Assembly: GCF_000423905.1 (NCBI RefSeq)
Contig: NZ_AUIW01000005.1
Coordinates: 1-64,000 of the forward strand
Reading direction: 5' to 3'
Length of the DNA: 64,000 bases
Source: Thermus antranikianii DSM 12462
GTDB lineage: Bacteria; Deinococcota; Deinococci; Deinococcales; Thermaceae
In this document: positions 1 to 64,000 of the stretch, in pieces
Layout of the letters: every line of letters begins with the position of its first letter
Numbering within the stretch: position 1 is the stretch's first letter
The notes under the pieces: generated by a model
Database searches by the model: none
Seen by the model: only the letters and a program-made list of their open reading frames with translations
Told to the model about the DNA's origin: nothing
Made by a program: the position numbers and the translations under genes

Positions 1-271
1 AAAGGGCTACCGCCACTTCCCCCACGTCCACCAGGCGGCGGACGTAGGGCTTAAGGAAAGCCGGGTAATACCGAGATTCCCGATCCCTAGGGACCTTCAG
101 GTCCACCTGGCCAAAGGCGGTCTCCAGCTTGCGGGGGTAGTAGCCGTTCCTGCGGCCTCCGTGCACCTGCAAGAAGGCCGTCCGGTCCAACTCCAGAACC
201 GTCTGCAAAACCTCGGCCACCGTCTCCCGCACCGCTTCCCTCAGCAAGATTCGCAAGGTATCCTGGTCCAC
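1..271 (-). CDS. IS256-family (mutator type) transposase, N-terminal fragment
   Basis: This is a partial gene running off the left edge, with 90 codons visible. It should encode the DDE transposase that moves the surrounding element. The start is GTG at 271, with AGGAGGT about five bases upstream. The visible part has the family's N-terminal features: an amphipathic helical region, then GGRRNGYYPRK, a G-Q-V-D-L pattern and the VPRDRES block that introduces the catalytic domain. The catalytic Asp-Asp-Glu residues lie outside the window, so activity cannot be judged. It reads in the same direction as the nirS gene it interrupts. Confidence 0.85.
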   Translation of the reverse strand, partial: MDQDTLRILLREAVRETVAEVLQTVLELDRTAFLQVHGGRRNGYYPRKLETAFGQVDLKVPRDRESRYYPAFLKPYVRRLVDVGEVAVAL

Positions 272-342
272 GGGGCACCTCCTCGTGCTAAGGTGTGCCC
301 CCCTATTAAACACGGACCCTTACACATAAATCCTTACACGAC
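1..342 (-). mobile_element. IS256-family insertion sequence, 5' end only
   Basis: The window opens inside an insertion element. It carries the N-terminal third of a mutator-type (IS256 family) transposase read on the minus strand. Its outer end lies near 338-342, where nirS coding sequence stops matching and an AT-richer stretch begins in which GTGTAAGG occurs twice (minus strand, 322-339), as expected of a terminal repeat. The other end and the target duplication are outside the window, so the exact boundary is inferred. Confidence 0.75.
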
Positions 343-1108
343 CGAGGGGCTCGAGGGTGAGGCCATCCAGAACCACCATGGTGGGCGGCCAGTAGCACCC
401 CACCACCGCATACTTATCCTCGTAGCCCTTGAACTTGCTGGACTCAATGGACCGGGCATCCAGGCAGGGCTTGGACTCCGCCACCACCTGGGGCGGGTTC
501 ATCCAGAGGTCTATCAGGCTCGCCTTCCCGTCCCGGCCGATGGCCATGAAGTACCGCCCCGTGGCGGACGAGCGCAGAATATGCGTGGCAAAACCGGTGG
601 GCACGATGGTCACCAACTCCTTCTTGTCCCCGTCGATGATGGCCACCTGGCCCGTATCCCGGAGCACCTGGCCGAAGAAGTTCTGCCAGTTGCGGTTATG
701 GAGGGGTTTGGTGGGCCGCTTCTCCGGCGGCACGTGCACCTTCCAGGTCTTCCTGATCTCCTCAAAGGTGGGAACTGGAGGCGACGGGGGCTGCTCCAAA
801 AGGAAGCGGGCAAGGAGCTCGATGTCCTTTTCCTTAAGAATCCCCTGCCGTCCCCAGTCGGGCATGCCCCCAGGAAGGCCGCCGAAGATCACCGCCTTCA
901 GGTACTCCACCCCCTTTTCCGCCATCTTCTTGGGATCAAGGGCGGGACCCGTCGCCCCCTTCCGCAACACCCCATGGCACCCAGCACAGCGGTCAAAGTA
1001 GATCTTGGCTGCCTCCTCCTTCTCCGCCGGGCTCAGGGGAGCAGGAGCCTGGGCCAAGGCCAAAGCGGCCAGCAGCAGAGGTCCTAATAAACCTAACGTT
1101 CTTTTCAC
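320..1108 (-). pseudogene. nirS: Cytochrome cd1 nitrite reductase, truncated by IS insertion
   Basis: NirS reduces nitrite to nitric oxide in the periplasm. Intact family members have about 540-570 residues; this frame has only 262. It has a signal peptide, a cytochrome c domain with the heme site CAGCHG, and the first blades of the d1-heme propeller, including THILRSSATGR, whose His is the proximal d1 ligand. The conserved KFKGYEDK block is also present. The frame then runs into the IS end and gains about five foreign residues before a stop, losing both catalytic d1-pocket histidines. The chosen start is GTG 1108, with GGAGGTGA five bases upstream; ATG 1123 is an alternative. Reductase function is almost certainly lost. 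Confidence 0.88.
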
Positions 1109-1127
1109 AGCTTTCACCTCCATCAAC

Positions 1128-1161
1128 TAGGATAGACATATCCGAGTAGTACAGATGTCCT
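1128..1161 (-). promoter_or_regulatory. nirS promoter with GACA-N2-TGTC-type dyad
   Basis: On the minus strand a -10-like TATCCT occupies 1134-1129. The dyad AGGACATCTGTACT (plus coordinates 1148-1161) is centred about 32.5 bases before the inferred transcript start. The same dyad recurs upstream of nirK and the reductase operon. There is no convincing -35 box. Confidence 0.5.
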
Positions 1162-1431
1162 ATGGCTAAAGTCCCTACAAATCTCCCCACCCAAACTAGC
1201 CGGGGGAAGGAAAGGCTAATGGGTATGCTCTTTTTCGCGGAAGGTGGTTGCCACCCACCACCCCCCTTGGGGATGAAGAGATAGGCCGCGGAGCGAAAAG
1301 CGATCAAGTACTTCCAGAACAGACACAAGTAGGGTAGCAGAATCATGCCTAAAGCCCCTAACGAAGGTGTAGAAAGAGCCCCCGAGGGTTCTCCCCGGGG
1401 ACCCTTGGAGGTCCTAAATGGGCGCTCCGGA
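1162..1431. other. nirS-nirK intergenic spacer, no gene seen
   Basis: I find no convincing gene in this spacer between the nirK stop and the nirS promoter. Frames here have poor codon use and no ribosome-binding site. A weak GC-rich hairpin (AGGGT 1385-1389 with ACCCT 1401-1405) could end the nirK transcript, and CCACC-rich inverted sequence occurs near 1245-1265. Nothing else is recognisable. Confidence 0.5.
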
Positions 1432-2787
1432 CTATTGGGAACTGGCCCGCTCACTCAAGGGCTCGTAGACACGGATGATCCCCTTCATGTACGGGTGGAT
1501 GCTGCAGATGTACACGTACTCCCCTGGCTTGGTGAAGGTGATGCGGTACCGTTCTGCGTGGCCCAGCTTGGGGGTCACAAAGGGCTCAGGCCCCTGCACG
1601 TCGATCACCACCGCATCATGCCGGCCCGTGCGTTCCCCCTCCAAGAGGTCGAAGATGTCTTCGTTGACGAACTCCACCGTGGTGCCCACGGGGATCTCCA
1701 GGACCTTGGGGTAGAAGGAGTTGCCCACCATCTGCACGGTGACGGGAAGGGGTTCTAAAGCCTTTGCCCCAACCGCGACCGGCTGGGCCAGGGCAGGATC
1801 CAAGGGCACCCGCACCGTGTGCTCGTGGCTGGGGGAAGCAAGCCCATAGGGATCGACCACCCGCTTGGCACTGGCGGGAATTTCCTTGACCCCGGGCACT
1901 CCCTCCGCCCGCACCTCAGGAATCCGGGGCGCATCCTTCCTCGCCCGCAGGATCCCCAAAGCCCCCTTGATGGCGGTACCGAAGACATGGGTTACCAAAG
2001 CGTAATCCCCCTCCACGGGCGGAACCCGCCATTCGATGACCCAGGAATCGCTCGGCCCCGCCAGAGCCGTCTGGGAGCCCACCACGAGGTTTTTCGGATT
2101 ACCCTGGTAGTACATGTACTCAAAGACCCCGCCCACCACGTGGAACGTGCTGGTAAGGTTGGGCCCCACGTTCAGGAAGTAGATGCGTAGATAATCCCCG
2201 GGACGCACGGGTATGGGTTCTTCCACGTAACGGAAGTTCCTGCCATTGAACATCACGTAAAGGGCCCTTCCATCGTAGAAATCCCGCCCTGAAGCGTAAG
2301 CCTCACTCTGGATTATGTAGAGCTTGAGGTCCGGCCCCCGGCCGAGCTCCCGCTCCATCCGGTACTTCTCCTTGGGCTCCACCACGATCATCCCAAACTG
2401 GCCACCCATGGTGTGGGCCATGATGCCGTGGCCCCCAGGGGCGCAGTGGTACATAAAAACTCCGGGAAAGTCCGCGGTAAAGCTGAACTCCCGGGTTTCC
2501 CCTGGCTGGACGTTGCCCAGGAACCTCGAGGTCTGGGTGTTGGCGGCATGGATGGAAAGGCCGTGGGTAACGCTATCCAAATTCCGAAGGACGATGTGTA
2601 CGGTATCCCCTTCCTCCACCACCAACATGGGCCCAGGGCTCATGTCGTTGAAGGAAAAGCCCCTGAGGTAAACCCCCTGATCCACCTCGAAGATGCTGGA
2701 GCGGGCCTCGAGGGTAAAGTGCCTTTCCGCCGCCACGCCTGGAATCCCTAAAACCAACCCCGCCAGTACGCCTAAAACTTTTCGCAT
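1432..2787 (-). CDS. nirK: Copper nitrite reductase with C-terminal cupredoxin domain
   Basis: This periplasmic enzyme reduces nitrite to NO. The 451-residue protein has a signal peptide (cleavage near 20) and two cupredoxin domains. Type 1 copper ligands are visible as H75, C115, H125 and M127. Type 2 ligands are H80, H114 and H216, the last in STFHVVGG. After about residue 340 a third cupredoxin follows with its own blue-copper set (H390, C428, H431, M434 in YICSIHPYMKG). Typical NirK has about 340-380 residues, so this is a three-domain form in which the extra domain could feed electrons to the core. GGGAGGTGAAGG precedes ATG 2787. It is the only intact nitrite reductase visible here. Confidence 0.93.
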   Translation of the reverse strand: MRKVLGVLAGLVLGIPGVAAERHFTLEARSSIFEVDQGVYLRGFSFNDMSPGPMLVVEEGDTVHIVLRNLDSVTHGLSIHAANTQTSRFLGNVQPGETREFSFTADFPGVFMYHCAPGGHGIMAHTMGGQFGMIVVEPKEKYRMERELGRGPDLKLYIIQSEAYASGRDFYDGRALYVMFNGRNFRYVEEPIPVRPGDYLRIYFLNVGPNLTSTFHVVGGVFEYMYYQGNPKNLVVGSQTALAGPSDSWVIEWRVPPVEGDYALVTHVFGTAIKGALGILRARKDAPRIPEVRAEGVPGVKEIPASAKRVVDPYGLASPSHEHTVRVPLDPALAQPVAVGAKALEPLPVTVQMVGNSFYPKVLEIPVGTTVEFVNEDIFDLLEGERTGRHDAVVIDVQGPEPFVTPKLGHAERYRITFTKPGEYVYICSIHPYMKGIIRVYEPLSERASSQ

Positions 2788-2827
2788 CCTTCACCTCCCA
2801 GGTCCTTACTCGGACCTTTCCATCTGT

Positions 2828-2875
2828 GTTTTAGCACCACCCCCCAAGGACAGGTGTCCTTGTGACAAATGTCCC
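2828..2875 (-). promoter_or_regulatory. nirK promoter region with two GACA-N2-TGTC dyads
   Basis: The minus strand carries a -10 candidate TAAAAC (2833-2828). A perfect 7-base-arm dyad, AAGGACAGGTGTCCTT, lies at 2846-2861, centred 32.5 bases before the inferred start. A second copy, GACAAATGTC, lies at 2864-2873, 15 bases further upstream. GAC-N4-GTC resembles the core of DNR/NNR-type CRP/FNR sites, but the cognate regulator is not proven. Confidence 0.55.
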
Positions 2876-2911
2876 AAGATGGGGAGCGCGCACCGAACGC
2901 CTCCCCCACCC

Positions 2912-2954
2912 TTGACCTCGATCAAAGCGATCCCGGCACGGACGGGGGTATCCT
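2912..2954 (+). promoter_or_regulatory. FNR-like box and leaderless promoter of the DUF454 gene
   Basis: TTGACCTCGATCAA (2912-2925) differs by one base from the FNR consensus TTGAT-N4-ATCAA. It is centred about 42 bases before the A of ATG 2961. A -10 box TATCCT (2949-2954) ends six bases before that ATG, so the transcript is predicted to be leaderless with a class II activator position. Confidence 0.5.
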
Positions 2955-2960
2955 CAGGCC

Positions 2961-3359
2961 ATGAGGCTGACCTTTTTGGGTTTAGGACTGCTCTTCACGG
3001 GGCTGGGCTTCCTGGGGGCCCTCCTTCCCATCCTCCCCTCCACCCCCTTTTTCCTGGTAGCGGCCTACCTCTTCTCCCGAAGCCATCCCCGCCTCGAGGT
3101 CTGGCTTCTTTCCCTACCCCAGGTAGGTCCTTTGGTGAAAAACTACCGGCAAGGCCTCGGCATCCCCAAAAGGACCAAGATTCTGGCCACGGTTTTAGCC
3201 CTAGGAGCAGCAAGCATCAGCACCTACGGTCTACCCCACCCCGCAGGCCAGGTAGCCGTAGTCCTCCTTATCGCCTACGGTATCTACTACATCTGGAAGC
3301 GCGTGCCCACCCTAGCGCCGGAGAAAGCCCCAAAAGACCAGGAACTCCCAAAGAGCTAA
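2961..3359 (+). CDS. DUF454 (YbaN-like) inner-membrane protein
   Basis: This is a small membrane protein of 132 residues with the DUF454 signature: a first hydrophobic helix with GxxGALLPILPSTPF, then YLFSRSHPRLEVWL, a basic loop GIPKRTK and two further membrane segments. The family has no established biochemical role, although members are often found beside respiratory or heme genes. The start is fixed by a -10 box six bases upstream, which indicates a leaderless mRNA. It sits head-to-head with nirK and has an FNR-like box in front, so I infer expression under low oxygen. Its 3' end overlaps the convergent gene at 3312 by 48 bases. Confidence 0.85.
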   Translation: MRLTFLGLGLLFTGLGFLGALLPILPSTPFFLVAAYLFSRSHPRLEVWLLSLPQVGPLVKNYRQGLGIPKRTKILATVLALGAASISTYGLPHPAGQVAVVLLIAYGIYYIWKRVPTLAPEKAPKDQELPKS

Positions 3360-3755
3360 AAAGCCCCCCAGGGCATCCACGTCTCCCCTTCCCCCCCAGG
3401 CCCAGCCGTAAGGGGTGGGGAGGGGAAGACCCGTAAACCGAGTCGCCCCGTAGAAGAGGAAGAGGCCCAAGGCCAGAAAGGTGGAGAACCGGTACAGTCC
3501 TCTTCCCAGGCGCCCTTCCAAGACCTCCGGGGCCACCAAGAGGAGGAAGAGGAGGGTGTAGCCCAAACCTCCCTGGAGGATCAGCCCCCCGAGGAGCACC
3601 CCCTCGTACAAGAAGGCCTCCGCTTCTCCCCCGTAGGCCCTCTGTCCCAGGCTGGCCAGAAGGTCTCCGCAGAAGCCCTTTAAACCCAGCCCCACCCCCA
3701 GGCCCTGAAGATGGGCTGGCAATAGGGCCAGAAGGGGCGGCAACCAGGGAGGCAT
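3312..3755 (-). CDS. Hypothetical membrane protein, four hydrophobic segments
   Basis: I do not recognise the family. The 147-residue product is very hydrophobic, with about four membrane segments and a glycine-rich LPTPYGWAWGGRGD loop near the C-terminus. ATG 3755 is preceded at six bases by TACCCT (-10), which fits a leaderless transcript. The shared dyad at 3781-3794 lies 32.5 bases upstream, exactly as at nirS and nirK. It is divergent from the 41-aa/CuA/heme-copper operon and shares that control region, so a role in the same NO or nitrite response is inferred. A longer frame upstream of 3755 is low quality and was not used. Confidence 0.6.
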   Translation of the reverse strand: MPPWLPPLLALLPAHLQGLGVGLGLKGFCGDLLASLGQRAYGGEAEAFLYEGVLLGGLILQGGLGYTLLFLLLVAPEVLEGRLGRGLYRFSTFLALGLFLFYGATRFTGLPLPTPYGWAWGGRGDVDALGGFLALWEFLVFWGFLRR

Positions 3756-3780
3756 GCCCTCAGGGTACCGGGAAGGGGAA

Positions 3781-3836
3781 AGGACATTTGTACTTGACGC
3801 CGCCAGGGAGGGGACTAAAACTAGGACTTGTAAGTC
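3781..3836. promoter_or_regulatory. Divergent control region of the CuA-type reductase operon
   Basis: AGGACATTTGTAC (3781-3793) is another copy of the nir dyad. On the plus strand a -35-like TTGACG (3794-3799) and -10-like TAAAAC (3816-3821) follow with a 16-base spacer, putting the dyad near -40.5. A second palindrome, GACTTGTAAGTC, lies just downstream (about 3824-3835), overlapping the expected transcript start, and may be a repressor site. On the minus strand the first dyad serves the gene starting at 3755. Confidence 0.5.
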
Positions 3837-3854
3837 TGAGTTAGGAGGTGGCGT

Positions 3855-3980
3855 ATGGCAGAGAAAGGTCACTGGTTCTTGGATAACCCCTGGCTCCTCC
3901 TTGCCCTTCACATGGCGCTCTTCGTTGGGCTTTATCTTATCTGGGGCTGGTTGGACATCAGCCGGATTCCCGGCCGTTAG
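3855..3980 (+). CDS. 41-residue single-span subunit of the heme-copper complex
   Basis: This small open frame begins at ATG 3855 with TTAGGAGGTG in front and encodes 41 residues: a short polar N-terminus (MAEKGHWFLDNP), one membrane span and the tail SRIPGR. Its stop codon overlaps the ribosome-binding site of the CuA subunit gene. Position and size match subunit IIa (CbaD, 34 residues) of Thermus ba3 oxidase, whose operon has the same order. I infer an accessory helix packed on subunit I or II. The sequence itself is not obviously homologous to CbaD. Confidence 0.75.
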   Translation: MAEKGHWFLDNPWLLLALHMALFVGLYLIWGWLDISRIPGR

Positions 3981-3989
3981 GAGGTAGCC

Positions 3990-4520
3990 ATGGCCCTTCA
4001 TACCCCTCCCAAAAACTGGCTGGAGGAACAGGTCAGCCCAGAAGAGCGGGTCTGGCTAGTCCTGGCCACCCTCTTTGCCATCGTCTTCCTCTCCGCCTTC
4101 ATGGGGCTTTGGCACCTGACCGGCCGCCAGACCACCCACGGGGAGGCCTATAGGGTAGACCCAGCATCCTTCCGGCAAGAGGTGCTGGCCTTCGCCGAGC
4201 GTTACCAAGTGGGGGAACTCAATGGCATCCCCGTGGTGGCCCCGCCTCCTGGGGATGTTTACCTCATGGCCCAGGCCTTCAGCTGGTACCCAGTCCTGAA
4301 GCTGAAGAAAGGGGAAACCTACCGCCTTAGGGTAGCCTCGGTGGACTATCCCCATGGCTTCAGCCTGTACCCCCACGAGTGGAGCATCCAGCTTTACCCT
4401 GGTTACGAGTGGGTCTACTCCTTCACGCCCACCAAGGCGGGAGAGTACGCCCTTATCTGCAACGACTACTGCGGCTTAGGGCACCACCTGATGGTGGGAC
4501 GGATTCTGGTGGAAGAGTAG
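3990..4520 (+). CDS. CuA-containing subunit II of a ba3-type heme-copper complex
   Basis: Subunit II takes electrons from a periplasmic donor through a binuclear CuA centre. The 176-residue protein has a cytoplasmic N-tail, one membrane helix (about 21-43) and a periplasmic cupredoxin domain. The CuA ligands are H122 in YPHGFSL and C157, C161, H165 and M168 in CNDYCGLGHHLM, close to the CNQYCGLGH motif of T. thermophilus ba3 subunit II. Size and topology also match ba3 rather than the longer A-type subunit II. GGAGGTAGCC precedes ATG 3990. It is cotranscribed with the 41-aa gene and the catalytic subunit. Electron donors could be cytochrome c552 or the NirK cupredoxin; this is inference. Confidence 0.9.
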   Translation: MALHTPPKNWLEEQVSPEERVWLVLATLFAIVFLSAFMGLWHLTGRQTTHGEAYRVDPASFRQEVLAFAERYQVGELNGIPVVAPPPGDVYLMAQAFSWYPVLKLKKGETYRLRVASVDYPHGFSLYPHEWSIQLYPGYEWVYSFTPTKAGEYALICNDYCGLGHHLMVGRILVEE

Positions 4521-4529
4521 GAGGAATCT

Positions 4530-6212
4530 ATGGCGCTTCCCTTGGAACGCACCTGCCCTGCCACAGGGCTCAGGTTGTTTAGCACTGCGGAAACCCTGGT
4601 CAAGATCAACGCCGTGGTTGCGGTGGTCTTCCTGCTCCTGGGCTTTCTCTGGGTCATCCCGAGCATCATCAACCGGGTCCTGGGGCCCGGGGTAGTTTCC
4701 CCCCAGCTCTACTATCAGGCCACCTTCCTCCACGGCTGGAACATGCTCATTTTCTGGATTCTCTTCTTTGAGGTGGCCCTCCTCTACTTCGCTGCCTCTG
4801 CCCTCCTCAAGACCCCCCTCCGCTTCCCTGGCCTGGCCTGGGGAGGATTCTGGCTCATGCTCCTGGGAGCGGTCCTCATCAACTATCTGGGCGTGGCAAG
4901 CCCGAGCAACTTCCTCCCCTTCACCCCTTACGTGCCCCTGCAGGCCCCGCCCCTCTTCTACCTGGCGGTCATCCTCTTCGCCGTGGGAGCCATTTTAGCG
5001 GTCTTCGTCTTCTTCGCTACCCTACACCGGGCCTGGCGAGAGAAAACCTATGGGGCCACCATGCCCCTAGGCGCCTTCGGGGCCCTCACCGCAGCCATCT
5101 TAGCCACCACCACCCTGCTTTCCGGGGCCATCGCCTTCATTCCCACCTTCCTCTGGTCCTTAGGATGGCTCAAGGTAGATCCCCTCTGGTTCCGGCACAC
5201 CTACTGGGGCTTCGGCCACGGCGCCCAGCAGGTAAACCTGGCCGCCATGGTCACCGTTTGGTACCTCCTGGCCCTCTTCACCGTGGGAGGTACCACTCCC
5301 AGCGAAAGGCTCTCCCGCATCGCCTTCCTCCTCTATTTGCTGGGCATCAATCTAGGCTCCGCCCACCACCTCCTCACCGAGCCCACAGGAGCCCTCTCCA
5401 GCGCCTGGACCTGGGTGAACACCGGTTACCTCATCCACGTGGCCGTCCTTGGAAGCTTGATCCACGCCTTCTCGGTGCCTGCGGCCATCGAGCGGGGTCT
5501 GCGGTTGAAGGGGTTCACCCAGGGGCTTTTCGGCTGGTTAGCCCGGGCTCCCTGGGGAAATCCCGGCTTCTCCGCCCTGGTGCTTTCTGTCATCCTTTTC
5601 GGCTTCCTGGGAGGGATGAGTGGGGTCACCATGGGCTCCTACGATCAGAACCTTAAGTGGCACAACACCCTGGCGGTGGTGGGCCACTTCAAGGGGACGG
5701 TGGTGGCCGGCACCAGCCTGGCCTTCATGGGCCTTACCTACTACCTCTTGCCCCTCATCTTCCGCCGGAAGCTCATCTGGCCCCGGCTCGCCGCCTGGCA
5801 ACCGTGGCTCTTTGGGCTGGGCATGGGTCTCCTTTCCCTGGCCATGTTGCGCCTGGGAGTGGTGTATGGGCTTCCTCGGCGCTCTGGGGACACCTTCCAG
5901 TTCGGGGGAAGCCCCTTCGCCTTCCCATACCCTCCAGAGATGGCTACTCTTCTCGCCGCCATGGGCATCGGGGGAACCCTGGCCCTTCTGGGAGGGCTCC
6001 TTTTTGTCCTCCTGGCGGTGGGCACCCTGCTATGGGGTAAACCTTTGACCGACGAAGAAATCCAAAACGCCTACCAAGTGAAAGCGGAGGAAGGACACGC
6101 CACCCCCAAGGGTGTCTACCTCCTGGCCCTACTCTTCCTGGCTTTCTTCCTGATCTACTACCTCTACAACCACTGGTTCCTCTCTCAGGCCTGGCTCATC
6201 GGAGGAAGGTAG
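4530..6212 (+). CDS. Heme-copper subunit I, probable CuA-dependent nitric oxide reductase
   Basis: The 560-residue catalytic subunit has about 13 membrane helices and B-type (ba3-like) spacing. CuB ligands are H230 (FGHGAQQ) and H279-H280 (SAHHLLTEP), the high-spin heme ligand is H386, and a low-spin heme ligand is H68 (FLHGWN). Two departures matter. The tyrosine four residues after the first CuB histidine, needed for O2 reduction, is Q234, the position of the cNOR glutamate. The second low-spin heme histidine is K388 (GHFKGT instead of GHFHLQ). With nirK, nirS, ScdA-N and Rrf2 genes around it, NO reduction is more likely than oxygen reduction. Annotation pipelines would probably call it cytochrome c oxidase subunit I. 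Confidence 0.8.
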   Translation: MALPLERTCPATGLRLFSTAETLVKINAVVAVVFLLLGFLWVIPSIINRVLGPGVVSPQLYYQATFLHGWNMLIFWILFFEVALLYFAASALLKTPLRFPGLAWGGFWLMLLGAVLINYLGVASPSNFLPFTPYVPLQAPPLFYLAVILFAVGAILAVFVFFATLHRAWREKTYGATMPLGAFGALTAAILATTTLLSGAIAFIPTFLWSLGWLKVDPLWFRHTYWGFGHGAQQVNLAAMVTVWYLLALFTVGGTTPSERLSRIAFLLYLLGINLGSAHHLLTEPTGALSSAWTWVNTGYLIHVAVLGSLIHAFSVPAAIERGLRLKGFTQGLFGWLARAPWGNPGFSALVLSVILFGFLGGMSGVTMGSYDQNLKWHNTLAVVGHFKGTVVAGTSLAFMGLTYYLLPLIFRRKLIWPRLAAWQPWLFGLGMGLLSLAMLRLGVVYGLPRRSGDTFQFGGSPFAFPYPPEMATLLAAMGIGGTLALLGGLLFVLLAVGTLLWGKPLTDEEIQNAYQVKAEEGHATPKGVYLLALLFLAFFLIYYLYNHWFLSQAWLIGGR

Positions 6213-6229
6213 CGCCCTTCCCGCCCGTC

Positions 6230-6262
6230 TCCCGGGGGGATTGAACCCCGGGGGATTACTAT
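6230..6262 (+). promoter_or_regulatory. Direct repeat and -10 box before the Rrf2 gene
   Basis: Two near-identical copies of CCCGGGGGATT occur at about 6231-6242 and 6247-6257, followed by TACTAT (6257-6262) six bases before the start codon. The spacing suits binding of a regulator, possibly the Rrf2 protein itself, over the promoter. No -35 consensus is visible. Confidence 0.35.
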
Positions 6263-6268
6263 GGAGGC

Positions 6269-6694
6269 ATGCCAGTGCGAAGCCTCTTGAGACGCGAAGA
6301 GTCCTACGCCCTGCATGCCCTCTTGTTGCTAGCGGAAGAACCCGGCTTAAGCGCAGCGGAGATCGCCGCCAAGCTCAAGGCCCCTCCTGCCTTTATGGCC
6401 AAGGTCCTCTCCAAGCTGGCCAAAGCGGGCTTGGTGGAAAGCCGCATGGGCCGAGCAGGAGGGGTGTGGTTAAAAGCTCCCCCAGAGGGGATCACCCTGC
6501 TTAAGGTGATGGAAAGCCTCTCTGGACCTGTGGCCCTGGACCTTTGCGCCATCTTAAAGCGCTGCCCCACAGAGGAGAGGCGGGGATTCTGCTACCTCAA
6601 GCCAAACCTGGTGCGGATGAACCAGGAAATCCGCAAAGCCCTCGAGGGCCTGACCCTAAAGGATCTCCTGCCCGAGGCTACCCATCCCGCTTGA
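6269..6694 (+). CDS. Rrf2-family Fe-S transcriptional regulator (NsrR/IscR-like)
   Basis: The 141-residue protein has an N-terminal winged helix (YALHALLLLAEE, then an AAEIAAKLKAPPAFMAKVL recognition region) and an RMGRAGG wing, all typical of Rrf2. Three cysteines at 93, 99 and 108 (spacing x5 and x8) sit where NsrR and IscR bind their iron-sulfur cluster. In this setting an NO-sensing repressor like NsrR is the likeliest role. GGAGG lies just before ATG 6269, and TACTAT lies six bases upstream as a possible -10. A direct repeat of CCCGGGGGATT just upstream could be its own operator. Alternatives are IscR- or RirA-like sensing. Confidence 0.82.
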   Translation: MPVRSLLRREESYALHALLLLAEEPGLSAAEIAAKLKAPPAFMAKVLSKLAKAGLVESRMGRAGGVWLKAPPEGITLLKVMESLSGPVALDLCAILKRCPTEERRGFCYLKPNLVRMNQEIRKALEGLTLKDLLPEATHPA

Positions 6695-6741
6695 CCCAGG
6701 TCATGGCGGTCCACCCCCCCGGGTGCCAAGCTTAGGGGGGT

Positions 6742-6939
6742 ATGGTGGAACTCACCTTAAAGACCACGGTAAACAGGGTCTTGCAACGCCACCCGGAAGC
6801 GGTGAGCTTGCTAAACGAGATGGGCATAGATACCTGCTGTGGCGGAGCCGATTCCCTGGAGGAAGCCGCCCGCCAAGCAGGCAAGGACCCCGAAGAGGTA
6901 TTGAAGGCCCTCCTGGCCTTTTTGGGGAGGGAAGGATGA
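6742..6939 (+). CDS. DUF542/ScdA-N domain protein (NO or Fe-S stress related)
   Basis: This 65-residue protein consists only of the ScdA N-terminal domain: TVNRVLQRHPEAVSLLNEMGI followed by the diagnostic DTCCGG with adjacent cysteines at 32-33, then a helical tail. In ScdA/YtfE/Ric proteins the domain precedes a di-iron hemerythrin-like domain that repairs NO-damaged Fe-S clusters; here that partner is absent. Stand-alone forms are common in denitrifiers. It overlaps the cupin gene by ATGA, so the two are probably translationally coupled, and it follows the Rrf2 gene, which is likely to control it. Confidence 0.85.
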   Translation: MVELTLKTTVNRVLQRHPEAVSLLNEMGIDTCCGGADSLEEAARQAGKDPEEVLKALLAFLGREG

Positions 6940-7232
6940 ACCTCTTGGAGAAGGCCCGCTACGGCCAGGTCCGGGGGGTGGAACTCCTGGCCGATCACCC
7001 GGAAGTGCGCCTGATCCTCTTCAGCCTGCAAAAGGGGCAGGAGGTCCGGGGTAAAGGGGAACCCCGGGTTCACCTGCTTTGCCTCGAGGGGGAGGGCATC
7101 CTGTGGGCCGGGGAGCGAACCCTCCCCGCCACCCCGGGCACCCTCCTGGCGGCAGAGCCGGGAGAGGCCCACGGGGCCAGGGCCGGGGAAGGAACCTTCC
7201 TGGTGCTAGGCATCCTCACCCCTAGGCCATGA
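6936..7232 (+). CDS. Small cupin-fold protein
   Basis: The 98-residue protein is predicted to be a single cupin barrel: EVRLILFSLQKGQEV, a GEPRVHLLCLEGEG strand pair, then PGTLLAAEPGEAHGARA, where the EPGEAHG turn resembles the second cupin metal motif. The first motif is reduced: H75-like ligands are partly missing, so metal binding is uncertain. It starts at ATG 6936, inside the stop of the DUF542 gene, and ends by overlapping the next start (ATGA at 7229). It therefore belongs to a tightly coupled Rrf2-DUF542-cupin-membrane protein unit. Substrate is unknown. Confidence 0.7.
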   Translation: MNLLEKARYGQVRGVELLADHPEVRLILFSLQKGQEVRGKGEPRVHLLCLEGEGILWAGERTLPATPGTLLAAEPGEAHGARAGEGTFLVLGILTPRP

Positions 7233-7606
7233 TTCCGGCAAGCCGGCTTGCCCTCACCACGGCCCTCCTCTGGTTCCTGGCGGCAAGCCTGGTGGGCCTG
7301 CTCCTAGGCCTGGGCCTCCTTCCCTATAGCTGGAGGCCCGCCCACGCCCACATGCAGCTTCTGGGCTTCGTAAGCCTTATGATCTACGGAGTAGCCTACC
7401 ACGCCCTTCCCCGGTTCCGGGGGGTGGTCTTCCGCAGGCCGGGACTGGCCCTCCTGCAAGTGCTCCTGGCCAACCTCAGCCTTCTGGGAATGGCCTTAGC
7501 CTGGGGCTTCGGGCTTGGGACCTACATATGGGGGTTTTTCGCTCTTCTTTCGCTTCTAGCCGGAGGCCTTTTCGTCCTCCTCATGCTGGAGGTACTCTGG
7601 GGCTAA
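7229..7606 (+). CDS. Four-helix membrane protein resembling part of heme-copper subunit I
   Basis: The 125-residue product has four membrane segments. Its core HAHMQLLGFVSLMIYG with following AYHALPRF resembles the heme-binding helix region of NorB and cbb3-type subunit I, with H39, H41 and H58 as candidate heme ligands. It is far too short to be a catalytic subunit (450 residues or more). Such proteins are usually annotated as cytochrome c oxidase subunit I-like and occur in nitrogen-oxide clusters. It could be a small heme protein, a NO sensor or an assembly factor for the reductase at 4530; none of these is shown. It overlaps the cupin gene by four bases. Confidence 0.7.
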   Translation: MIPASRLALTTALLWFLAASLVGLLLGLGLLPYSWRPAHAHMQLLGFVSLMIYGVAYHALPRFRGVVFRRPGLALLQVLLANLSLLGMALAWGFGLGTYIWGFFALLSLLAGGLFVLLMLEVLWG

Positions 7607-7633
7607 GAAACCCTAAGGACTTCGGAGAACGGT

Positions 7634-8731
7634 ATGCGTGCGACAAGCGTTCCCCTTAAAGCCGTAGCCCTTCCCACGGAGCACGGGGGCTGGGGGTTTA
7701 CCCTAGAACCCATCCTCCTGGGCCTACTCCTCTCGCCAGGACCCCACACCCTGGGGCTATTCCTCCTGGGCCTTTTCGGGTTTCTGGCCCGGCACCCCTT
7801 GAAGCTGGTCTACCAGGACCTAAGGAAGGGCAAACGCTACCCCCGCACCGAGCTGGCCTTAAAGGTGGGCGGGGCCTATTTGGCCCTGGCCCTTCTGGGC
7901 CTTCTCCTTACCGCCTTGACCGCCAAAGGCCCCTTCCTCCTCCCCCTTCTTTTGGCGGTGCCCTTGGGGGTCTACATGCTCTGGGCGGATGCCTCAAACC
8001 GTTCCCGGGACCTTTTCCCCGAGATCGCCGCCGCCTTGGCCATGGCTTCCTTGGCCCCTGCGGGGGTTTTGGCAGGAGGCTTGGAGCCGGGGATCGCTTT
8101 GGGAAGCTTTCTCGCCTTAGCCATCAGGGATATCGCCGCCCTGTACTATGCCCGCACCCAGGTGCTCAGGGCCCGGGGAAGAAACCCCAAGCATTACCCC
8201 GCCCACCTGACCCTCTGGACCTCCTCCCTCCTCGCCCTTCTTCTTCAAGGCCAAGGGCTTCTGCCTGCCCCCACTACCCTTGCCCTTTTCCTCCTGGCCC
8301 TTTATGGAAGTCTCGCCCTCTTGAGACCCCCGGTGGAGGCCAGGATCATCGGCTGGACCCAGATAGGCTTTGGCCTTTTGGTGGTCCTGGCCACCGCTTT
8401 GGGCTATACCCTTGAGGGCCTTCCCACCGCCCTTTTGGGGGTGCCGCTTCTGCACCGGTTCCTGGGGTGGACCCTGGTGGGATTGGCCTTTCTGGCAGGG
8501 CTTTACCTCCTCCTGCGGAAAGAGATAACCAGGCCCGTGCGCCTTCTCCTGGGGCTTTACGACCTGAACGCCCTCTTGGGCCTCCTCTACCTGGCCTTTC
8601 TCTGGAAGCCCCTCCCTCACCCCCTCCTGGCCCTCATCGGGGTGGCCCTCCTCCACCTCCTCCTGAAAAAACCCCATCCCTGGCCCGGGGTTGGCTTCCT
8701 CCTCCTGGGATTCCTCCTTCTTTGGCACTGA
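7634..8731 (+). CDS. YwiC-like integral membrane protein
   Basis: The 365-residue protein is almost wholly hydrophobic, with about 10-12 membrane segments. The N-terminal half has YwiC-family marks: ALPTEHGGWGFTLEP at the start, a RHPLKLVYQDL loop, and a conserved RDIAALYYAR segment near 165. The family was named from the Bacillus subtilis narK-fnr-ywiC-narGHJI region, so linkage to anaerobic nitrogen-oxide respiration is recurrent, but no function is established. The C-terminal third, after about residue 230, looks like a further membrane domain. The polar motifs with E and H near the membrane start hint at a UbiA-like fold; this is speculative. Confidence 0.75.
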   Translation: MRATSVPLKAVALPTEHGGWGFTLEPILLGLLLSPGPHTLGLFLLGLFGFLARHPLKLVYQDLRKGKRYPRTELALKVGGAYLALALLGLLLTALTAKGPFLLPLLLAVPLGVYMLWADASNRSRDLFPEIAAALAMASLAPAGVLAGGLEPGIALGSFLALAIRDIAALYYARTQVLRARGRNPKHYPAHLTLWTSSLLALLLQGQGLLPAPTTLALFLLALYGSLALLRPPVEARIIGWTQIGFGLLVVLATALGYTLEGLPTALLGVPLLHRFLGWTLVGLAFLAGLYLLLRKEITRPVRLLLGLYDLNALLGLLYLAFLWKPLPHPLLALIGVALLHLLLKKPHPWPGVGFLLLGFLLLWH

Positions 8732-8789
8732 GGTCCATGGTGGGCGGAACCACCCTCTTCCTCTCCCTGCTACCGGGGAAAATAGAAGC

Positions 8790-9812
8790 ATGAGGAAAGC
8801 CAGGGGGATCCTCCTTCTTCTTCCCTTGGCCGGGGCCCTCTACGCCCTGTGGAGCCAGCCTGTACAGCTTTGGGGTAGGCCAGAAAACGTAACTTGGGAA
8901 CTGGCCCAGGCGCCTCCTGAACGCCTGCAGGAGGTCTACACCAGGGCCCATCCCGCCGTCTTGCGCATAGACGGCCCGGAGGGAAGCCGGGGCACAGGGT
9001 TCTTTTATCGGGAGGGCCTCGTCCTTACCGCCTACCACGTGGTGGCCGAGGGCGGGCCTTATACCCTGGTGCTCTCCAACCAAAAGCGGGCCACGGCCAC
9101 CCTTCTCGGTTTCGCCGAGCCCATGGACCTGGCGATCCTGGCCACGGAGGCCCGGGCCCCCGCCCTCCTTTCCCTGGAAACCCAAAGGCGCCCCCAGGTG
9201 GGGGAAGCAGTCTTGCACATCGGCAACGGGCGCAACCAGTTCATCGCCCCCCGGTATGGGCGCATCACCCGGCTTTTCGTGGACCCCTCGCCTTTTCTCC
9301 CCCAGGGCCTGGTGGAAACCAGCCTCCCCCTTTCCCCCGGGGATTCGGGAGGACCCGTGCTGGACCTCGAGGGAAAAGTGGTGGGGGTGGCGGTGGCCAT
9401 CGGCCAGACGGAGGAGGGCTTCCGAAGTTTCTTCACCCCGTTCCTGGGCCGGGGCCAGGTCCTGGCGGAGATGGAAGGGGGTAAGCGAAGCTACTGGCCC
9501 TACCTGGGCCTGAGGGGTCCAAGGGGCTTAACCCCAGAGCTGGCCCGGGAGCTGGGCCTGCCCCCGGGTGGGGTGCTGGTGGGCGAGGTGGTCCCGGGCG
9601 GGGCCGCCCACCGGGCAGGGCTTAGGGGCCTGGAGACAGGAGGGGTGCCGGATGTGATCCTCGAGGTCAACGGGGTCAAGGTGAACAGCTTCGAGGACCT
9701 CCTGCGGGAGGTGCGCCGCCACCAGGTGGGGGACCGGGTCCGCCTTAGTGTGCGCCGGGGCGGGGAGGTCCTCCAGGTAGAGGTGGAGCTCGCTCCCTTT
9801 CCCGGAAGGTGA
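8790..9812 (+). CDS. HtrA/DegP-type secreted serine protease with PDZ domain
   Basis: This is a periplasmic quality-control protease of 340 residues. An N-terminal signal or anchor helix (about 5-20) leads into a trypsin-like domain with the catalytic triad H83 (TAYHVV), D113 (PMDLAIL) and S186 (PGDSGGP). One PDZ domain follows from about residue 240 (GGVLVGEVVPGGAAHRAGL, later VILEVNGVKVNSFEDL). One PDZ and an anchor resemble DegS/HtrA of Gram-positives. ATG 8790 is chosen because a longer frame upstream has no signal features. The gene abuts the convergent peptidase gene at TGATCA with no spacer. Confidence 0.9.
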   Translation: MRKARGILLLLPLAGALYALWSQPVQLWGRPENVTWELAQAPPERLQEVYTRAHPAVLRIDGPEGSRGTGFFYREGLVLTAYHVVAEGGPYTLVLSNQKRATATLLGFAEPMDLAILATEARAPALLSLETQRRPQVGEAVLHIGNGRNQFIAPRYGRITRLFVDPSPFLPQGLVETSLPLSPGDSGGPVLDLEGKVVGVAVAIGQTEEGFRSFFTPFLGRGQVLAEMEGGKRSYWPYLGLRGPRGLTPELARELGLPPGGVLVGEVVPGGAAHRAGLRGLETGGVPDVILEVNGVKVNSFEDLLREVRRHQVGDRVRLSVRRGGEVLQVEVELAPFPGR

Positions 9813-10787
9813 TCAGCCCATGAGGTCCTGGTAAGCGGGAATCCCCGGCGCACTCCCCGAAAGGAGCACCGCCCGAAGGATCGCCCGGGTTACGGCGTCG
9901 GCGGCGTAGGCCCCGAGGCGCAAGAGGGTGTAGGGGGCCACCCCCTTCCCCTCCCCCAGGGCCAGGGCAAAGACCAGGTCCCCATCCAGGGGCGTATGGG
10001 CCGGACGGATGGCCCGGGCAATCCCATCCTGGGCCATGATGGCAAGCCTCTTGGCCTGGGCCTTGCTAAGGGGCGCATCCGTGGCCACCACCGCCAGGGT
10101 GGTGTTCTGGCCAAAAAGGAAAGGGTAGCGGTAGTCCTCAGGCCTCCCCTGGTAGCGGGAGCGGTCCGGCAGAAGGGCCCTTTCCTCCTCCGCAAGGAGA
10201 TCCTCCCCGTAAAGCCTCCCCGTCTGAGGGTCAAAGGGCCGGCCCAGGCTGTTGACCGCCACCAAGGCCATGATCCGGTGGCCTTCCTCCAGAAGGTACC
10301 CTGCCAAGCCCACCCCGCCCTTGACTCCCCCCGCCACCGCCCCCGTGCCCGCCCCCACGCTACCCTCCTCCACCCTTTCCCCTGCGGCCAAGGCTGCCTG
10401 GTACCCTGCCTCCACCCCGGGCGGGCGGTGGATCCTCCCCCGGCCCAGGTCGTAGAGGACCGCTGCGGGCACGATGGGCACCACACCCCCTGGGGTGGGG
10501 AAGCCCTTTCCCCTTTCCGCCAAGTAGCGCATGACCCCATCCGCCGCCCTTAGGCCGAAGGCGCTTCCCCCGGTAAGCAGGATGGCCTGCACCTTCTCCA
10601 CGGTGTTCTCCGGGGACAGGAGGTCGGTTTCCCGCGTACCGGGAGCCGCCCCCCGCACGTCCACCGCCCCCACCGCTCCCTCTTCCACCAGGACCACGGT
10701 GGAGCCGGTGAGGGCCTCGAGGTCGGTGAAATGCCCTACCCTTAATCCCGGCAAAAGGGCCGCCTTGCCCCACAAGGCTTCCGCCAT
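9813..10787 (-). CDS. P1 family peptidase (DmpA/L-aminopeptidase D-esterase-like)
   Basis: The 324-residue protein belongs to the self-processing P1/S58 peptidases, cytoplasmic N-terminal nucleophile hydrolases that release N-terminal amino acids. Family features are LPGLRVGHFTD at the start, the VDVRGAAPGTRETDLL block, LLTGGSAFGLRAADGVMRYL, and the GAGTGAVAGG loop. The GQNTTLAVVATDA segment near residue 225 matches the autocleavage and nucleophile region. A GATACT hexamer ends six bases before ATG 10787, so the transcript may be leaderless. The natural substrate is unknown. It is convergent with the HtrA-type protease and divergent from the aldolase gene. Confidence 0.9.
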   Translation of the reverse strand: MAEALWGKAALLPGLRVGHFTDLEALTGSTVVLVEEGAVGAVDVRGAAPGTRETDLLSPENTVEKVQAILLTGGSAFGLRAADGVMRYLAERGKGFPTPGGVVPIVPAAVLYDLGRGRIHRPPGVEAGYQAALAAGERVEEGSVGAGTGAVAGGVKGGVGLAGYLLEEGHRIMALVAVNSLGRPFDPQTGRLYGEDLLAEEERALLPDRSRYQGRPEDYRYPFLFGQNTTLAVVATDAPLSKAQAKRLAIMAQDGIARAIRPAHTPLDGDLVFALALGEGKGVAPYTLLRLGAYAADAVTRAILRAVLLSGSAPGIPAYQDLMG

Positions 10788-10831
10788 AAGGCCAGTATCA
10801 GGTAGGCTAGGGAGCAGGACAAGGAGGAAGT

Positions 10832-11893
10832 ATGTGGGAGTACCTGATCCACGGCGAGCCTTCTCCTAACGTCCAAACCTTTCTGGAAGGGCTGGGGAAA
10901 GCCCTGGAAGCCCAGGGGTTTCGCTACAACCCTCAGGCCGAGGCTCCAAACCTGGTGCTGAACGCCATCTCCCTGGAAAACCCACGCCCCTATCGCCGGC
11001 GGGCCCAGGCTACCTTCGTGGCCTCGGTACTGGAGCTTCCCGCCTTTCCCGAAAACCCCCTCCAGGCTCTCTACCCCTACTTGGTCCGGGCTCTTTCCAA
11101 CGTGCTCCTGGCCTATGTGCCCCACCAGGGGGTCAAGTTCCTCACCCTGGAGCTTGGGCACTACGACGAACCCAACGGGGAAGGGTTTTACGAGAGGGTG
11201 GCCGGGCGCCTGAAGCCCATCGCCTGCAGCCGCCTGGTCATCAACAACATCTTCCACACGGACCTCGAGCCCGAACTCTGGCAAGGGGACGAGCTTACGG
11301 AAAGCATGTACCGGGCGGGGAAGAAACTCAAGGAGTGGGACCTCCTTCCTGCTCCCTTCCCCATCGAGGAGATCCTGCCCCCCGAGGACCTGCGGCATGT
11401 CAAACGGCTTTACGGTATCGGGGGTCTTTCCTATGGAAACCTCTCGGTGCGCAAGGACGAGCGCCGCTTCTGGATGTCCGCAAGCGGGGTGGACAAGGCC
11501 AACCTGAAGGAGATCGGCCGGGACATCCTCATGGTGAAGGACTACGACCCCGAGCAAAACGCCATCCTCCTCTCCGTGCCCCCCCACGTGGAACCCAGGC
11601 GGGTCAGCGTGGACGCCATCGAGCACTGGATGATCTACCGGGAACACCCCGGGGTCGGGGCCATCCTGCACGTGCACGCCTGGATGGAAGGGGTTCCCGC
11701 CACCCCCTTCAACTACCCTTGCGGCACCTACGAGCTGGCCCAGGCGGTGGCGGAAAAGGTGCGCCAAGCCCCTGACCCCACCCGGGCGGTGGTGGGCTTG
11801 AAAAACCATGGCCTCACCATCACCGGGCGCAGCCTGGACGAGATCATGGAGCGGATAGAGGGTAAGCTCATCCGCACCGTGCCCATGTCATGA
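10832..11893 (+). CDS. Class II aldolase/adducin-domain protein with extra N-terminal domain
   Basis: The C-terminal half (about 185-350) is a class II aldolase/adducin domain, with GGLSYGNLSVR, a SASGVDKANL substrate loop, HVHAW as metal ligands, and LKNHGLTITG. The enzymes use a divalent metal to cleave or epimerise sugar phosphates. The first 180 residues form a separate domain that I do not recognise, containing HQGVKFLTLELGHYDEPNG. AAGGAGGAAGT precedes ATG 10832. It overlaps the downstream zinc dehydrogenase gene by four bases (ATGA), so the two probably act in one sugar or polyol pathway. The substrate cannot be read from the sequence. Confidence 0.8.
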   Translation: MWEYLIHGEPSPNVQTFLEGLGKALEAQGFRYNPQAEAPNLVLNAISLENPRPYRRRAQATFVASVLELPAFPENPLQALYPYLVRALSNVLLAYVPHQGVKFLTLELGHYDEPNGEGFYERVAGRLKPIACSRLVINNIFHTDLEPELWQGDELTESMYRAGKKLKEWDLLPAPFPIEEILPPEDLRHVKRLYGIGGLSYGNLSVRKDERRFWMSASGVDKANLKEIGRDILMVKDYDPEQNAILLSVPPHVEPRRVSVDAIEHWMIYREHPGVGAILHVHAWMEGVPATPFNYPCGTYELAQAVAEKVRQAPDPTRAVVGLKNHGLTITGRSLDEIMERIEGKLIRTVPMS

Positions 11894-12984
11894 AGGCCCT
11901 CCTCTACACCCCTTCCCTTCCCCGCTTTTTTGCCGCCAGGGTCCTGGGCAAGCGATTTCCCAAGGGCCTTCTACCCCTAAGCCTCACCCAACTTCCCCTT
12001 CCCGAACGGCAAGGCTTCGTACGGGTGAGGGTCAGGCTAAGCGGGGTCTGCGGCTCGGACCTGGCCCTTCTCTACGGGAAAAGCCCCCCATCCATCAGCC
12101 CCTTTTTCTCCTTTCCCGCCGTCCTTGGCCACGAGATCCTGGGGGAGGTGGAGGGAAGCCTGGTGGCGGTAAACCCTCTCCTCACCTGCGCCGACCGTGG
12201 CCTTCCCCCCTGCCCAAAGTGCCAGGAGGGCGAGGAAGGCCTATGCCAGAACGTGGCGGAAGGATCCCTGGCCCCAGGGATGCTGGGCTACAACCGGGAC
12301 CTGCCCGGGGGTTGGGGAGAGTGGATCCTGGCCCGGCCCGAGCGGCTTTACCCCATCCCAGCCCACGTCCCCGAGGAACGGGCGGTGCTCGCCGAGCCCC
12401 TGGCGGTGGTGGTGCGGGGCCTTAAGAAGCTGAAGCCCTGGCCCAAGGAGGTCCTGATCCTGGGCATGGGTACCTTGGGCCTTCTGGCCCTCAAGGCCCT
12501 TAGGGCCCTGGGGTTTTCTGGAAAGGTCTACGCGGTGGCCAAGTACCCCCACCAGGCGGAGCGGGCTTTGGCCTTCGGGGCGGATGGGGTCTATGGAAGC
12601 GCCAAAGAGGCCCTGCTGGAGCGGGCCAAGCGCTACCGCTACCTCCTCTTTGAAGGGTACCGGGGTGGGTACGAGGCGGTCCTCGAGGCTTCGGGAAGCG
12701 GGGCGGGTTTCCGCCAGGCCCTTACCCTGGCCCAGGAAGGAGGCCGGGTGCTCCTTCTGGGGGCCCCTGGGCTGGACTGGGCCGACCTCTCCCCCTTCTG
12801 GTTCAAGGAGGTGGGCCTGGTAGGAAGCTACACCTATAGCCCCGAGGAGTTTGCTCAGGCGGTGGGACTCCTTCCCGAGCTGGTGGGCCTCGAGGCCCTC
12901 ATCGGGGGCATCTTCCCTCTTACCGACTGGCAAAAAGCCCTTTCCGCCAAGGGCAAAGCCCTATTCCGGCCAAATGTGTCCTGA
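11890..12984 (+). CDS. Zinc-type alcohol/polyol dehydrogenase (MDR family)
   Basis: The 364-residue protein is a medium-chain dehydrogenase. The catalytic domain has SGVCGSDLALLYG, with the zinc Cys, and VLGHEILGEVEG, with the zinc His-Glu pair. Four cysteines between about 98 and 117 (LLTC, PPC, KC and LCQN) form the structural zinc lobe. The Rossmann domain has GMGTLGLLALKALRALG. The organisation resembles sorbitol or glucose dehydrogenases; the cofactor and substrate are not determined. ATG 11890 overlaps the aldolase stop, which predicts translational coupling and a shared pathway. An inverted repeat containing the next operon's -10 follows the stop. Confidence 0.85.
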   Translation: MKALLYTPSLPRFFAARVLGKRFPKGLLPLSLTQLPLPERQGFVRVRVRLSGVCGSDLALLYGKSPPSISPFFSFPAVLGHEILGEVEGSLVAVNPLLTCADRGLPPCPKCQEGEEGLCQNVAEGSLAPGMLGYNRDLPGGWGEWILARPERLYPIPAHVPEERAVLAEPLAVVVRGLKKLKPWPKEVLILGMGTLGLLALKALRALGFSGKVYAVAKYPHQAERALAFGADGVYGSAKEALLERAKRYRYLLFEGYRGGYEAVLEASGSGAGFRQALTLAQEGGRVLLLGAPGLDWADLSPFWFKEVGLVGSYTYSPEEFAQAVGLLPELVGLEALIGGIFPLTDWQKALSAKGKALFRPNVS

Positions 12985-12988
12985 AGGG

Positions 12989-13018
12989 GAGTATCCCCTG
13001 GCCTGGGGGGCTATACTC
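12989..13018 (+). promoter_or_regulatory. Inverted repeat with -10 box before the MoxR operon
   Basis: GGAGTAT (12989-12995) is complementary to ATACTCC (13013-13019), with CCCC and GGGG inside the arms. The right arm contains TATACT (13012-13017), a good -10. The structure could end the upstream transcript, or be an operator over the MoxR-operon promoter. Confidence 0.4.
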
Positions 13019-13042
13019 CTGGGAAACCCTTAGGGGGTGGGC

Positions 13043-14080
13043 ATGGCCTGGGAAGAGGAACCCTTCTTGGCGGCAGGGGAAAGGCTTCGGGCCCTCCTGA
13101 AGGAGGTCAAGCAGGTCATCGTGGGCCAGGACCACCTCCTGGAGAGGATGCTGGTGGCCCTTCTCGCCCGGGGCCATCTCCTGATCGAGGGGGTGCCGGG
13201 GCTGGCCAAGACCCTGGCGGTGAAGACCCTGGCCCAGGCGGTCGGGGGGAACTTCAAAAGAATCCAGTTCACTCCCGATCTGGTGCCCGCCGACCTCCTG
13301 GGAACCCGCATCTATAACCCCAAGGAAGGGGAGTTCAAGACCGAGCTCGGTCCCATCTTCGCCCACCTCCTTCTGGCGGACGAGATCAACCGGGCCCCGG
13401 CCAAGGTGCAGTCGGCCCTCCTCGAGGCCATGCAGGAGCGCCAGGTGACCCTGGGCAAGGAAACCTACCCCCTACCCAAGCCCTTCCTGGTGCTGGCCAC
13501 GCAAAACCCCATAGAAAGCGAGGGCACCTATCCCCTGCCGGAAGCCCAACTGGACCGCTTCCTCCTCAAGGTGGTGGTGGACTACCCTGCCTTCCACGAG
13601 GAGCTCCTCATCGTGGAGCGCATGACCACGGGGGAGGAGATCCAGGTGGCCCAGGTGCTTTCCCTGGAAGAGGTTTTGGAGCTTTCCCGCCTGGCCGACC
13701 GCGTCTACGTCCACCCCAAGGTGGCCGAGCACGCCGTGGCCCTGGTCCAGGCCACCCGGGATCTGGAAAGGGCGGGGCTTAAGGACCTGAAGCCCTTTGT
13801 GGCCTACGGGGCAAGCCCCCGGGCCTCCTTGGCCCTGGTCCAGGGGGCCAAGGCCCTGGCCCTGGTCCGGGGGCGGGCCCACGCCCTGCCGGAGGATGTG
13901 CGGGATCTGTACCTGGACGCCCTCCGCCACCGCGTGATCCTCTCCTACCAGGCCCTGGCGGAGGGCGTGCGGGTGGAGGACGTGCTGGAAGCCATCCTCA
14001 ACCGCCTTCCCCCGCCCTTCGTGCCCCTTCACGACCCCTATGGAGACGCCCGAAGCCCTCTTGGCCCGCCTGGAGCTTAA
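13043..14080 (+). CDS. MoxR-family AAA+ ATPase
   Basis: The 345-residue protein is an AAA+ ATPase with Walker A GVPGLAKT, Walker B LLADEIN, sensor 1 in LVLATQNPIE, and a C-terminal lid domain carrying sensor 2 (GASPRASLALV). MoxR proteins act as chaperones for assembling complexes with VWA-domain partners, and here DUF58 and two VWA proteins follow in one operon. ATG 13043 is chosen because TTAGGGGGTGG lies six bases upstream; GTG 13037 is possible. It overlaps the DUF58 gene by 41 bases. The promoter is probably the TATACT at 13012. Confidence 0.92.
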   Translation: MAWEEEPFLAAGERLRALLKEVKQVIVGQDHLLERMLVALLARGHLLIEGVPGLAKTLAVKTLAQAVGGNFKRIQFTPDLVPADLLGTRIYNPKEGEFKTELGPIFAHLLLADEINRAPAKVQSALLEAMQERQVTLGKETYPLPKPFLVLATQNPIESEGTYPLPEAQLDRFLLKVVVDYPAFHEELLIVERMTTGEEIQVAQVLSLEEVLELSRLADRVYVHPKVAEHAVALVQATRDLERAGLKDLKPFVAYGASPRASLALVQGAKALALVRGRAHALPEDVRDLYLDALRHRVILSYQALAEGVRVEDVLEAILNRLPPPFVPLHDPYGDARSPLGPPGA

Positions 14081-14909
14081 GGTGGTACGTCCCCTGGATG
14101 GGCTCCTCTTTGGGGACTACCGGGGGGTGTTCTACGGCAAGAGCCTGGAGCTGGCGGAGATCAGTCCCTATGCCCCTGGGGACGAGGCCGAACGCATCGA
14201 CTGGCCCGCCACCGCCCGAACCGGGGAACTCCACGTGCGCCGCTTTCGCGAGGAGCGGGAACTCACCCTGTGGCTCCTCCTGGATGGAAGCCCCTCCATG
14301 CGCTTTGGCTCTAGGAGGCGGGAAAAGTACACCCTGGCCCTGGAGCTGGCCCTGAGCGTGGCCTATATCGCCCTCCGCCACGGAAACCGGGTGGGGGCTA
14401 TCCTGCCCTCGGGCCTCCTGCCCCCTCGAGGAGGAAAGGCCCAGGCCCTCCTCCTGGCCCGGGAGGCCCTTAAGGGCGGGAAGGCGCTTTCCCTGGGGGA
14501 AGCCTTGGGGCTTCTGGAGCGGGTGGCCAGGCGCCGGAGCCTGGTCTTCGTCTTCTCGGACTTCCTGGACACCTTTTCCGCTCCCTTTTCCCGCCTGGCC
14601 GCCCGGCACGACCTGGTGGGGGTCTTGGTGGAGGACCCCTTGGAACGGGCCCTGCCCCGGGCAGGGGTGCTCTCCTTCGTGGACCCGGAAACCGGGGCCC
14701 AGGTGGAGGTGAACACCCTGGACCCAAGGGTGCGGGAAGCCTACCGCCTCCGGGCGGAGGCCCTCAGGGCCGCCAGGATGCGGGAGATCCTCAAGGCGGG
14801 TGCCGATCTCCTGGTGGCCTCCACGGAGATGGACCTGCTTCCCCTCCTCCTCGGCTTCGTGGAAAGGAGGCGCAGGTGGCCTTCAAAAGCCCCGAGGGCT
14901 TCCTCTTAG
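14040..14909 (+). CDS. DUF58 domain protein
   Basis: The 289-residue protein carries the DUF58 core (GDYRGVFYGKSLELAEISPY, then PGDEAERIDWPATAR) and runs into a VWA-like fold with LLLDGSPSMRFG as a degenerate MIDAS motif. It has no signal peptide and is probably cytoplasmic, working with the MoxR ATPase. The order moxR-DUF58-VWA-VWA is the common bacterial aerotolerance-type (Bat) layout; the cellular target is unknown. ATG 14040 lies inside the end of the MoxR gene. The 3' end overlaps the next gene, whose GTG start follows GGAGGCGCAG. Confidence 0.88.
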   Translation: METPEALLARLELKVVRPLDGLLFGDYRGVFYGKSLELAEISPYAPGDEAERIDWPATARTGELHVRRFREERELTLWLLLDGSPSMRFGSRRREKYTLALELALSVAYIALRHGNRVGAILPSGLLPPRGGKAQALLLAREALKGGKALSLGEALGLLERVARRRSLVFVFSDFLDTFSAPFSRLAARHDLVGVLVEDPLERALPRAGVLSFVDPETGAQVEVNTLDPRVREAYRLRAEALRAARMREILKAGADLLVASTEMDLLPLLLGFVERRRRWPSKAPRASS

Positions 14910-15796
14910 GCCTTCTCCTCCTGGGCGCAGGGGGGCTTCTCCTCTGGCTTCTGGAGCGGGCCGGGCGGAGGCGGCTTCTCTCCGCCTTGGACCCTGCCTT
15001 CCTCCCTGGGCCTAAACCCCTACCCCTTCCCTTCCTCCTGGCCCCTCTTTTCCTCCTCCTGGCGGCAGGCCGCCTCGAGGCCAGCCTTCCCTGGCGGGAG
15101 AACCTCACCCAGGCCCTGCTGGTGGTGGACACCAGCCACTCCATGGCCGCGGACGACGAGGCCCCCACCCGGCTGGCGCGGGCCAAGGCCCTGGCCGAAA
15201 ACTTCCTTCGCGGCCTGGATCCCTCGGTCAAGGTAGGGCTGGTGAGCTTCGGACCCCAGGCGGTCCTGGTCCTCTCCCCTACCCGGGACCGCCAGGCCCT
15301 CCTCAAGGCCCTGCAAGGCCTCAAACCCGGGGGGGCCACCCCTTTGGGCCAGGGTCTCCTCCAGGCCCGGCGGATCCTGCGGCCCAAGGGACCAGAAGGG
15401 GATCTTCCCCAGGCAAAACCCCCCGCCGCCATCCTTCTTCTTTCCGACGGAGCGGCCAACGCAGGGGGCGATCCCCTCGAGGCGGCTAAAGAACTCTCCC
15501 GGGCAGGCCTCCCCGTCTTCGTGCGTCCCTTGGGCGACCCTAGGGGGGCGGTGAGCCGCATCGGGGAGGGGCTTTACTTCGTGCCCACCAACCCCACAAA
15601 CCTCCTGCGCCTGGCCCAGGCCACCGGGGGCCAGGTGCTCGGCGAGGATTTCCAACCCCTCTACCGGGCCCTCCGCCCCTACCGGGTGTGGCGGACCCAG
15701 ACCCTAGACCTCACCCAGGCCCTGGTGGTGGCGGGGCTTCTCTCCTTTTCCTTCGGCGCTTACCTGAACCTGGCCCGGGAAGGGAGGTGGCCGTGA
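14876..15796 (+). CDS. VWA-domain membrane protein (BatA-like)
   Basis: The 306-residue protein has hydrophobic segments near residues 10-28 and 45-62. A von Willebrand A domain follows with an intact MIDAS (VVDTSHSMAADD) and further metal-site elements (TPLGQG, LLLSDGAANAGG). A C-terminal membrane helix comes near residue 283. BatA-type proteins bind divalent metal and partner proteins at the membrane with MoxR. GTG 14876 is the start, preceded by AGGAGG and overlapping the DUF58 gene by 34 bases. It overlaps the next VWA gene by GTGA, so the operon is translationally coupled. Confidence 0.88.
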   Translation: MAFKSPEGFLLGLLLLGAGGLLLWLLERAGRRRLLSALDPAFLPGPKPLPLPFLLAPLFLLLAAGRLEASLPWRENLTQALLVVDTSHSMAADDEAPTRLARAKALAENFLRGLDPSVKVGLVSFGPQAVLVLSPTRDRQALLKALQGLKPGGATPLGQGLLQARRILRPKGPEGDLPQAKPPAAILLLSDGAANAGGDPLEAAKELSRAGLPVFVRPLGDPRGAVSRIGEGLYFVPTNPTNLLRLAQATGGQVLGEDFQPLYRALRPYRVWRTQTLDLTQALVVAGLLSFSFGAYLNLAREGRWP

Positions 15797-16725
15797 GCCT
15801 GCAGGCCCCCGAGGCTTTAAGCCTTCTCCTCCTTTTGGCCTTCCTGCTCCTGGGCCTTTATCCAAGGCGCCCCAAGGCCCGCCTGCCCCACCCCTTGGTC
15901 TCCCTGCTCCAGCAAGCGGCCCGGGAGTCCCGGAGCGTGCTTCCCTGGTTGCCCCCGGCCCTCTTCCTCCTGGGGCTTCTCCTTCTGGTCCTGGCAGCCA
16001 CCCGCCCCCTCCTGCCCCTGCCCGGCCAGGCGAGCCGGAACGTGGTGATCCTGGTCATGGACGTAAGCCGGAGCATGATGGCGGCCGACCTGAAGCCAAA
16101 CCGCCTCGAGGCGGCCAAGGAAGCCGCCCGGGTCTTCCTCCGCGAGGCGCCAAGGGCCTTAAGGATAGGGCTTGTGGTCTTTGGCAGCCACGCCCAGACC
16201 ATCCACCCTCCCACCACCGACCGCAGGCGCCTAAGGGAGAGCCTGGACAGCCTGGAGTTCGGCCGCTCCACAGCCATCGGGGAGGGAATCCTGGAAGCCC
16301 TGCGCAACATCCGCGAGGCCGGGGGCGAAGGGGAGATCCTCCTCCTGACCGACGGCAGGAACCGAACGGGGAAAGACCCCTTGGAGGCGGCGGCCGAAGC
16401 CTCCCGCATGGGGGTGCGCATCTATGCCGTGGGGGTGGGGGTGCCGGGATGGACCCCGGGTCCCGAGGATCCGGTGAGCGCCTTCGGCTTCTTCCCGGGG
16501 GCCTTTGAGGTGGACGAGGAACTCCTCTGGGCCCTGGCAGAGTTCACCGGGGGGCGGTATTACCTGGTGGCCTCGGAAAAGGAGCTTTCCGACCTCTACC
16601 GGAAGCTCGCCCGCTCGGTTCGCCCCGAGGTCATGCCAGGGGAAGCCACCGGGCTCCTGGGGGTCCTGGGAGGGTTTTTGGCCCTCTTAGGGGTGGCCTT
16701 ACGGCGTTACCTTTCCCCCGCCTAG
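15793..16725 (+). CDS. VWA-domain membrane protein (BatB-like)
   Basis: This is the second VWA protein of the operon, with 310 residues. Two N-terminal membrane helices are followed by a VWA domain with MIDAS VMDVSRSMMAAD and the DGRNRTGKDP segment. A C-terminal helix lies near 285-303, within GLLGVLGGFLALLGVAL. GTG 15793 is favoured because GGGAGG lies about six bases upstream; it overlaps the preceding stop as GTGA. A longer frame to 15688 reads through the preceding gene and was rejected. The stop shares four bases (CTAG) with the convergent small gene. Function is the same complex as the preceding gene. Confidence 0.87.
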   Translation: MSLQAPEALSLLLLLAFLLLGLYPRRPKARLPHPLVSLLQQAARESRSVLPWLPPALFLLGLLLLVLAATRPLLPLPGQASRNVVILVMDVSRSMMAADLKPNRLEAAKEAARVFLREAPRALRIGLVVFGSHAQTIHPPTTDRRRLRESLDSLEFGRSTAIGEGILEALRNIREAGGEGEILLLTDGRNRTGKDPLEAAAEASRMGVRIYAVGVGVPGWTPGPEDPVSAFGFFPGAFEVDEELLWALAEFTGGRYYLVASEKELSDLYRKLARSVRPEVMPGEATGLLGVLGGFLALLGVALRRYLSPA

Positions 16726-17006
16726 GACCCGCCAAAGGGGTTAGGAACGGGCTCCACCGGGAAAAGCTCCTGGGGCTCACCCCCAGGCACCGGGAGCATG
16801 CGGAAAAACTCCCCGTTCAAGAAGAGGTAAACCTGGGGTTCGCATCCCTCCCCGCCCGGGGAAGGGAGTTGCTGGACGGGTATGGACCCCAAAACCCAGG
16901 AAGCAGGGACTTCCCGCAAGGACCCGCTCCCGGGTAGCCGCCCCATCCAGGCCACCCCCATCCCAAGAAGCCCTCCCAGGGCCAGACCCAGTAGAAAAGG
17001 CCTCAT
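16722..17006 (-). CDS. Hypothetical small secreted or anchored protein
   Basis: I do not recognise this 94-residue protein. It begins with a hydrophobic signal or anchor (RPFLLGLALGGLLGMGVAWM), followed by a short soluble region with LREVPASWVLGSIPVQQLPS, one cysteine (EGCEPQ), VYLFLNGEFFRMLPVPGGE and a proline-rich tail. The start is ATG 17006; longer frames upstream look like noise. It is convergent with the VWA gene and shares four bases at the stops. It is isolated from other minus-strand genes, so no pathway can be inferred. Confidence 0.55.
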   Translation of the reverse strand: MRPFLLGLALGGLLGMGVAWMGRLPGSGSLREVPASWVLGSIPVQQLPSPGGEGCEPQVYLFLNGEFFRMLPVPGGEPQELFPVEPVPNPFGGS

Positions 17007-17112
17007 ACCCTTTAGGGTAGCAGCCCGGGCGAAAAGGGCAGGCCGGGGAGCACTTTTCCAGCCATACCCCCGCCCAAGCCTTTTCTCAAGCCAGGGGCGT
17101 AAGATGTAAGGC

Positions 17113-17967
17113 ATGTACGCCCTGCACGAGGGCCTGCGGCAGATCCTCCGCCATCCCACGGCCAGCCTCGCCACCTTCTTCACCGCCCTCGTATCCTTCG
17201 CCCTGCTTTACTTCCTGGGCCTTGTCCTTTGGAACCTGGAGCGGGTGGTGCATACCCTGGAGCGGGAACTGGAAGTGGCGGCCTTCCTGCAAAAGGAAGC
17301 CAACGTGGAGGCCCTCCTCACCGAGATCCAGGGCTGGCCGGAAGTGGGCGAGGTGCGGCTTCAAAGCAAGGAGGAGGCCCTGGCCCAGCTGGTCCTGGAC
17401 TACCCCTACCTGGCCGAGGCCAAGGACCTGGTGGAAAATCCCTTGCCCGACACCCTGCGCCTCAGGCTTAAGGATCCGGAAGCGGTGCGCAAGGTGGCGG
17501 AAAGGCTACGGAGGCTTCCGGGGATAGAAGGGGTGGAGTACGGGGGGGAGCTTACGGAAAGGCTGGTCCAGGTGCTATCCGGAAGCCGGCTGGCCATGGG
17601 GGTCCTGGTGGGGCTCCTTCTCCTCAACACCTTCTTCAGCGTCATGGGCTCCATCCGCCTATCCTTAGAAAGCCGGAAGGAAGCCCTGGGCATCATGCTC
17701 CTGGTGGGGGCCACCCGGCGGTTTATCCAGGCTCCTTTTGTGGTGGAAGGAATCCTCCTCACCCTTGGGGCAAGCCTCCTGGCGGTGGCCTTCGGTAGCC
17801 TCCTCTACCTAGGCTTGGCGCAGGCCCTCCAGGGGCTCCTTCCCTTCCTCCCCGTGCTGGGGGTCAAGGACCTCTCGCAGACGGGCCTCATGGTCCTGGC
17901 CCTGGCAGTGGTTCTAGGGGCCGGGGGAGCCTTCATGGCCACCCGGGCCTATCTGAGGGAAGTCTAG
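17113..17967 (+). CDS. ftsX: Cell division ABC permease FtsX
   Basis: FtsX is the membrane half of the FtsEX complex, which transmits ATP hydrolysis across the membrane to activate cell-wall hydrolases at division. The 284-residue protein has the FtsX order: cytoplasmic N-tail, first helix (about 21-43), a large extracellular loop (about 45-170) and three helices forming the FtsX/MacB domain. A -10 box TAAGAT (17100-17105) ends seven bases before ATG 17113, indicating a leaderless transcript. The EnvC-like gene follows by one base. The partner ftsE is nearby but on the opposite strand. Confidence 0.93.
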   Translation: MYALHEGLRQILRHPTASLATFFTALVSFALLYFLGLVLWNLERVVHTLERELEVAAFLQKEANVEALLTEIQGWPEVGEVRLQSKEEALAQLVLDYPYLAEAKDLVENPLPDTLRLRLKDPEAVRKVAERLRRLPGIEGVEYGGELTERLVQVLSGSRLAMGVLVGLLLLNTFFSVMGSIRLSLESRKEALGIMLLVGATRRFIQAPFVVEGILLTLGASLLAVAFGSLLYLGLAQALQGLLPFLPVLGVKDLSQTGLMVLALAVVLGAGGAFMATRAYLREV

Positions 17968-17968
17968 G

Positions 17969-19240
17969 ATGCGCCCTAGCTGGCTTATCCTCCTCCTGCT
18001 TTTGTGCCCAGCCCTTCTCCCATGGGCCTTGGGCCAGACCGTGCCCGCCCAGGAGCGCACCGTGCGCAACCTGGAAGGCCAGCTGGAACGGGCCAAGGCC
18101 CTCGAGGAGCAAAGCCAAAGGCGGATCCGGATCCTAAACCAGGAGCTTTCCCGCCTCTCCACCCGGGTGGAGAACCTACTTAAGGAGAAGGCCCGTCTGG
18201 AAGGGGAGATCACCCGATTGGAGAGGGAACGCGCCGCCTTAAGCCGGCAGATCGCCCAGCTGAAAGAGGAGATACGCTGGACGGAAGGGCGCATCGCCCA
18301 GCTGGAAAAGGACCTGGAAAGCCTCAAGGAGCGGCTCCAGGCCCTGATGCGAAGCCTCCACCGGGAAAAGGCGGGCCGCTACCTACCCCTCCTCAGGGCC
18401 CAGTCCTTCACCGACCTGGCGGTCCGGGCCCGCTGGGTGGGGTACATCTCAAGGCAGGATGCGGACTTAGTCCGCGCCCTCCAGGCCACCCTGAAGGCCC
18501 TAAGGGAAGAGCGGGAGCGCTTAGGCCTTCTCCTCGCCGACCTCACCGCCAAGGAAAAGGCTCTCAGGGAAACCCAAAGGGCCCTCGAGGGGCAGAAGAG
18601 GGAGCTGGAGGCTACCCTCTCCAGCCTGGAGCGGGAAGCCCAGGGCAAACGAGCCCTCCTGCGGGAGGCTCTACAGGAAAGGCAACGCCTGCAAGCGGAG
18701 CTAGCCCAGCTCCAGGCCCGGGTCCTGGCGGAGAGGCAACGCCTCCTGGAGCTCAAGCGCCAGGAGGAGGAGCGGCGAAGGCGGGAAGCCGAGCGCCGCC
18801 AGGCCGCGGCCCAGCCGGCACCCCGGGAAGCCAGCGTGGTGGTCCCCCCTCCCCCCCTGCCCGCCACCGTGGGCCGGTTGGCCTTCCCCGTGCCCGGGGG
18901 CAGGATCCTGGTGCCCTACGGACAGGAAGGCCCGTTCCAGGTCATCCAGGGCCCAGCCCCGGGAAGCCCCGTGCAGGCAGCCGCCGAAGGGTACGTGGCC
19001 GGAATCCTCTACCTGCCCAACCTGGGCTACACGGTGATGCTGGTGCACACGGAAACCCTCTCCACCGTCTACACCAACCTGCAAGAACCCCTGGTGCAGG
19101 AAGGGCAAAGGGTAGAGCGGGGCCAGCTCCTCGGCTACACGGGGGGTGGCCTTCTCATCCGCCCGGAGGAGCTGGAGTTCAGGGTGGCAGTACGCATAGG
19201 CGGAGAGACCCGCTTCGTGGATCCCTCCGCCTACTACTAA
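17969..19240 (+). CDS. EnvC-like murein hydrolase activator, coiled coil plus degenerate LytM
   Basis: The 423-residue secreted protein has a signal peptide (cleavage near 22, GLGQT), a long coiled coil rich in Glu, Arg and Leu (about 27-280), and a C-terminal LytM/M23 domain (about 300-423). The zinc and catalytic residues of M23 peptidases are replaced: the usual YAHL histidine is in YTNL, and HLHFEV is ELEFRV. A non-catalytic LytM with a coiled coil is the mark of EnvC-type activators that bind FtsX. It begins one base after ftsX, consistent with a working FtsEX-EnvC system. Confidence 0.88.
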   Translation: MRPSWLILLLLLCPALLPWALGQTVPAQERTVRNLEGQLERAKALEEQSQRRIRILNQELSRLSTRVENLLKEKARLEGEITRLERERAALSRQIAQLKEEIRWTEGRIAQLEKDLESLKERLQALMRSLHREKAGRYLPLLRAQSFTDLAVRARWVGYISRQDADLVRALQATLKALREERERLGLLLADLTAKEKALRETQRALEGQKRELEATLSSLEREAQGKRALLREALQERQRLQAELAQLQARVLAERQRLLELKRQEEERRRREAERRQAAAQPAPREASVVVPPPPLPATVGRLAFPVPGGRILVPYGQEGPFQVIQGPAPGSPVQAAAEGYVAGILYLPNLGYTVMLVHTETLSTVYTNLQEPLVQEGQRVERGQLLGYTGGGLLIRPEELEFRVAVRIGGETRFVDPSAYY

Positions 19241-19252
19241 GGGCCTTGAAGG

Positions 19253-19813
19253 CTATGCGGGCTCAATAAGCCCGTAGTTGCCGTCCTTACGGCGATAGAT
19301 AACGTTGATCTCGTCGGTCTTGGCGTTGCGGAACACGAAGAAGTCGTGGCCCAAAGCCTCCATCTGGAAGGCCGCTTCCTCGGGATCCATGGGCTTCATC
19401 TCGAAGCGCTTGACCCGGACGATTTTGGGACCCTCTTCCTCCTCGGGCTTGCGCAGGGCCTCGAGGTCCTGCACCTCGGGGGGCGGAGGCCCCTGGTACG
19501 AGTGGCGCTTACCGATAAAACGGCGCTCCTTGAAACGCTTGAGCTGGGTTTCCAGGCGGTCCACCATGCGGTCGATGGCCGCGTAAAGGTCGGGATCCTC
19601 CTCCTCCACCCTGACGAGCCCCCCGGGGAGGTCCACCTGCACCTCGGCCTTGGCCTTGCGGGCTACGTGATTGCTACCCGCCAGGGAGAGAACCACCTTG
19701 GCCATGAGCTCCCCGTTCTGGTAGCGGTCCAGGCGGGAGAGCTTCCGCTCCACGTAGTCCCGAATGGCGTCGGTGATCTCCAGGTTGCGACCGATGAGTT
19801 TGTAGACGTTCAT
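19253..19813 (-). CDS. hpf: Ribosome hibernation promoting factor, long form
   Basis: The 186-residue protein dimerises ribosomes into inactive 100S particles in stationary phase. The N-terminal HPF/RaiA domain (about 1-100, starting MNVYKLIGRNLEITDAIRDY) binds the 30S subunit. A linker follows, then the C-terminal dimerisation domain (about 130-186) with KRFEMKPMDPEEA and the DFFVFRNAKTDEINVIYRR block. The start ATG 19813 overlaps the ftsE stop (ATGA) and has GGAGGG upstream, so hpf is coupled to ftsE. That pairing of a division ATPase and a ribosome dormancy factor is unusual. Confidence 0.94.
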   Translation of the reverse strand: MNVYKLIGRNLEITDAIRDYVERKLSRLDRYQNGELMAKVVLSLAGSNHVARKAKAEVQVDLPGGLVRVEEEDPDLYAAIDRMVDRLETQLKRFKERRFIGKRHSYQGPPPPEVQDLEALRKPEEEEGPKIVRVKRFEMKPMDPEEAAFQMEALGHDFFVFRNAKTDEINVIYRRKDGNYGLIEPA

Positions 19814-20538
19814 ATGCCCTCCTTTCCGCCCCGGTCAGGGCTTTCCCTTACCCTTATGCTACCACCTTCCCCAGGACGTTCGTCCCGCACCACCTGCCCG
19901 GCCTTCAGGACCACCACCCGCGCCGGATAGGCTTCCAAAAGCTCCCGGCTATGGGTGGCCACCACCACCGTGGCCCCCCGCTGGTGAGCCGCCTTGAGGA
20001 TATCCAGCACCTGCAAGGCGTTATCCAGGTCCAGGTTCCCCGTGGGCTCGTCCGCCAGGATCACGGGAGGGTCCAGAAGCAAGGCCCGGGCGATGGCCAC
20101 CCGCTGGGCCTCCCCCACGGAAAGCTCCTCGGGAAAGGCCCTCTTCTTGTGGACGAGCCCCACCCGGCGCAGGGCGGTGGTGATCCGCTCTCCCCATTCC
20201 CTGGGAGGAATCCCCTGCACCCTGAGCACAAAGGCCAGGTTCTCCTCCACCGTCATGTCGGAAAGGAGGCGGTGGTCCTGGAAGACCATGCCGATCCGGC
20301 GGCGGTGCAGGGCCACCTGGTCCCCCCTGAGGAGCTTGAGGTTCTGCCCGGCAAAGTACACCGCCCCCTGGGTGGGAAGAAGGCGGCGGAGGATAAGGGC
20401 CAGCAGGGTGGACTTCCCGGCCCCGGAGTGGCCCACCACGTAGACGAACTCCCCCTTCTTCACCTCGAGGCTCACGTTGTAAAGCGCCTTGGTCCCCGTG
20501 CGGGGGTACTCCAGGCCCACCCGGTGGAAGGCGATCAT
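19810..20538 (-). CDS. ftsE: Cell division ATP-binding protein FtsE
   Basis: FtsE is the ATPase of the FtsEX division complex. The 242-residue protein has Walker A GHSGAGKST, a Q-loop in MVFQDHRLL, the signature LSVGEAQRVAIARAL (a variant of LSGGEQQ) and Walker B VILADEPTGNLD, followed by the switch histidine in VVVATHSREL. It resembles FtsE more than LolD in its LSDMTVEENLAF segment. TATAGT ends six bases before ATG 20538, which fits a leaderless start. It is transcribed away from ftsX and coupled to hpf. Confidence 0.9.
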   Translation of the reverse strand: MIAFHRVGLEYPRTGTKALYNVSLEVKKGEFVYVVGHSGAGKSTLLALILRRLLPTQGAVYFAGQNLKLLRGDQVALHRRRIGMVFQDHRLLSDMTVEENLAFVLRVQGIPPREWGERITTALRRVGLVHKKRAFPEELSVGEAQRVAIARALLLDPPVILADEPTGNLDLDNALQVLDILKAAHQRGATVVVATHSRELLEAYPARVVVLKAGQVVRDERPGEGGSIRVRESPDRGGKEGI

Positions 20539-20615
20539 GTCCCTACTATACGGAAGATAGGCCAGACTTTCTTCTCATGGAAAGGCGCTATAGTGGAAGC
20601 TAGGTGAGGGAAGAG

Positions 20616-21941
20616 ATGAAAAAACGCGCATGGCTCATCGCAGGGCTCGGGGTGGCCCTGGCCTTGGTATACGCCCAGCTTCCTCGTCCCCAGGCGGAAA
20701 ACCTCCTGCAAAACCCCAACGGCCAGGCCCTCCTGGAGGTCTACCAGAGGATCCAGCAGGACTACCTGGAGCCCCTGCCCCGGGAGAAGCTCAACGCCCT
20801 CCTGGAAGGGGCCATCGGGGGCATGGTCTCCGCCTTGAAGGACCCCTTCACCAGCTACTCCCCGCCCCAGCGGGCAAGCCTCCGGCAGGAGGACCTCAGG
20901 GGAGAGTTCTTTGGCATCGGGGCCACCCTTTCCCCCGCCAACCCTGACGGCACGGGGGCCAAGATCGAAGGGGTGATGAAGGGCCTTCCCGCCCAGCGGG
21001 CCGGGATGCGGGCCGGGGATGTGATCCTCGAGGTGGACGGGGTGGACGTCACCGGCCTACCCCTCCAGGAGGTGGTGGCCAGAATCCGCGGCCGCGAGGG
21101 CACCAAGGTTACCATCAAGGTTCGTCGGGAAGGCACCCCTGCCCCTTTGGTCTTTGAACTCATCCGGGAAAAGGTGGAGATCATCTCGGTATCCACGGCC
21201 CGGATCGGGGACGTGGGGTATGTGGCCTTGGAAACCTTCGGCAACTTCAAGGTGGAGGACCAACTCAAGAAGGCCATCGATGGGCTTAAGGCCCAGGGCA
21301 TCAAGAAGCTCATCCTTGACCTGCGCGACAACGGAGGCGGCCTCCTAGACCAGGGGTGCGCCGTGGCCAGCGCGTTTCTTAAGGAGGGACCCATCGTTTA
21401 CACCCGCACCAAGAACCTCACACGGGTCTGGTGCGAGGCCTCCGGGAAGCCTTTATGGGATGGCCCCATGGTGGTCCTGGTGAACGGGAACTCGGCCTCC
21501 GCCAGCGAGATCGTGGCCGGGGCCCTCCAGGACTACGGCCGGGCCAAGGTCATCGGGGAGAAGACCTTCGGCAAGGGCGTGGGCCAGACCCCCTACACCC
21601 TGGCCAATGGGGGCGAGCTCACCCTGGTCACCTTCGAGTGGCTCACCCCCAAGCGCCGGGCCATCAACAAGGAGGGCCTGAAGCCCGACATCGAGGTGAA
21701 GGACACCCGCTTCCCCACTCCCTTCTCCCTGCAAGGGGCCGGGGCACCGCCAGGCGCTGAGGTCAGCGTAACCCTAAACGGCAAGACCGTGAAGGTGAAG
21801 GCCGACGCCGAGGGCAAGTTCACCTACGCCGAACCCCAGCGCCAGCGGCCCCTTCCCGAGGACCGGGGGCAGGCGGTCTTGGACCTGGAGCAAGACGCCA
21901 TCCTCAAGCGGGCTTTGCAGGAGCTTAACGCCACCCGTTAG
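20616..21941 (+). CDS. S41 family C-terminal processing protease (CtpA-like)
   Basis: This is a secreted serine protease of 441 residues. An N-terminal signal or anchor (about 5-18) is followed by a helical region, a PDZ domain (about 85-175) and the S41 catalytic core. The Ser-Lys dyad lies in NGNSASASEIVAGAL and GEKTFGKGVGQT. A C-terminal extension of about 80 residues follows the catalytic domain. CtpA-type enzymes trim cell-wall hydrolases and lipoproteins, which suits the ftsX/EnvC/ftsE neighbourhood. ATG 20616 is preceded by GAGGGAAGAG; GTG 20604 is possible. TATAGT at 20589-20594 is the likely -10. A strong terminator follows. Confidence 0.92.
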   Translation: MKKRAWLIAGLGVALALVYAQLPRPQAENLLQNPNGQALLEVYQRIQQDYLEPLPREKLNALLEGAIGGMVSALKDPFTSYSPPQRASLRQEDLRGEFFGIGATLSPANPDGTGAKIEGVMKGLPAQRAGMRAGDVILEVDGVDVTGLPLQEVVARIRGREGTKVTIKVRREGTPAPLVFELIREKVEIISVSTARIGDVGYVALETFGNFKVEDQLKKAIDGLKAQGIKKLILDLRDNGGGLLDQGCAVASAFLKEGPIVYTRTKNLTRVWCEASGKPLWDGPMVVLVNGNSASASEIVAGALQDYGRAKVIGEKTFGKGVGQTPYTLANGGELTLVTFEWLTPKRRAINKEGLKPDIEVKDTRFPTPFSLQGAGAPPGAEVSVTLNGKTVKVKADAEGKFTYAEPQRQRPLPEDRGQAVLDLEQDAILKRALQELNATR

Positions 21942-21956
21942 TCTGGGGGAAAGGCT

Positions 21957-21987
21957 AAAGGGGCCGGGTTTCTCCGGCCCCTTTAAA
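21957..21987 (+). terminator. Rho-independent-type terminator after the CtpA gene
   Basis: AAAGGGGCCGG (21957-21967) pairs perfectly with CCGGCCCCTTT (21974-21984) around a six-base loop. The A/T ends of the stem give bidirectional character, although the T run is short. It lies between convergent ctpA-like and metG genes. Confidence 0.75.
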
Positions 21988-22016
21988 CCACCCCACCGCG
22001 GCTTCATCGGGGTGGG
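21987..22016. repeat. Intergenic hairpin, ACCRCCCCACC family, copy C
   Basis: CCACCCC (21988-21994) pairs with GGGGTGG (22009-22015) around ACCGCGGCTTCATC. Its left side, ACCACCCCACCGCGGC, resembles the left arms of the hairpins at 48563 and 55342, so it may be a third member of a small dispersed repeat. It could also help terminate metG transcription. Confidence 0.4.
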
Positions 22017-22058
22017 GGCTCAGGTAGTTTCTTCTCTACACCCCTCTTGCGCCAAGGG

Positions 22059-24017
<1,959 letters not shown>

Positions 24018-24038
24018 TCACAACCCCGATTCTACACC

Positions 24039-25192
<1,154 letters not shown>

Positions 25193-25240
25193 GAGGGCAT
25201 CATACCCCAAGCCCCCAGGGCGCGGTAAGGAAAGGAGGCG

Positions 25241-25726
25241 CTAAAGTTTGTAGCCGAAACGGCGGAGAAGGTCCTTGCGCCAGGCCACCTCGGCCTCGTC
25301 CTCCACCCCCAGGGGCTTAAAGCCATCCATGACCCCCAGGATGGCCCGCTGCTCCCCTTCCTCCGCCACCACCACCTTGAGGGGATTGGCAGTGGCGGCA
25401 TAGATGCGCACCACCTCCGGGCAGGCCTTCACCGCATGAAGCACGTTGATGGGGTAAAACCCCTCCCCTAAAACGATGAGGAAGGTGTGCCCCGCCGCCA
25501 GGTTGAGGAGGTTCTTGACCGCAAGATCGGTAAGCTCGGGATCGGTGCCCGAGCGCCGCACCAGGCGCTTGCCGCTGGCCTCGGAAAAGGCCAAGCCGAA
25601 CTTGATGCCCGGCACGGCGGTCACCAAAGCCTCGTGCAAGTCCTCCACCGTCTTGATGAAGTGGGCCTGGCCCAGGATGACGTTCAGGTTTTCCGGCTTC
25701 TCGATGGGAATGAGCTTGAGTTCCAT
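25241..25726 (-). CDS. Adenosine-specific kinase (DUF355 family)
   Basis: The 161-residue protein matches the small archaeal/thermophile family described as adenosine-specific kinases. Features are IPIEKPENLNVILGQAHFIK, VPGIKFGLAFSEASG, the ASGKRLVRRSG loop, and AGHTFLIVLGEGFYPINVL. The functional label rests on structural and biochemical work on relatives and may not hold in Thermus. TAAAAT ends seven bases before ATG 25726, so this start is preferred over ATG 25735, which lies inside the -10. The gene is divergent from mqnC, which also has a leaderless-type promoter, across 65 bases. Confidence 0.85.
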   Translation of the reverse strand: MELKLIPIEKPENLNVILGQAHFIKTVEDLHEALVTAVPGIKFGLAFSEASGKRLVRRSGTDPELTDLAVKNLLNLAAGHTFLIVLGEGFYPINVLHAVKACPEVVRIYAATANPLKVVVAEEGEQRAILGVMDGFKPLGVEDEAEVAWRKDLLRRFGYKL

Positions 25727-25791
25727 GCCTTCCATTTTACCCGTAGCCCAACCTCCGACCGGCGAAGCCAGAAGGGTGTAGCATGAGGCCT

Positions 25792-28909
<3,118 letters not shown>

Positions 28910-29093
28910 ACTCGCTCCGGAAACGGGCGCACTGGCGCCGCAAAGCCTACCCATCCTACATGCCGCAAGCCCTTAGAGCCAAGGTCCCTAGGGCCTATAC
29001 CACCCATGCCACCTGGTGCAGGCAAAGGGGGTGCGGACCCGCATGAGCTTAGGGTAGATCCCTTTGGGCCAAAGGGCAAGTAGACTCAAGGAC

Positions 29094-31924
<2,831 letters not shown>

Positions 31925-31937
31925 TTACCGAACCAGG

Positions 31938-31943
31938 TATAAT
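31938..31943 (+). promoter_or_regulatory. -10 box of the BMP-family binding protein gene
   Basis: TATAAT at 31938-31943 is a consensus -10 that would start transcription near 31950. That leaves a short leader with AGGAGGTGGCAG before ATG 31976. No good -35 box is seen. The ligA promoter lies back-to-back in the same 60 bases. Confidence 0.5.
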
Positions 31944-31975
31944 GCCCTACGGCGAAATGCCATAGGAGGTGGCAG

Positions 31976-33100
<1,125 letters not shown>

Positions 33101-33118
33101 AAGAAGGGCTACCTAACC

Positions 33119-33145
33119 TAGGCCGGGGGTTCCCCCGGCCTTTTT
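33119..33145 (+). terminator. Terminator between binding protein and ATPase genes
   Basis: GGCCGGGGG (33121-33129) pairs with CCCCCGGCC (33132-33140) and is followed by TTTTT. It would stop most transcripts after the binding protein gene. The next gene's -10 begins two bases after the T run. Confidence 0.85.
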
Positions 33146-33146
33146 G

Positions 33147-33152
33147 TATACT
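33147..33152 (+). promoter_or_regulatory. Leaderless promoter of the nucleoside transporter ATPase gene
   Basis: TATACT (33147-33152) ends six bases before GTG 33159, so transcription should start at or next to the start codon. The -35 region would fall within the terminator stem, which lacks a consensus. Confidence 0.5.
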
Positions 33153-33158
33153 CCGGGC

Positions 33159-34667
33159 GTGGAGGCTAGCGGAACCATCGCAAAGGCCCTGGTGCTCAAG
33201 GGCATCACCAAACGCTTCCCCCTGGTCCTGGCCAACGACCACATCAGCCTGGACCTGAACTGGGGCGAGGTCCTGGCCCTGGTGGGGGAGAACGGGGCGG
33301 GGAAGTCCACCCTGATGAAGATCGTCTACGGTCTGCAGCCGCCGGACAAAGGGGAGATGTGGGTGGACGGCAAACCCTACCGACCCAAGAGCCCCCTGGA
33401 CGCCATCGCCCACGGCATCGGCATGGTCCACCAGCACTTCATGCTGGTGGAGCCCTTCACCGTGCTGGAGAACCTGGTCCTGGGCCTCGAGCCGGGAAGC
33501 CCTCTATACCTCAATCTGGACGAGGCCAGGAAGCGGGCCACCGCCCTCATGGAGGAGCTGGGCTTCCAGGTCCCCCTGGACGAGCGCATCGAGAACCTCC
33601 CCGTGGGCTTGCAGCAGCGGGTGGAGATCCTCAAAGCCCTCTACCGCCAGGCCAAAATCCTCATCTTGGACGAACCCACCGCCGTCCTAACCCCCCAGGA
33701 GGCAGAGGAGCTTTTCCGCTTTCTCAGGGCCTATGTGGCCAGGGGAAACGCCGCCATCTTCATCAGCCACAAGCTGAAGGAGGTGCTTTCCGTGTCCGAC
33801 CGGGTCACGGTGATCCGGGACGGAAGGGTGGTGGGCACGGTGAAGACCCCGGAAACCTCCTTGGAGGAGCTGGCCCGGATGATGGTGGGAAGGGAGGTGG
33901 TCCTGAGGGTGGAAAAGGGCCCTGCCCGGCCCGGCGAGGTGGTGCTGGAGGTGGAGGGCCTCGAGGCGCCCCCCAGGCTAAGGGGGGTGAGCTTCTTCGT
34001 ACGGGCTGGGGAGATCGTGGGCATCGCCGGGGTGGAAGGGAACGGCCAGAGCGAGCTGGTGGAGGCCCTGGCGGGCCTGCGCAAGTACCGGGGAACGGTG
34101 CGCTACCTGGGCCGCCCTCTTCCCCACCTGGCCCTCAAGGTCCGGGAGGCGGGCTTGAGCCATATTCCCGAAGACCGGCTTGCTAGGGGTTTGGTCCTGG
34201 ACTTCTCCGTGCGGGAAAACGCCATCCTAGGGGACCAGCACCGCCCCCCCTTCCGGAGCTTCCTGGGCTTTCTGGACGGGAAGGCCATGGAGCAGCACGC
34301 CCGGACCCTGGTGGAAACCTTTGACGTCCGCCCTCGCTCCACGGACCTCTCCGCCCGGCGCTTCTCCGGGGGGAACCAGCAGAAGATCGTGGTGGGCAGG
34401 GAGCTTTTGCGGAGGCCCCGCCTCCTCATCGCCGCCCAGCCCACCCGGGGCGTGGACGTGGGGGCCATAGAGTTTATCCACCAGCGCCTGGTGGAGGCCC
34501 GCGACCAGGGCCTGGCGGTGCTTCTGGTTTCCGCCGACCTTTCCGAGGTGATCAGCCTCTCAGACCGCATCCTGGTCATGTACGAGGGGCGCATTGTGGG
34601 AGAACTCACCCCGGAGGAAGCCAAGGAAGAGCGCCTAGGCCTCCTGATGGCGGGCGTGCCCGCCTAG
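33159..34667 (+). CDS. Nucleoside ABC transporter ATP-binding protein, two ABC domains
   Basis: The 502-residue protein has two fused ATPase domains, as in RbsA/MglA and BmpB-type nucleoside importers. Domain 1 has Walker [10 protein letters not shown] and Walker B LILDEPT with a short signature [12 protein letters not shown]. Domain 2 has a degenerate Walker A (GVEGNGQSE) and signature [15 protein letters not shown]. It pairs with the upstream BMP protein. The two permease genes expected for such a system are not in this window, since the next gene is on the opposite strand. GTG 33159 follows a -10 at six bases. The stop shares CTAG with the next gene. Confidence 0.9.
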
Positions 34668-35617
34668 TCGCCGCGGAACTCCCCGGCCACCCCGCCCAGG
34701 ACCACCACCTCCCCGGTCTTCAGGGCGTAGCGCACCCGCTCCCCCCGCACCACACCCCTTTCATCCCGGCTTTCCACCTTCCCATATAGGAAGGCGTACC
34801 CTTCCTTTTCCCTAAGAAGCGCCCGCTCAGCCTTGGTGGTGCGCCCGCCCTGGGTAAACTCCACCCCTCCGAGAAGCCAAAGCCGGTCCTCGTCCAGAAG
34901 ATAGCGCAAGGAACCCGCCTTGCCCGAAAGGGGTTTTTCCCCTTCGCGGCGTACTTCCAGGGGACCCTCCAATAGGGCCTCCCCGGTGTCGTTTCGGTAG
35001 CGGAGCCTCCGCCCCTCCACCCGCACCTGCCCTTGGGCCACCGCCACCTTTCCGGGAGCCGGCCTTAGCTCCAGCCGGCCTTCCTCCTCCAGGTACCGGG
35101 CCTCTCCCCCGGAGAGGAAGAGCTCCTCCACCCCACCCCGCTCCACCACCGCCAGGGGCCCCCTGGCCTCCACCTCCTCCCCCAGGCGCACCTCCACCCC
35201 CTTGGGGTCAAAGAGGACGAGCCGGAGGTAGCGCTCCCCTTTCCCCTCGCCGGCCCTTCGCAAACGCATCAGGTAGGGAAGCCCCTCCTGTTCCCAATCG
35301 GGGTTATAGGCCACCTCCACCCTTTCCCCCACCTTCAACCCCTCCTCCACCGCGCTTCCCAGATCCCTGAAGAAGGCTCGGTTCTCCACCTGGACCCTCT
35401 CGGGGGAAAGGGCTTGCAGCTCCCCCACCAGGAGGTCGCCGTAGTCCGCGTAGAAGAGGCTTCCCTCCTCCCCGCTCACCCAGGCCACCACCTTCTTCTC
35501 CTTCCGGGTGAGCTCCACCTGGGGGTGGAAGACCTCCTGGGCCAGGGCGAGGAGGCAAAGGGCGGCCACCCCAAGGAGGAACCTTGGGGCACGGCGGCAA
35601 GGGCGAGAGAGGAGCAC
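34664..35617 (-). CDS. OstA/LptA-like repeat protein, hypothetical
   Basis: The 317-residue protein has a signal peptide (near 14-26, LALAQ). The N-terminal half is of unknown type ([14 protein letters not shown]), and the C-terminal half (about 160-317) has the short beta-repeats of OstA/LptA domains, such as [35 protein letters not shown] and [15 protein letters not shown]. It is the third gene of a lptC-like/lptA-like unit. GTG 35617 is a tentative start. Thermus is not known to make classical lipopolysaccharide, so cargo is unknown; a lipid or glycolipid bridge between membranes is inferred. Confidence 0.65.
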
Positions 35618-35629
35618 CTTGAACCCCGC

Positions 35630-36487
35630 CTACTTCTCCCCAAGCTTCCTAAACTCCCCCACGGGCAGGCGGAACTCCTTGCCGTAAACCCGCACCTGGT
35701 GGCGGTTCACATTGTGCTGGAGCGTGTTCCCCGAAAGCCTGAACCCCTCCTTCTTGTTCTCGCTCACCGCCGGCCTGCCCAAAACGATGGCCTCCCCGGT
35801 GGTATCGTCGTAGTAGAGGCTCTCCCCCGTGGTGACCAGATCCCCATCCTGGAGCCGCACCCCCCCGGTGGCGATGAGTTTTTTGGTTCCGGTGAGGCTC
35901 CGCACCTCCTTGGCCCGGATCACCAGGTCCCCGTCCTTGCGCTTGCGGGTGAGGACCACCTCCTTGGGATCGGTGAACACCGCCAGGCCCTTCTCCTCCT
36001 CATAGTAGACAAAGGCGGCCCGCCCCTCCTGGTTCCCGCTCCTTAGGAGGGCATTTTCGCTGCTGGAGGTGTCCGTGTCCACCTGGAAGGTCATGCGGCT
36101 CGCCTCCACCTCCACCGGGTCCTCCCCCGGCTTGGGCTCCTGGCGCATGCGGGCCGGGCCCAGAAGCTCCCCCTCCCCGGTTTTCTCCCGGTAGACCAGA
36201 ACCGGCCCCCTGGCCTCCACCCGGCCCCGGCGCACCACCACCCCGCCCTCAAAGCGGGCCTCCCGCTCCCCCTCCGCTTCCTGCATGGTCTTGCCCTTGG
36301 GAGCGGTGAGGGTGGCCTTGGGGGAGCGGATCTCCAGATCCTTCACCCGGCCCCTCACCTCCCCCTCAAAGGTCCAGGGACCGTAGCGCAGGTCCCCTGA
36401 AAGCCGACCCCCTTCCACCTGAATAACCCGGACCCCGGAAGCGGCCAAGGCCAAACCCAAAAGGGACAACCAAACCCACCTTCTCAT
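35630..36487 (-). CDS. LptA/OstA-like periplasmic protein
   Basis: The 285-residue protein has a signal peptide (cleavage near 17) followed by two stretches of LptA-like beta-jellyroll repeats: GGVVVRRGRVEARGPVLVYR with GEGELLG in the first, and TGGVRLQDGDLVTTGESLYY with TGEAIVLGRP in the second. LptA-type proteins stack to form a periplasmic slide for amphipathic lipids. ATG 36487 overlaps the stop of the LptC-like gene (ATGA), and the next OstA-like gene starts 12 bases after its stop. The normal LptA has about 180 residues, so this form is long. Confidence 0.72.
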   Translation of the reverse strand: MRRWVWLSLLGLALAASGVRVIQVEGGRLSGDLRYGPWTFEGEVRGRVKDLEIRSPKATLTAPKGKTMQEAEGEREARFEGGVVVRRGRVEARGPVLVYREKTGEGELLGPARMRQEPKPGEDPVEVEASRMTFQVDTDTSSSENALLRSGNQEGRAAFVYYEEEKGLAVFTDPKEVVLTRKRKDGDLVIRAKEVRSLTGTKKLIATGGVRLQDGDLVTTGESLYYDDTTGEAIVLGRPAVSENKKEGFRLSGNTLQHNVNRHQVRVYGKEFRLPVGEFRKLGEK

Positions 36488-37035
36488 GGGCTACCTCCTT
36501 CCACGGCACAAGGACCAAAGGTGCCACCCGCGGGAAACTCAAACCGCGGGCTTTCCGCCTCTATGCGCTCCATGCCGAAATCCGAGCGAAAGCCCTGGGC
36601 CTCCCCCCTAAGGTTAGGGGCCTCAATCCGCACCCAGGGGGCGAAAAACCCCTCCTTCTGACGGATGAGGACCTCCCCCCTGCCCGGGGCGGAAAGCTGG
36701 AGGCGGAAGCATCCCTTCAGGATCTCCACCCGGGCGAAAGGAGCCCGCAGGTTGTCCCCTGGCTCCACCGCCACCTCGGGGGCGAAAAGGCGCAGGTCCA
36801 ACCGGTCCCCCACATAGCGCTCCCCCCTAAGCCCCCCCTGGATGCGGAAAACTCCTCCCTCCTCCACCATCTCCTGGGCGGTGAACCGCCACTCCACCCC
36901 CTCCTCCTCGGGGAAAAGGTAGAACTCCACCCCCTTAAGGCGCACGCCTTCCGTGGGCAAGGGCTTGGGCGGGGGCCGGAGGAACCAAAAAATCACACCG
37001 AAGATGACAACAAGAAGAAGGGGGAGCCGCACCAC
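36484..37035 (-). CDS. LptC-like single-pass membrane protein
   Basis: The 183-residue protein has one N-terminal membrane helix (about 4-19) and a periplasmic beta-rich domain. Segments such as EGVRLKGVEFYLFPEEEGVEWRF and QEMVEEGGVFRIQGGLRGE resemble the DUF1239/LptC pattern, in which a statement of transcript product (here a lipid carrier partner) is anchored at the inner membrane. It is first in the three-gene unit, overlapping the LptA-like gene. No LptB/LptFG genes are visible in the window. Identification rests on topology, size and order, so it is tentative. Confidence 0.62.
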   Translation of the reverse strand: MVRLPLLLVVIFGVIFWFLRPPPKPLPTEGVRLKGVEFYLFPEEEGVEWRFTAQEMVEEGGVFRIQGGLRGERYVGDRLDLRLFAPEVAVEPGDNLRAPFARVEILKGCFRLQLSAPGRGEVLIRQKEGFFAPWVRIEAPNLRGEAQGFRSDFGMERIEAESPRFEFPAGGTFGPCAVEGGSP

Positions 37036-37089
37036 CTTCCCACCTTACCCAAGGCCCCTTGAGAAAGATGACAAGACCCGCAAGCCCTT

Positions 37090-38112
37090 TCAGCCTAAGA
37101 CATCCCGCGGGTTCCCCCGTACCCGCAGGTTCACCCAGGTCTTGCGCAGGCGCAGGAGGAGCTTCAAGGGACGGTAGAGGGGGGAAAGGGGCAGGGTGTA
37201 GGCGGGAAACTGGACGCGCCTACCCCCAAACCCCTCCTTGAAGCGCCATATCCCCTCCGCGTGGCTGCCCTCCGGGGTCCTGGGCACGCCCCAGAGGTCG
37301 TAGATGCGGTAGCCGCGTCCGATCCCATGGCGGATGGCCGCCAGGTGCATGCCCATGGGAGCCTTGGCCTCGGGGTGGGCGCGGCTGCTTCCCCCATAAA
37401 GGTAGTCCACCTTACCGGCGAAGGCCACGAAAAGCCCCGCCGCCAAGGCCTCCCCCTCCCTACGGGCCACGGCCAAGAAGGCCTCCCCATAGGGCTGGTT
37501 CATCTCCCTGAGCACCGCCTGGTAGTACTCCTTTGCGTGCTGCAGGAGCTTGGCCCGACGGTTGGTCTCCTCAAAGAGGCGGAAGAACTCGGGAAAGGCC
37601 TCCTCCCCCTCCACGCAAAGCTCCGTGCGCTTGAGGGCCAGGCGAGCGTTGCGGCGGTGCATCTCCTTCATCCCCTTAAGGAGGGCTTCTTCCCCTTGGG
37701 TGAGGTCCAGCCATACAGAATAGGCAGGCTGGATGGATTCCTCGAGGAGGAGGCCAGGGAAGGTGGGGGGAGGTTCCCCCGCCGGCAATCCCGCTTCGGG
37801 CTCGAGGACCAGGTGGGTACCCCGCACCCCCTGGGCCAGGGCCTTAGCCACCAGGGGCAGGTCCTCGAGGCGGGAAAGGGCAGGTCCCCTAGGGGCATAG
37901 GCCAGGCGGAGACCCCCAGGCAGGGGGCGCAGCAGCACCTGGGCCGCCCCCAGAAGCCCCTCCTTTCCGTAGACCGCAAGCCGCCTGGGCACCCAGCCGG
38001 AAAGCCGCTTCACCTCCCCCCAGCCCCAGGACTGCAGGGCGCTGGTGATGGGGAGGCTGGAAACCAGCCGGTTCCAGGCCTCAGGATCGGTGATCTCTAA
38101 AAGCTCGGCCAC
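37090..38112 (-). CDS. FemABX-family peptidoglycan bridge transferase (FemX-like)
   Basis: The 340-residue protein shows two GNAT-like lobes typical of Fem enzymes, which add amino acids from aminoacyl-tRNA to lipid II. Recognisable parts are ALQSWGWGEVKRLSGW (near 25), the ALLKGMKEMHRRNARLALKR segment and GKVDYLYGGSSRAHP. The downstream IYDLWGVPRTPEGSHAEGIWRFKEGFGG is the best Fem/MurM signature. Thermus peptidoglycan has glycine bridges on ornithine, so glycyl transfer is the likeliest reaction. Start GTG 38112 follows the response regulator gene by three bases, so both are cotranscribed. Confidence 0.87.
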   Translation of the reverse strand: MAELLEITDPEAWNRLVSSLPITSALQSWGWGEVKRLSGWVPRRLAVYGKEGLLGAAQVLLRPLPGGLRLAYAPRGPALSRLEDLPLVAKALAQGVRGTHLVLEPEAGLPAGEPPPTFPGLLLEESIQPAYSVWLDLTQGEEALLKGMKEMHRRNARLALKRTELCVEGEEAFPEFFRLFEETNRRAKLLQHAKEYYQAVLREMNQPYGEAFLAVARREGEALAAGLFVAFAGKVDYLYGGSSRAHPEAKAPMGMHLAAIRHGIGRGYRIYDLWGVPRTPEGSHAEGIWRFKEGFGGRRVQFPAYTLPLSPLYRPLKLLLRLRKTWVNLRVRGNPRDVLG

Positions 38113-38115
38113 CCC

Positions 38116-38865
38116 CTAAGCGTACAGGGCCTGGGCCAGCTCTTCTAGGAGGCCGTTCCCCTCCAGGGGTAGCCGCTTCTCCTCCAAATAGGCCTCCAGG
38201 TGGGAAACCAGGCGAGGGTCCTGCACCCGGGCCGCCCGCTCCCTCAAGGGCACCAAAGGCCAGCCGAAGGCCAGGTGGCCCAGGAGGTCATAGAGGTCGT
38301 ATTCACCGGGGAGAATGCGCCGCAAAAGGGCCTCGGTCCAGCCCTTGGCCAAAAGGTTTTGCAGAAGGGCACGGCGGCTTGCCGTCTTTCGCCAAAGAAG
38401 CTTGAAGCGGGCCTCCTCAGGCAAGGCATGCCGCAAGCGGCTACCCACCTCCTCGAGGCTATTCACCCGTTCCCCGCCGGGCAGCACATACCCTTCCCGG
38501 GCAAGAAGGTTCTCCACCACCTCCTTGAGCCGGCGGCTGGAAACGGGCTTCTCCAGGAAAAGATCCGCCCCCAAAGCCCGGCTGGGTCCCTCCAGCTCCC
38601 TGCCACCCCCGGTGAACATGATCACCGGCACCTTGGCTAGGCGCCGCACCGCCCGGATGCGCCCCAAAAGGGTGAGGCCATCCATATCCGGCATCATGAT
38701 GTCCAAGAGAATCAGATCCGGGGTTTCCCTGCGCAGGTACTCCAGGGCCGCTTTGGCCGAATCCGCCAGCACCACCTGATGGCCCGCCCCGGAAAAGAGC
38801 AACTCCAAAAGGTGCAGCAGGCGGAGGTCATCGTCCACCACAAGCAGCCGCGCCACAAAGGCCAT
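38116..38865 (-). CDS. Response regulator with C-terminal helical domain
   Basis: The 249-residue protein has an N-terminal receiver domain (about 5-120) with acidic residues in VVDDDLR, the phosphoacceptor Asp in LILLDIMMPDMDG (near 54), the Thr in VIMFTGGGREL and the Lys in FLEKPVSS. The rest (about 125-249) is an alpha-helical region without a recognisable DNA-binding or enzymatic motif. No sensor kinase gene is adjacent. ATG 38865 is chosen; longer frames upstream cross the pheA control region. It is divergent from pheA by only 51 bases and probably cotranscribed with the FemX-like gene. Confidence 0.85.
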   Translation of the reverse strand: MAFVARLLVVDDDLRLLHLLELLFSGAGHQVVLADSAKAALEYLRRETPDLILLDIMMPDMDGLTLLGRIRAVRRLAKVPVIMFTGGGRELEGPSRALGADLFLEKPVSSRRLKEVVENLLAREGYVLPGGERVNSLEEVGSRLRHALPEEARFKLLWRKTASRRALLQNLLAKGWTEALLRRILPGEYDLYDLLGHLAFGWPLVPLRERAARVQDPRLVSHLEAYLEEKRLPLEGNGLLEELAQALYA

Positions 38866-38916
38866 GCTAAGGGAGGCACCTTTTCCCTGTCTACGGGAAG
38901 CGGTAGGATGGAGGGC

Positions 38917-39738
38917 ATGAGGATCGCCTTCCAGGGAACGGAAGGAGCCTATAGCGAGGAGGCCCTCCTCAGGAACTTTCCCGGCTCTACCCCCATAGGC
39001 TTTCCCACCTTCCACCAGGTCTTCGAAGCGGTGGAAGCAGGGGAAGCGGAACTCGGGGTGGTGCCCGTGGAGAACACCACCGCAGGCAGCATCAACCAGA
39101 CCTACGACCTGCTCCTGGAAAGCGACCTCCACGTGGTGGGAGAGATCATCCACCGGGTGGAGCACTGCCTCCTCGCTCCCGAGGGCACCGAACTCAAAGA
39201 CCTCAAGGCGGTCAAAAGCCATCCCCAGGCCCTAGCCCAGTGCGACGGTTTCCTGGCCCGCATGCGCCTTACCCCCATCCCGGTTTTTGACACGGCAGGG
39301 GCAGCCCGGTCCCTATCGGAGAACCCCGAGCCCGGGGTGGGGGCCATCGCCAGCCGGCGGGCCGCGGAGCTTTACGGCCTAAAGGTGCTGGCGGAAAACA
39401 TCGAGGATTATCCCCACAACTACACCCGCTTTTTCGTCATCGGGCGAGAGGAAGCCCCAAAGGGAGAAGGTCCCCACAAGACCAGCATCGTCTTCGCCGT
39501 GCGCCACCGGCCCGGGGGGCTTTTGGAAGCTCTTTCCGTGTTCGCCGAGGCCGGGGTGAACCTCACCAAGCTGGAGTCGCGGCCTAGGCGCGATAAGCCC
39601 TTCAGCTACCTCTTCTACCTGGACCTCGAGGGCCACCTGGAAGATCCCGGCCCCGCCCAAGCCCTTCTGGGCCTTCTCAGACGGGCCGCCTTCCTTAAGG
39701 TTCTGGGCTCCTATCCCGCCTACCGCAACGGCGTCTAA
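38917..39738 (+). CDS. pheA: Prephenate dehydratase
   Basis: This stand-alone enzyme makes phenylpyruvate from prephenate for phenylalanine. The 273-residue protein has the periplasmic-binding-like catalytic domain (FQGTEGAYSEEALLRNF, PVENTTAGSINQTYD and the catalytic NYTRFFVIG), followed by an ACT domain (about 195-273) with GLLEALSVFAEAG and the ESRP phenylalanine-binding motif (KLESRPRRDKPF). TAGGAT (38904-38909) ends seven bases before ATG 38917, and GGAGGG also lies there. ATG 38908 falls within the -10 box and was rejected. It ends convergent with the CBS-ACT gene, sharing four bases. Confidence 0.95.
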   Translation: MRIAFQGTEGAYSEEALLRNFPGSTPIGFPTFHQVFEAVEAGEAELGVVPVENTTAGSINQTYDLLLESDLHVVGEIIHRVEHCLLAPEGTELKDLKAVKSHPQALAQCDGFLARMRLTPIPVFDTAGAARSLSENPEPGVGAIASRRAAELYGLKVLAENIEDYPHNYTRFFVIGREEAPKGEGPHKTSIVFAVRHRPGGLLEALSVFAEAGVNLTKLESRPRRDKPFSYLFYLDLEGHLEDPGPAQALLGLLRRAAFLKVLGSYPAYRNGV

Positions 39739-40367
39739 CCGGGGCGTACGTCCACCACCCGCTCCCCGGCAGCCCGAAGCCGGTCAGGGACACCCTCCAC
39801 ATCCTCCCCTACCACCCTCAGGACCAAGCGCTGGTACCCGTTCAAGTGGGCAGCGGTAGCGATGGACACGATGTTGGCCGGGGGAACCGCCCGGGCCATC
39901 TGGGCCAGGGCCCCGGGCACATCCGGGATGTCCACGGTGATGCGCAAGCCCCCCATCTTGAGCCCTAACACCTCAATGAAAGCCCTCAGGACATCGGTCA
40001 CGGTGATGATGCCCACCAGCTTATCCCCTTCCATCACCGGGAGGCCGCCGATCTTCCTCTCCTCCATCAAAAGGGCTGCCTTCTCCAGGGGCGCGTCGGC
40101 CTCCACGGTGATCACGGGCTTGGCCATAACCTCCTGCACCGTGAGCTTGGAGAGGAGGTAGTTCATCTCCCACACGGAGAGGGTGGTGGCCTTGGAGGGC
40201 ATGGCGTCCTTGAGGTCCTTGTCGGTGACCAGGCCAATGAGCTTCCCGTCCTTTACCACCGGCAACCGCCGGAAACCCTTGTTCTTCAAAAGGTTGATGG
40301 CCTCCAGCACCGGGGTATCCGGGGCCACGGTGAGGGGGTCCTTGGTCATCCAGTCCCTGACCAGCAT
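39735..40367 (-). CDS. Tandem CBS domain protein with ACT domain (AcuB-like)
   Basis: The 210-residue protein has two CBS motifs (about 1-60 and 75-130) that form a Bateman nucleotide-binding module, followed by an ACT domain (about 138-210; GGLRITVDIPDVPGALAQMARAV). This order matches AcuB-type proteins, which are linked to acetoin use in Bacillus, but the Thermus role is unknown. Sensing of adenine nucleotides and a small ligand is inferred. GGAGGTGAAGCC precedes ATG 40367. It lies between pheA and a terminator of the next gene, so it may share no operon with either. Confidence 0.87.
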   Translation of the reverse strand: MLVRDWMTKDPLTVAPDTPVLEAINLLKNKGFRRLPVVKDGKLIGLVTDKDLKDAMPSKATTLSVWEMNYLLSKLTVQEVMAKPVITVEADAPLEKAALLMEERKIGGLPVMEGDKLVGIITVTDVLRAFIEVLGLKMGGLRITVDIPDVPGALAQMARAVPPANIVSIATAAHLNGYQRLVLRVVGEDVEGVPDRLRAAGERVVDVRPG

Positions 40368-40406
40368 GGCTTCACCTCCGGTTCTCAGTCTACCCAGGGT
40401 TGGCGG

Positions 40407-40446
40407 GAAAAATGTCCCCCGTCCAGAGAGCCTGGACGGGGGACAT
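40407..40446 (-). terminator. Strong terminator after the outer-membrane-like gene
   Basis: A 14-base stem (40412-40425 with 40433-40446; ATGTCCCCCGTCCA) has a seven-base loop and is followed on the minus strand by TTTTT (40411-40407). It ends the gene starting at 40891. Confidence 0.85.
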
Positions 40447-40456
40447 GGGTCCTAAC

Positions 40457-40891
40457 CTAGCGCAGATTGGCCCCGATTACCGTGCGGGGGAAGCGCCCTC
40501 CCCCAAAGGCGTAGAAATACTCCCCATCCAGGAAGATCCCTGTGCGGGCGTCCAGGAGGAACTCCACCCCCAGGGAGAGATGAATCCCCACCTCACCCGG
40601 ACCGACAAAGTAGCCGGCGAGCCCCCCGCCGAAATAGGGACGTATCCCCCTGAGATCCCCATCCAACTGGCCCAGGTCAGTTTTGAACAGCACCTCACCC
40701 GCCACTAGGAAACCAGGCCCACCGGGAAAGAGGTCCACAAATCCCCGGAAGGCCAGGTTGCGCTCTAAGGGTGCCTCGAGGCCCAGTCCCAGCCCCGCCG
40801 GGGGCAGGGATAGGCGGAAGGACACCGCCCGCTGGGCAAAAGCTCCCGTGCCTAAGGCCAACAACGCCAACATCCAGAGCACTTTGCGCAT
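40457..40891 (-). CDS. Small secreted beta-rich protein, probable outer-membrane type
   Basis: I do not recognise a named family. The 144-residue protein has a clear signal peptide (MRKVLWMLALLALGTGAFAQ, cleavage near 20), then alternating polar and hydrophobic strands with glycine turns: LPPAGLGLGLEAPLER, FGGGLAGYFVGPGEVG, LGVEFLLDARTG. It ends VIGANLR. This pattern suggests a small beta-barrel or barrel-like protein. AGGTGG precedes ATG 40891. It is divergent from the Skp/OmpH-type chaperone gene, which handles outer-membrane proteins, and has its own strong terminator. Confidence 0.75.
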   Translation of the reverse strand: MRKVLWMLALLALGTGAFAQRAVSFRLSLPPAGLGLGLEAPLERNLAFRGFVDLFPGGPGFLVAGEVLFKTDLGQLDGDLRGIRPYFGGGLAGYFVGPGEVGIHLSLGVEFLLDARTGIFLDGEYFYAFGGGRFPRTVIGANLR

Positions 40892-40988
40892 AATCCACCT
40901 CCTCCATGCATGGTACCCCCACCTAGGACAAAGCGAAAGAGGGACTTCTCTCACGCACCCTTCACCCTAAGGCCTTAGGCTTTCTCCT

Positions 40989-41480
40989 ATGAAGCGCTTT
41001 TCCCTAGCAGCCCTCCTATTGGCCCTTGGTGCCCTCCTTGCCCCCATGCTGGCCCAGAACAGGAACGTGGCCACCCGGGTGGGGTTCGTGGATGCCGATG
41101 CCCTAGTGCAGGCCCACCCCGACTACAAGAAGGTGCAAGACCTCCAGGCCCAAGCCCGCAAGGAGCTGGCTCCCTTGGAGGAGAAACTCAAGCCCCTGGA
41201 CCAAAAGATCCGTTCAGGCCAGGCCACAGCCAAGGAACGCCAGGACTACGAGGCCCTCCTCAAGACCTACCAGGACACCCTGAAGAAATGGCAGGACCGG
41301 CAGAATCCGGTGCTTAAGCCCATCCTGGAGGAGGTGGACCAGGCCATCGCCAAGGTGGCCAAGGCCCAGGGCTTTGCCGTGGTCATGAGCCGCCAGGTGG
41401 CAGCCCAATCGGGGCTGGTGGTCTACGCCGACGAGGACACCGACCTCACCCAGGCGGTGATTAGAGAGTTGAAGAAGTAG
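40989..41480 (+). CDS. OmpH/Skp family periplasmic chaperone
   Basis: The 163-residue protein has a signal peptide (cleavage near 22, MLAQ) and the Skp fold: [18 protein letters not shown], then two long antiparallel coiled-coil helices (about 50-125, rich in Lys and Glu), and a C-terminal [12 protein letters not shown] strand. Skp-type proteins hold unfolded outer-membrane or S-layer proteins in the periplasm. TAGGCT (40976-40981) ends seven bases before ATG 40989, so the transcript is probably leaderless. A hairpin follows the stop. Confidence 0.88.
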
Positions 41481-41495
41481 CCCTCTAACCTCAGA

Positions 41496-41530
41496 CCCGG
41501 GGAAAGCATGCCCCGGGCTTCCCTTTTCCT
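41496..41530 (+). terminator. Probable terminator after the Skp-like gene
   Basis: CCCGGGG (41496-41502) pairs with CCCCGGG (41511-41517) around AAAGCATG, followed by CTTCCCTTTTCC, a pyrimidine tract rather than a pure T run. It is therefore moderate. Confidence 0.55.
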
Positions 41531-41552
41531 GTCCTTGCCGCCAGGTTATAAT
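41524..41552 (+). promoter_or_regulatory. Leaderless promoter of ftsK
   Basis: TTTTCC (41524-41529), 17 bases, then the perfect -10 TATAAT (41547-41552), which ends seven bases before ATG 41560. There is no room for a ribosome-binding site. Confidence 0.6.
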
Positions 41553-41559
41553 CCTTCCG

Positions 41560-44157
41560 ATGGCGAAGCGAAAACCGGCTAGGCCCAGCCGAAACCGCGA
41601 CCTCGAGGCCCTGGGTACAGTGGCCTTGGGGGCGGGGGTCTTCCTCGCCGCTCCTCTTCTACCCTTACCCACGGGGGCCTTCGGGTCCTTCCTCCGGGAA
41701 ACCCTCTACCAGGCGCTGGGCCTACCCGCCTACCTCCTTCCGCCAAGCCTTTTCCTCCTAGGGGCCTTCCTCTTCCGGAATAAACCCCTAAAGCCTCTCC
41801 TTCGCCACCTGCTTTTCCTTTACCTCCTGGCCTTCGCCCTCCTTCCCCTCCTGGGGCAACCCTTTTCGGGACGGGTGGGCGGGGAAATGCGGTCCTTTCT
41901 GGAGGCCAAGGTGGGGGCCCTGGGCTTCCTCCTTCCCCCTATCCTGGCCTCCCTGGTCCTGGACTTCTGGCGGCGAAAACCTCCTCTTCACCTCCTCCTC
42001 ACCGGCCTGCGCCTAGGGGTGGAGGGCGTGCGCCGGATCCGCCACCGTCTAAAGGTCCTTCTCCTCAGGCGAAGGATCCGCCTCCTCGCCCGCTTTTACC
42101 CCGAACACACTGCCCTAAAGGCCCTGGCGCAGAACCTCTCCCCCGCAGAACTCCCGGGGGTGGAAAAGGCTTTAAGGGAGTTCCTGAAGGAGCGGGCCGC
42201 CGAGCTGAAGCGGCAGATGGAAGAGGACCAAAGGCCCCTGGAACCCCGGCTCCAAGCCCTTCTCCAAGGCTTGAAAACCCCTGTGCCCGGGGAAGGTCCC
42301 TTGCGGGATGCCCTGGAAGAACGGCGGGCAGCCCTTCACCTCGAGGCCCAGGCCCTTTTATCCCGCTTGAAAGCCCTTCTCACCTTTCCCGCGCCCAAGC
42401 CCAGCGTGGGAGGCCTGGTCCAGGGCCTAAGGCTTCGGGAAGAGCGCAAGGCCCGCTGGGAGGAACTTTCCGGTCTGGTCCAGGACCTCGAGGGGCGCTA
42501 CGAAGAGCTCTCCTCTTGGCTATCCTTCCTCTACCGCCATCCCGAGGCCCAGGCCGAGGGGCTGAGGGCCCTGCTCACGGGGAATCCCCCGCCCGCTGTT
42601 TCTCCCCCACCCCCTTCCCCTGGACCGGAACCCTTTGACCTGGACCTGGTCTTCCCCGAACCTTCCCCAGCCCAGGTCCAACCGGATCCTCCCTCGCCCT
42701 CCCCTGCCCAGAGCACGGCCCTGGCCCTCCCCACCCCGGACCTCCTGGACCCCCCGGAGCCCAAGGGAACCGCCCGGGTCCTGGAGGAGGAGGTGGAAAG
42801 GCTAAAGCGCACCATCGCCGACACCCTCAAGCACTTCGGGGTGCAGGCGGAGGTGGTGGGCCACGCCCGCGGCCCCTCCGTGATCCGCTACGAGCTTCTG
42901 CCTGCCCCCGGGGAAAAGATCAGCCGCATCCAGAGCCTGCAAAACGACCTGGCCCGGGCCCTGGCGGTGGGGGCGGTCCGCATCGAAGCCCCCATCCCTG
43001 GAAAGAACACCGTGGGCCTCGAGGTGCCAAACCCCAAAAGGGAGCTGGTGCGCTTTTCCGAGGCGGTCCTCTCCCCTGCCTTCCAAAACGCCAAGGCCCT
43101 TCTGCCCCTGGTCCTGGGCAAGAGCATCGAGGGAGAGATCTGGGTGAGGGATCTCGCCAAAATGCCCCACCTCCTTATCGCGGGTTCCACAGGAAGCGGC
43201 AAGAGCGTGGCCATCAACGTCCTTATCGCAAGCCTCCTCTATAAGCACCTCCCCACCTCCTTGCGCTTCCTCCTCATCGATCCCAAGATGGTGGAGCTCA
43301 CCCCCTACGAGGGCATCCCCCACCTGGTTCGCCCCGTGGTCACCAGCCCCGAGGAAGCCGCCGGGGTCCTCCAAGGAGCGGTGGCCCACATGGAACGGCG
43401 CTACCGGCTCCTAAGCGGGGTGGGGGCCAGGAACCTGGAACAGTACAACGCCAAGATGGAGAAGGAGGGCGGGGAAACCCTTCCCTACCTGATCATCGTG
43501 GTGGACGAGCTGGCCGACCTGATGATGACCGCCCCCAAGGAGGTGGAATCCGCCATTTTGCGCCTGGCCCAGATGGCTCGGGCCACGGGCATGCACCTTA
43601 TCCTGGCCACCCAGCGGCCCAGCGTGGACATCCTCACCTCCCTCATCAAGGTGAACATCCCCGCCCGCCTGGCCTTTGCCGTGTCCAGCGGCTTCGACTC
43701 CCGCACCATCCTGGACACCCAAGGAGCGGAAAAGCTCATCGGCCAGGGGGATGCCCTCTTCTACCAGCCGGGGCTTCCCAAGCCCGTGCGCCTGCAGGTA
43801 CCCTACCTCTCCGAAGAGGAGGTAGGGCGCCTGGCGGGCTTCCTCAGGGGGCAGAGTTACGAGGACCGCTTCGCCGAGGCCTACGGCCAGGACTTTGAGC
43901 CCCCCAAGGGGCCAGAAGGGACCGGCCTGGGCGAAGTGGACTTCTCCGATCCCCTTCTCAAGAAGGCAGCGGAGATCGTGGTGGAGGAGGGTTACGGCTC
44001 CGTAAGCCGCTTGCAACGCCGCCTTTCCATCGGCCACGCCCGGGCCGGAAAGCTGATGGATGCCCTCGAGGCCATGGGAATCGTGGGCCCCTCCAAGGGG
44101 TCCAAGCCCCGAGAGGTACTCATCAGCAAAGAACAGCTCAAGGACTTCTTCGGGTAA
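41560..44157 (+). CDS. ftsK: DNA translocase FtsK
   Basis: FtsK pumps DNA at the division septum so that chromosome ends clear the closing wall. The 865-residue protein has four N-terminal membrane helices (about 18-130), a helical and proline-rich linker (about 160-400), and the motor domain with Walker A GSTGSGKS near 543. The Walker [10 protein letters not shown], the LATQRPSVD segment and the C-terminal gamma winged-helix domain ([19 protein letters not shown]) that reads KOPS sites are all present. Length is typical for Thermus (about 865). The start follows TATAAT at seven bases. Confidence 0.95.
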
Positions 44158-44175
44158 ATTCGGGCAAGGGTGTGC

Positions 44176-44181
44176 TATCAT
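44176..44181 (+). promoter_or_regulatory. -10 box of the SpeD-like gene
   Basis: TATCAT (44176-44181) ends eight bases before GTG 44190. No ribosome-binding site precedes that GTG, which supports a leaderless start. Confidence 0.45.
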
Positions 44182-44189
44182 GGCCCTTT

Positions 44190-45540
<1,351 letters not shown>

Positions 45541-45595
45541 GCGGGCTTGCGGAGCCCTCTGGGGCTTCTCATCCGGGACATGGTAGAGTAAGCCC

Positions 45596-46231
45596 ATGCA
45601 ACGCGTTATAGTCCTCGTAGGGATAGCCCTGGCCCTTTTGGGCCTGGGTTGGATTCTCTGGGGTCCCAAGGGAAAAGTCGGACTAGACCCCGCCCAAGGT
45701 GCCCGCTTTGCCCTGGGCGACCCCAATGCCCCCGTGGTGGTGGTGGACTTTTCCAACTACCTCTGCCCTCACTGTCAGAACCACGTCTTAAACGTCCTTC
45801 CCCAACTTAAGGCCGAGTACATCGACACCGGAAAGGTGCGCTATCTCTTCCGCGACTTCCCCTTCCCCGGCCAGGCCAACGTGATCCGGGCCAGCGAGGC
45901 CGCCGCCTGCGCCGCCGACCAAGGGCGCTACTACGAGTACCACGAGGTTCTCTTCCGGGCCGCCTCCAGCTGGGGGAACCTGCAGGGGAGCGTGCTGGAC
46001 CGCTATTTGGTGGATCTAGCGGGGCAGATGGGACTGGATGAAAACACCTTTGCCCAGTGTTTGTCCTCGAATAAGCACCGTGAGGGGGTCCTAGCCGACC
46101 AGAAGCTGGCCTCGGACCTGGGCCTCACCGGTACTCCCACCTTCTTCATCGCCGGCGAAAAGCACACGGGCTTCCTACCGTACGAGGAGTGGAAGACCCT
46201 CTTGGACAAGGCCCTGGCAGAAAAGAAGTGA
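45596..46231 (+). CDS. DsbA-like thioredoxin-fold protein
   Basis: The 211-residue protein has an N-terminal signal anchor (about 4-23) and a DsbA-type thioredoxin domain with the active site C57-P-H-C60. It also has an alpha-helical insertion (ASEAAACAADQGRYYEYHEVLF) and the cis-proline in GLTGTPTFFIAG. It probably forms or isomerises disulfides in exported proteins. An extra cysteine pair in the insertion is common in this subgroup. TAGAGT ends six bases before ATG 45596, which implies a leaderless transcript. A GC-rich hairpin follows the gene. Confidence 0.9.
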   Translation: MQRVIVLVGIALALLGLGWILWGPKGKVGLDPAQGARFALGDPNAPVVVVDFSNYLCPHCQNHVLNVLPQLKAEYIDTGKVRYLFRDFPFPGQANVIRASEAAACAADQGRYYEYHEVLFRAASSWGNLQGSVLDRYLVDLAGQMGLDENTFAQCLSSNKHREGVLADQKLASDLGLTGTPTFFIAGEKHTGFLPYEEWKTLLDKALAEKK

Positions 46232-46247
46232 GCCTTTCGGTGTAGGT

Positions 46248-46272
46248 ACAAGGGGGGGTACACCCCCCTTGT
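46248..46272. terminator. Hairpin after the DsbA-like gene
   Basis: ACAAGGGGGG (46248-46257) pairs with CCCCCCTTGT around a four- to five-base loop. There is no U tract, so it is a candidate terminator or regulatory hairpin only. Confidence 0.4.
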
Positions 46273-46300
46273 CCCATACGGGTCTGGTACCCTGGAAGCC

Positions 46301-47836
46301 GTGGAAGCCCTCTGGGTGGCTACCGCCTTCGCCCTGGGCCTCTTGGCCAGCCGCCTAGGGCTTCCCCCCTTGGTGGGTTATTTGGGAGCGGGCTTCGCCC
46401 TGCACGGGATGGGCTTAAGAGAAACGGAATTCCTGCACCGTGCGGCGGAGATCGGGGTGCTTCTTCTCCTTTTCACCGTGGGGTTGAAGCTCCGCTTTCA
46501 GGACCTTCTGGAGCCCCGCATCTTGGGAGTAGGCGGCCTCCACCTCCTGCTTTTCGCCCTTCTCGCGTTTCTCGTTGTGGGAAACCTTCCCCTGGCCATC
46601 GCCCTGGCCTTTTCCAGCACCGTGTTGGTGGGAAAGGTCCTCGAGGACAAGAAGGAACTCACCACCTACCATGGCCGCCTCAGCGTGGGCATCCTGGTCC
46701 TGCAGGACCTGGTGGCGGTGGGCCTTATCACCCTTTATGGCGAGAACCAGATAAGCCCCTGGGTAGGGCTGGTTCTCCTCCTGCCCCTTCTCAGGTCTGC
46801 CGTGGCCTGGCTTCTGGAAAAAAGCGGCCACGAAGAACTACTGGTGCTCTTCGGTCTAGGCCTTGCCCTCCTCGGGGGAGAAGGCTTCCGCCAGGTGGGG
46901 TTGTCCCCCGAACTAGGGGCCTTAATCACGGGAATCCTCCTCTCGGGCCACGAAAAAGGAGGGGAAATGGCCAAGGGGCTTTGGAGCCTCAAGGAGGCCT
47001 TTTTGGTGGCCTTTTTCCTAGATATCGGCCTCAGGGAAGGCCTACAGGGCGTGGAACTCGGGGTGGTCCTGTCCCTTCTCCTCCTGGCCCTGGTCAAGAC
47101 CCCTCTCTTCTTCGCCCTGTTTCTCCTCTTCGGGCTTCGGGCCCGCACCGCCTTCGTGAGCGGCATGTACCTGGGCAATTACTCGGAGTTTGCCCTCATT
47201 GTGGGGGTCGTGCTGGAGCGGGCGGGGCTTCTCCCCCATAGCCTTTCCACTCTAGCCCTCCTGGTGGCCCTTTCCATGGCGATTTCCGCACCCCTTGCCC
47301 GGTACAGCCATAGCCTCTACAAGCGCCTCGAGGCCCGCCTCCTTCCCCTGGAACGCCAGGGGCGTCACCCCGACCAGGAACCCGAGCGCCTGGAAGGGGC
47401 CACGGTGCTCATCGTGGGCATGGGTCGCACCGGGGGGGCCGTTTACCGCATCCTGGAGGCCAAGGGCGAGCATCCCGTGGGCTTGGACGCGGACCCCGAA
47501 AAGGTAAGCCGCCACCAGGCCAAGGGGCGGAAGGTCCTCTACGGGGACGCGGAGGACCCCGAGCTTTGGGAACGTCTGGACCTTACAGGGCTTAAGGCGG
47601 TGGTCCTGGCCCTGCCGGACCTCGAAGCCAAGGTCCTCGCCGCCCGCTGGCTCAAGGAACGGGGCTTTAAGGGGATCCTGGCCGCCACCAGCTTCCACCT
47701 GGAGGAAGACCCCATCCTAGAAGCCGCCGGCGTCTCCCTCCTCTTCCACCCCTTCCGCGAGGCCGGGGAACGCCTGGCGGAGAAGGTGCTGGAAAGGCTG
47801 GCTATAATGGGTGAGGTGAGCCATGGCCGGTCATAG
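46301..47836 (+). CDS. Kef/CPA2-type cation:proton antiporter with TrkA-N domain
   Basis: The 511-residue membrane protein has about 11-12 helices of the CPA2 antiporter fold, with VGYLGAGFALHG, LLLFTVGLKLRF and the Q-D pair in LVLQDLVAVGLI. The C-terminal RCK/TrkA-N domain starts near residue 365 and carries a nucleotide-binding GMGRTGG and an acidic VGLDADPEKV. It should exchange potassium or sodium for protons under nucleotide control. Start GTG 46301 is weakly supported. Its end overlaps yebC by 14 bases, and the yebC -10 lies within it. Confidence 0.88.
   Translation: MEALWVATAFALGLLASRLGLPPLVGYLGAGFALHGMGLRETEFLHRAAEIGVLLLLFTVGLKLRFQDLLEPRILGVGGLHLLLFALLAFLVVGNLPLAIALAFSSTVLVGKVLEDKKELTTYHGRLSVGILVLQDLVAVGLITLYGENQISPWVGLVLLLPLLRSAVAWLLEKSGHEELLVLFGLGLALLGGEGFRQVGLSPELGALITGILLSGHEKGGEMAKGLWSLKEAFLVAFFLDIGLREGLQGVELGVVLSLLLLALVKTPLFFALFLLFGLRARTAFVSGMYLGNYSEFALIVGVVLERAGLLPHSLSTLALLVALSMAISAPLARYSHSLYKRLEARLLPLERQGRHPDQEPERLEGATVLIVGMGRTGGAVYRILEAKGEHPVGLDADPEKVSRHQAKGRKVLYGDAEDPELWERLDLTGLKAVVLALPDLEAKVLAARWLKERGFKGILAATSFHLEEDPILEAAGVSLLFHPFREAGERLAEKVLERLAIMGEVSHGRS
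47803..47808 (+). promoter_or_regulatory. -10 box of yebC
   Basis: The consensus TATAAT at 47803-47808 lies within the last codons of the antiporter gene, with GGTGAGGTGAG as ribosome-binding site before ATG 47823. No clear -35 is seen. Confidence 0.45.
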
Positions 47837-48557
47837 CAAGTGGGCACAGATCAAACGTAAAAAAGCCGCCAACGACCTCAAACGCGGCAAGATCATCTCC
47901 AAGCACCTCCGGGCCATCCAGGCAGCAGCCCGGGCAGGGGGGAGCCCCTACCCGGAGGCCAACGTCCAGCTTCGCAACGCCATCGAAGCTGCCCGCGCTG
48001 ACGACGTCCCCTTGGAAAACATCGAGCGTCTCCTACAGAAGCTACAAGGGGGTGGGGAAAGCGCCGAGCAGTACGAGGAGATCGTCTACGAGGGCTACGC
48101 CCCCGGCGGGGTAGCCCTTCTCGTCTACGCCCTCACGGAAAACCGCAACCGCACCGCGAGCGAAGTGCGCCACGTCTTCAACAAGTACGGGGGTTCCCTG
48201 GGAGCCAGTGGGAGCGTGGCCTGGCAGTTTGAACGCAAAGGGGTGATTGTCTGCCAGAACTCCGAGGCCGCCCAGGAAGCAGCCATAGAACTCGGGGCCC
48301 TCGACCTTGAGGAGGAAGGGGAAAGCCTAACCATCTACACCGACCCCAGCGAAACCTACCGCATGGCCGAGGAGCTTAAAAGGCGGGGCATACCTGTGGA
48401 GGCCGTGGAGGTGGTGCAACATCCCCAGAACACCGTGGCCTTGCCCCCTGAGGAAGCTGCCAAGGTCATGCGCCTGGTGGAGGCTTTGGAGGACCTGGAC
48501 GACGTGCAACACGTCTACACCAACCTGGACCCCGCAAGCCTCCAGGTGGAGGCCTAG
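47823..48557 (+). CDS. YebC/PmpR family protein
   Basis: The 244-residue protein has the characteristic start MAGHSKWAQIKRKKA, followed by the three-domain YebC/TACO1 architecture with GGSPYPEANVQLRNAIEAA, VYEGYAPGGVALLVYALTEN and the C-terminal VEALEDLDDVQHVYTNL. YebC proteins were long treated as transcription factors and more recently linked to translation of polyproline stretches; proline-rich Thermus proteins make the latter attractive. GAGGTGAG precedes ATG 47823. It is followed by a strong hairpin facing the convergent secA. Confidence 0.95.
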   Translation: MAGHSKWAQIKRKKAANDLKRGKIISKHLRAIQAAARAGGSPYPEANVQLRNAIEAARADDVPLENIERLLQKLQGGGESAEQYEEIVYEGYAPGGVALLVYALTENRNRTASEVRHVFNKYGGSLGASGSVAWQFERKGVIVCQNSEAAQEAAIELGALDLEEEGESLTIYTDPSETYRMAEELKRRGIPVEAVEVVQHPQNTVALPPEEAAKVMRLVEALEDLDDVQHVYTNLDPASLQVEA

Positions 48558-48562
48558 TACCG

Positions 48563-48590
48563 CCCCACCTTGGCGAAAGCCAAGGTGGGG
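48563..48590. repeat. Intergenic hairpin with GAAA tetraloop, ACCRCCCCACC family, copy A
   Basis: CCCCACCTTGGC (48563-48574) and GCCAAGGTGGGG (48579-48590) form a perfect 12-base stem closed by GAAA. It begins five bases after the yebC stop. It can act as a bidirectional terminator for convergent yebC and secA. The left side is shared with the hairpin at 55342. Confidence 0.7.
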
Positions 48591-48653
48591 AACCCGGTAA
48601 GTCCCTTCCGGCCAAGTTCTGGAACGCCCCGGGAAAGCTCACGGGAAAGGACC

Positions 48654-51650
48654 CTACTCCTTCTTGCGCTTCCTCTCCTCCCGCATGAGCCTTCGGCGCT
48701 CAGCCCGGGAAAGGCCCGGCTGGGGCGGCGGGGTGGCGAGGCGCTTCTTCTCCACACCAAAGGGCCGAACCTCCTCCTTGGGGGTGGGCACGGGCACGTA
48801 AGGAGCCTCCCGCACCGGGCGCACCGGCTCCGCCTCCACCTTGAGGCGGAAGAGGAACTTGGCCACCTCCCCCTTGATGAAGCCCACCATGTCGTTGAAC
48901 AGCCGGGTGGCCTCGATCTTGTACTCCTGGAAGGGGTCCTTCTGCCCGTAGCCCCGCAGGAAGATACCCTGGCGGAGCACATCCAGGTTATGGAGATGCT
49001 CCTTCCAGGCGGAGTCCACCACGTTGAGGATCACGAAGCGCTCCACCGCCCGCATCAGGGGAGGGGAAAGTTCCTGCTCCCTGACCTCGTAGGCCTTCAA
49101 GGCCGCCTGCACCAGGCGCTCCACACCCTCTTCCGGCTTTAAGGTACGAAGCTCCTCAAAGGGGAAGTCTGCAAGCTGGGGCACGGTGTCCAGGAGAGTG
49201 GCCTTCAGGGCATCCAGGTCCCAGTCCTCGGGATGCACCTGAGGATTAAGGATGTTTTCCGCAATTCCCGCCACCGTTTCCTCCACCATGCCCAAGGCTG
49301 CCTCCTTTACCTCCTCATCCTTGCCCAGAAGGATAAGGCGGCGCTGGGCGTAGATGACTTCCCGTTGGCGGGCCATCACATCGTCAAACTGCAAAAGCTG
49401 CTTGCGGATGGCAAAGTTGCGGTCCTCCACCCGCTTCTGGGCCCGCTCGATGGAACGGGTCACCATGGGGTGCTCGATAGGCTCAGAGTCATCGAAGCCC
49501 ATGCGGTCCAGCATGGCGATAATCCGGTCTGAGGCGAAAAGGCGCATAAGGTCATCGTCAAAGCTGACGTAGAAGCGGCTTCCCCCCGGGTCCCCCTGGC
49601 GCCCGGCCCGGCCCCGAAGCTGGTTGTCGATGCGGCGGGACTCGTGCCGCTCGGTGCCGATGATGAAAAGCCCTCCTAGTTGCCGCACCCTTTCCTCGTC
49701 CGCCTTACACTCTTCCCGGATCTGACGGATCTTTTCCAGGAGCTCTTCCTTTATCCCCAGCTCCTGGGCCAGGGCCCGGGCCTCCTCCTCCTGGCCTGCC
49801 ACCATCTTCTTGATGAAGAGCTCCACCTTCCACTCGTACCGGTCAAAGCCCTCCTTTTCCAAAAGGGCCGCCGCCAGGTACTCGGGGTTGCCACCCAGCT
49901 TGATGTCTGTACCCCGGCCCGCCATGTTGGTGGCGATGGTGACGGTCTTGCTCCGGCCCGCCTGGGCCACAATCTCCGCCTCCTTGGCGTGGTGCTTGGC
50001 ATTCAGGACCTGGTGGGGAATGCCCTGGCGCAGGATGCTCAGGGTATGCACCGCCCGCTTTAAACCCTCCCAGGCAGCACGCAGGTTGCCCTTCGGGGGA
50101 ATAAGTCCTTCAAAGGCTGCCAGGTCCTCATCCTTAAGCTGGGTGGGCTTTTCCAGAAGCTTCCTTAGGCGCTCCCACTCCTCTCCCTGCTGCTTCTGGC
50201 TGGCCTTCTTGAAAAGCTCCAGGCGCATCTCCAGCCGAGGCAGATAGAGGCGGGGCTCCTTAAGCATCTGGGAAAGCCTTTCGGACTTCTCGATGCTGAT
50301 GGTGCCCACCAAAACCGGCTGGCCCCGTTCGTACTTCTCGGCGATCTCCTCCACCACCGCATAGAACTTTCCCTTTTCCGTGCGGTAGACCACGTCGGGG
50401 AAGTCCTGCCGGATCATGGGGCGGTTGGTGGGCACCACCACCACGTCCATGCCGTAGATCTCCTGGAACTCCTTCTCCTCGGTCTTGGCGGTGCCGGTCA
50501 TACCGGCCCGCTTCTCGTAAAGGCGGAAGAAGTTCTGATAGGTGATGGTGGCCAGGGTCTGGTTCTCCCGCTCGATCCTGACCCCCTCCTTGGCCTCGAT
50601 GGCCTGGTGGAGGCCCTCCCCGTAACGCCGCCCCGGCATCAAGCGGCCCGTGAACTCGTCCACGATGATAACCTGGCCATCCTGGACGATGTAGTCCCGG
50701 TCCCGATGGTAGAGCTCCTTGGCCCGGATGGCCTGGATGAGCATGTGGGCAAGCTCCATGTTCTCTGGGCTGAAAAGCCCCTCCACCCCAAGGAGTTTCT
50801 CCGCCTTAGCGATGCCCTGGAGGGTGAGGTGCACGGAGCGGTTCTTCTCCTCAATGGTGTAGTCCCCCGTGGGCTCCTTACGCACCCCGGGCTCCGGGGG
50901 AAGGCCTCGCTCCAGCTTCTTGGCGATCTCCGCCATCTTGTAGTAGAGGTCCGTAGCCTTCTCCGCCGGGCCGGAGATGATGAGGGGGGTGCGGGCCTCG
51001 TCGATCAGGATGGAGTCCACCTCGTCGATGATGGCGTAGTGCAAGGGGGTGTCGTGGCGAAGCACCAGCTGGTCCGGGGTAATGGCCATGTTGTCCCTGA
51101 GGTAGTCAAAGCCCAACTCGGAGTTGGTCACATAGGTAACGTCGGCCAAGTAGGCCTTGCGGCGCTCCTCGGGGGTGGAGCTGTGCTGAATGACCCCCAC
51201 CGTGAGGCCCAGGCCTCGGTACACGGGCCCCATCCACTCGGCGTCACGGCGGGCCAGGTAGTCGTTCACCGTGACCACGTGAACACCCTTGCCGGTGAGG
51301 GCGTTCAAGGCTACGGCCAGGGTAGCCACCAGGGTTTTGCCCTCCCCGGTCTTCATCTCCGCGATCTTGCCCTCGTGGAGCACCGCCCCGCCGATGAGCT
51401 GCACGTCAAAGTGGCGCATGCCCAGGTAGCGCTTGGCGGACTCGCGGGTTAAGGCAAAGACCATGGGGAGAAGCTCCTCGAGGCTCGCCCCCCTTTTGTG
51501 CTTCTCCTTGAGCTCCGCATAGGCTGCGGCCAGGTCGGCAATCTTCTCCACCTCCGGCTCCAGCCGGTTGGTGGGCTCCACCACTTGCTTGTAGTAGCGG
51601 GCGATCTCCCGCTCGTTGTTGTCAAAAAGCCGTCGTATGAGGCCCAGCAT
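48654..51650 (-). CDS. secA: Preprotein translocase ATPase SecA
   Basis: SecA drives proteins through SecYEG. The 998-residue protein has DEAD motor motifs (MKTGEGKT near 99, [16 protein letters not shown] near 213), the preprotein crosslinking domain and motor domain 2 with [16 protein letters not shown] helical wing/scaffold region ([13 protein letters not shown]) and a basic tail ending KRKKE, without the usual zinc-binding CxC cluster, complete it. The length, about 100 residues more than E. coli SecA, is typical of Thermus. TACAAT ten bases before ATG 51650 is a possible -10. Convergent with yebC. Confidence 0.97.
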
Positions 51651-51688
51651 CCTAAGGCCGATTGTACCCCTACAGGATGAGAAAGCCT

Positions 51689-52660
51689 TCAGGCCTCCTC
51701 GAGGGGCCAGTAGGCGGTGGCCCCAAGCGACAAGGGGCTAGGGGGAAAACCTCCTTGGTAACGGCGCCAGGCGGCCAAGGCCACCATGGCCCCGTTGTCC
51801 TGGGAAAGGCCCCTGGGAGGGAAGTACACGGTAAGCCCCGCCTCCCGGAAGCGAGCCTGCAAGGCCCGGTTGGCAGCCACCCCTCCTGCCACCAAAAGCA
51901 CCCGGTGGCCCGTGTCCTGGGCAGCCCGGATGACCACCTGGGCCAGGTGCTCCACCGCCGCCTCCTGAAACCCCCTGGCCAAGGCCGGGGCGGGATGCCC
52001 AGCCTCCACCAGCTGCACCGCCTTGGTCTTGAGGCCGGAGAAGCTGAACTCGTATCCCTTCTGGTCCTTGAGGGGGACGGGGAAGGGCACCTTCTCCCTG
52101 GCTTCCTGGGCCAGGCGCTCGATCTCAGGCCCCCCGGGAAAGCCCAGGCCGAGAAGCCTCGCTACCTTGTCAAAGGCCTCCCCGGCGGCATCATCCCGGG
52201 TAGCCCCGAGAAGCCGGTAGCGGCCCAGGGCCTCCACCGCGAAAAGGTGGGTGTGCCCACCCGAAGCCACCAGGGCCAAAAAAGGAGGGCTCAGGCCAGG
52301 AGGCCAGGCAGCGGCGATGTGGGCCTCGAGGTGATGGATGGCATAGAAGGGCTTCCTCAAGGCCCAGGCCAGGCCCTTGGCGAAGGTGTACCCCACTAGC
52401 AGGGCCCCGATGAGCCCAGGGCCACGGGTGGCCGCCACCAAGGAAAGATCCTTGGGCCCTATCCCCGCCTCGGCCAGGGCCTTTTCCGCAAGGGGGCGGA
52501 TGACCTTCAGGTGCTCCCGGCTGGCCAGCTCGGGCACCACCCCGCCGAAAGCCTGGTGCAGGGCCACCTGGCTGGCCACCAGGTTCACCACCACTTCCCC
52601 GTCCTTCACCAGGCCTACCCCTGTGTCGTCACAGGAGGTGTCAATGCCCAAAATCCACAT
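51689..52660 (-). CDS. tsaD: tRNA N6-adenosine threonylcarbamoyltransferase TsaD
   Basis: TsaD forms t6A37 in ANN-decoding tRNAs. The 323-residue protein has the ASKHA fold with [14 protein letters not shown] at the start and the iron ligands H-x3-H-x3 region ([10 protein letters not shown], near 108). [10 protein letters not shown] and [14 protein letters not shown] are also typical. The stop of the vapC gene is two bases upstream, so tsaD could be read through from the toxin-antitoxin promoter, or use its own. AAGG lies before ATG 52660. Confidence 0.95.
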
Positions 52661-52662
52661 AG

Positions 52663-53043
52663 CTATCCTTCCCTCGGGTCCAGCACCGGGCCCGGGTAAT
52701 GGCGGGTATTAGAGCTGACCAAGGTGAGGCCGTGCACCTCCGCCGCTGCCCATTGCAACAGGTCCACTAAAGGAAGCCGGGCTCCCTGGACCTTCCTCTC
52801 CCAAAAAAGCCTTGCAGCCCGCTCGGCTACCGCGAAGTCTAAAGGTGCGAAACCCAGCTCCCGGAGAAACCGGCGCTGGGCCTCCAATCCCCTCTCCGGA
52901 ACGCCTGCCAACACCTCCGCCACCGTAATGGGCGTAACCCACAGGGTCGCCCCCTGGGCCAGACTCCCCCGCACCCAGGCCACCACCTGGGGATGGCCCC
53001 GAAAGAGATCAATGATCACCGTGCTGTCCAGGAGATAACGCAT
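52663..53043 (-). CDS. vapC: VapC-like PIN-domain ribonuclease toxin
   Basis: The 126-residue protein is a PIN domain with the conserved acidic residues D6 (LLDSTVIID), E43 (VAEVLAG) and D95-like (VDLLQWA), plus NTRHYPG near the C-terminus. VapC toxins cut tRNA, rRNA or mRNA with Mg2+. Its start overlaps the antitoxin gene by 35 bases. Together with the antitoxin it forms a type II module. Immediately downstream is tsaD, a tRNA-modification gene, which may depend on this transcript. Confidence 0.87.
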   Translation of the reverse strand: MRYLLDSTVIIDLFRGHPQVVAWVRGSLAQGATLWVTPITVAEVLAGVPERGLEAQRRFLRELGFAPLDFAVAERAARLFWERKVQGARLPLVDLLQWAAAEVHGLTLVSSNTRHYPGPVLDPREG

Positions 53044-53296
53044 CCAAACGGGCCTCCGTTTCCCCCCTCAAAGTCCGGACATAGCCCACCACATCCTCCG
53101 GCGTGGCCCAGTGGGGAGCCTCTTCGAAACCCACGGAACCCGCCACCTCCTCCACCAGGGAGAGAAGCCGCACCCGCCTGAGGTAGTCTTCCAGGGCCTC
53201 CGCCACCACCTCGCTTCGGGAACGCCCCTTCCGCTCCTCATCCAGGCGCTTTACAAGCTCTTCCGGAAGCCTCAAGTGCACCAGCACCCCGGGCAT
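53009..53296 (-). CDS. vapB: VapB-like ribbon-helix-helix antitoxin
   Basis: The 95-residue protein starts with a ribbon-helix-helix DNA-binding motif (VLVHLRLPEELVKRLDEE, then GRSRSEVVAEALEDYL) and ends in a tail that should wrap the PIN toxin. AAGGTGA precedes ATG 53296; a longer frame upstream would cover the promoter. The 15-base palindrome at 53308-53322 lies just in front and is the expected autoregulatory operator. It overlaps the toxin gene by 35 bases. Confidence 0.85.
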   Translation of the reverse strand: MPGVLVHLRLPEELVKRLDEERKGRSRSEVVAEALEDYLRRVRLLSLVEEVAGSVGFEEAPHWATPEDVVGYVRTLRGETEARLDALSPGQHGDH

Positions 53297-53307
53297 GGTA
53301 TCACCTT

Positions 53308-53322
53308 CTGCTACTCTAGCAG
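53308..53322 (-). promoter_or_regulatory. Palindromic operator and -10 of the VapBC module
   Basis: CTGCTACTCTAGCAG is a perfect 6-base-arm palindrome with a three-base centre. On the minus strand it contains TAGAGT, a good -10, placed about 18 bases before the antitoxin start. Binding of the VapBC complex here would block its own promoter. Confidence 0.55.
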
Positions 53323-53353
53323 ATACCCTCAAGAAGGGACTAGGCTAAGGGCA

Positions 53354-54685
53354 ATGCTCTGGCTCCTCCTTCCGGTGCTCCTCCTCGTCTACCTCCTTTA
53401 CCGGGCGAGGAGGCCCAAGGTGCGCCCCTGGGCCGGGGTGTGGCTTTGGCAGAGGGGCAGGAGGAAGCGCTTTCGGCCCCGGCTGGACTTAAGGCTTTTC
53501 CTCCTTCTCCTGGCGGCCGCCCTGATGGTCCTGGCCCTCGAGGATCCCCCCTTGGGTCCCTCCCCCATGGTCTTCGTGGTGGACACCTCCGCCAGTATGG
53601 CCACTCGGGAAGGAGCCAAGACCCGTTTGGACCTGGCCAAGGAAAGGCTTCTCCCCCTTTTGGAAAGAACCCCGGAGGCCGTCTTGGTGCGGGCTGGGGA
53701 AAAGCCGGAAGCCTATGGCCCTGCCCCCGGCATCGCCCTGAGGACCCGGCTCCTGGCGCTGGAGGCAAGGGACCGGGAGGCCCGGCTGGAGGAGGCCATC
53801 GCCCTGGGGCGGAGGCTTCTAAAGGCCCCGGTGTTGGTGGCAAGCGACGGCCCCGCGCCCCCTGGGGCGGAGGGGTACATCGGGGTGGGAAGCCCCAGGG
53901 AGAACCTGGGGATCGTGGCCGTGGCCCAGGGGTTTTTGGCCTTAGGGAATAGCGCAAGCCGCACCCTCGTCGCCCAGGTGGAGGTGGGGGGCAGGGTGGA
54001 GGAGGTGCGGGTTCCGGCCCGGGGCTTCGCCCGGCTGGAGAACCTTCCCCCCACCTTTACCGCCCGGCTCCTGAATGGAGGTGCCCTGGACCTGGACGAC
54101 GGGGCGGGCTTCGGCCTAAAGCGGCTTGGGGTGGACTACCCCAAGGCCCCCGCCTTGGAAAGGCTCTTCCTCCTCCTGGGGGCGGTTCCCGGGGAGGAGG
54201 TGCGGGTGCGCATCGGGGTACCCCAGGGGCTTCCCGATAGGCCAACCCTCTACCTGGCCCCTTCCGGGGGAAACCCTACCCCGGTCCTCCTCGCTACGCC
54301 TCATCCCCTCCTGGAAGGAGTGGCCCTTTTGGGGGAGCGCCTGCCCCCTCCTCCCCCGCCCCCCAGTTCCTGGCGGCCCCTGGTGGAAGGGGAGGATGGG
54401 GTGGGCCTTGTCTACTTCACGGAAGGAGGGCTTTACCTGCCCCCCTTGGCCGCCATCCAGGAGCGCCCCTTCTTCCCCCTCCTGGTCTACAACTTCCTCA
54501 AACCCTACCGGGAGGTGCGCACGGGCCTCCTTTCCCCTGTGGAAACCCTTCTTCCCACCCCCGGACCCAGCTTTCTTCCTCCAAGCCAGGGAGGGGCAGG
54601 CCGGTTCCTCGCCCTCCTCGCCGCCTTGGTGCTCCTCCTCGAGGCCCTACTCTTCCGCCCCAAACCCCGGGCCCAGGAAGCATAA
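53354..54685 (+). CDS. BatA-like VWA-domain membrane protein
   Basis: The 443-residue protein has two N-terminal helices (about 2-16 and 48-65) around a BatA-type basic loop (GRRKRFRPRLDLR). A short VWA domain with MIDAS VVDTSASMATREG follows, then beta-rich domains and a C-terminal helix (about 418-436). It is a lone VWA protein without a MoxR neighbour. TAGGCT (53341-53346) ends seven bases before ATG 53354, so the message may be leaderless. The long frame to 53111 crosses the VapB gene and was rejected. Partner and function are unknown. Confidence 0.8.
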   Translation: MLWLLLPVLLLVYLLYRARRPKVRPWAGVWLWQRGRRKRFRPRLDLRLFLLLLAAALMVLALEDPPLGPSPMVFVVDTSASMATREGAKTRLDLAKERLLPLLERTPEAVLVRAGEKPEAYGPAPGIALRTRLLALEARDREARLEEAIALGRRLLKAPVLVASDGPAPPGAEGYIGVGSPRENLGIVAVAQGFLALGNSASRTLVAQVEVGGRVEEVRVPARGFARLENLPPTFTARLLNGGALDLDDGAGFGLKRLGVDYPKAPALERLFLLLGAVPGEEVRVRIGVPQGLPDRPTLYLAPSGGNPTPVLLATPHPLLEGVALLGERLPPPPPPPSSWRPLVEGEDGVGLVYFTEGGLYLPPLAAIQERPFFPLLVYNFLKPYREVRTGLLSPVETLLPTPGPSFLPPSQGGAGRFLALLAALVLLLEALLFRPKPRAQEA

Positions 54686-54692
54686 TGGGCCC

Positions 54693-55118
54693 ATGCGCTT
54701 CCGTCCTTTCACCGAGCTGGATCTGGACCTCCTCAACCAAGTGGCGGGAAGCCGGCCCTTGAGCCTGGGTGCCGTGCGCTTTTTCGCCCGCACCGGCCAC
54801 TCCTTCCTGGCGGAAGAGGGGGAGGAGCCCATGGGCTTCGCCCTGGCCCAGGCGGTGTGGCAGGGAGAGACCACCACGGTCCTCGTCACCCGGGTGGAGG
54901 GCAGGAACCAGACGGTCCTGGAGGGCCTCCTGGCCGCCGTGGTGAAAAGCGCCTACGACGCCGGGGTTTACGAGGTGGCCCTGCACCTGGACCCCAAACG
55001 GGAGGACCTTCAGGCGGCCTTACAGGCCCAGGGATTTGCCATCGGACCCTTGGTCCTGGCGGTGAGGGTCCTGGGAAGCCGGGGGCAAAGGGGAGAAACC
55101 CGGGGCATCCTAGAATAG
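54693..55118 (+). CDS. DUF1999 GNAT-like protein
   Basis: The 141-residue protein closely resembles a crystallised T. thermophilus DUF1999 protein (FRPFTELDLDLLNQVAG; RFFARTGHSFLAEEGEEPMGFALAQA; YEVALHLDP). The fold is GNAT acetyltransferase-like, but the substrate is unknown. It has been seen mainly in Thermus. CATAAT (54681-54686) ends six bases before ATG 54693, consistent with a leaderless start; the preceding gene stops eight bases before. A long frame overlapping from 54126 is a shadow of that gene. Confidence 0.88.
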   Translation: MRFRPFTELDLDLLNQVAGSRPLSLGAVRFFARTGHSFLAEEGEEPMGFALAQAVWQGETTTVLVTRVEGRNQTVLEGLLAAVVKSAYDAGVYEVALHLDPKREDLQAALQAQGFAIGPLVLAVRVLGSRGQRGETRGILE

Positions 55119-55123
55119 GGACC

Positions 55124-55333
55124 ATGAACCGGGTTCTCATCGGCATCCGGGGAGAGCCTACCCCCGAGGGGATGGAGAGGATCCTTAAGGCGCTACGGGA
55201 CCTCGAGGGCACCTCCCAGGTCCAGGCCACCGGCCCCGCCCAGGTCCTGGTGGAGTACGACCCTCAGGTCCTCACGGTGATGGACCTCCTCCGCACCATC
55301 CGGGAGCAGGGCTTTCTGGCGGGGATGCTCTGA
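55124..55333 (+). CDS. Small HMA-like (ferredoxin-fold) protein without CxxC
   Basis: The 69-residue protein has the beta-alpha-beta-beta-alpha-beta pattern of heavy-metal-associated domains (VLIGIRGEPTPEGMERILKA; VLVEYDPQVLTVMDLLRTI). It lacks the metal-binding CxxC, so copper carriage is unlikely. TAGAAT (55111-55116) ends seven bases before ATG 55124, another leaderless arrangement. A hairpin of the dispersed family begins nine bases after its stop. Function is unknown. Confidence 0.7.
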   Translation: MNRVLIGIRGEPTPEGMERILKALRDLEGTSQVQATGPAQVLVEYDPQVLTVMDLLRTIREQGFLAGML

Positions 55334-55341
55334 TACCACCC

Positions 55342-55363
55342 CACCTTGGCCTTCGCCGAGGTG
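55342..55363. repeat. Intergenic hairpin, ACCRCCCCACC family, copy B
   Basis: CACCTTGGC (55342-55350) and GCCGAGGTG (55355-55363) form a nine-pair stem (one G-T pair) around CTTC. The sequence TACCACCCCACCTTGGC immediately follows a stop codon, as does the similar element at 48560. Confidence 0.55.
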
Positions 55364-55417
55364 CTATGAGGAGCTATGCCCCCTCTTCTTCCGGTAAACT
55401 GCCCCTCGAGGTGCCCC

Positions 55418-56575
55418 ATGCTGGACTTCTACGCCTTAGAAGACCTCCTTACCCCGGAGGAGAAAGAGATCCAAAAGGCCGCCCGCCGCTTCCTGGAAAA
55501 GGAGGCCCTGCCCTATATCCGGGACTGGTGGGAGGAAGGGGTCTTCCCCACCCACCTCATACCCCGGTTCGCGGAGCTGGGCTTCCTAGGCCCCACCCTG
55601 CCCCCGGAGTACGGAGGGGCAGGAGTTTCCAGCGCCGCCTACGGGCTCATCGCCTACGAGCTGGAACGGGTGGACTCGGGGCTTAGGAGCTTTGTGAGCG
55701 TGCAAAGCTCCCTGGTCATGTACCCCATCTACGCCTTTGGCAGCGAGGAGCAGAAGCGGGAGTTCCTGCCTAAGCTGGCCCGGGGGGAGATGGTGGGCTG
55801 CTTCGGCCTCACCGAACCCGATGGGGGTTCGGACCCCTACGGCAACATGAAAACCAAAGCCCGCCTCGAGGGGGATACCTGGGTCCTAAACGGCACCAAG
55901 ATGTGGATCACCAACGGCAACCTGGCCCATATCGCCATCATCTGGGCCAAGGACGAGGAGGGGCGGGTTCTGGGCTTCATCGTCCCCACCGACACCCCAG
56001 GCTTCCAGGCCCGGGAGGTGAAGCACAAGATGAGCCTGAGGGCCTCGGTGACCAGCGAGCTGGTGCTGGAGGAGGTGAGGGTGCCCGAGGCTTTGCGCCT
56101 GCCCAAGGCCGAGGGCCTCAAGGCCCCCCTTTCCTGCCTCACCCAGGCCCGCTTCGGCATCGCCTGGGGGGTTCTGGGAGCCTTGGAGGCGGTGTACACC
56201 GAGGCGGTGGAGTTCGCCAAAAGCCGGAGCACCTTCGGCGAGCCCATCGCCAAAAAGCAGCTGGTGCAGGCCAAGCTGGCGGAGATGCTGGCCGATCACA
56301 CGGAGGGACTGCTTCTCGCCTGGCGCCTGGCCCGGCTAAAGGACGAGGGGAAGCTCAAGCCCGCCCAGGTTTCCCTGGCCAAGCGGCAGAACGTGTGGAA
56401 GGCTCTGAAGGCCGCCCGCCTAGCCCGGGACATCCTGGGGGGAAGCGGCATCACCCTGGAGTACCACGCCATCCGCCACATGCTCAACCTGGAAACCGTC
56501 TACACCTACGAGGGCACCCACGACATCCACACCCTGGTCCTGGGGCGGGAGGCCACGGGGCTGAGTGCCTTCTAG
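55418..56575 (+). CDS. Acyl-CoA dehydrogenase, probably glutaryl-CoA dehydrogenase
   Basis: The 385-residue flavoenzyme has the acyl-CoA dehydrogenase layout with GCFGLTEPDGGSDP, MWITNGNLA and the catalytic glutamate in YEGTHDIHTLVLGR near the C-terminus. The DSGLRSFVSVQSSLVM segment, with the arginine that binds the distal carboxylate, favours glutaryl-CoA dehydrogenase, which oxidises and decarboxylates glutaryl-CoA to crotonyl-CoA. ATG 55418 has GAGGTG upstream and gives the usual length; the frame from 55376 adds a proline-rich stretch. The holA gene follows by three bases. Confidence 0.88.
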   Translation: MLDFYALEDLLTPEEKEIQKAARRFLEKEALPYIRDWWEEGVFPTHLIPRFAELGFLGPTLPPEYGGAGVSSAAYGLIAYELERVDSGLRSFVSVQSSLVMYPIYAFGSEEQKREFLPKLARGEMVGCFGLTEPDGGSDPYGNMKTKARLEGDTWVLNGTKMWITNGNLAHIAIIWAKDEEGRVLGFIVPTDTPGFQAREVKHKMSLRASVTSELVLEEVRVPEALRLPKAEGLKAPLSCLTQARFGIAWGVLGALEAVYTEAVEFAKSRSTFGEPIAKKQLVQAKLAEMLADHTEGLLLAWRLARLKDEGKLKPAQVSLAKRQNVWKALKAARLARDILGGSGITLEYHAIRHMLNLETVYTYEGTHDIHTLVLGREATGLSAF

Positions 56576-56578
56576 AGC

Positions 56579-57478
56579 ATGGTCATCGCCTTCACGGGGG
56601 ATCCCTTTCTGGCCAAGGAGGCCCTTCTCCAGGAGGCCTCCCTTCGGGGCCTCACCCGCTTCACCGAGCCTACGCCCGAGGCCCTGGCGGAGGTCCTAAG
56701 CCCCGGGCTTTTCGGGAAAGCCGGGGCCATGCTGGACCTGAGGGAGGTGAGCGACGGGGAGTGGAAGGTGTTGAAGCCCCTTCTGGAAAACGTCCCCGAG
56801 GAGGTGGCCGTGCTCCTCCTTGATCCCAAGCCCACCACCGCCCGGGCCGCCTTCTACCGCACCCGGGAGCGGCGGGACTTCCCCACCCCGAAGGGCAAGG
56901 ACCTCGTCCGCCACCTGGAAAACCGGGCCAAGCGGCTGGGGTTCAGGCTACCCGCCGGCATCGCCCAGTACCTGGCCTCCCTGGAAGGGGACCTCGAGGC
57001 CCTGGAACGGGAGCTGGAGAAGCTCGCCCTTCTTCCACCTCCCCTCACCCTGGAGAAGGTGGAACGGGTGGTGGCCCTAAAGCCCCCTGTAAGCGGGTTT
57101 GACCTGGTGCGGGCGGTTTTGGAAGGGGAGGCCAAGGCTGCCTTCCGCCACCTAAGGCGGCTAAGGGAGGAGGGAGAGGAGCCCCTAAGGCTACTTGGGG
57201 CCTTCGCCTGGCAGTTTTCCCTTCTGGCCAGGGCCTGGATGCTTCTCAAGGAGAACCCCAGGCCCACGGAAGCCGACCTCGCCCGCCTCGAGGCCCATCC
57301 CTACGCGGCCAAGAGGGCGCTGGAGCTGGCTCGAGGCCTCCCCAAGGAAGCCCTCGAGGCCAGCCTGGACGTCTTGATCCAGGCAGAGCGCCGGGCCAAG
57401 GAGGGCAAGGATCCCTGGCTGGCCCTGGAAAGGGTGGTCTACACCCTCCTCCGCCTCACCCCGGCAGAACCTGCGTGA
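56579..57478 (+). CDS. holA: DNA polymerase III delta subunit
   Basis: Delta opens the sliding clamp within the clamp loader. The 299-residue protein has the HolA pattern: short N-terminal AAA-like domain (VIAFTGDPFLAKEALLQ), a DPKPTTARAAFYR linker, KRLGFRLPAGIAQYLASLEGDLEALERELEKL in the lid region and a helical C-terminal collar domain (FRHLRRLREEGEEPLRLLGAF). It lacks the P-loop ATP site, as expected of delta. It starts three bases after the acyl-CoA dehydrogenase gene, perhaps in the same operon. The tldD promoter follows directly. Confidence 0.9.
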   Translation: MVIAFTGDPFLAKEALLQEASLRGLTRFTEPTPEALAEVLSPGLFGKAGAMLDLREVSDGEWKVLKPLLENVPEEVAVLLLDPKPTTARAAFYRTRERRDFPTPKGKDLVRHLENRAKRLGFRLPAGIAQYLASLEGDLEALERELEKLALLPPPLTLEKVERVVALKPPVSGFDLVRAVLEGEAKAAFRHLRRLREEGEEPLRLLGAFAWQFSLLARAWMLLKENPRPTEADLARLEAHPYAAKRALELARGLPKEALEASLDVLIQAERRAKEGKDPWLALERVVYTLLRLTPAEPA

Positions 57479-57520
57479 CACCCCCCAAAGGAGTCCTCCA
57501 GGGAATTCTTCCCTAAGGAG

Positions 57521-57550
57521 TTGACCCGTGGGTCAGCCCTGGGTTAGCCT
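57521..57550 (+). promoter_or_regulatory. tldD promoter with embedded palindrome
   Basis: TTGACC (-35, 57521-57526), 18 bases, TAGCCT (-10, 57545-57550), then six bases to ATG 57557. The palindrome TGACCCGTGGGTCA (57522-57535) overlaps the -35, so a repressor site is likely. Confidence 0.65.
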
Positions 57551-57556
57551 CCTTCC

Positions 57557-58951
57557 ATGCTAAGCCCAGATCTGGTGGAAACCCTCCTGCGGCAAGCCCT
57601 AAAGGGCGGGGCCGACTTCGCCGAGATCTACGCGGAGCGCTCCCGGAGGCGGCGCATGATCGTGCGTTCGGGCCGCCTGGAGGAGGCCATCTCCGGCCTG
57701 GACTACGGAGCAGGCCTCCGCCTTTTCTTCGGCACCGAGGTGGTCTACGCCTACACCAACCAGCTCACCCGCGAAGGCCTCCAGGAGGCCCTGGAAACCC
57801 TTCTCCGGGCCAAGGGAGCCCTGGGCCAGGTGGACGAACGGGGTGCCGGGGGCCTGGACTTCCGCAAGGCTTTGCCCAAGGGCCTTCACACCCCCAGGAC
57901 GCCCTACGGGGAAAAGGACAAGCGCTACCGTCTGGAAAGGCTTCTGGAGGCCGAGGCCGGCGCCAGGATCGCCCCGGAGATCAGGCAGGTGGAGGCCAGC
58001 CTCCAGGAATGGGAGCAGGAGGTCCTGATCGCCAACACGGAGGGCACGTGGGCCGAGGAAAAGAGGGTCCGCACCCGGCTTTTCGTGCTGGCGGTGGCCC
58101 AAGATGGCACGGAGGTGCAAACGGGGTACGCGGCCCCCGGCAAGAGCGTGGGGCTGGAACTCTTCGACCTCTTCCCCCCCAAGGAGGTGGGGGCCAAGGC
58201 CGCCCGCCAAGCCCTTACCAACCTGCGGGCCAAGCCCGCCCCCGCCGGGACCATGCCCGTGGTGGTGGGAAACGCCTTCGGCGGGGTTATCTTCCACGAG
58301 GCCCTGGGACATCTCTTGGAAACCACCAGTGTGGCCAAAAAGGCCAGTGTCCTGGCCGATAGGCTTGGGGAGGAGGTGGCAAGCCCTGCGGTCACCTACA
58401 TCGACGACGGCACCCTCCCCCACGCCTGGGGTTCCACGGAGGTGGACGACGAGGGCCACCCCACGGAGCGCACGGTGCTCATCGAAAGGGGCATCCTCAA
58501 AAGCTACATGGTGGACCGCCTGGGCCATCTTCTCACCGGCTACCCCATGACCGGCTCGGGCCGTAGGCAGGACTACACCCTCGCCCCCACCTCGAGGATG
58601 CGCAACACCTTCATCGCCCCGGGGGACAAGGAGGTGGAAGACCTCATCGCCAGCGTGGAGTTCGGCCTCTACGCCAAGGAGTTGGGAGGCGGACAGGTGA
58701 AGCCGGGCTCCGGGGAGTACAACTTCGCCGTGCAGGAGGGGTACATCATCCGCCACGGGCGCCTGGAAGAACCCGTGCGCGGGGCCATGCTGGTGGGCAA
58801 GGGGCCGGAGACCATCAGGAAGGTGGTGGCCGTGGCCAAGGACTGGGAAAACGCCCCCGGGATGTGCGGGAGCCTCTCGGGAATGGTGCCCGTGGAAGTG
58901 GGCCAGCCCCATGTGCTGGTTTCGGAGATCGTGGTGGGAGGTAGGGCATGA
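57557..58951 (+). CDS. tldD: TldD metalloprotease subunit
   Basis: TldD forms a heterodimer with TldE (PmbA) and degrades unfolded peptides, including modified peptide precursors and the CcdA antitoxin in E. coli. The 464-residue protein has the zinc site HEALGHLLE (near 247) and the glycine-rich GGQVKPGSGEYNFAVQEGYII region. Its catalytic HExxxH is intact. The start follows the strong leaderless promoter. It overlaps the pmbA start by four bases (ATGA), so the pair is translationally coupled. Confidence 0.95.
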   Translation: MLSPDLVETLLRQALKGGADFAEIYAERSRRRRMIVRSGRLEEAISGLDYGAGLRLFFGTEVVYAYTNQLTREGLQEALETLLRAKGALGQVDERGAGGLDFRKALPKGLHTPRTPYGEKDKRYRLERLLEAEAGARIAPEIRQVEASLQEWEQEVLIANTEGTWAEEKRVRTRLFVLAVAQDGTEVQTGYAAPGKSVGLELFDLFPPKEVGAKAARQALTNLRAKPAPAGTMPVVVGNAFGGVIFHEALGHLLETTSVAKKASVLADRLGEEVASPAVTYIDDGTLPHAWGSTEVDDEGHPTERTVLIERGILKSYMVDRLGHLLTGYPMTGSGRRQDYTLAPTSRMRNTFIAPGDKEVEDLIASVEFGLYAKELGGGQVKPGSGEYNFAVQEGYIIRHGRLEEPVRGAMLVGKGPETIRKVVAVAKDWENAPGMCGSLSGMVPVEVGQPHVLVSEIVVGGRA

Positions 58952-60258
58952 CGCTGGAGGAAGCCAAGCGGTACCTCCTGAGGCGGGCCCGGGAACTGGG
59001 CCTTCAGGCGGAAGTCCTCTTCCAGGAGGAGCGGGAGCTTTCCTTAAGGGCCCGGCAAGGTACTCTGGAGGAGATCAAGGAGGCCCGCCAGGGGGGGATC
59101 GGCCTCAGGGTGGTGGTCCAAGGCCACGTGGGCTACGCCTACACGGAAGAGCTTTCCCCGGAGGCCTTAGAGTGGGCCCTATCGGAGGCCAGGGATAACG
59201 CCCTTCTTGCGGGAAAGGAGGGCTTCATCCCCCCGGGCCAGGCTTTAGGAAGCCACGATCTTCTGGGGGAGGGCCTTTCCGCCCCCCTGGAAACCAAGAA
59301 GCAAAGCGCCCTGGAGCTGGAGAGGACCTTCTGGGAAGACCCCCGCACCCGAAGCGTCCTCATGGGGGGCTACATGGAAAAGGAGGTCCAGGTAGCCCTA
59401 GCCAGTACCTTAGGGGCCGAGGGTGCCTTCCGCACTGGGCTTGCTGGGATGGGGGGTAGCCTGGTGATGGGGGATGGCCCAAGCCTCAAGCAAGGCTGGG
59501 ACTTCAAGCTGGCCAAGGAGTTTCACCTCCTGGACCCCGGCCGCACCGCCTTGGAGATCCGGGAGAAAACCGCCAGGCACTTAAACGCCAGGCCCCTCCC
59601 CACCGGCCGTTACCGGGCCTACCTGGAGCCCAAGGCCATGGCAGGGCTTCTCCTGGTGCTTTCCCGCTCCCTTTCCGCCAAAAGCGCCCTCGAGGGCAAA
59701 AGCCGCCTCTTAAACCGGCTTGGGGAGCGGATCGCCTCGGAATGGGTCACCCTGGTGGACGACCCCACCCTGGAAAAGGGCCTCCTTTCCCGCCCCTTCG
59801 ACGCCGAGGGCACCCCGGCCCGGCGCACGGTGGTGGTGGAGAAGGGAATCTTCAAAACCTTCCTGCACAACGCGGAAACCGCCAGAGCCCTGGGTCAGGA
59901 GAACACCGGCCACGCCTTCCGCACCTACCGCGGGATCCTGGACGTGGCTCCCACCAACCTCTACCTGGAGCCCGTGGGCAACTTGCGTCTGGAAAAGGGC
60001 GTGCTGATAACCGAGTTCATGGGCCTTCACGCCGGGGCCGACCCCGTGAGCCTGGACTTCTCCCTGCAGGCCCTGGGGCTTTGGGTGGAAGAGGGAGAAG
60101 TGCGCTATGCGGTGGAAAACTTTGCGGTGGCCGGGAATCTCTTGGAGCTTCTCCAAACCATTGAGGCCGTGGGGGACAAGCTGGACTGGGAGGTGATGGG
60201 GGCCGCCTTCGGGAGCCCCTTGGTGGCGGTGGCGGAGCTTTCCTTTGCTGGAGCTTAG
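58948..60258 (+). CDS. pmbA: PmbA/TldE protein
   Basis: This is the non-catalytic partner of TldD, with 436 residues. It has the shared N-terminal domain (ELSLRARQGTLEEIKEARQGGIGLRVVVQGHVGYAYTEEL) but the HExxxH motif is replaced, since the corresponding stretch reads LEPKAMAGLL. A C-terminal FMGLHAGADPVSLDFSLQA segment is typical. It is expressed with tldD. The stop lies just in front of the operator of an AbrB-PIN toxin-antitoxin pair. Confidence 0.93.
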   Translation: MTLEEAKRYLLRRARELGLQAEVLFQEERELSLRARQGTLEEIKEARQGGIGLRVVVQGHVGYAYTEELSPEALEWALSEARDNALLAGKEGFIPPGQALGSHDLLGEGLSAPLETKKQSALELERTFWEDPRTRSVLMGGYMEKEVQVALASTLGAEGAFRTGLAGMGGSLVMGDGPSLKQGWDFKLAKEFHLLDPGRTALEIREKTARHLNARPLPTGRYRAYLEPKAMAGLLLVLSRSLSAKSALEGKSRLLNRLGERIASEWVTLVDDPTLEKGLLSRPFDAEGTPARRTVVVEKGIFKTFLHNAETARALGQENTGHAFRTYRGILDVAPTNLYLEPVGNLRLEKGVLITEFMGLHAGADPVSLDFSLQALGLWVEEGEVRYAVENFAVAGNLLELLQTIEAVGDKLDWEVMGAAFGSPLVAVAELSFAGA

Positions 60259-60295
60259 CGCAAAGCAAAAAGCGCTTGGTGCTTAGTGCTAAGCT
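60253..60295 (+). promoter_or_regulatory. Operator and -10 of the AbrB-PIN module
   Basis: GCTTAGTGCTAAGC (60281-60294) is a perfect palindrome with 6-base arms, and a half copy (GCTTAGCGC) lies at 60253-60261. TAAGCT (60290-60295), six bases before ATG 60302, is a -10 inside the palindrome. This is the expected autorepression site for the module. Confidence 0.55.
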
Positions 60296-60301
60296 AAAGG
60301 C

Positions 60302-60556
60302 ATGGTTACGGTCACCATCAGCCCCAAATACCAGATCACCCTGCCCGCCGAGGTTCGGCAGGCTTTGGGTCTCCATCCCGGGGAAAAGCTCCTCGTAGAA
60401 GTGGTGGGAGGAGAAATCCGCCTACGCCCCTGGCGCCCACCGGTTCGGCAGCTTTTGCGGGAACTTCTCCAAGCCTATCCTGAGGAAGCCGAGGCCGTGG
60501 GAAAGACCACGGGGCACAACGCGGTGGGCTATATCCGGAAACTGCGCAAGGGATGA
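60302..60556 (+). CDS. AbrB/MazE-type antitoxin
   Basis: The 84-residue protein begins with an AbrB-like swapped-hairpin DNA-binding domain (VTISPKYQITLPAEVRQALGLHPGEKLLVEV) and ends in a flexible tail containing HNAVGYIRKLRKG. Start ATG 60302. It overlaps the PIN toxin gene by four bases (ATGA), the usual toxin-antitoxin coupling. Together they form a type II (VapBC-like) module with an AbrB-type antitoxin rather than the ribbon-helix-helix type of the other module here. Confidence 0.87.
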   Translation: MVTVTISPKYQITLPAEVRQALGLHPGEKLLVEVVGGEIRLRPWRPPVRQLLRELLQAYPEEAEAVGKTTGHNAVGYIRKLRKG

Positions 60557-60954
60557 TCAGCCTGGACACCAACATCATCCTCTCTGCCCTGGACCCCCAG
60601 GACGCTCAACATGAGAAGGCCGTTTCCCTGCTGGACGAGCTATCCCGGGAGGTTCTTTTCATCAGCCCCCCGGTTTACGCTGAACTTCGCGCCGGGCAAG
60701 GGTGGCCCCTCATAGCGGCTTTCCTTGAAGGCCTGGGGATCCGCCTGCGGCCCGAGATGCCCCTTCCCATCTGGGAACTGGCGGGCGAGCGCTTTGGCCT
60801 TTACGCTCAGAAGAGGCGAAAAACCTCTCTGCCCCGGCGCATCCTGGCGGATTTCCTTGTCGGCTCCCACGCTCTTTACCACGGCCTAAGCCTGGCTACT
60901 TTTGACCCTGGCCCCTACCGGCTTGCCTTCCCTGAGCTCGAGGTGGTGCCCTGA
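60553..60954 (+). CDS. PIN-domain toxin (VapC-like)
   Basis: The 133-residue PIN-domain protein has the acidic cluster D5 (SLDTNIIL), E44 (VYAELRAG) and D99-like (RRILADFLVGSHAL), followed by LSLATFDPGPYRLAFP. These residues hold metal for RNA cleavage. It overlaps the antitoxin start by four bases and its own stop overlaps the following dehydrogenase start (TGATG), so a chromosomal metabolic gene is coupled to the toxin. Target RNA is unknown. Confidence 0.87.
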   Translation: MISLDTNIILSALDPQDAQHEKAVSLLDELSREVLFISPPVYAELRAGQGWPLIAAFLEGLGIRLRPEMPLPIWELAGERFGLYAQKRRKTSLPRRILADFLVGSHALYHGLSLATFDPGPYRLAFPELEVVP

Positions 60955-61898
60955 TGCCCAAGGGAAAAATCCTTGTAACCCGCAGCCTTCCGGGAAAGGC
61001 CTTGGACCGTTTACGGGAAGCAGGTTACCAGGTGGAGGTCCACGAGGGGCTTTTTCTCCCCCGGGAAGACCTCCTCAAGAGGATAGAGGGAGCCATAGGC
61101 CTCATCCCCACCGTGGAGGACCGCATCGACGCCGAGGTGATGGACCGGGCCCCGGAACTAAAGGTCATCGCCTGCTACAGCGTGGGAGTGGATCACGTGG
61201 ACCTCGAGGCGGCCAAAGCGCGGGGCATCCGCGTGACCCACACCCCCGGGGTGCTCACCGAGGCTACCGCTGACCTCACCTTGGCCCTTCTCCTGGCGGT
61301 GGCCAGGCGGGTGGTGGAGGGAGTGGACTACGCCCGAAGGGGCCTTTGGCAGGCTTGGCATCCCGAACTCCTTCTGGGAATGGACCTCCAGGGCGCCACC
61401 CTGGGCATCGTGGGCATGGGCCGCATCGGCCAGGCGGTGGCCAAAAGGGCCGAGGCTTTCGGGATGAAGGTGGTCTATACGAGCCGTGTTCCAAAGCCCC
61501 TTCCCTACCCCCACCTTTCCCTGGAGGAACTCCTGGCCACATCCGACATCGTGAGCCTCCACACCCCCTTGACTCCCGAAACCTACCGCCTCATGAACCG
61601 GGAAAGGCTTTTCGCCATGAGGCCGGGAAGCATCCTGATCAACACCGCCCGGGGAGGCTTGGTGGACACGGAGGCCCTGGTGGAGGCCCTAAGGGGGCAT
61701 CTTTTCGGAGCTGGCCTGGACGTCACCGATCCCGAGCCCCTGCCCCCAGGACATCCCCTTTACACCCTACCCAACGCCGTCATTACCCCCCACATCGGCT
61801 CGGCAGGAAGGCGAACCCGGGAACGCATGGCGGAGATGGCGGTGGAGAACCTTCTCTTTGCGCTGGAGGGCAAGGAACCACCAAACCCGGTAGTATGA
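60954..61898 (+). CDS. D-2-hydroxyacid dehydrogenase (glyoxylate/hydroxypyruvate reductase-like)
   Basis: The 314-residue NAD(P)H-dependent enzyme has the D-isomer dehydrogenase layout. GMGRIGQAVAKRAEAFG is the Rossmann motif, the catalytic arginine lies in INTARGGLVD, the glutamate in DVTDPEPLP and the histidine in ITPHIGSA. Family members reduce glyoxylate or hydroxypyruvate; the exact substrate is not determined. Its start is coupled to the PIN toxin gene and GAGGTGGTGCC lies upstream. Its stop overlaps the possible start of the permease gene at 61895. Confidence 0.92.
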   Translation: MPKGKILVTRSLPGKALDRLREAGYQVEVHEGLFLPREDLLKRIEGAIGLIPTVEDRIDAEVMDRAPELKVIACYSVGVDHVDLEAAKARGIRVTHTPGVLTEATADLTLALLLAVARRVVEGVDYARRGLWQAWHPELLLGMDLQGATLGIVGMGRIGQAVAKRAEAFGMKVVYTSRVPKPLPYPHLSLEELLATSDIVSLHTPLTPETYRLMNRERLFAMRPGSILINTARGGLVDTEALVEALRGHLFGAGLDVTDPEPLPPGHPLYTLPNAVITPHIGSAGRRTRERMAEMAVENLLFALEGKEPPNPVV

Positions 61899-61903
61899 GC
61901 CCC

Positions 61904-62650
61904 ATGAGCTTCGTGATCGGCCTCCTGGGTGGGATATTCGGCGGACTGGTGGGGCTTGGGGGAGGCACGGTGATGATCCCCCTGATGGTGGGGATTCTCA
62001 GGCTTTCCCAGCACAAGGCCCACGGCACCAGCCTGGTGGCGGTCTTCTTCACCGGGCTCATGGGCGCCCTCACCTACGGGCTCCAGGGATCCTTGAGCCT
62101 CAAGGCCGCCTTGTTGCTGGCGGCCACTGCCATCCTCACCGCCCGCCTAGGGGCCCGCTACGCCCACGGCCTGGCGGAAAAAGACCTCAAGCGGGCCTTC
62201 GGCTTCTTCCTTCTTTTCGTTTCCCTTCTGCTCCTCCTGAAACCCTACCTGGCCCCTGTGGGCCTGGTGCGGGGCGAGGTTTGGGAGGATCTCACCCTCC
62301 TCCTGGCGGGAAGCCTCACCGGCTTCCTCTCAGGCATGATGGGGGTGGGAGGAGGGACCATCATGGTCCCGGCCATGGTTCTGGTCTTGGGTATGGACCA
62401 GCACACCGCCCAGGGCACGAGCCTCCTCGCCATGATGCCCGCCAGCCTAGTGGGGGCCTACACCCACCACCGCCTGGGCAACGTGGACACTCTTCTGGTC
62501 CCTGGCCTGGTACCTGGGGTGTTCCTAGGTACCTTTTTGGGAGGCGAGGCTGCCCACTTTCTACCCGAGGCCACCTTACGCCTGGTCTTCGCCATGGTGC
62601 TCTTATGGACTTCCTGGCGGTACCTCCGTCCCTCCGGAAGGAAACGGTGA
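61904..62650 (+). CDS. TauE/SafE family (DUF81) permease
   Basis: The 248-residue membrane protein has two repeats, each opening with a glycine-rich motif: GGIFGGLVGLGGGTVMIPL (near 10) and SGMMGVGGGTIMVPAM (near 140). It has about eight helices, with ARLGARYAHG between. These permeases export or import sulfite, sulfoacetate or other anions; the cargo here is unknown. TAGTAT (61891-61896) lies seven bases before ATG 61904, which I prefer. ATG 61895, which overlaps the preceding stop as ATGA, would add three residues. Confidence 0.87.
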   Translation: MSFVIGLLGGIFGGLVGLGGGTVMIPLMVGILRLSQHKAHGTSLVAVFFTGLMGALTYGLQGSLSLKAALLLAATAILTARLGARYAHGLAEKDLKRAFGFFLLFVSLLLLLKPYLAPVGLVRGEVWEDLTLLLAGSLTGFLSGMMGVGGGTIMVPAMVLVLGMDQHTAQGTSLLAMMPASLVGAYTHHRLGNVDTLLVPGLVPGVFLGTFLGGEAAHFLPEATLRLVFAMVLLWTSWRYLRPSGRKR

Positions 62651-62711
62651 CCTTTTGCACTATTCCTTGAGGACAAGGTGGACTACCGTAAAGGGGAAAG
62701 GAGGTGGGCAA

Positions 62712-63041
62712 ATGCAACGCTGGCAGGATTGGGCCAATCTTGTCCTTGGCGTTTGGCTCATCCTTTCCCCGTGGCTTTTGGGCTTTAGCGGCACCCCCGC
62801 CGCCATGTGGAACGCGGTTATCGTGGGGGTAGTGGTGGGGCTCATGGCCCTCATGCACCTCCGGGGTGGCCCCATGTGGGAGGAGTGGGTGAACGTGGTC
62901 TTGGGCATCTGGCTCATCCTCTCCCCTTGGATCCTGGGGTTTAGCGGCATGGGAAACGCCATGTGGAACGCCCTTATCGTGGGCGTTCTGGTGGGTGTCC
63001 TGGCCCTAAGCGTCACGCGGGAAAAGCCCCGAGCGGCCTAA
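62712..63041 (+). CDS. SPW-repeat membrane protein
   Basis: The 109-residue protein contains two copies of the SPW motif: NLVLGVWLILSPWLLGF with the following MWNAVIVG, and NVVLGIWLILSPWILGF with MWNALIVG, each forming two membrane helices. The family is common in bacteria and has no defined function. GAAAGGAGGTGGGCAA precedes ATG 62712, one of the strongest ribosome-binding sites here. It is isolated, with its own hairpin downstream. Confidence 0.9.
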   Translation: MQRWQDWANLVLGVWLILSPWLLGFSGTPAAMWNAVIVGVVVGLMALMHLRGGPMWEEWVNVVLGIWLILSPWILGFSGMGNAMWNALIVGVLVGVLALSVTREKPRAA

Positions 63042-63067
63042 GCTTGTACCGCGGTACCTCAAGCCTT

Positions 63068-63091
63068 CCGCCTAGGGTCAACCCTAGGCGG
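63068..63091 (+). terminator. Hairpin after the SPW-repeat gene
   Basis: CCGCCTAGGGT (63068-63078) pairs with ACCCTAGGCGG (63081-63091). There is no U tract, so termination is uncertain. The perfect palindrome GTACCGCGGTAC lies just upstream at 63046-63057. Confidence 0.5.
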
Positions 63092-63100
63092 ATTGGCCTC

Positions 63101-63129
63101 TTGCACCTTCTGGAAACAGGAGGTAAGGT
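63101..63129 (+). promoter_or_regulatory. Promoter of the pyr operon
   Basis: TTGCAC (63101-63106), a 17-base spacer and TAAGGT (63124-63129). A second TAAGGT overlaps at 63129-63134. Transcription should begin near 63137, just before the PyrR-binding loop. Confidence 0.55.
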
Positions 63130-63137
63130 AAGGTCGG

Positions 63138-63168
63138 CCTTTAAACCGGTCCCGTGAGGCCGGAAAGG
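63138..63168 (+). promoter_or_regulatory. PyrR-binding RNA loop
   Basis: CCTTT (63138-63142) pairs with AAAGG (63164-63168), AAA forms an internal bulge, and CCGG pairs with CCGG (46-49 with 60-63) around the loop TCCCGTGAGG. This matches the PyrR consensus TCC-N-G-N-GAGG. The 3' arm overlaps the ribosome-binding site (AAAGGAGGAGGG) of the leader peptide, so bound PyrR should block its translation. Confidence 0.75.
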
Positions 63169-63175
63169 AGGAGGG

Positions 63176-64000
<825 letters not shown>

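Follow-up and report, generated by a model that had tools for sequence, protein, structure and literature searches.

At its start the window, a 64 kb stretch of Thermus antranikianii DSM 12462 DNA, carries two nitrite reductase genes, an operon resembling those of nitric oxide reductases (NOR-like) and the nsrR-nsrS-nsrT genes (Table 1). The truncated nirS encodes 264 aa, as opposed to 511–542 aa in its orthologues. Subunit I of the NOR-like operon is related to that of ba3 oxidase, but a Q is aligned to the active-site Tyr of the latter, and the operon probably reduces nitric oxide. The adjoining gene directly downstream is nsrR, and size and gene order identify the Rrf2 protein of the window as NsrR_Th.

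Table 1. Genes, dyads and predicted promoter elements of the locus.
Feature	Sequence	Position	Strand	Remarks
nirS, 5' part, truncated		320..1126	-	cytochrome c domain and ~114/368 positions of d1-heme domain
nirS, predicted -10 box	TATCCT	1129..1134	-	+21 from dyad centre
nirS, dyad A	GGACATCTGTAC	1149..1160	-	centre 1154.5
nirS, possible degenerate second dyad	GGACTTTAGCCA	1163..1174	-	14 bp upstream; read from sequence
nirK-like multicopper nitrite reductase		1432..2787	-	C-terminal cupredoxin domain
nirK, predicted -10 box	TAAAAC	2828..2833	-	+21 from proximal dyad centre
nirK, proximal dyad A	GGACACCTGTCC	2848..2859 (core)	-	centre 2853.5; site sequence AAGGACAGGTGTCCTT
nirK, second dyad	GGACATTTGTCA	2863..2874	-	15 bp further upstream; GACAAATGTC at 2864-2873
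Dyad-B-like element before DUF454 gene	TTGACCTCGATCAA	2912..2925	+	
NOR-like operon, dyad A	GGACATTTGTAC	3782..3793	+	TTGACG immediately after
NOR-like operon, predicted -10 box	TAAAAC	3816..3821	+	+29 from dyad centre
NOR-like operon		3855..6212	+	small subunit 3855-3980, CuA subunit II 3990-4520, subunit I 4530-6212
nsrR-nsrS-nsrT		6269..7232	+	141, 65 and 98 aa, matching published sizes
Dyad B before nsrS	TTGACC-N2-GGTCA	6691..6703	+	published NsrR/DnrT operator type; distinct from the GACA dyads

An earlier note on this DNA had described four copies of one GACA dyad upstream of nirS, nirK and the NOR-like operon. All four sequences are present, and the six strand-matches to GACANNTGT in the window fall exclusively within them, whereas dinucleotide shuffles of the window (n = 100) gave 2.19 matches on average and reached six in 3 of 100. 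The shared dyad at these promoters, here called dyad A, is real and has the 14-bp form RGKACAWWTGTMCY. At nirS it is kept in G003, G007, G010, G014 and G015 as well as on plasmids of T. thermophilus SG0.5JP17-16 and NAR1, and the second element upstream looks more dyad-like in G015 (GGACGTTTGTCT) and T. thermophilus (GGACTTTTGTCT). The nirK-proximal dyad is present in all eight other Thermus genomes in which nirK has a strong match; the core of the second nirK dyad is kept in five of these (G006, G014, G015, G021, G024) and degenerate in G009, G010 and G011. Orthologues of the NOR-like operon retain GGAC-N4-GTAC-TTGAC (five rows including the own one, with L021 and L360 representing the same sequence).

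The stricter pattern GKACANNTGTMC occurs at 12 places in the own genome and its reversed control, in which dinucleotides are not exactly preserved, at two. The dyad is enriched in sister genomes as well: 27 Thermus genomes contain 306 sites and 41 reversed-control sites, with sites exceeding control in 27/27. A similar excess is found in 23 other Thermaceae genomes (163 vs 35) and in family f4 (64 vs 7; 14 genomes), while it is weaker in family f5 (146 vs 87; 39 genomes) and absent from families f2 and f3 (35 vs 34; eight genomes). Nor is the motif equally common in coding regions, since 11 of the 12 strict sites of the own genome directly precede a recurrent target gene. Position -7, which the search pattern leaves open, is occupied by a purine in 102/102 selected promoter-oriented sites, many of which are orthologous and therefore non-independent; among the same sites A4 is invariant, and position 5 holds either G (77 sites) or T (25 sites).

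The putative dyad-A regulon is much wider than denitrification. Across 11 genomes, 102 of 114 dyad sites precede genes of a small, recurring set (99 when hemA, SCO1 and ywiC, each seen once, are dropped), a proportion inflated by the fact that the reference targets were drawn from the very sites counted. Recurrent core targets comprise ba3 oxidase, heme A synthase, PCuAC/NosD, alternative complex III, cytochromes c, protoglobin, sulfur oxidation and a TetR gene; those of denitrification are nirS, nirK, the NOR-like operon and the dnrS/narC promoter. Target identities were confirmed by Pfam where scanned, the label "narC" at sox loci denoting a divergent cytochrome c that resembles NarC and "NORsub" at ba3 loci a cross-matching subunit II. 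One site, which by eye coincides with the beginning of a V-ATPase subunit gene (G000 C2:142314), was scored as a miss. The protoglobin dyad directly adjoins the start codon. The TetR gene is conserved in 27/27 Thermus genomes and preceded by a strict dyad in 9 of 11 (not in G018 and G026); it was considered as the dyad regulator, with autoregulation seeming likely, but is treated as a target because a separate CTAAC..GTTAG element (read by eye) lies at its start codon.

The spacing between dyad and promoter is fixed per promoter class, not overall. From the dyad centre, the -10 box lies at +21 invariantly across nirS and nirK orthologues, at +29 in NOR-like, +31 in ba3 and +32 in ctaA promoters. 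The nirS value derives from eight rows, as a ninth (L364) caught the nirK dyad, although by inspection its true nirS -10 box also lies at +21; L021 and L360 are one locus in these rows. The ba3 and ctaA peaks comprise 9/15 and 10/13 rows, respectively, with Meiothermus-like rows mostly misfitting, and dnrS spacing is scattered (21 in 3/6, 22 in 2/6, 20 in 1/6). By eye, no consistent -10 box was seen at the soxW, nosD, sulfite-dehydrogenase, NDH-2 and narC-side promoters, which were excluded when spacing was computed. Relative to predicted starts, the dyad centre lies between -32.5 and -43.5, depending on the promoter class, and most sites lie at -32 to -43 of promoters with a poor or overlapped -35 element. 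A common distance of -32.5 had been claimed for three minus-strand promoters; it applies to nirS (TATCCT) and proximal nirK (TAAAAC), while the third promoter was not found and the second nirK dyad would stand at -47.5. The value near -40.5 given for the plus-strand operon holds, with the predicted -10 box TAAAAC following TTGACG.

Dyad A is separate from the operator of the two regulators described for Thermus denitrification. According to excerpts of the published work, the DnrT footprint at Pnrc covers CCTTCACCTTACTCCTTGACCCCGGTCAT (PMC7694296) and NsrR_Th requires CTTGACCNNGGTCATGG (PMC5748679). Dyad A (GGACA-N2-TGTCC) matches neither CTTGACCNNGGTCATGG nor the footprinted Pnrc sequence with TTGACCCCGGTCA, dyad B being a separate element at nrc. 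The NsrR_Th/DnrT operator (CTTGACC-N2-GGTCATGG) has the GAC-N4-GTC core and centre geometry in common with dyad A and is found in the same neighbourhood at the same kind of target operons, but it differs in its flanks (TT vs RG) and beside the centre (C/G vs A/T), and is absent from the dyad-A promoters of nirS, nirK, the NOR-like operon and dnrS/narC. In the named T. thermophilus records, dyad B stands at nrc, nirJ, norC/nsrR and nsrS and dyad A at other promoters; in the record examined, the dnrS/narC promoter has the GACA dyad only and no dyad B. Dyad A is not restricted to genomes encoding DnrT: six Thermus genomes that lack a close relative of DnrT, one of them 65% complete, contain 45 sites vs 10 control sites, and in the five of these whose sites were examined, 35 of 40 sites lie at the same targets.

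Judged from sequence comparison, it is rather likely that RGKACAWWTGTMCY serves as operator for a dimeric respiratory regulator of the Thermaceae core genome, adopted by mobile denitrification promoters. A single core-encoded transcription factor would bind all sites and adjust the respiratory chain, presumably to an oxygen or redox signal, its core targets being ba3 oxidase, heme A synthesis, copper insertion, alternative complex III, cytochromes, sulfur oxidation and protoglobin. The promoters of nirS, nirK, the NOR-like operon and dnrS/narC would travel on mobile clusters with the same operator and thereby follow the respiratory state of the host, while DnrT and NsrR would act via dyad B at other promoters. 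Sites at -32 to -43 with a poor or overlapped -35 element would suit an activator, and the dyad abutting the protoglobin start codon would suit repression. The models published so far (DnrST, NsrR) account for a good part of denitrification control in Thermus, but leave the near-constitutive nirS in an aerobic host and the regulation of ba3 oxidase unexplained. An operator common to core oxygen and mobile nitrogen-oxide respiration provides a common cause that can be put to the test, and dyad A a probe to fish out the candidate regulator. There is perhaps an even chance that RGKACAWWTGTMCY marks an undescribed, lineage-wide master regulator of Thermaceae respiration, and that the mobile clusters owe part of their function in new hosts to the presence of the host operator, next to the imported DnrT/NsrR one, in the nirS, nirK, NOR-like and dnr/nar promoters they bring along. 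No published description of the GACA dyad was found in the open-access literature.

The core factor might, in a specific and tentative form of this explanation, be a response regulator of the NarL/DosR type (GerE). The mycobacterial DosR box, GGGACT-NN-AGTCCC, which belongs to a hypoxia/NO regulon, has the GGGAC-N4-GTCCC geometry of dyad A but differs next to the centre (T/A vs A/T). Four GerE proteins are encoded in G000, one directly behind a GAF-type histidine kinase gene (read by eye), yet none of the four genes has a strict dyad upstream and none could be tied to the dyad. A regulator gene preceded by the dyad in all genomes was not found.

It is somewhat less probable that DnrS or its relatives bind dyad A, so that DnrS-dependent promoters would be the dyad-A promoters. 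The GAF and BTAD domains of DnrS were confirmed, and BTAD/SARP proteins usually bind direct repeats, which argues against a dyad. Dyad A does lie within the shared dnrS/narC promoter, and both PnirS and NarG respond to DnrS, so that the protein may bind dyad A in denitrifiers; in one study PnirS induction and NarG depended on DnrS and not on DnrT, NarG protein being reported as DnrT-independent in one experiment. However, HB27 lacks both DnrS and DnrT, with PnirS nearly constitutive in this strain, and core genes keep the dyad even where a Thermus genome has no close relative of DnrT, the operon partner of DnrS. DNA binding by DnrS could not be assayed in the published work (excerpts of PMC7694296).

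The earlier note had favoured a single DnrT-like regulator of the CRP/FNR family. One shared regulator for these promoters is well supported; DnrT itself, with its footprint on dyad B, is an improbable candidate, and the same applies to other CRP/FNR proteins. CRP/FNR-type sites have G5-A4 in each half-site and a short central spacer, and the GAC-N4-GTC geometry suits such a dimer, but geometry alone is unspecific; in dyad A, A4 is invariant and position 5 is divided between G and T (77/25). DnrT has an FNR/DNR-like P-E-x-x-S-R recognition helix, and a DnrT relative in G035 (64% identity) has the dyad directly before its gene. Against this, PnirS, which bears the clearest dyad A, is reported to be DnrT-independent, the dyad is enriched in genomes without close DnrT relatives, and the tandem dyads 14–15 bp apart at nirS and nirK would hardly accommodate two dimers of CRP size. 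DnrT retains partial support because the dnrS/narC promoter has dyad A only, yet both Pnar and Pdnr are reported to need DnrT. Among the HB8 members, dyad A does not match the published consensus sites of SdrP (TTHA1359; AWTGTRA-N6-TYACAWT) or TTHB099 (TGTR..YACA, ten bases between GT and AC), as given in excerpts of PMC8465061; TTHA1567 is the only one for which the introduction of that paper names neither structure nor sites.

The local Rrf2 protein, the alternative of the earlier note, is a very improbable binder: nsrR lies directly behind the NOR-like operon and NsrR_Th represses PnirS in vivo and binds a PnirS fragment, but its operator CTTGACCNNGGTCATGG is a different dyad, present before nsrS at 6691, and GACA dyads also precede core respiratory genes that lie far from nsrR. 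The BlaI/MecI/CopY operator is TACA-N2-TGTA, but Penicillinase_R (PF03965) exceeded the Pfam cut-off in 0/27 Thermus genomes, with a weak match in 2/27, and the family was rejected. Among the literature matches listed, there was no report of a Thermus Rex motif. LexA was likewise set aside: the cyanobacterial LexA box (AGTACWNWTGTACT) is nearly the same 14-bp dyad, but the dyad-A targets are respiratory and not those of DNA repair, and LexA is reported as lost in the T. thermophilus lineage (excerpt of PMC1274311). T. thermophilus is also reported to lack an FNR-like sensor. In content, the proposed core respiratory regulon resembles those of the FNR/FixK/RegA type, which join terminal oxidases, cytochromes and denitrification in a target mix like that of dyad A, with a different operator.

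All four GACA-type dyads (dyad A) that an earlier note had placed at nirS, nirK and the NOR-like operon are present in the window, where GACANNTGT gives six strand-matches in 64 kb, each at the claimed places, against a shuffle mean of 2.19. The stricter pattern GKACANNTGTMC, derived from comparing sites, occurs at 74 places in six Thermus genomes as opposed to 9 for the reversed pattern used as a control, and at 306 versus 41 in 27 Thermus genomes. It is also enriched in 23 other Thermaceae (163 versus 35) and in family f4 (64 versus 7), with weaker enrichment in f5 (146 versus 87) and none in f2 and f3 (35 versus 34). The source genome itself comprises 2.16 Mb on 33 contigs, with the window at positions 1-64000 of contig 5, and its assignment to Thermus is supported by sequence matches.

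The surroundings of strict sites were fetched in 11 Thermus genomes, a target being a tblastn reference match with the site at most 300 bases upstream. Such targets follow 102 of the 114 strict sites (source genome G000 11/12, G003 9/9, G007 11/15, G010 13/14, G014 11/12, G015 12/12, G026 6/9, G019 8/10, G018 5/5, G013 6/6, G004 10/10), a figure that describes recurrence and not blind prediction, as the references were taken from the same sites; without hemA, SCO1 and ywiC, each seen once, it becomes 99 of 114. Target identities were obtained via Pfam where scanned. They include the operon for ba3 oxidase, heme A synthesis by CtaA-CtaB, the copper chaperone PCuAC, NosD and SCO1, and the denitrification targets are nirS, nirK, the NOR-like operon and the common dnrS/narC promoter. 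Further targets are protoglobin, a TetR regulator, a periplasmic binding protein, a molybdopterin enzyme similar to sulfite dehydrogenase, a cytochrome c, and a multiheme cytochrome taken to be the first subunit of alternative complex III; at the sox locus the target is a thioredoxin accompanied by a divergent cytochrome c. In other Thermaceae and G035, dyad A precedes type II NADH dehydrogenase (NDH-2) and uroporphyrinogen decarboxylase as well as ctaA, ba3 and protoglobin. In G026, 70 residues of ba3 subunit II match 1ehk chain B along all 70 positions (146 bits), and this genome is T. thermophilus-like by that match.

The extended dyad A reads RGKACAWWTGTMCY. Position -7 is a purine and +7 a pyrimidine in 102/102 promoter-oriented sites, and the central two bases are mainly A or T; the search pattern set no constraint on these bases, but the 102 sites were chosen as targets and many are orthologues. 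The A/T pair beside the centre varies, as in GGGACTTTTGTAC of some NOR-like orthologues and in the source genome's dnrS/narC promoter (GGACTTATGTCC). Dyad A also occurs in tandem, with a separation of 15 bp at nirK and of 14 bp at nirS, where the second copy is degenerate; the separation is 18 bp upstream of NDH-2 in G051 and 32-35 bp at ba3 in both G026 and G004. GGACAAATGTACTTCACC is identical in the ba3 and ctaA promoters of several genomes (loci L005, L009 and orthologues). The TetR regulator is found in 27/27 Thermus genomes, in most with dyad A upstream, and a separate CTAAC..GTTAG element lies at its gene start.

Spacing is given as the distance between the dyad A centre and the best -10 hexamer, counted to the hexamer's first base, transcript starts being predicted. 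It is +21 at nirS (8/8 true nirS rows), nirK (9/9, also the NAR1 nirK row), actA (11/13) and dnrS (3/6), +22 at the cytochrome c promoter (12/12), +24 at TetR (6/7), +29 at the NOR-like operon (3/5), +31 at ba3 (9/15) and +32 at ctaA (10/13). With the -10 box set at -12, the predicted centres for +21, +22, +24, +29, +31 and +32 are -32.5, -33.5, -35.5, -40.5, -42.5 and -43.5. Both numbers behind the fixed distance proposed earlier are correct, but across orthologues the distance is constant per promoter class and not overall; the +21 and +31-32 spacings are one helical turn apart. At protoglobin, dyad A ends directly before the start codon, 7 bases from centre to start (G000, G003, G007, G010, G014, G015, G026, G018 and G004), an unusual position for an activator and one from which polymerase could hardly be helped. 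The simplest reading is that the dyad A factor would act as a mixed activator/repressor.

As its binder, a core factor would remain after DnrT and NsrR, the local Rrf2 protein, have been set aside. By geometry, the candidates are a NarL/DosR-type regulator, an as yet uncharacterised CRP/FNR protein (TTHA1567, for example) and, in denitrifiers, DnrS itself; for NarG, one figure has DnrS required and DnrT not (PMC5748679). No autoregulated master gene for dyad A was found, which counts against this reading. The literature covered also includes PMC6282519, PMC8465061, PMC10318464 and PMC3091678.

DnrT and NsrR, corresponding to the leading candidate and the alternative of the earlier note, fit dyad A poorly. 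The published DnrT footprint contains TTGACCCCGGTCA (PMC7694296) and CTTGACCNNGGTCATGG is reported as required for NsrR_Th binding (PMC5748679), both of the type TTGACC-N2-GGTCA (dyad B). On three named T. thermophilus plasmids, dyad B sites lie before nrc, nirJ, norC/nsrR, nsrS and a DUF2249 gene, and dyad A sites before nirS, dnrS/narC, nirK and the NOR-like operon. Published dependencies split the same way for nirS: PnirS in HB27 is described as almost constitutive and DnrT-independent, with a two-fold effect of DnrS and repression by nsrRST, and PnirJ and PnorC as requiring DnrS, DnrT and nsrRST (PMC5748679). In 21/27 Thermus genomes there is a DnrT relative with an identity of about 80% or higher (the G023 and G024 copies are fragmentary; in G024 the gene is split into two parts separated by about 1.2 kb, a pattern that resembles disruption by an insertion). 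In the other six (G004, G013, G018, G019, G020, G026) the best matches reach at most 38% identity and are read as probable cAMP-type CRP; these genomes hold 45 dyad A sites versus 10 for the control, and in the five of them with fetched sites, 35 of 40 lie at the same core genes. Dyad A, at different promoters from dyad B and kept without a close DnrT, is therefore unexplained by DnrT or NsrR. Two findings count against this separation from DnrT: the dnrS/narC promoter on the plasmids carries dyad A only, and is said elsewhere to require DnrT, and a DnrT relative in G035 has dyad A directly upstream. LexA was rejected: the cyanobacterial LexA box is an almost identical 14-mer, yet T. thermophilus is reported to have lost LexA (PMC1274311).

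Locations of the features discussed (L, fetched loci)
Feature	Location	Remark
nirS, truncated	window 1-1126	
NOR-like subunit I	window 4530-6212	
Dyad-B-like TTGACCTCGATCAA	window 2912-2925	before DUF454 gene
dnrT, dnrS, divergent narC-narG	L156:5439-8798	source genome contig 6; variant dyad GGACTTATGTCC between dnrS and narC
Protoglobin dyad A	L006:1499-1512	and orthologues
TetR promoter and gene start	L001:1501-1560	and orthologues
dnrT in two pieces	G024 contig 4, 7288-9169	

The truncated nirS occupies the left end of the window together with a nirK-like gene, a DUF454 gene, an operon of three genes related to ba3 oxidase, and nsrRST. NsrR, NsrS and NsrT have 141, 65 and 98 residues with 47 bases between nsrR and nsrS, equal to the published T. 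thermophilus values. The dyad-B-like element suggests that the DUF454 gene may be controlled by DnrT or NsrR. The nirS frame stops after 264 aa versus 511-542 aa in relatives and lies next to a transposase-like frame at the edge of the contig; dyad and promoter are still present before the remnant. NOR-like subunit I is alignable with ba3 oxidase, with GHGAQQ versus GHPIVY in ba3 and Q at the ba3 tyrosine position; for the related CbcBA, use of NO has been speculated (PMC7694296).

Follow-up and report, generated by a model that had tools for sequence, protein, structure and literature searches.

A lysine fixed at the low-spin heme position of helix X in eNOR-type heme-copper proteins of Thermus

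Nitric oxide (NO) reductases of the eNOR type convert toxic NO to the greenhouse gas N2O. The eNOR family reportedly goes back to work by Hemp and Gennis in 2008, and the enzyme of Rhodothermus marinus is said to reduce NO, according to a paper from 2024. cNOR enzymes possess a heme c subunit (NorC) in place of CuA. Throughout the heme-copper superfamily, the histidines that bind the low-spin heme are regarded as invariant, and a clade in which one of these ligands is replaced, yet which is still under selection, is a natural test of the role of the ligand. The replacement of the active-site tyrosine by glutamine is a published diagnostic of eNOR, and a Thermus sequence is listed among the eNOR hits of the same study (PMC8756737); both the family and its occurrence in Thermus are thus known already. 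In a study of T. thermophilus NAR1, the authors speculated that NO might be the substrate of the cbcBA products (PMC7694296).

The features of the locus in Thermus antranikianii DSM 12462 are collected in Table 1; the window is the whole stretch of 64,000 nucleotides that was analysed. The open reading frame of subunit I is intact, starts with ATG, contains no internal stop codons and encodes a protein of the COX1 family (PF00115, E=9e-55 in a profile search). A sequence-only reading had described a ba3-like three-gene unit with CuA, and such a unit is found: subunit I is preceded by a small subunit and by a cupredoxin subunit II, which carries the CuA motif CNDYCGLGHHLM and an upstream histidine. 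The CuA ligands are kept across all eNOR loci compared, and a small coding sequence is located at the equivalent place in T. thermophilus plasmids, Defluviimonas and Thermomicrobium roseum. Residues were mapped by a phmmer alignment to the T. thermophilus ba3 chains, which is gap-free near the key residues, and by multiple alignments; for the ba3 numbering, a 6-residue offset was subtracted in the 568-residue chain. H68, Q234, H386 and K388 correspond to H72, Y237, H384 and H386 of ba3, residues whose roles are known from the ba3 structure. The three CuB histidines and the high-spin heme ligand named in the earlier reading recur in the multiple alignments, and so do the two anomalies it had pointed out, glutamine at the tyrosine position and lysine at the position of a low-spin heme histidine. 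The protein belongs to the COX1 family and has the CuB histidines and high-spin heme histidine of the superfamily, and of the usual histidine pair at the low-spin heme it has only H68.

Table 1. Features of the eNOR locus and of related loci (positions refer to the window unless a locus is named).
Feature	Position	Strand	Basis
NirS (cd1 nitrite reductase), N-terminal part	320..1126	-	PF02239 E=9e-33; cut near residue 259
NirK-type copper nitrite reductase, C-terminal cupredoxin	1432..2787	-	TIGR02376 E=2e-42, under equivalog cut-off; PF13473
SUIIa-like small subunit, 41 aa, single hydrophobic stretch	3855..3980	+	AGGAGGT just before; sequence, translation
Subunit II (176 aa) with CuA cupredoxin domain	3990..4520	+	TIGR02866 CoxB E=7e-10, under equivalog cut-off
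Subunit I, predicted eNOR-type heme-copper NO reductase, 560 aa	4530..6212	+	PF00115; joined at 100/100 to other Gln-bearing rows in the tree
H68, low-spin heme ligand on helix II, kept	4731..4733	+	Invariant in 49 relatives and Thermus
H230, CuB ligand	5217..5219	+	Alignment
Q234 (CAG), replacing active-site Tyr; eNOR signature	5229..5231	+	Alignment; PMC8756737
H279-H280, CuB ligands	5364..5369	+	Alignment
H386, high-spin heme ligand	5685..5687	+	Alignment
K388 (AAG), replacing helix X low-spin heme His	5691..5693	+	Alignments
Rrf2-family regulator, NsrR-like, three C-terminal Cys	6269..6694	+	PF02082 E=3e-28; NF008240 E=9e-9, under cut-off
DUF542-type protein, 65 aa, NsrS position	6742..6939	+	Translation; DUF542 annotation in T. 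thermophilus
AraC_binding cupin, 98 aa, NsrT position	6936..7232	+	PF02311 E=4e-4, just under curated cut-off; T. thermophilus annotation
Heme-copper-like protein after eNOR (other genomes)	L006:7705-8970; L007:7643-9127; L073:195-1679; L075 downstream of eNOR	L073: -	

The family of subunit I can be read from the tyrosine position and from a tree of 21 eNOR, 27 B-type and 10 A-type rows with two NorB rows as outgroup, from which bNOR, sNOR and gNOR are absent. Glutamine occupies the tyrosine position in 21/21 eNORs among the matches listed, and tyrosine is found in all 27 B-type and all 10 A-type oxidases. The eNOR rows form a 100/100 clade, and the B-type oxidases are a separate group (85/99). 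Thermus subunit I groups at 100/100 with Gln-bearing sequences including T. roseum and Defluviimonas, the biochemically characterised eNORs being outside the tree, and it is placed far from the two NorB rows and thus not with cNOR. Judged by this signature and placement, the open reading frame is assigned as an eNOR-type heme-copper subunit I. The earlier suspicion of a CuA-linked NO reductase is consistent with this assignment; the protein had been regarded as NO-reductase-like with an unusual lysine, which stands, and the clade, which had been left undecided, is now set as eNOR through the published glutamine diagnostic (PMC8756737), by which the absent tyrosine is already explained. Gln234 would also argue against an identity with the bNOR/CuANOR of Bacillus azotoformans; this argument is taken from the residue, with bNOR rows outside the tree. 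It is barely credible that the gene encodes an O2-reducing ba3 oxidase, which the sequence-only reading had also doubted, or is a decayed copy of one: the gene layout is identical and plasmid copies are annotated as cbb3- or ba3-type oxidases, but the helix VI tyrosine is replaced by glutamine, the clade is separate from that of the 27 B-type oxidases, dN/dS is low (see below), and a true ba3 oxidase, with 32% identity to subunit I over residues 59-495, is encoded in the same genome.

The second anomaly has a different distribution. The helix X low-spin position is lysine (GHFK) in 9/9 distinct Thermus eNORs, and histidine in all 37 oxidases and in the 12 other eNORs among the matches listed, which come from an Armatimonadota-like phylum (five), Deinococcota MAGs (five), T. 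roseum and Defluviimonas. Sixteen columns are invariant across these 49 non-Thermus rows, and the K388 column is the sole one altered in Thermus, in agreement with the earlier remark that lysine would be unusual for the superfamily. The lysine codon is AAG in all nine Thermus sequences, and the non-Thermus eNORs whose codons were compared use CAC for the histidine, a difference of two bases. Since the Thermus rows form one 100/100 clade, a single change from histidine to lysine on the Thermus stem suffices. Purifying selection acts on the gene: pairwise dN/dS values among Thermus eNORs range from 0.08 to 0.15, similar to the value of 0.108 for a single ba3 pair from Thermus. Sequencing error or decay as the source of the lysine is ruled out by the nine distinct sequences, the two-base codon change and these dN/dS values. 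By the alignments, the two anomalies are independent: the glutamine is family-wide, and the lysine arose later and is seen only in Thermus among the matches listed. The literature searched, whose scope did not extend to the main 2024 eNOR paper, does not mention a lysine at this position, and the word 'lysine' is absent from the main text of PMC8756737. As far as checked, the fixed lysine seen only in Thermus is new, as is the exclusion pattern with norB described below.

No replacement histidine or methionine on helix X is seen in the sequence. The only other histidine in the helix X region is H378 at the position of ba3 H376; it is located ten residues before K388, and is also present in the His-bearing relatives. 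The sequence-only reading had named a second helix X histidine at the low-spin position as a ground for its refutation, and this condition does not hold. Two histidines found only in Thermus, H223 and H548, which were listed beside other changes specific to the Thermus clade, do not look suitably placed for substitute ligands by their position in the sequence. An AlphaFold model built from six sequences reached a pLDDT of 50 and was not used.

Most likely, the low-spin heme is retained and bound by His68 and Lys388. According to this model, the helix X axial ligand would have changed once from histidine to lysine in the Thermus lineage and then been fixed, and the heme would still be held by His68 together with the Lys388 amine. 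We infer this ligation from the position of K388 and the conservation of H68 and R450; retention of the heme is also favoured by the 15/16 invariant columns that are kept, the intact CuA and the low dN/dS. His/amine ligation of heme exists elsewhere, in alkaline cytochrome c and in some truncated hemoglobins, and such chemistry is therefore feasible. The chances are about even that the low-spin heme of Thermus eNORs is functional and has His and Lys as axial ligands, so that nature would here have fixed an exception to the bis-His low-spin heme of heme-copper enzymes. It is possible, albeit rather unlikely, that Lys388 of the same eNOR is non-ligating, with a five-coordinate heme on His68 or with a protonated Lys388 paired to a propionate, which would give a second ligand-binding heme or a redox-shifted one. 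The lysine is the sole change among the 16 invariant residues and a charged lysine is a common state; however, none of the tests made here favours this possibility, and NO would have access to a heme that is five-coordinate and part of the electron path. Loss of the low-spin heme, with CuA passing electrons directly to the active site, would fit the missing helix X histidine, but His68 and Arg450 are invariant in Thermus, and because a lost cofactor is not expected to protect these residues, heme loss is very improbable.

The unit with the proposed His68/Lys388 heme is accompanied by genes for nitrite reduction. nirK lies on the opposite strand, and nirK, nirS and an NsrR-type regulator also neighbour eNOR in other Thermus; a Thermus NsrR of 141 amino acids has been described (PMC5748679). 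Strain DSM 12462T has been described with both nirK and nirS (PMC10989939). In the assembly, nirS is split over two contigs (matches C5:332-1081 and C6:310-1164), the remainder being located at the start of contig C6, and an IS insertion within nirS is likely.

Several further observations concern the surroundings of eNOR. Six Thermus loci share the identical sequence TGTACTTGAC (window ~3788-3825) upstream of their eNOR genes, in most of them followed by a TAAAACT-like stretch; it is a possible promoter or regulator site. The first ~300 bases of the window (1-330) resemble, by eye, the start of an IS256-type transposase. Downstream, positions 7229-7606 encode a membrane protein of 125 aa that weakly resembles COX1 (E=5e-4), with a matched stretch that extends beyond the stop; it carries an AHAHMQ...YHALPRF motif and is found in Thermus plasmid clusters. 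In Armatimonadota-like genomes, eNOR is directly followed by a second heme-copper-like protein with the low-spin and high-spin heme histidines (AHYH) and a GHALQ motif and without the two helix VII CuB histidines, which appears to be a degenerate HCO relative.

The own genome encodes caa3, ba3 and eNOR; norB was not found in a search of its contigs, and a flavodiiron protein gave no match in it. Of the 27 Thermus genomes compared, 18 have nitrite reductase; at least one of eNOR and norB is present in 17/18 of these and in 0/9 of the others (Fisher p=2e-6), the 18 divide into eNOR only (6), norB only (10), both (1) and neither (1) (p=0.0025), and the association of nitrite reductase with eNOR taken by itself has p=0.06, all p-values being uncorrected for relatedness and overstating independence because the genomes are related. 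Among nitrite-reductase Thermus, eNOR and norB nearly exclude each other. The only genome of the 27 with both is that of T. altitudinis (L003/L009, G046), in which eNOR and the cNOR norB lie ~2.6 kb apart on opposite strands. In T. thermophilus SNM3-3 (L044:3897-5486), a transposase directly precedes a 161-aa subunit I remnant, and this gene is therefore broken. Viral contigs gave no relatives. As Thermus eNOR is annotated as an oxidase, norB-based surveys miss it.

N2O production is reported for each of the three T. antranikianii strains and for T. brockianus YIM 79134, in which nor genes were undetected, which the authors attributed to PCR sensitivity (PMC9270275). The eNOR is a candidate explanation for this N2O. 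It would act as a respiratory or detoxifying NO reductase after NirK/NirS in Thermus without cNOR. Electrons would pass from a periplasmic donor to CuA in subunit II, to the low-spin heme and on to the active site of high-spin heme and CuB, which would couple two NO to N2O, with Gln234 standing in for the cross-linked tyrosine required in O2 reduction; this path and chemistry are transferred from the eNOR family by analogy, and the Thermus enzyme is predicted to reduce NO. T. brockianus YIM 77927 carries the eNOR gene (L004) and lacks norCBH, and its NO reduction was scored negative, with N2O undetected at 96 h (PMC9270275). This strain speaks for an enzyme that is not the main NO reductase, being silent in culture or having another substrate or role; the genus-wide nitrite reductase pattern, the near-exclusion with norB and the purifying selection argue against it, and we regard such a side role as unlikely. 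With a probability of roughly 0.55, the unit is a CuA-linked eNOR of norB-less Thermus that follows NirK/NirS and keeps its low-spin heme as His68/Lys388.

Compared with known systems, the Thermus unit shares the protein family and gene layout with T. thermophilus ba3 (1EHK/1XME), whereas ba3 has Tyr237 and a bis-His heme b. With the Thermus cNOR (norCBH), it has in common the proposed pathway step and the NsrR-linked position, but it belongs to another family in the tree. The cbcBA genes of T. thermophilus NAR1 (TTHNP4_195/196; L039) are orthologs with the same GHFK motif; the passages of PMC7694296 consulted mention neither the eNOR assignment nor the ligand change. The eNOR family is the closest match, with glutamine at the tyrosine position, three CuB histidines, a CuA subunit II upstream and a clade apart from the oxidases; the Thermus proteins differ from it by the lysine at helix X, where the non-Thermus eNORs listed that cover the site have histidine.
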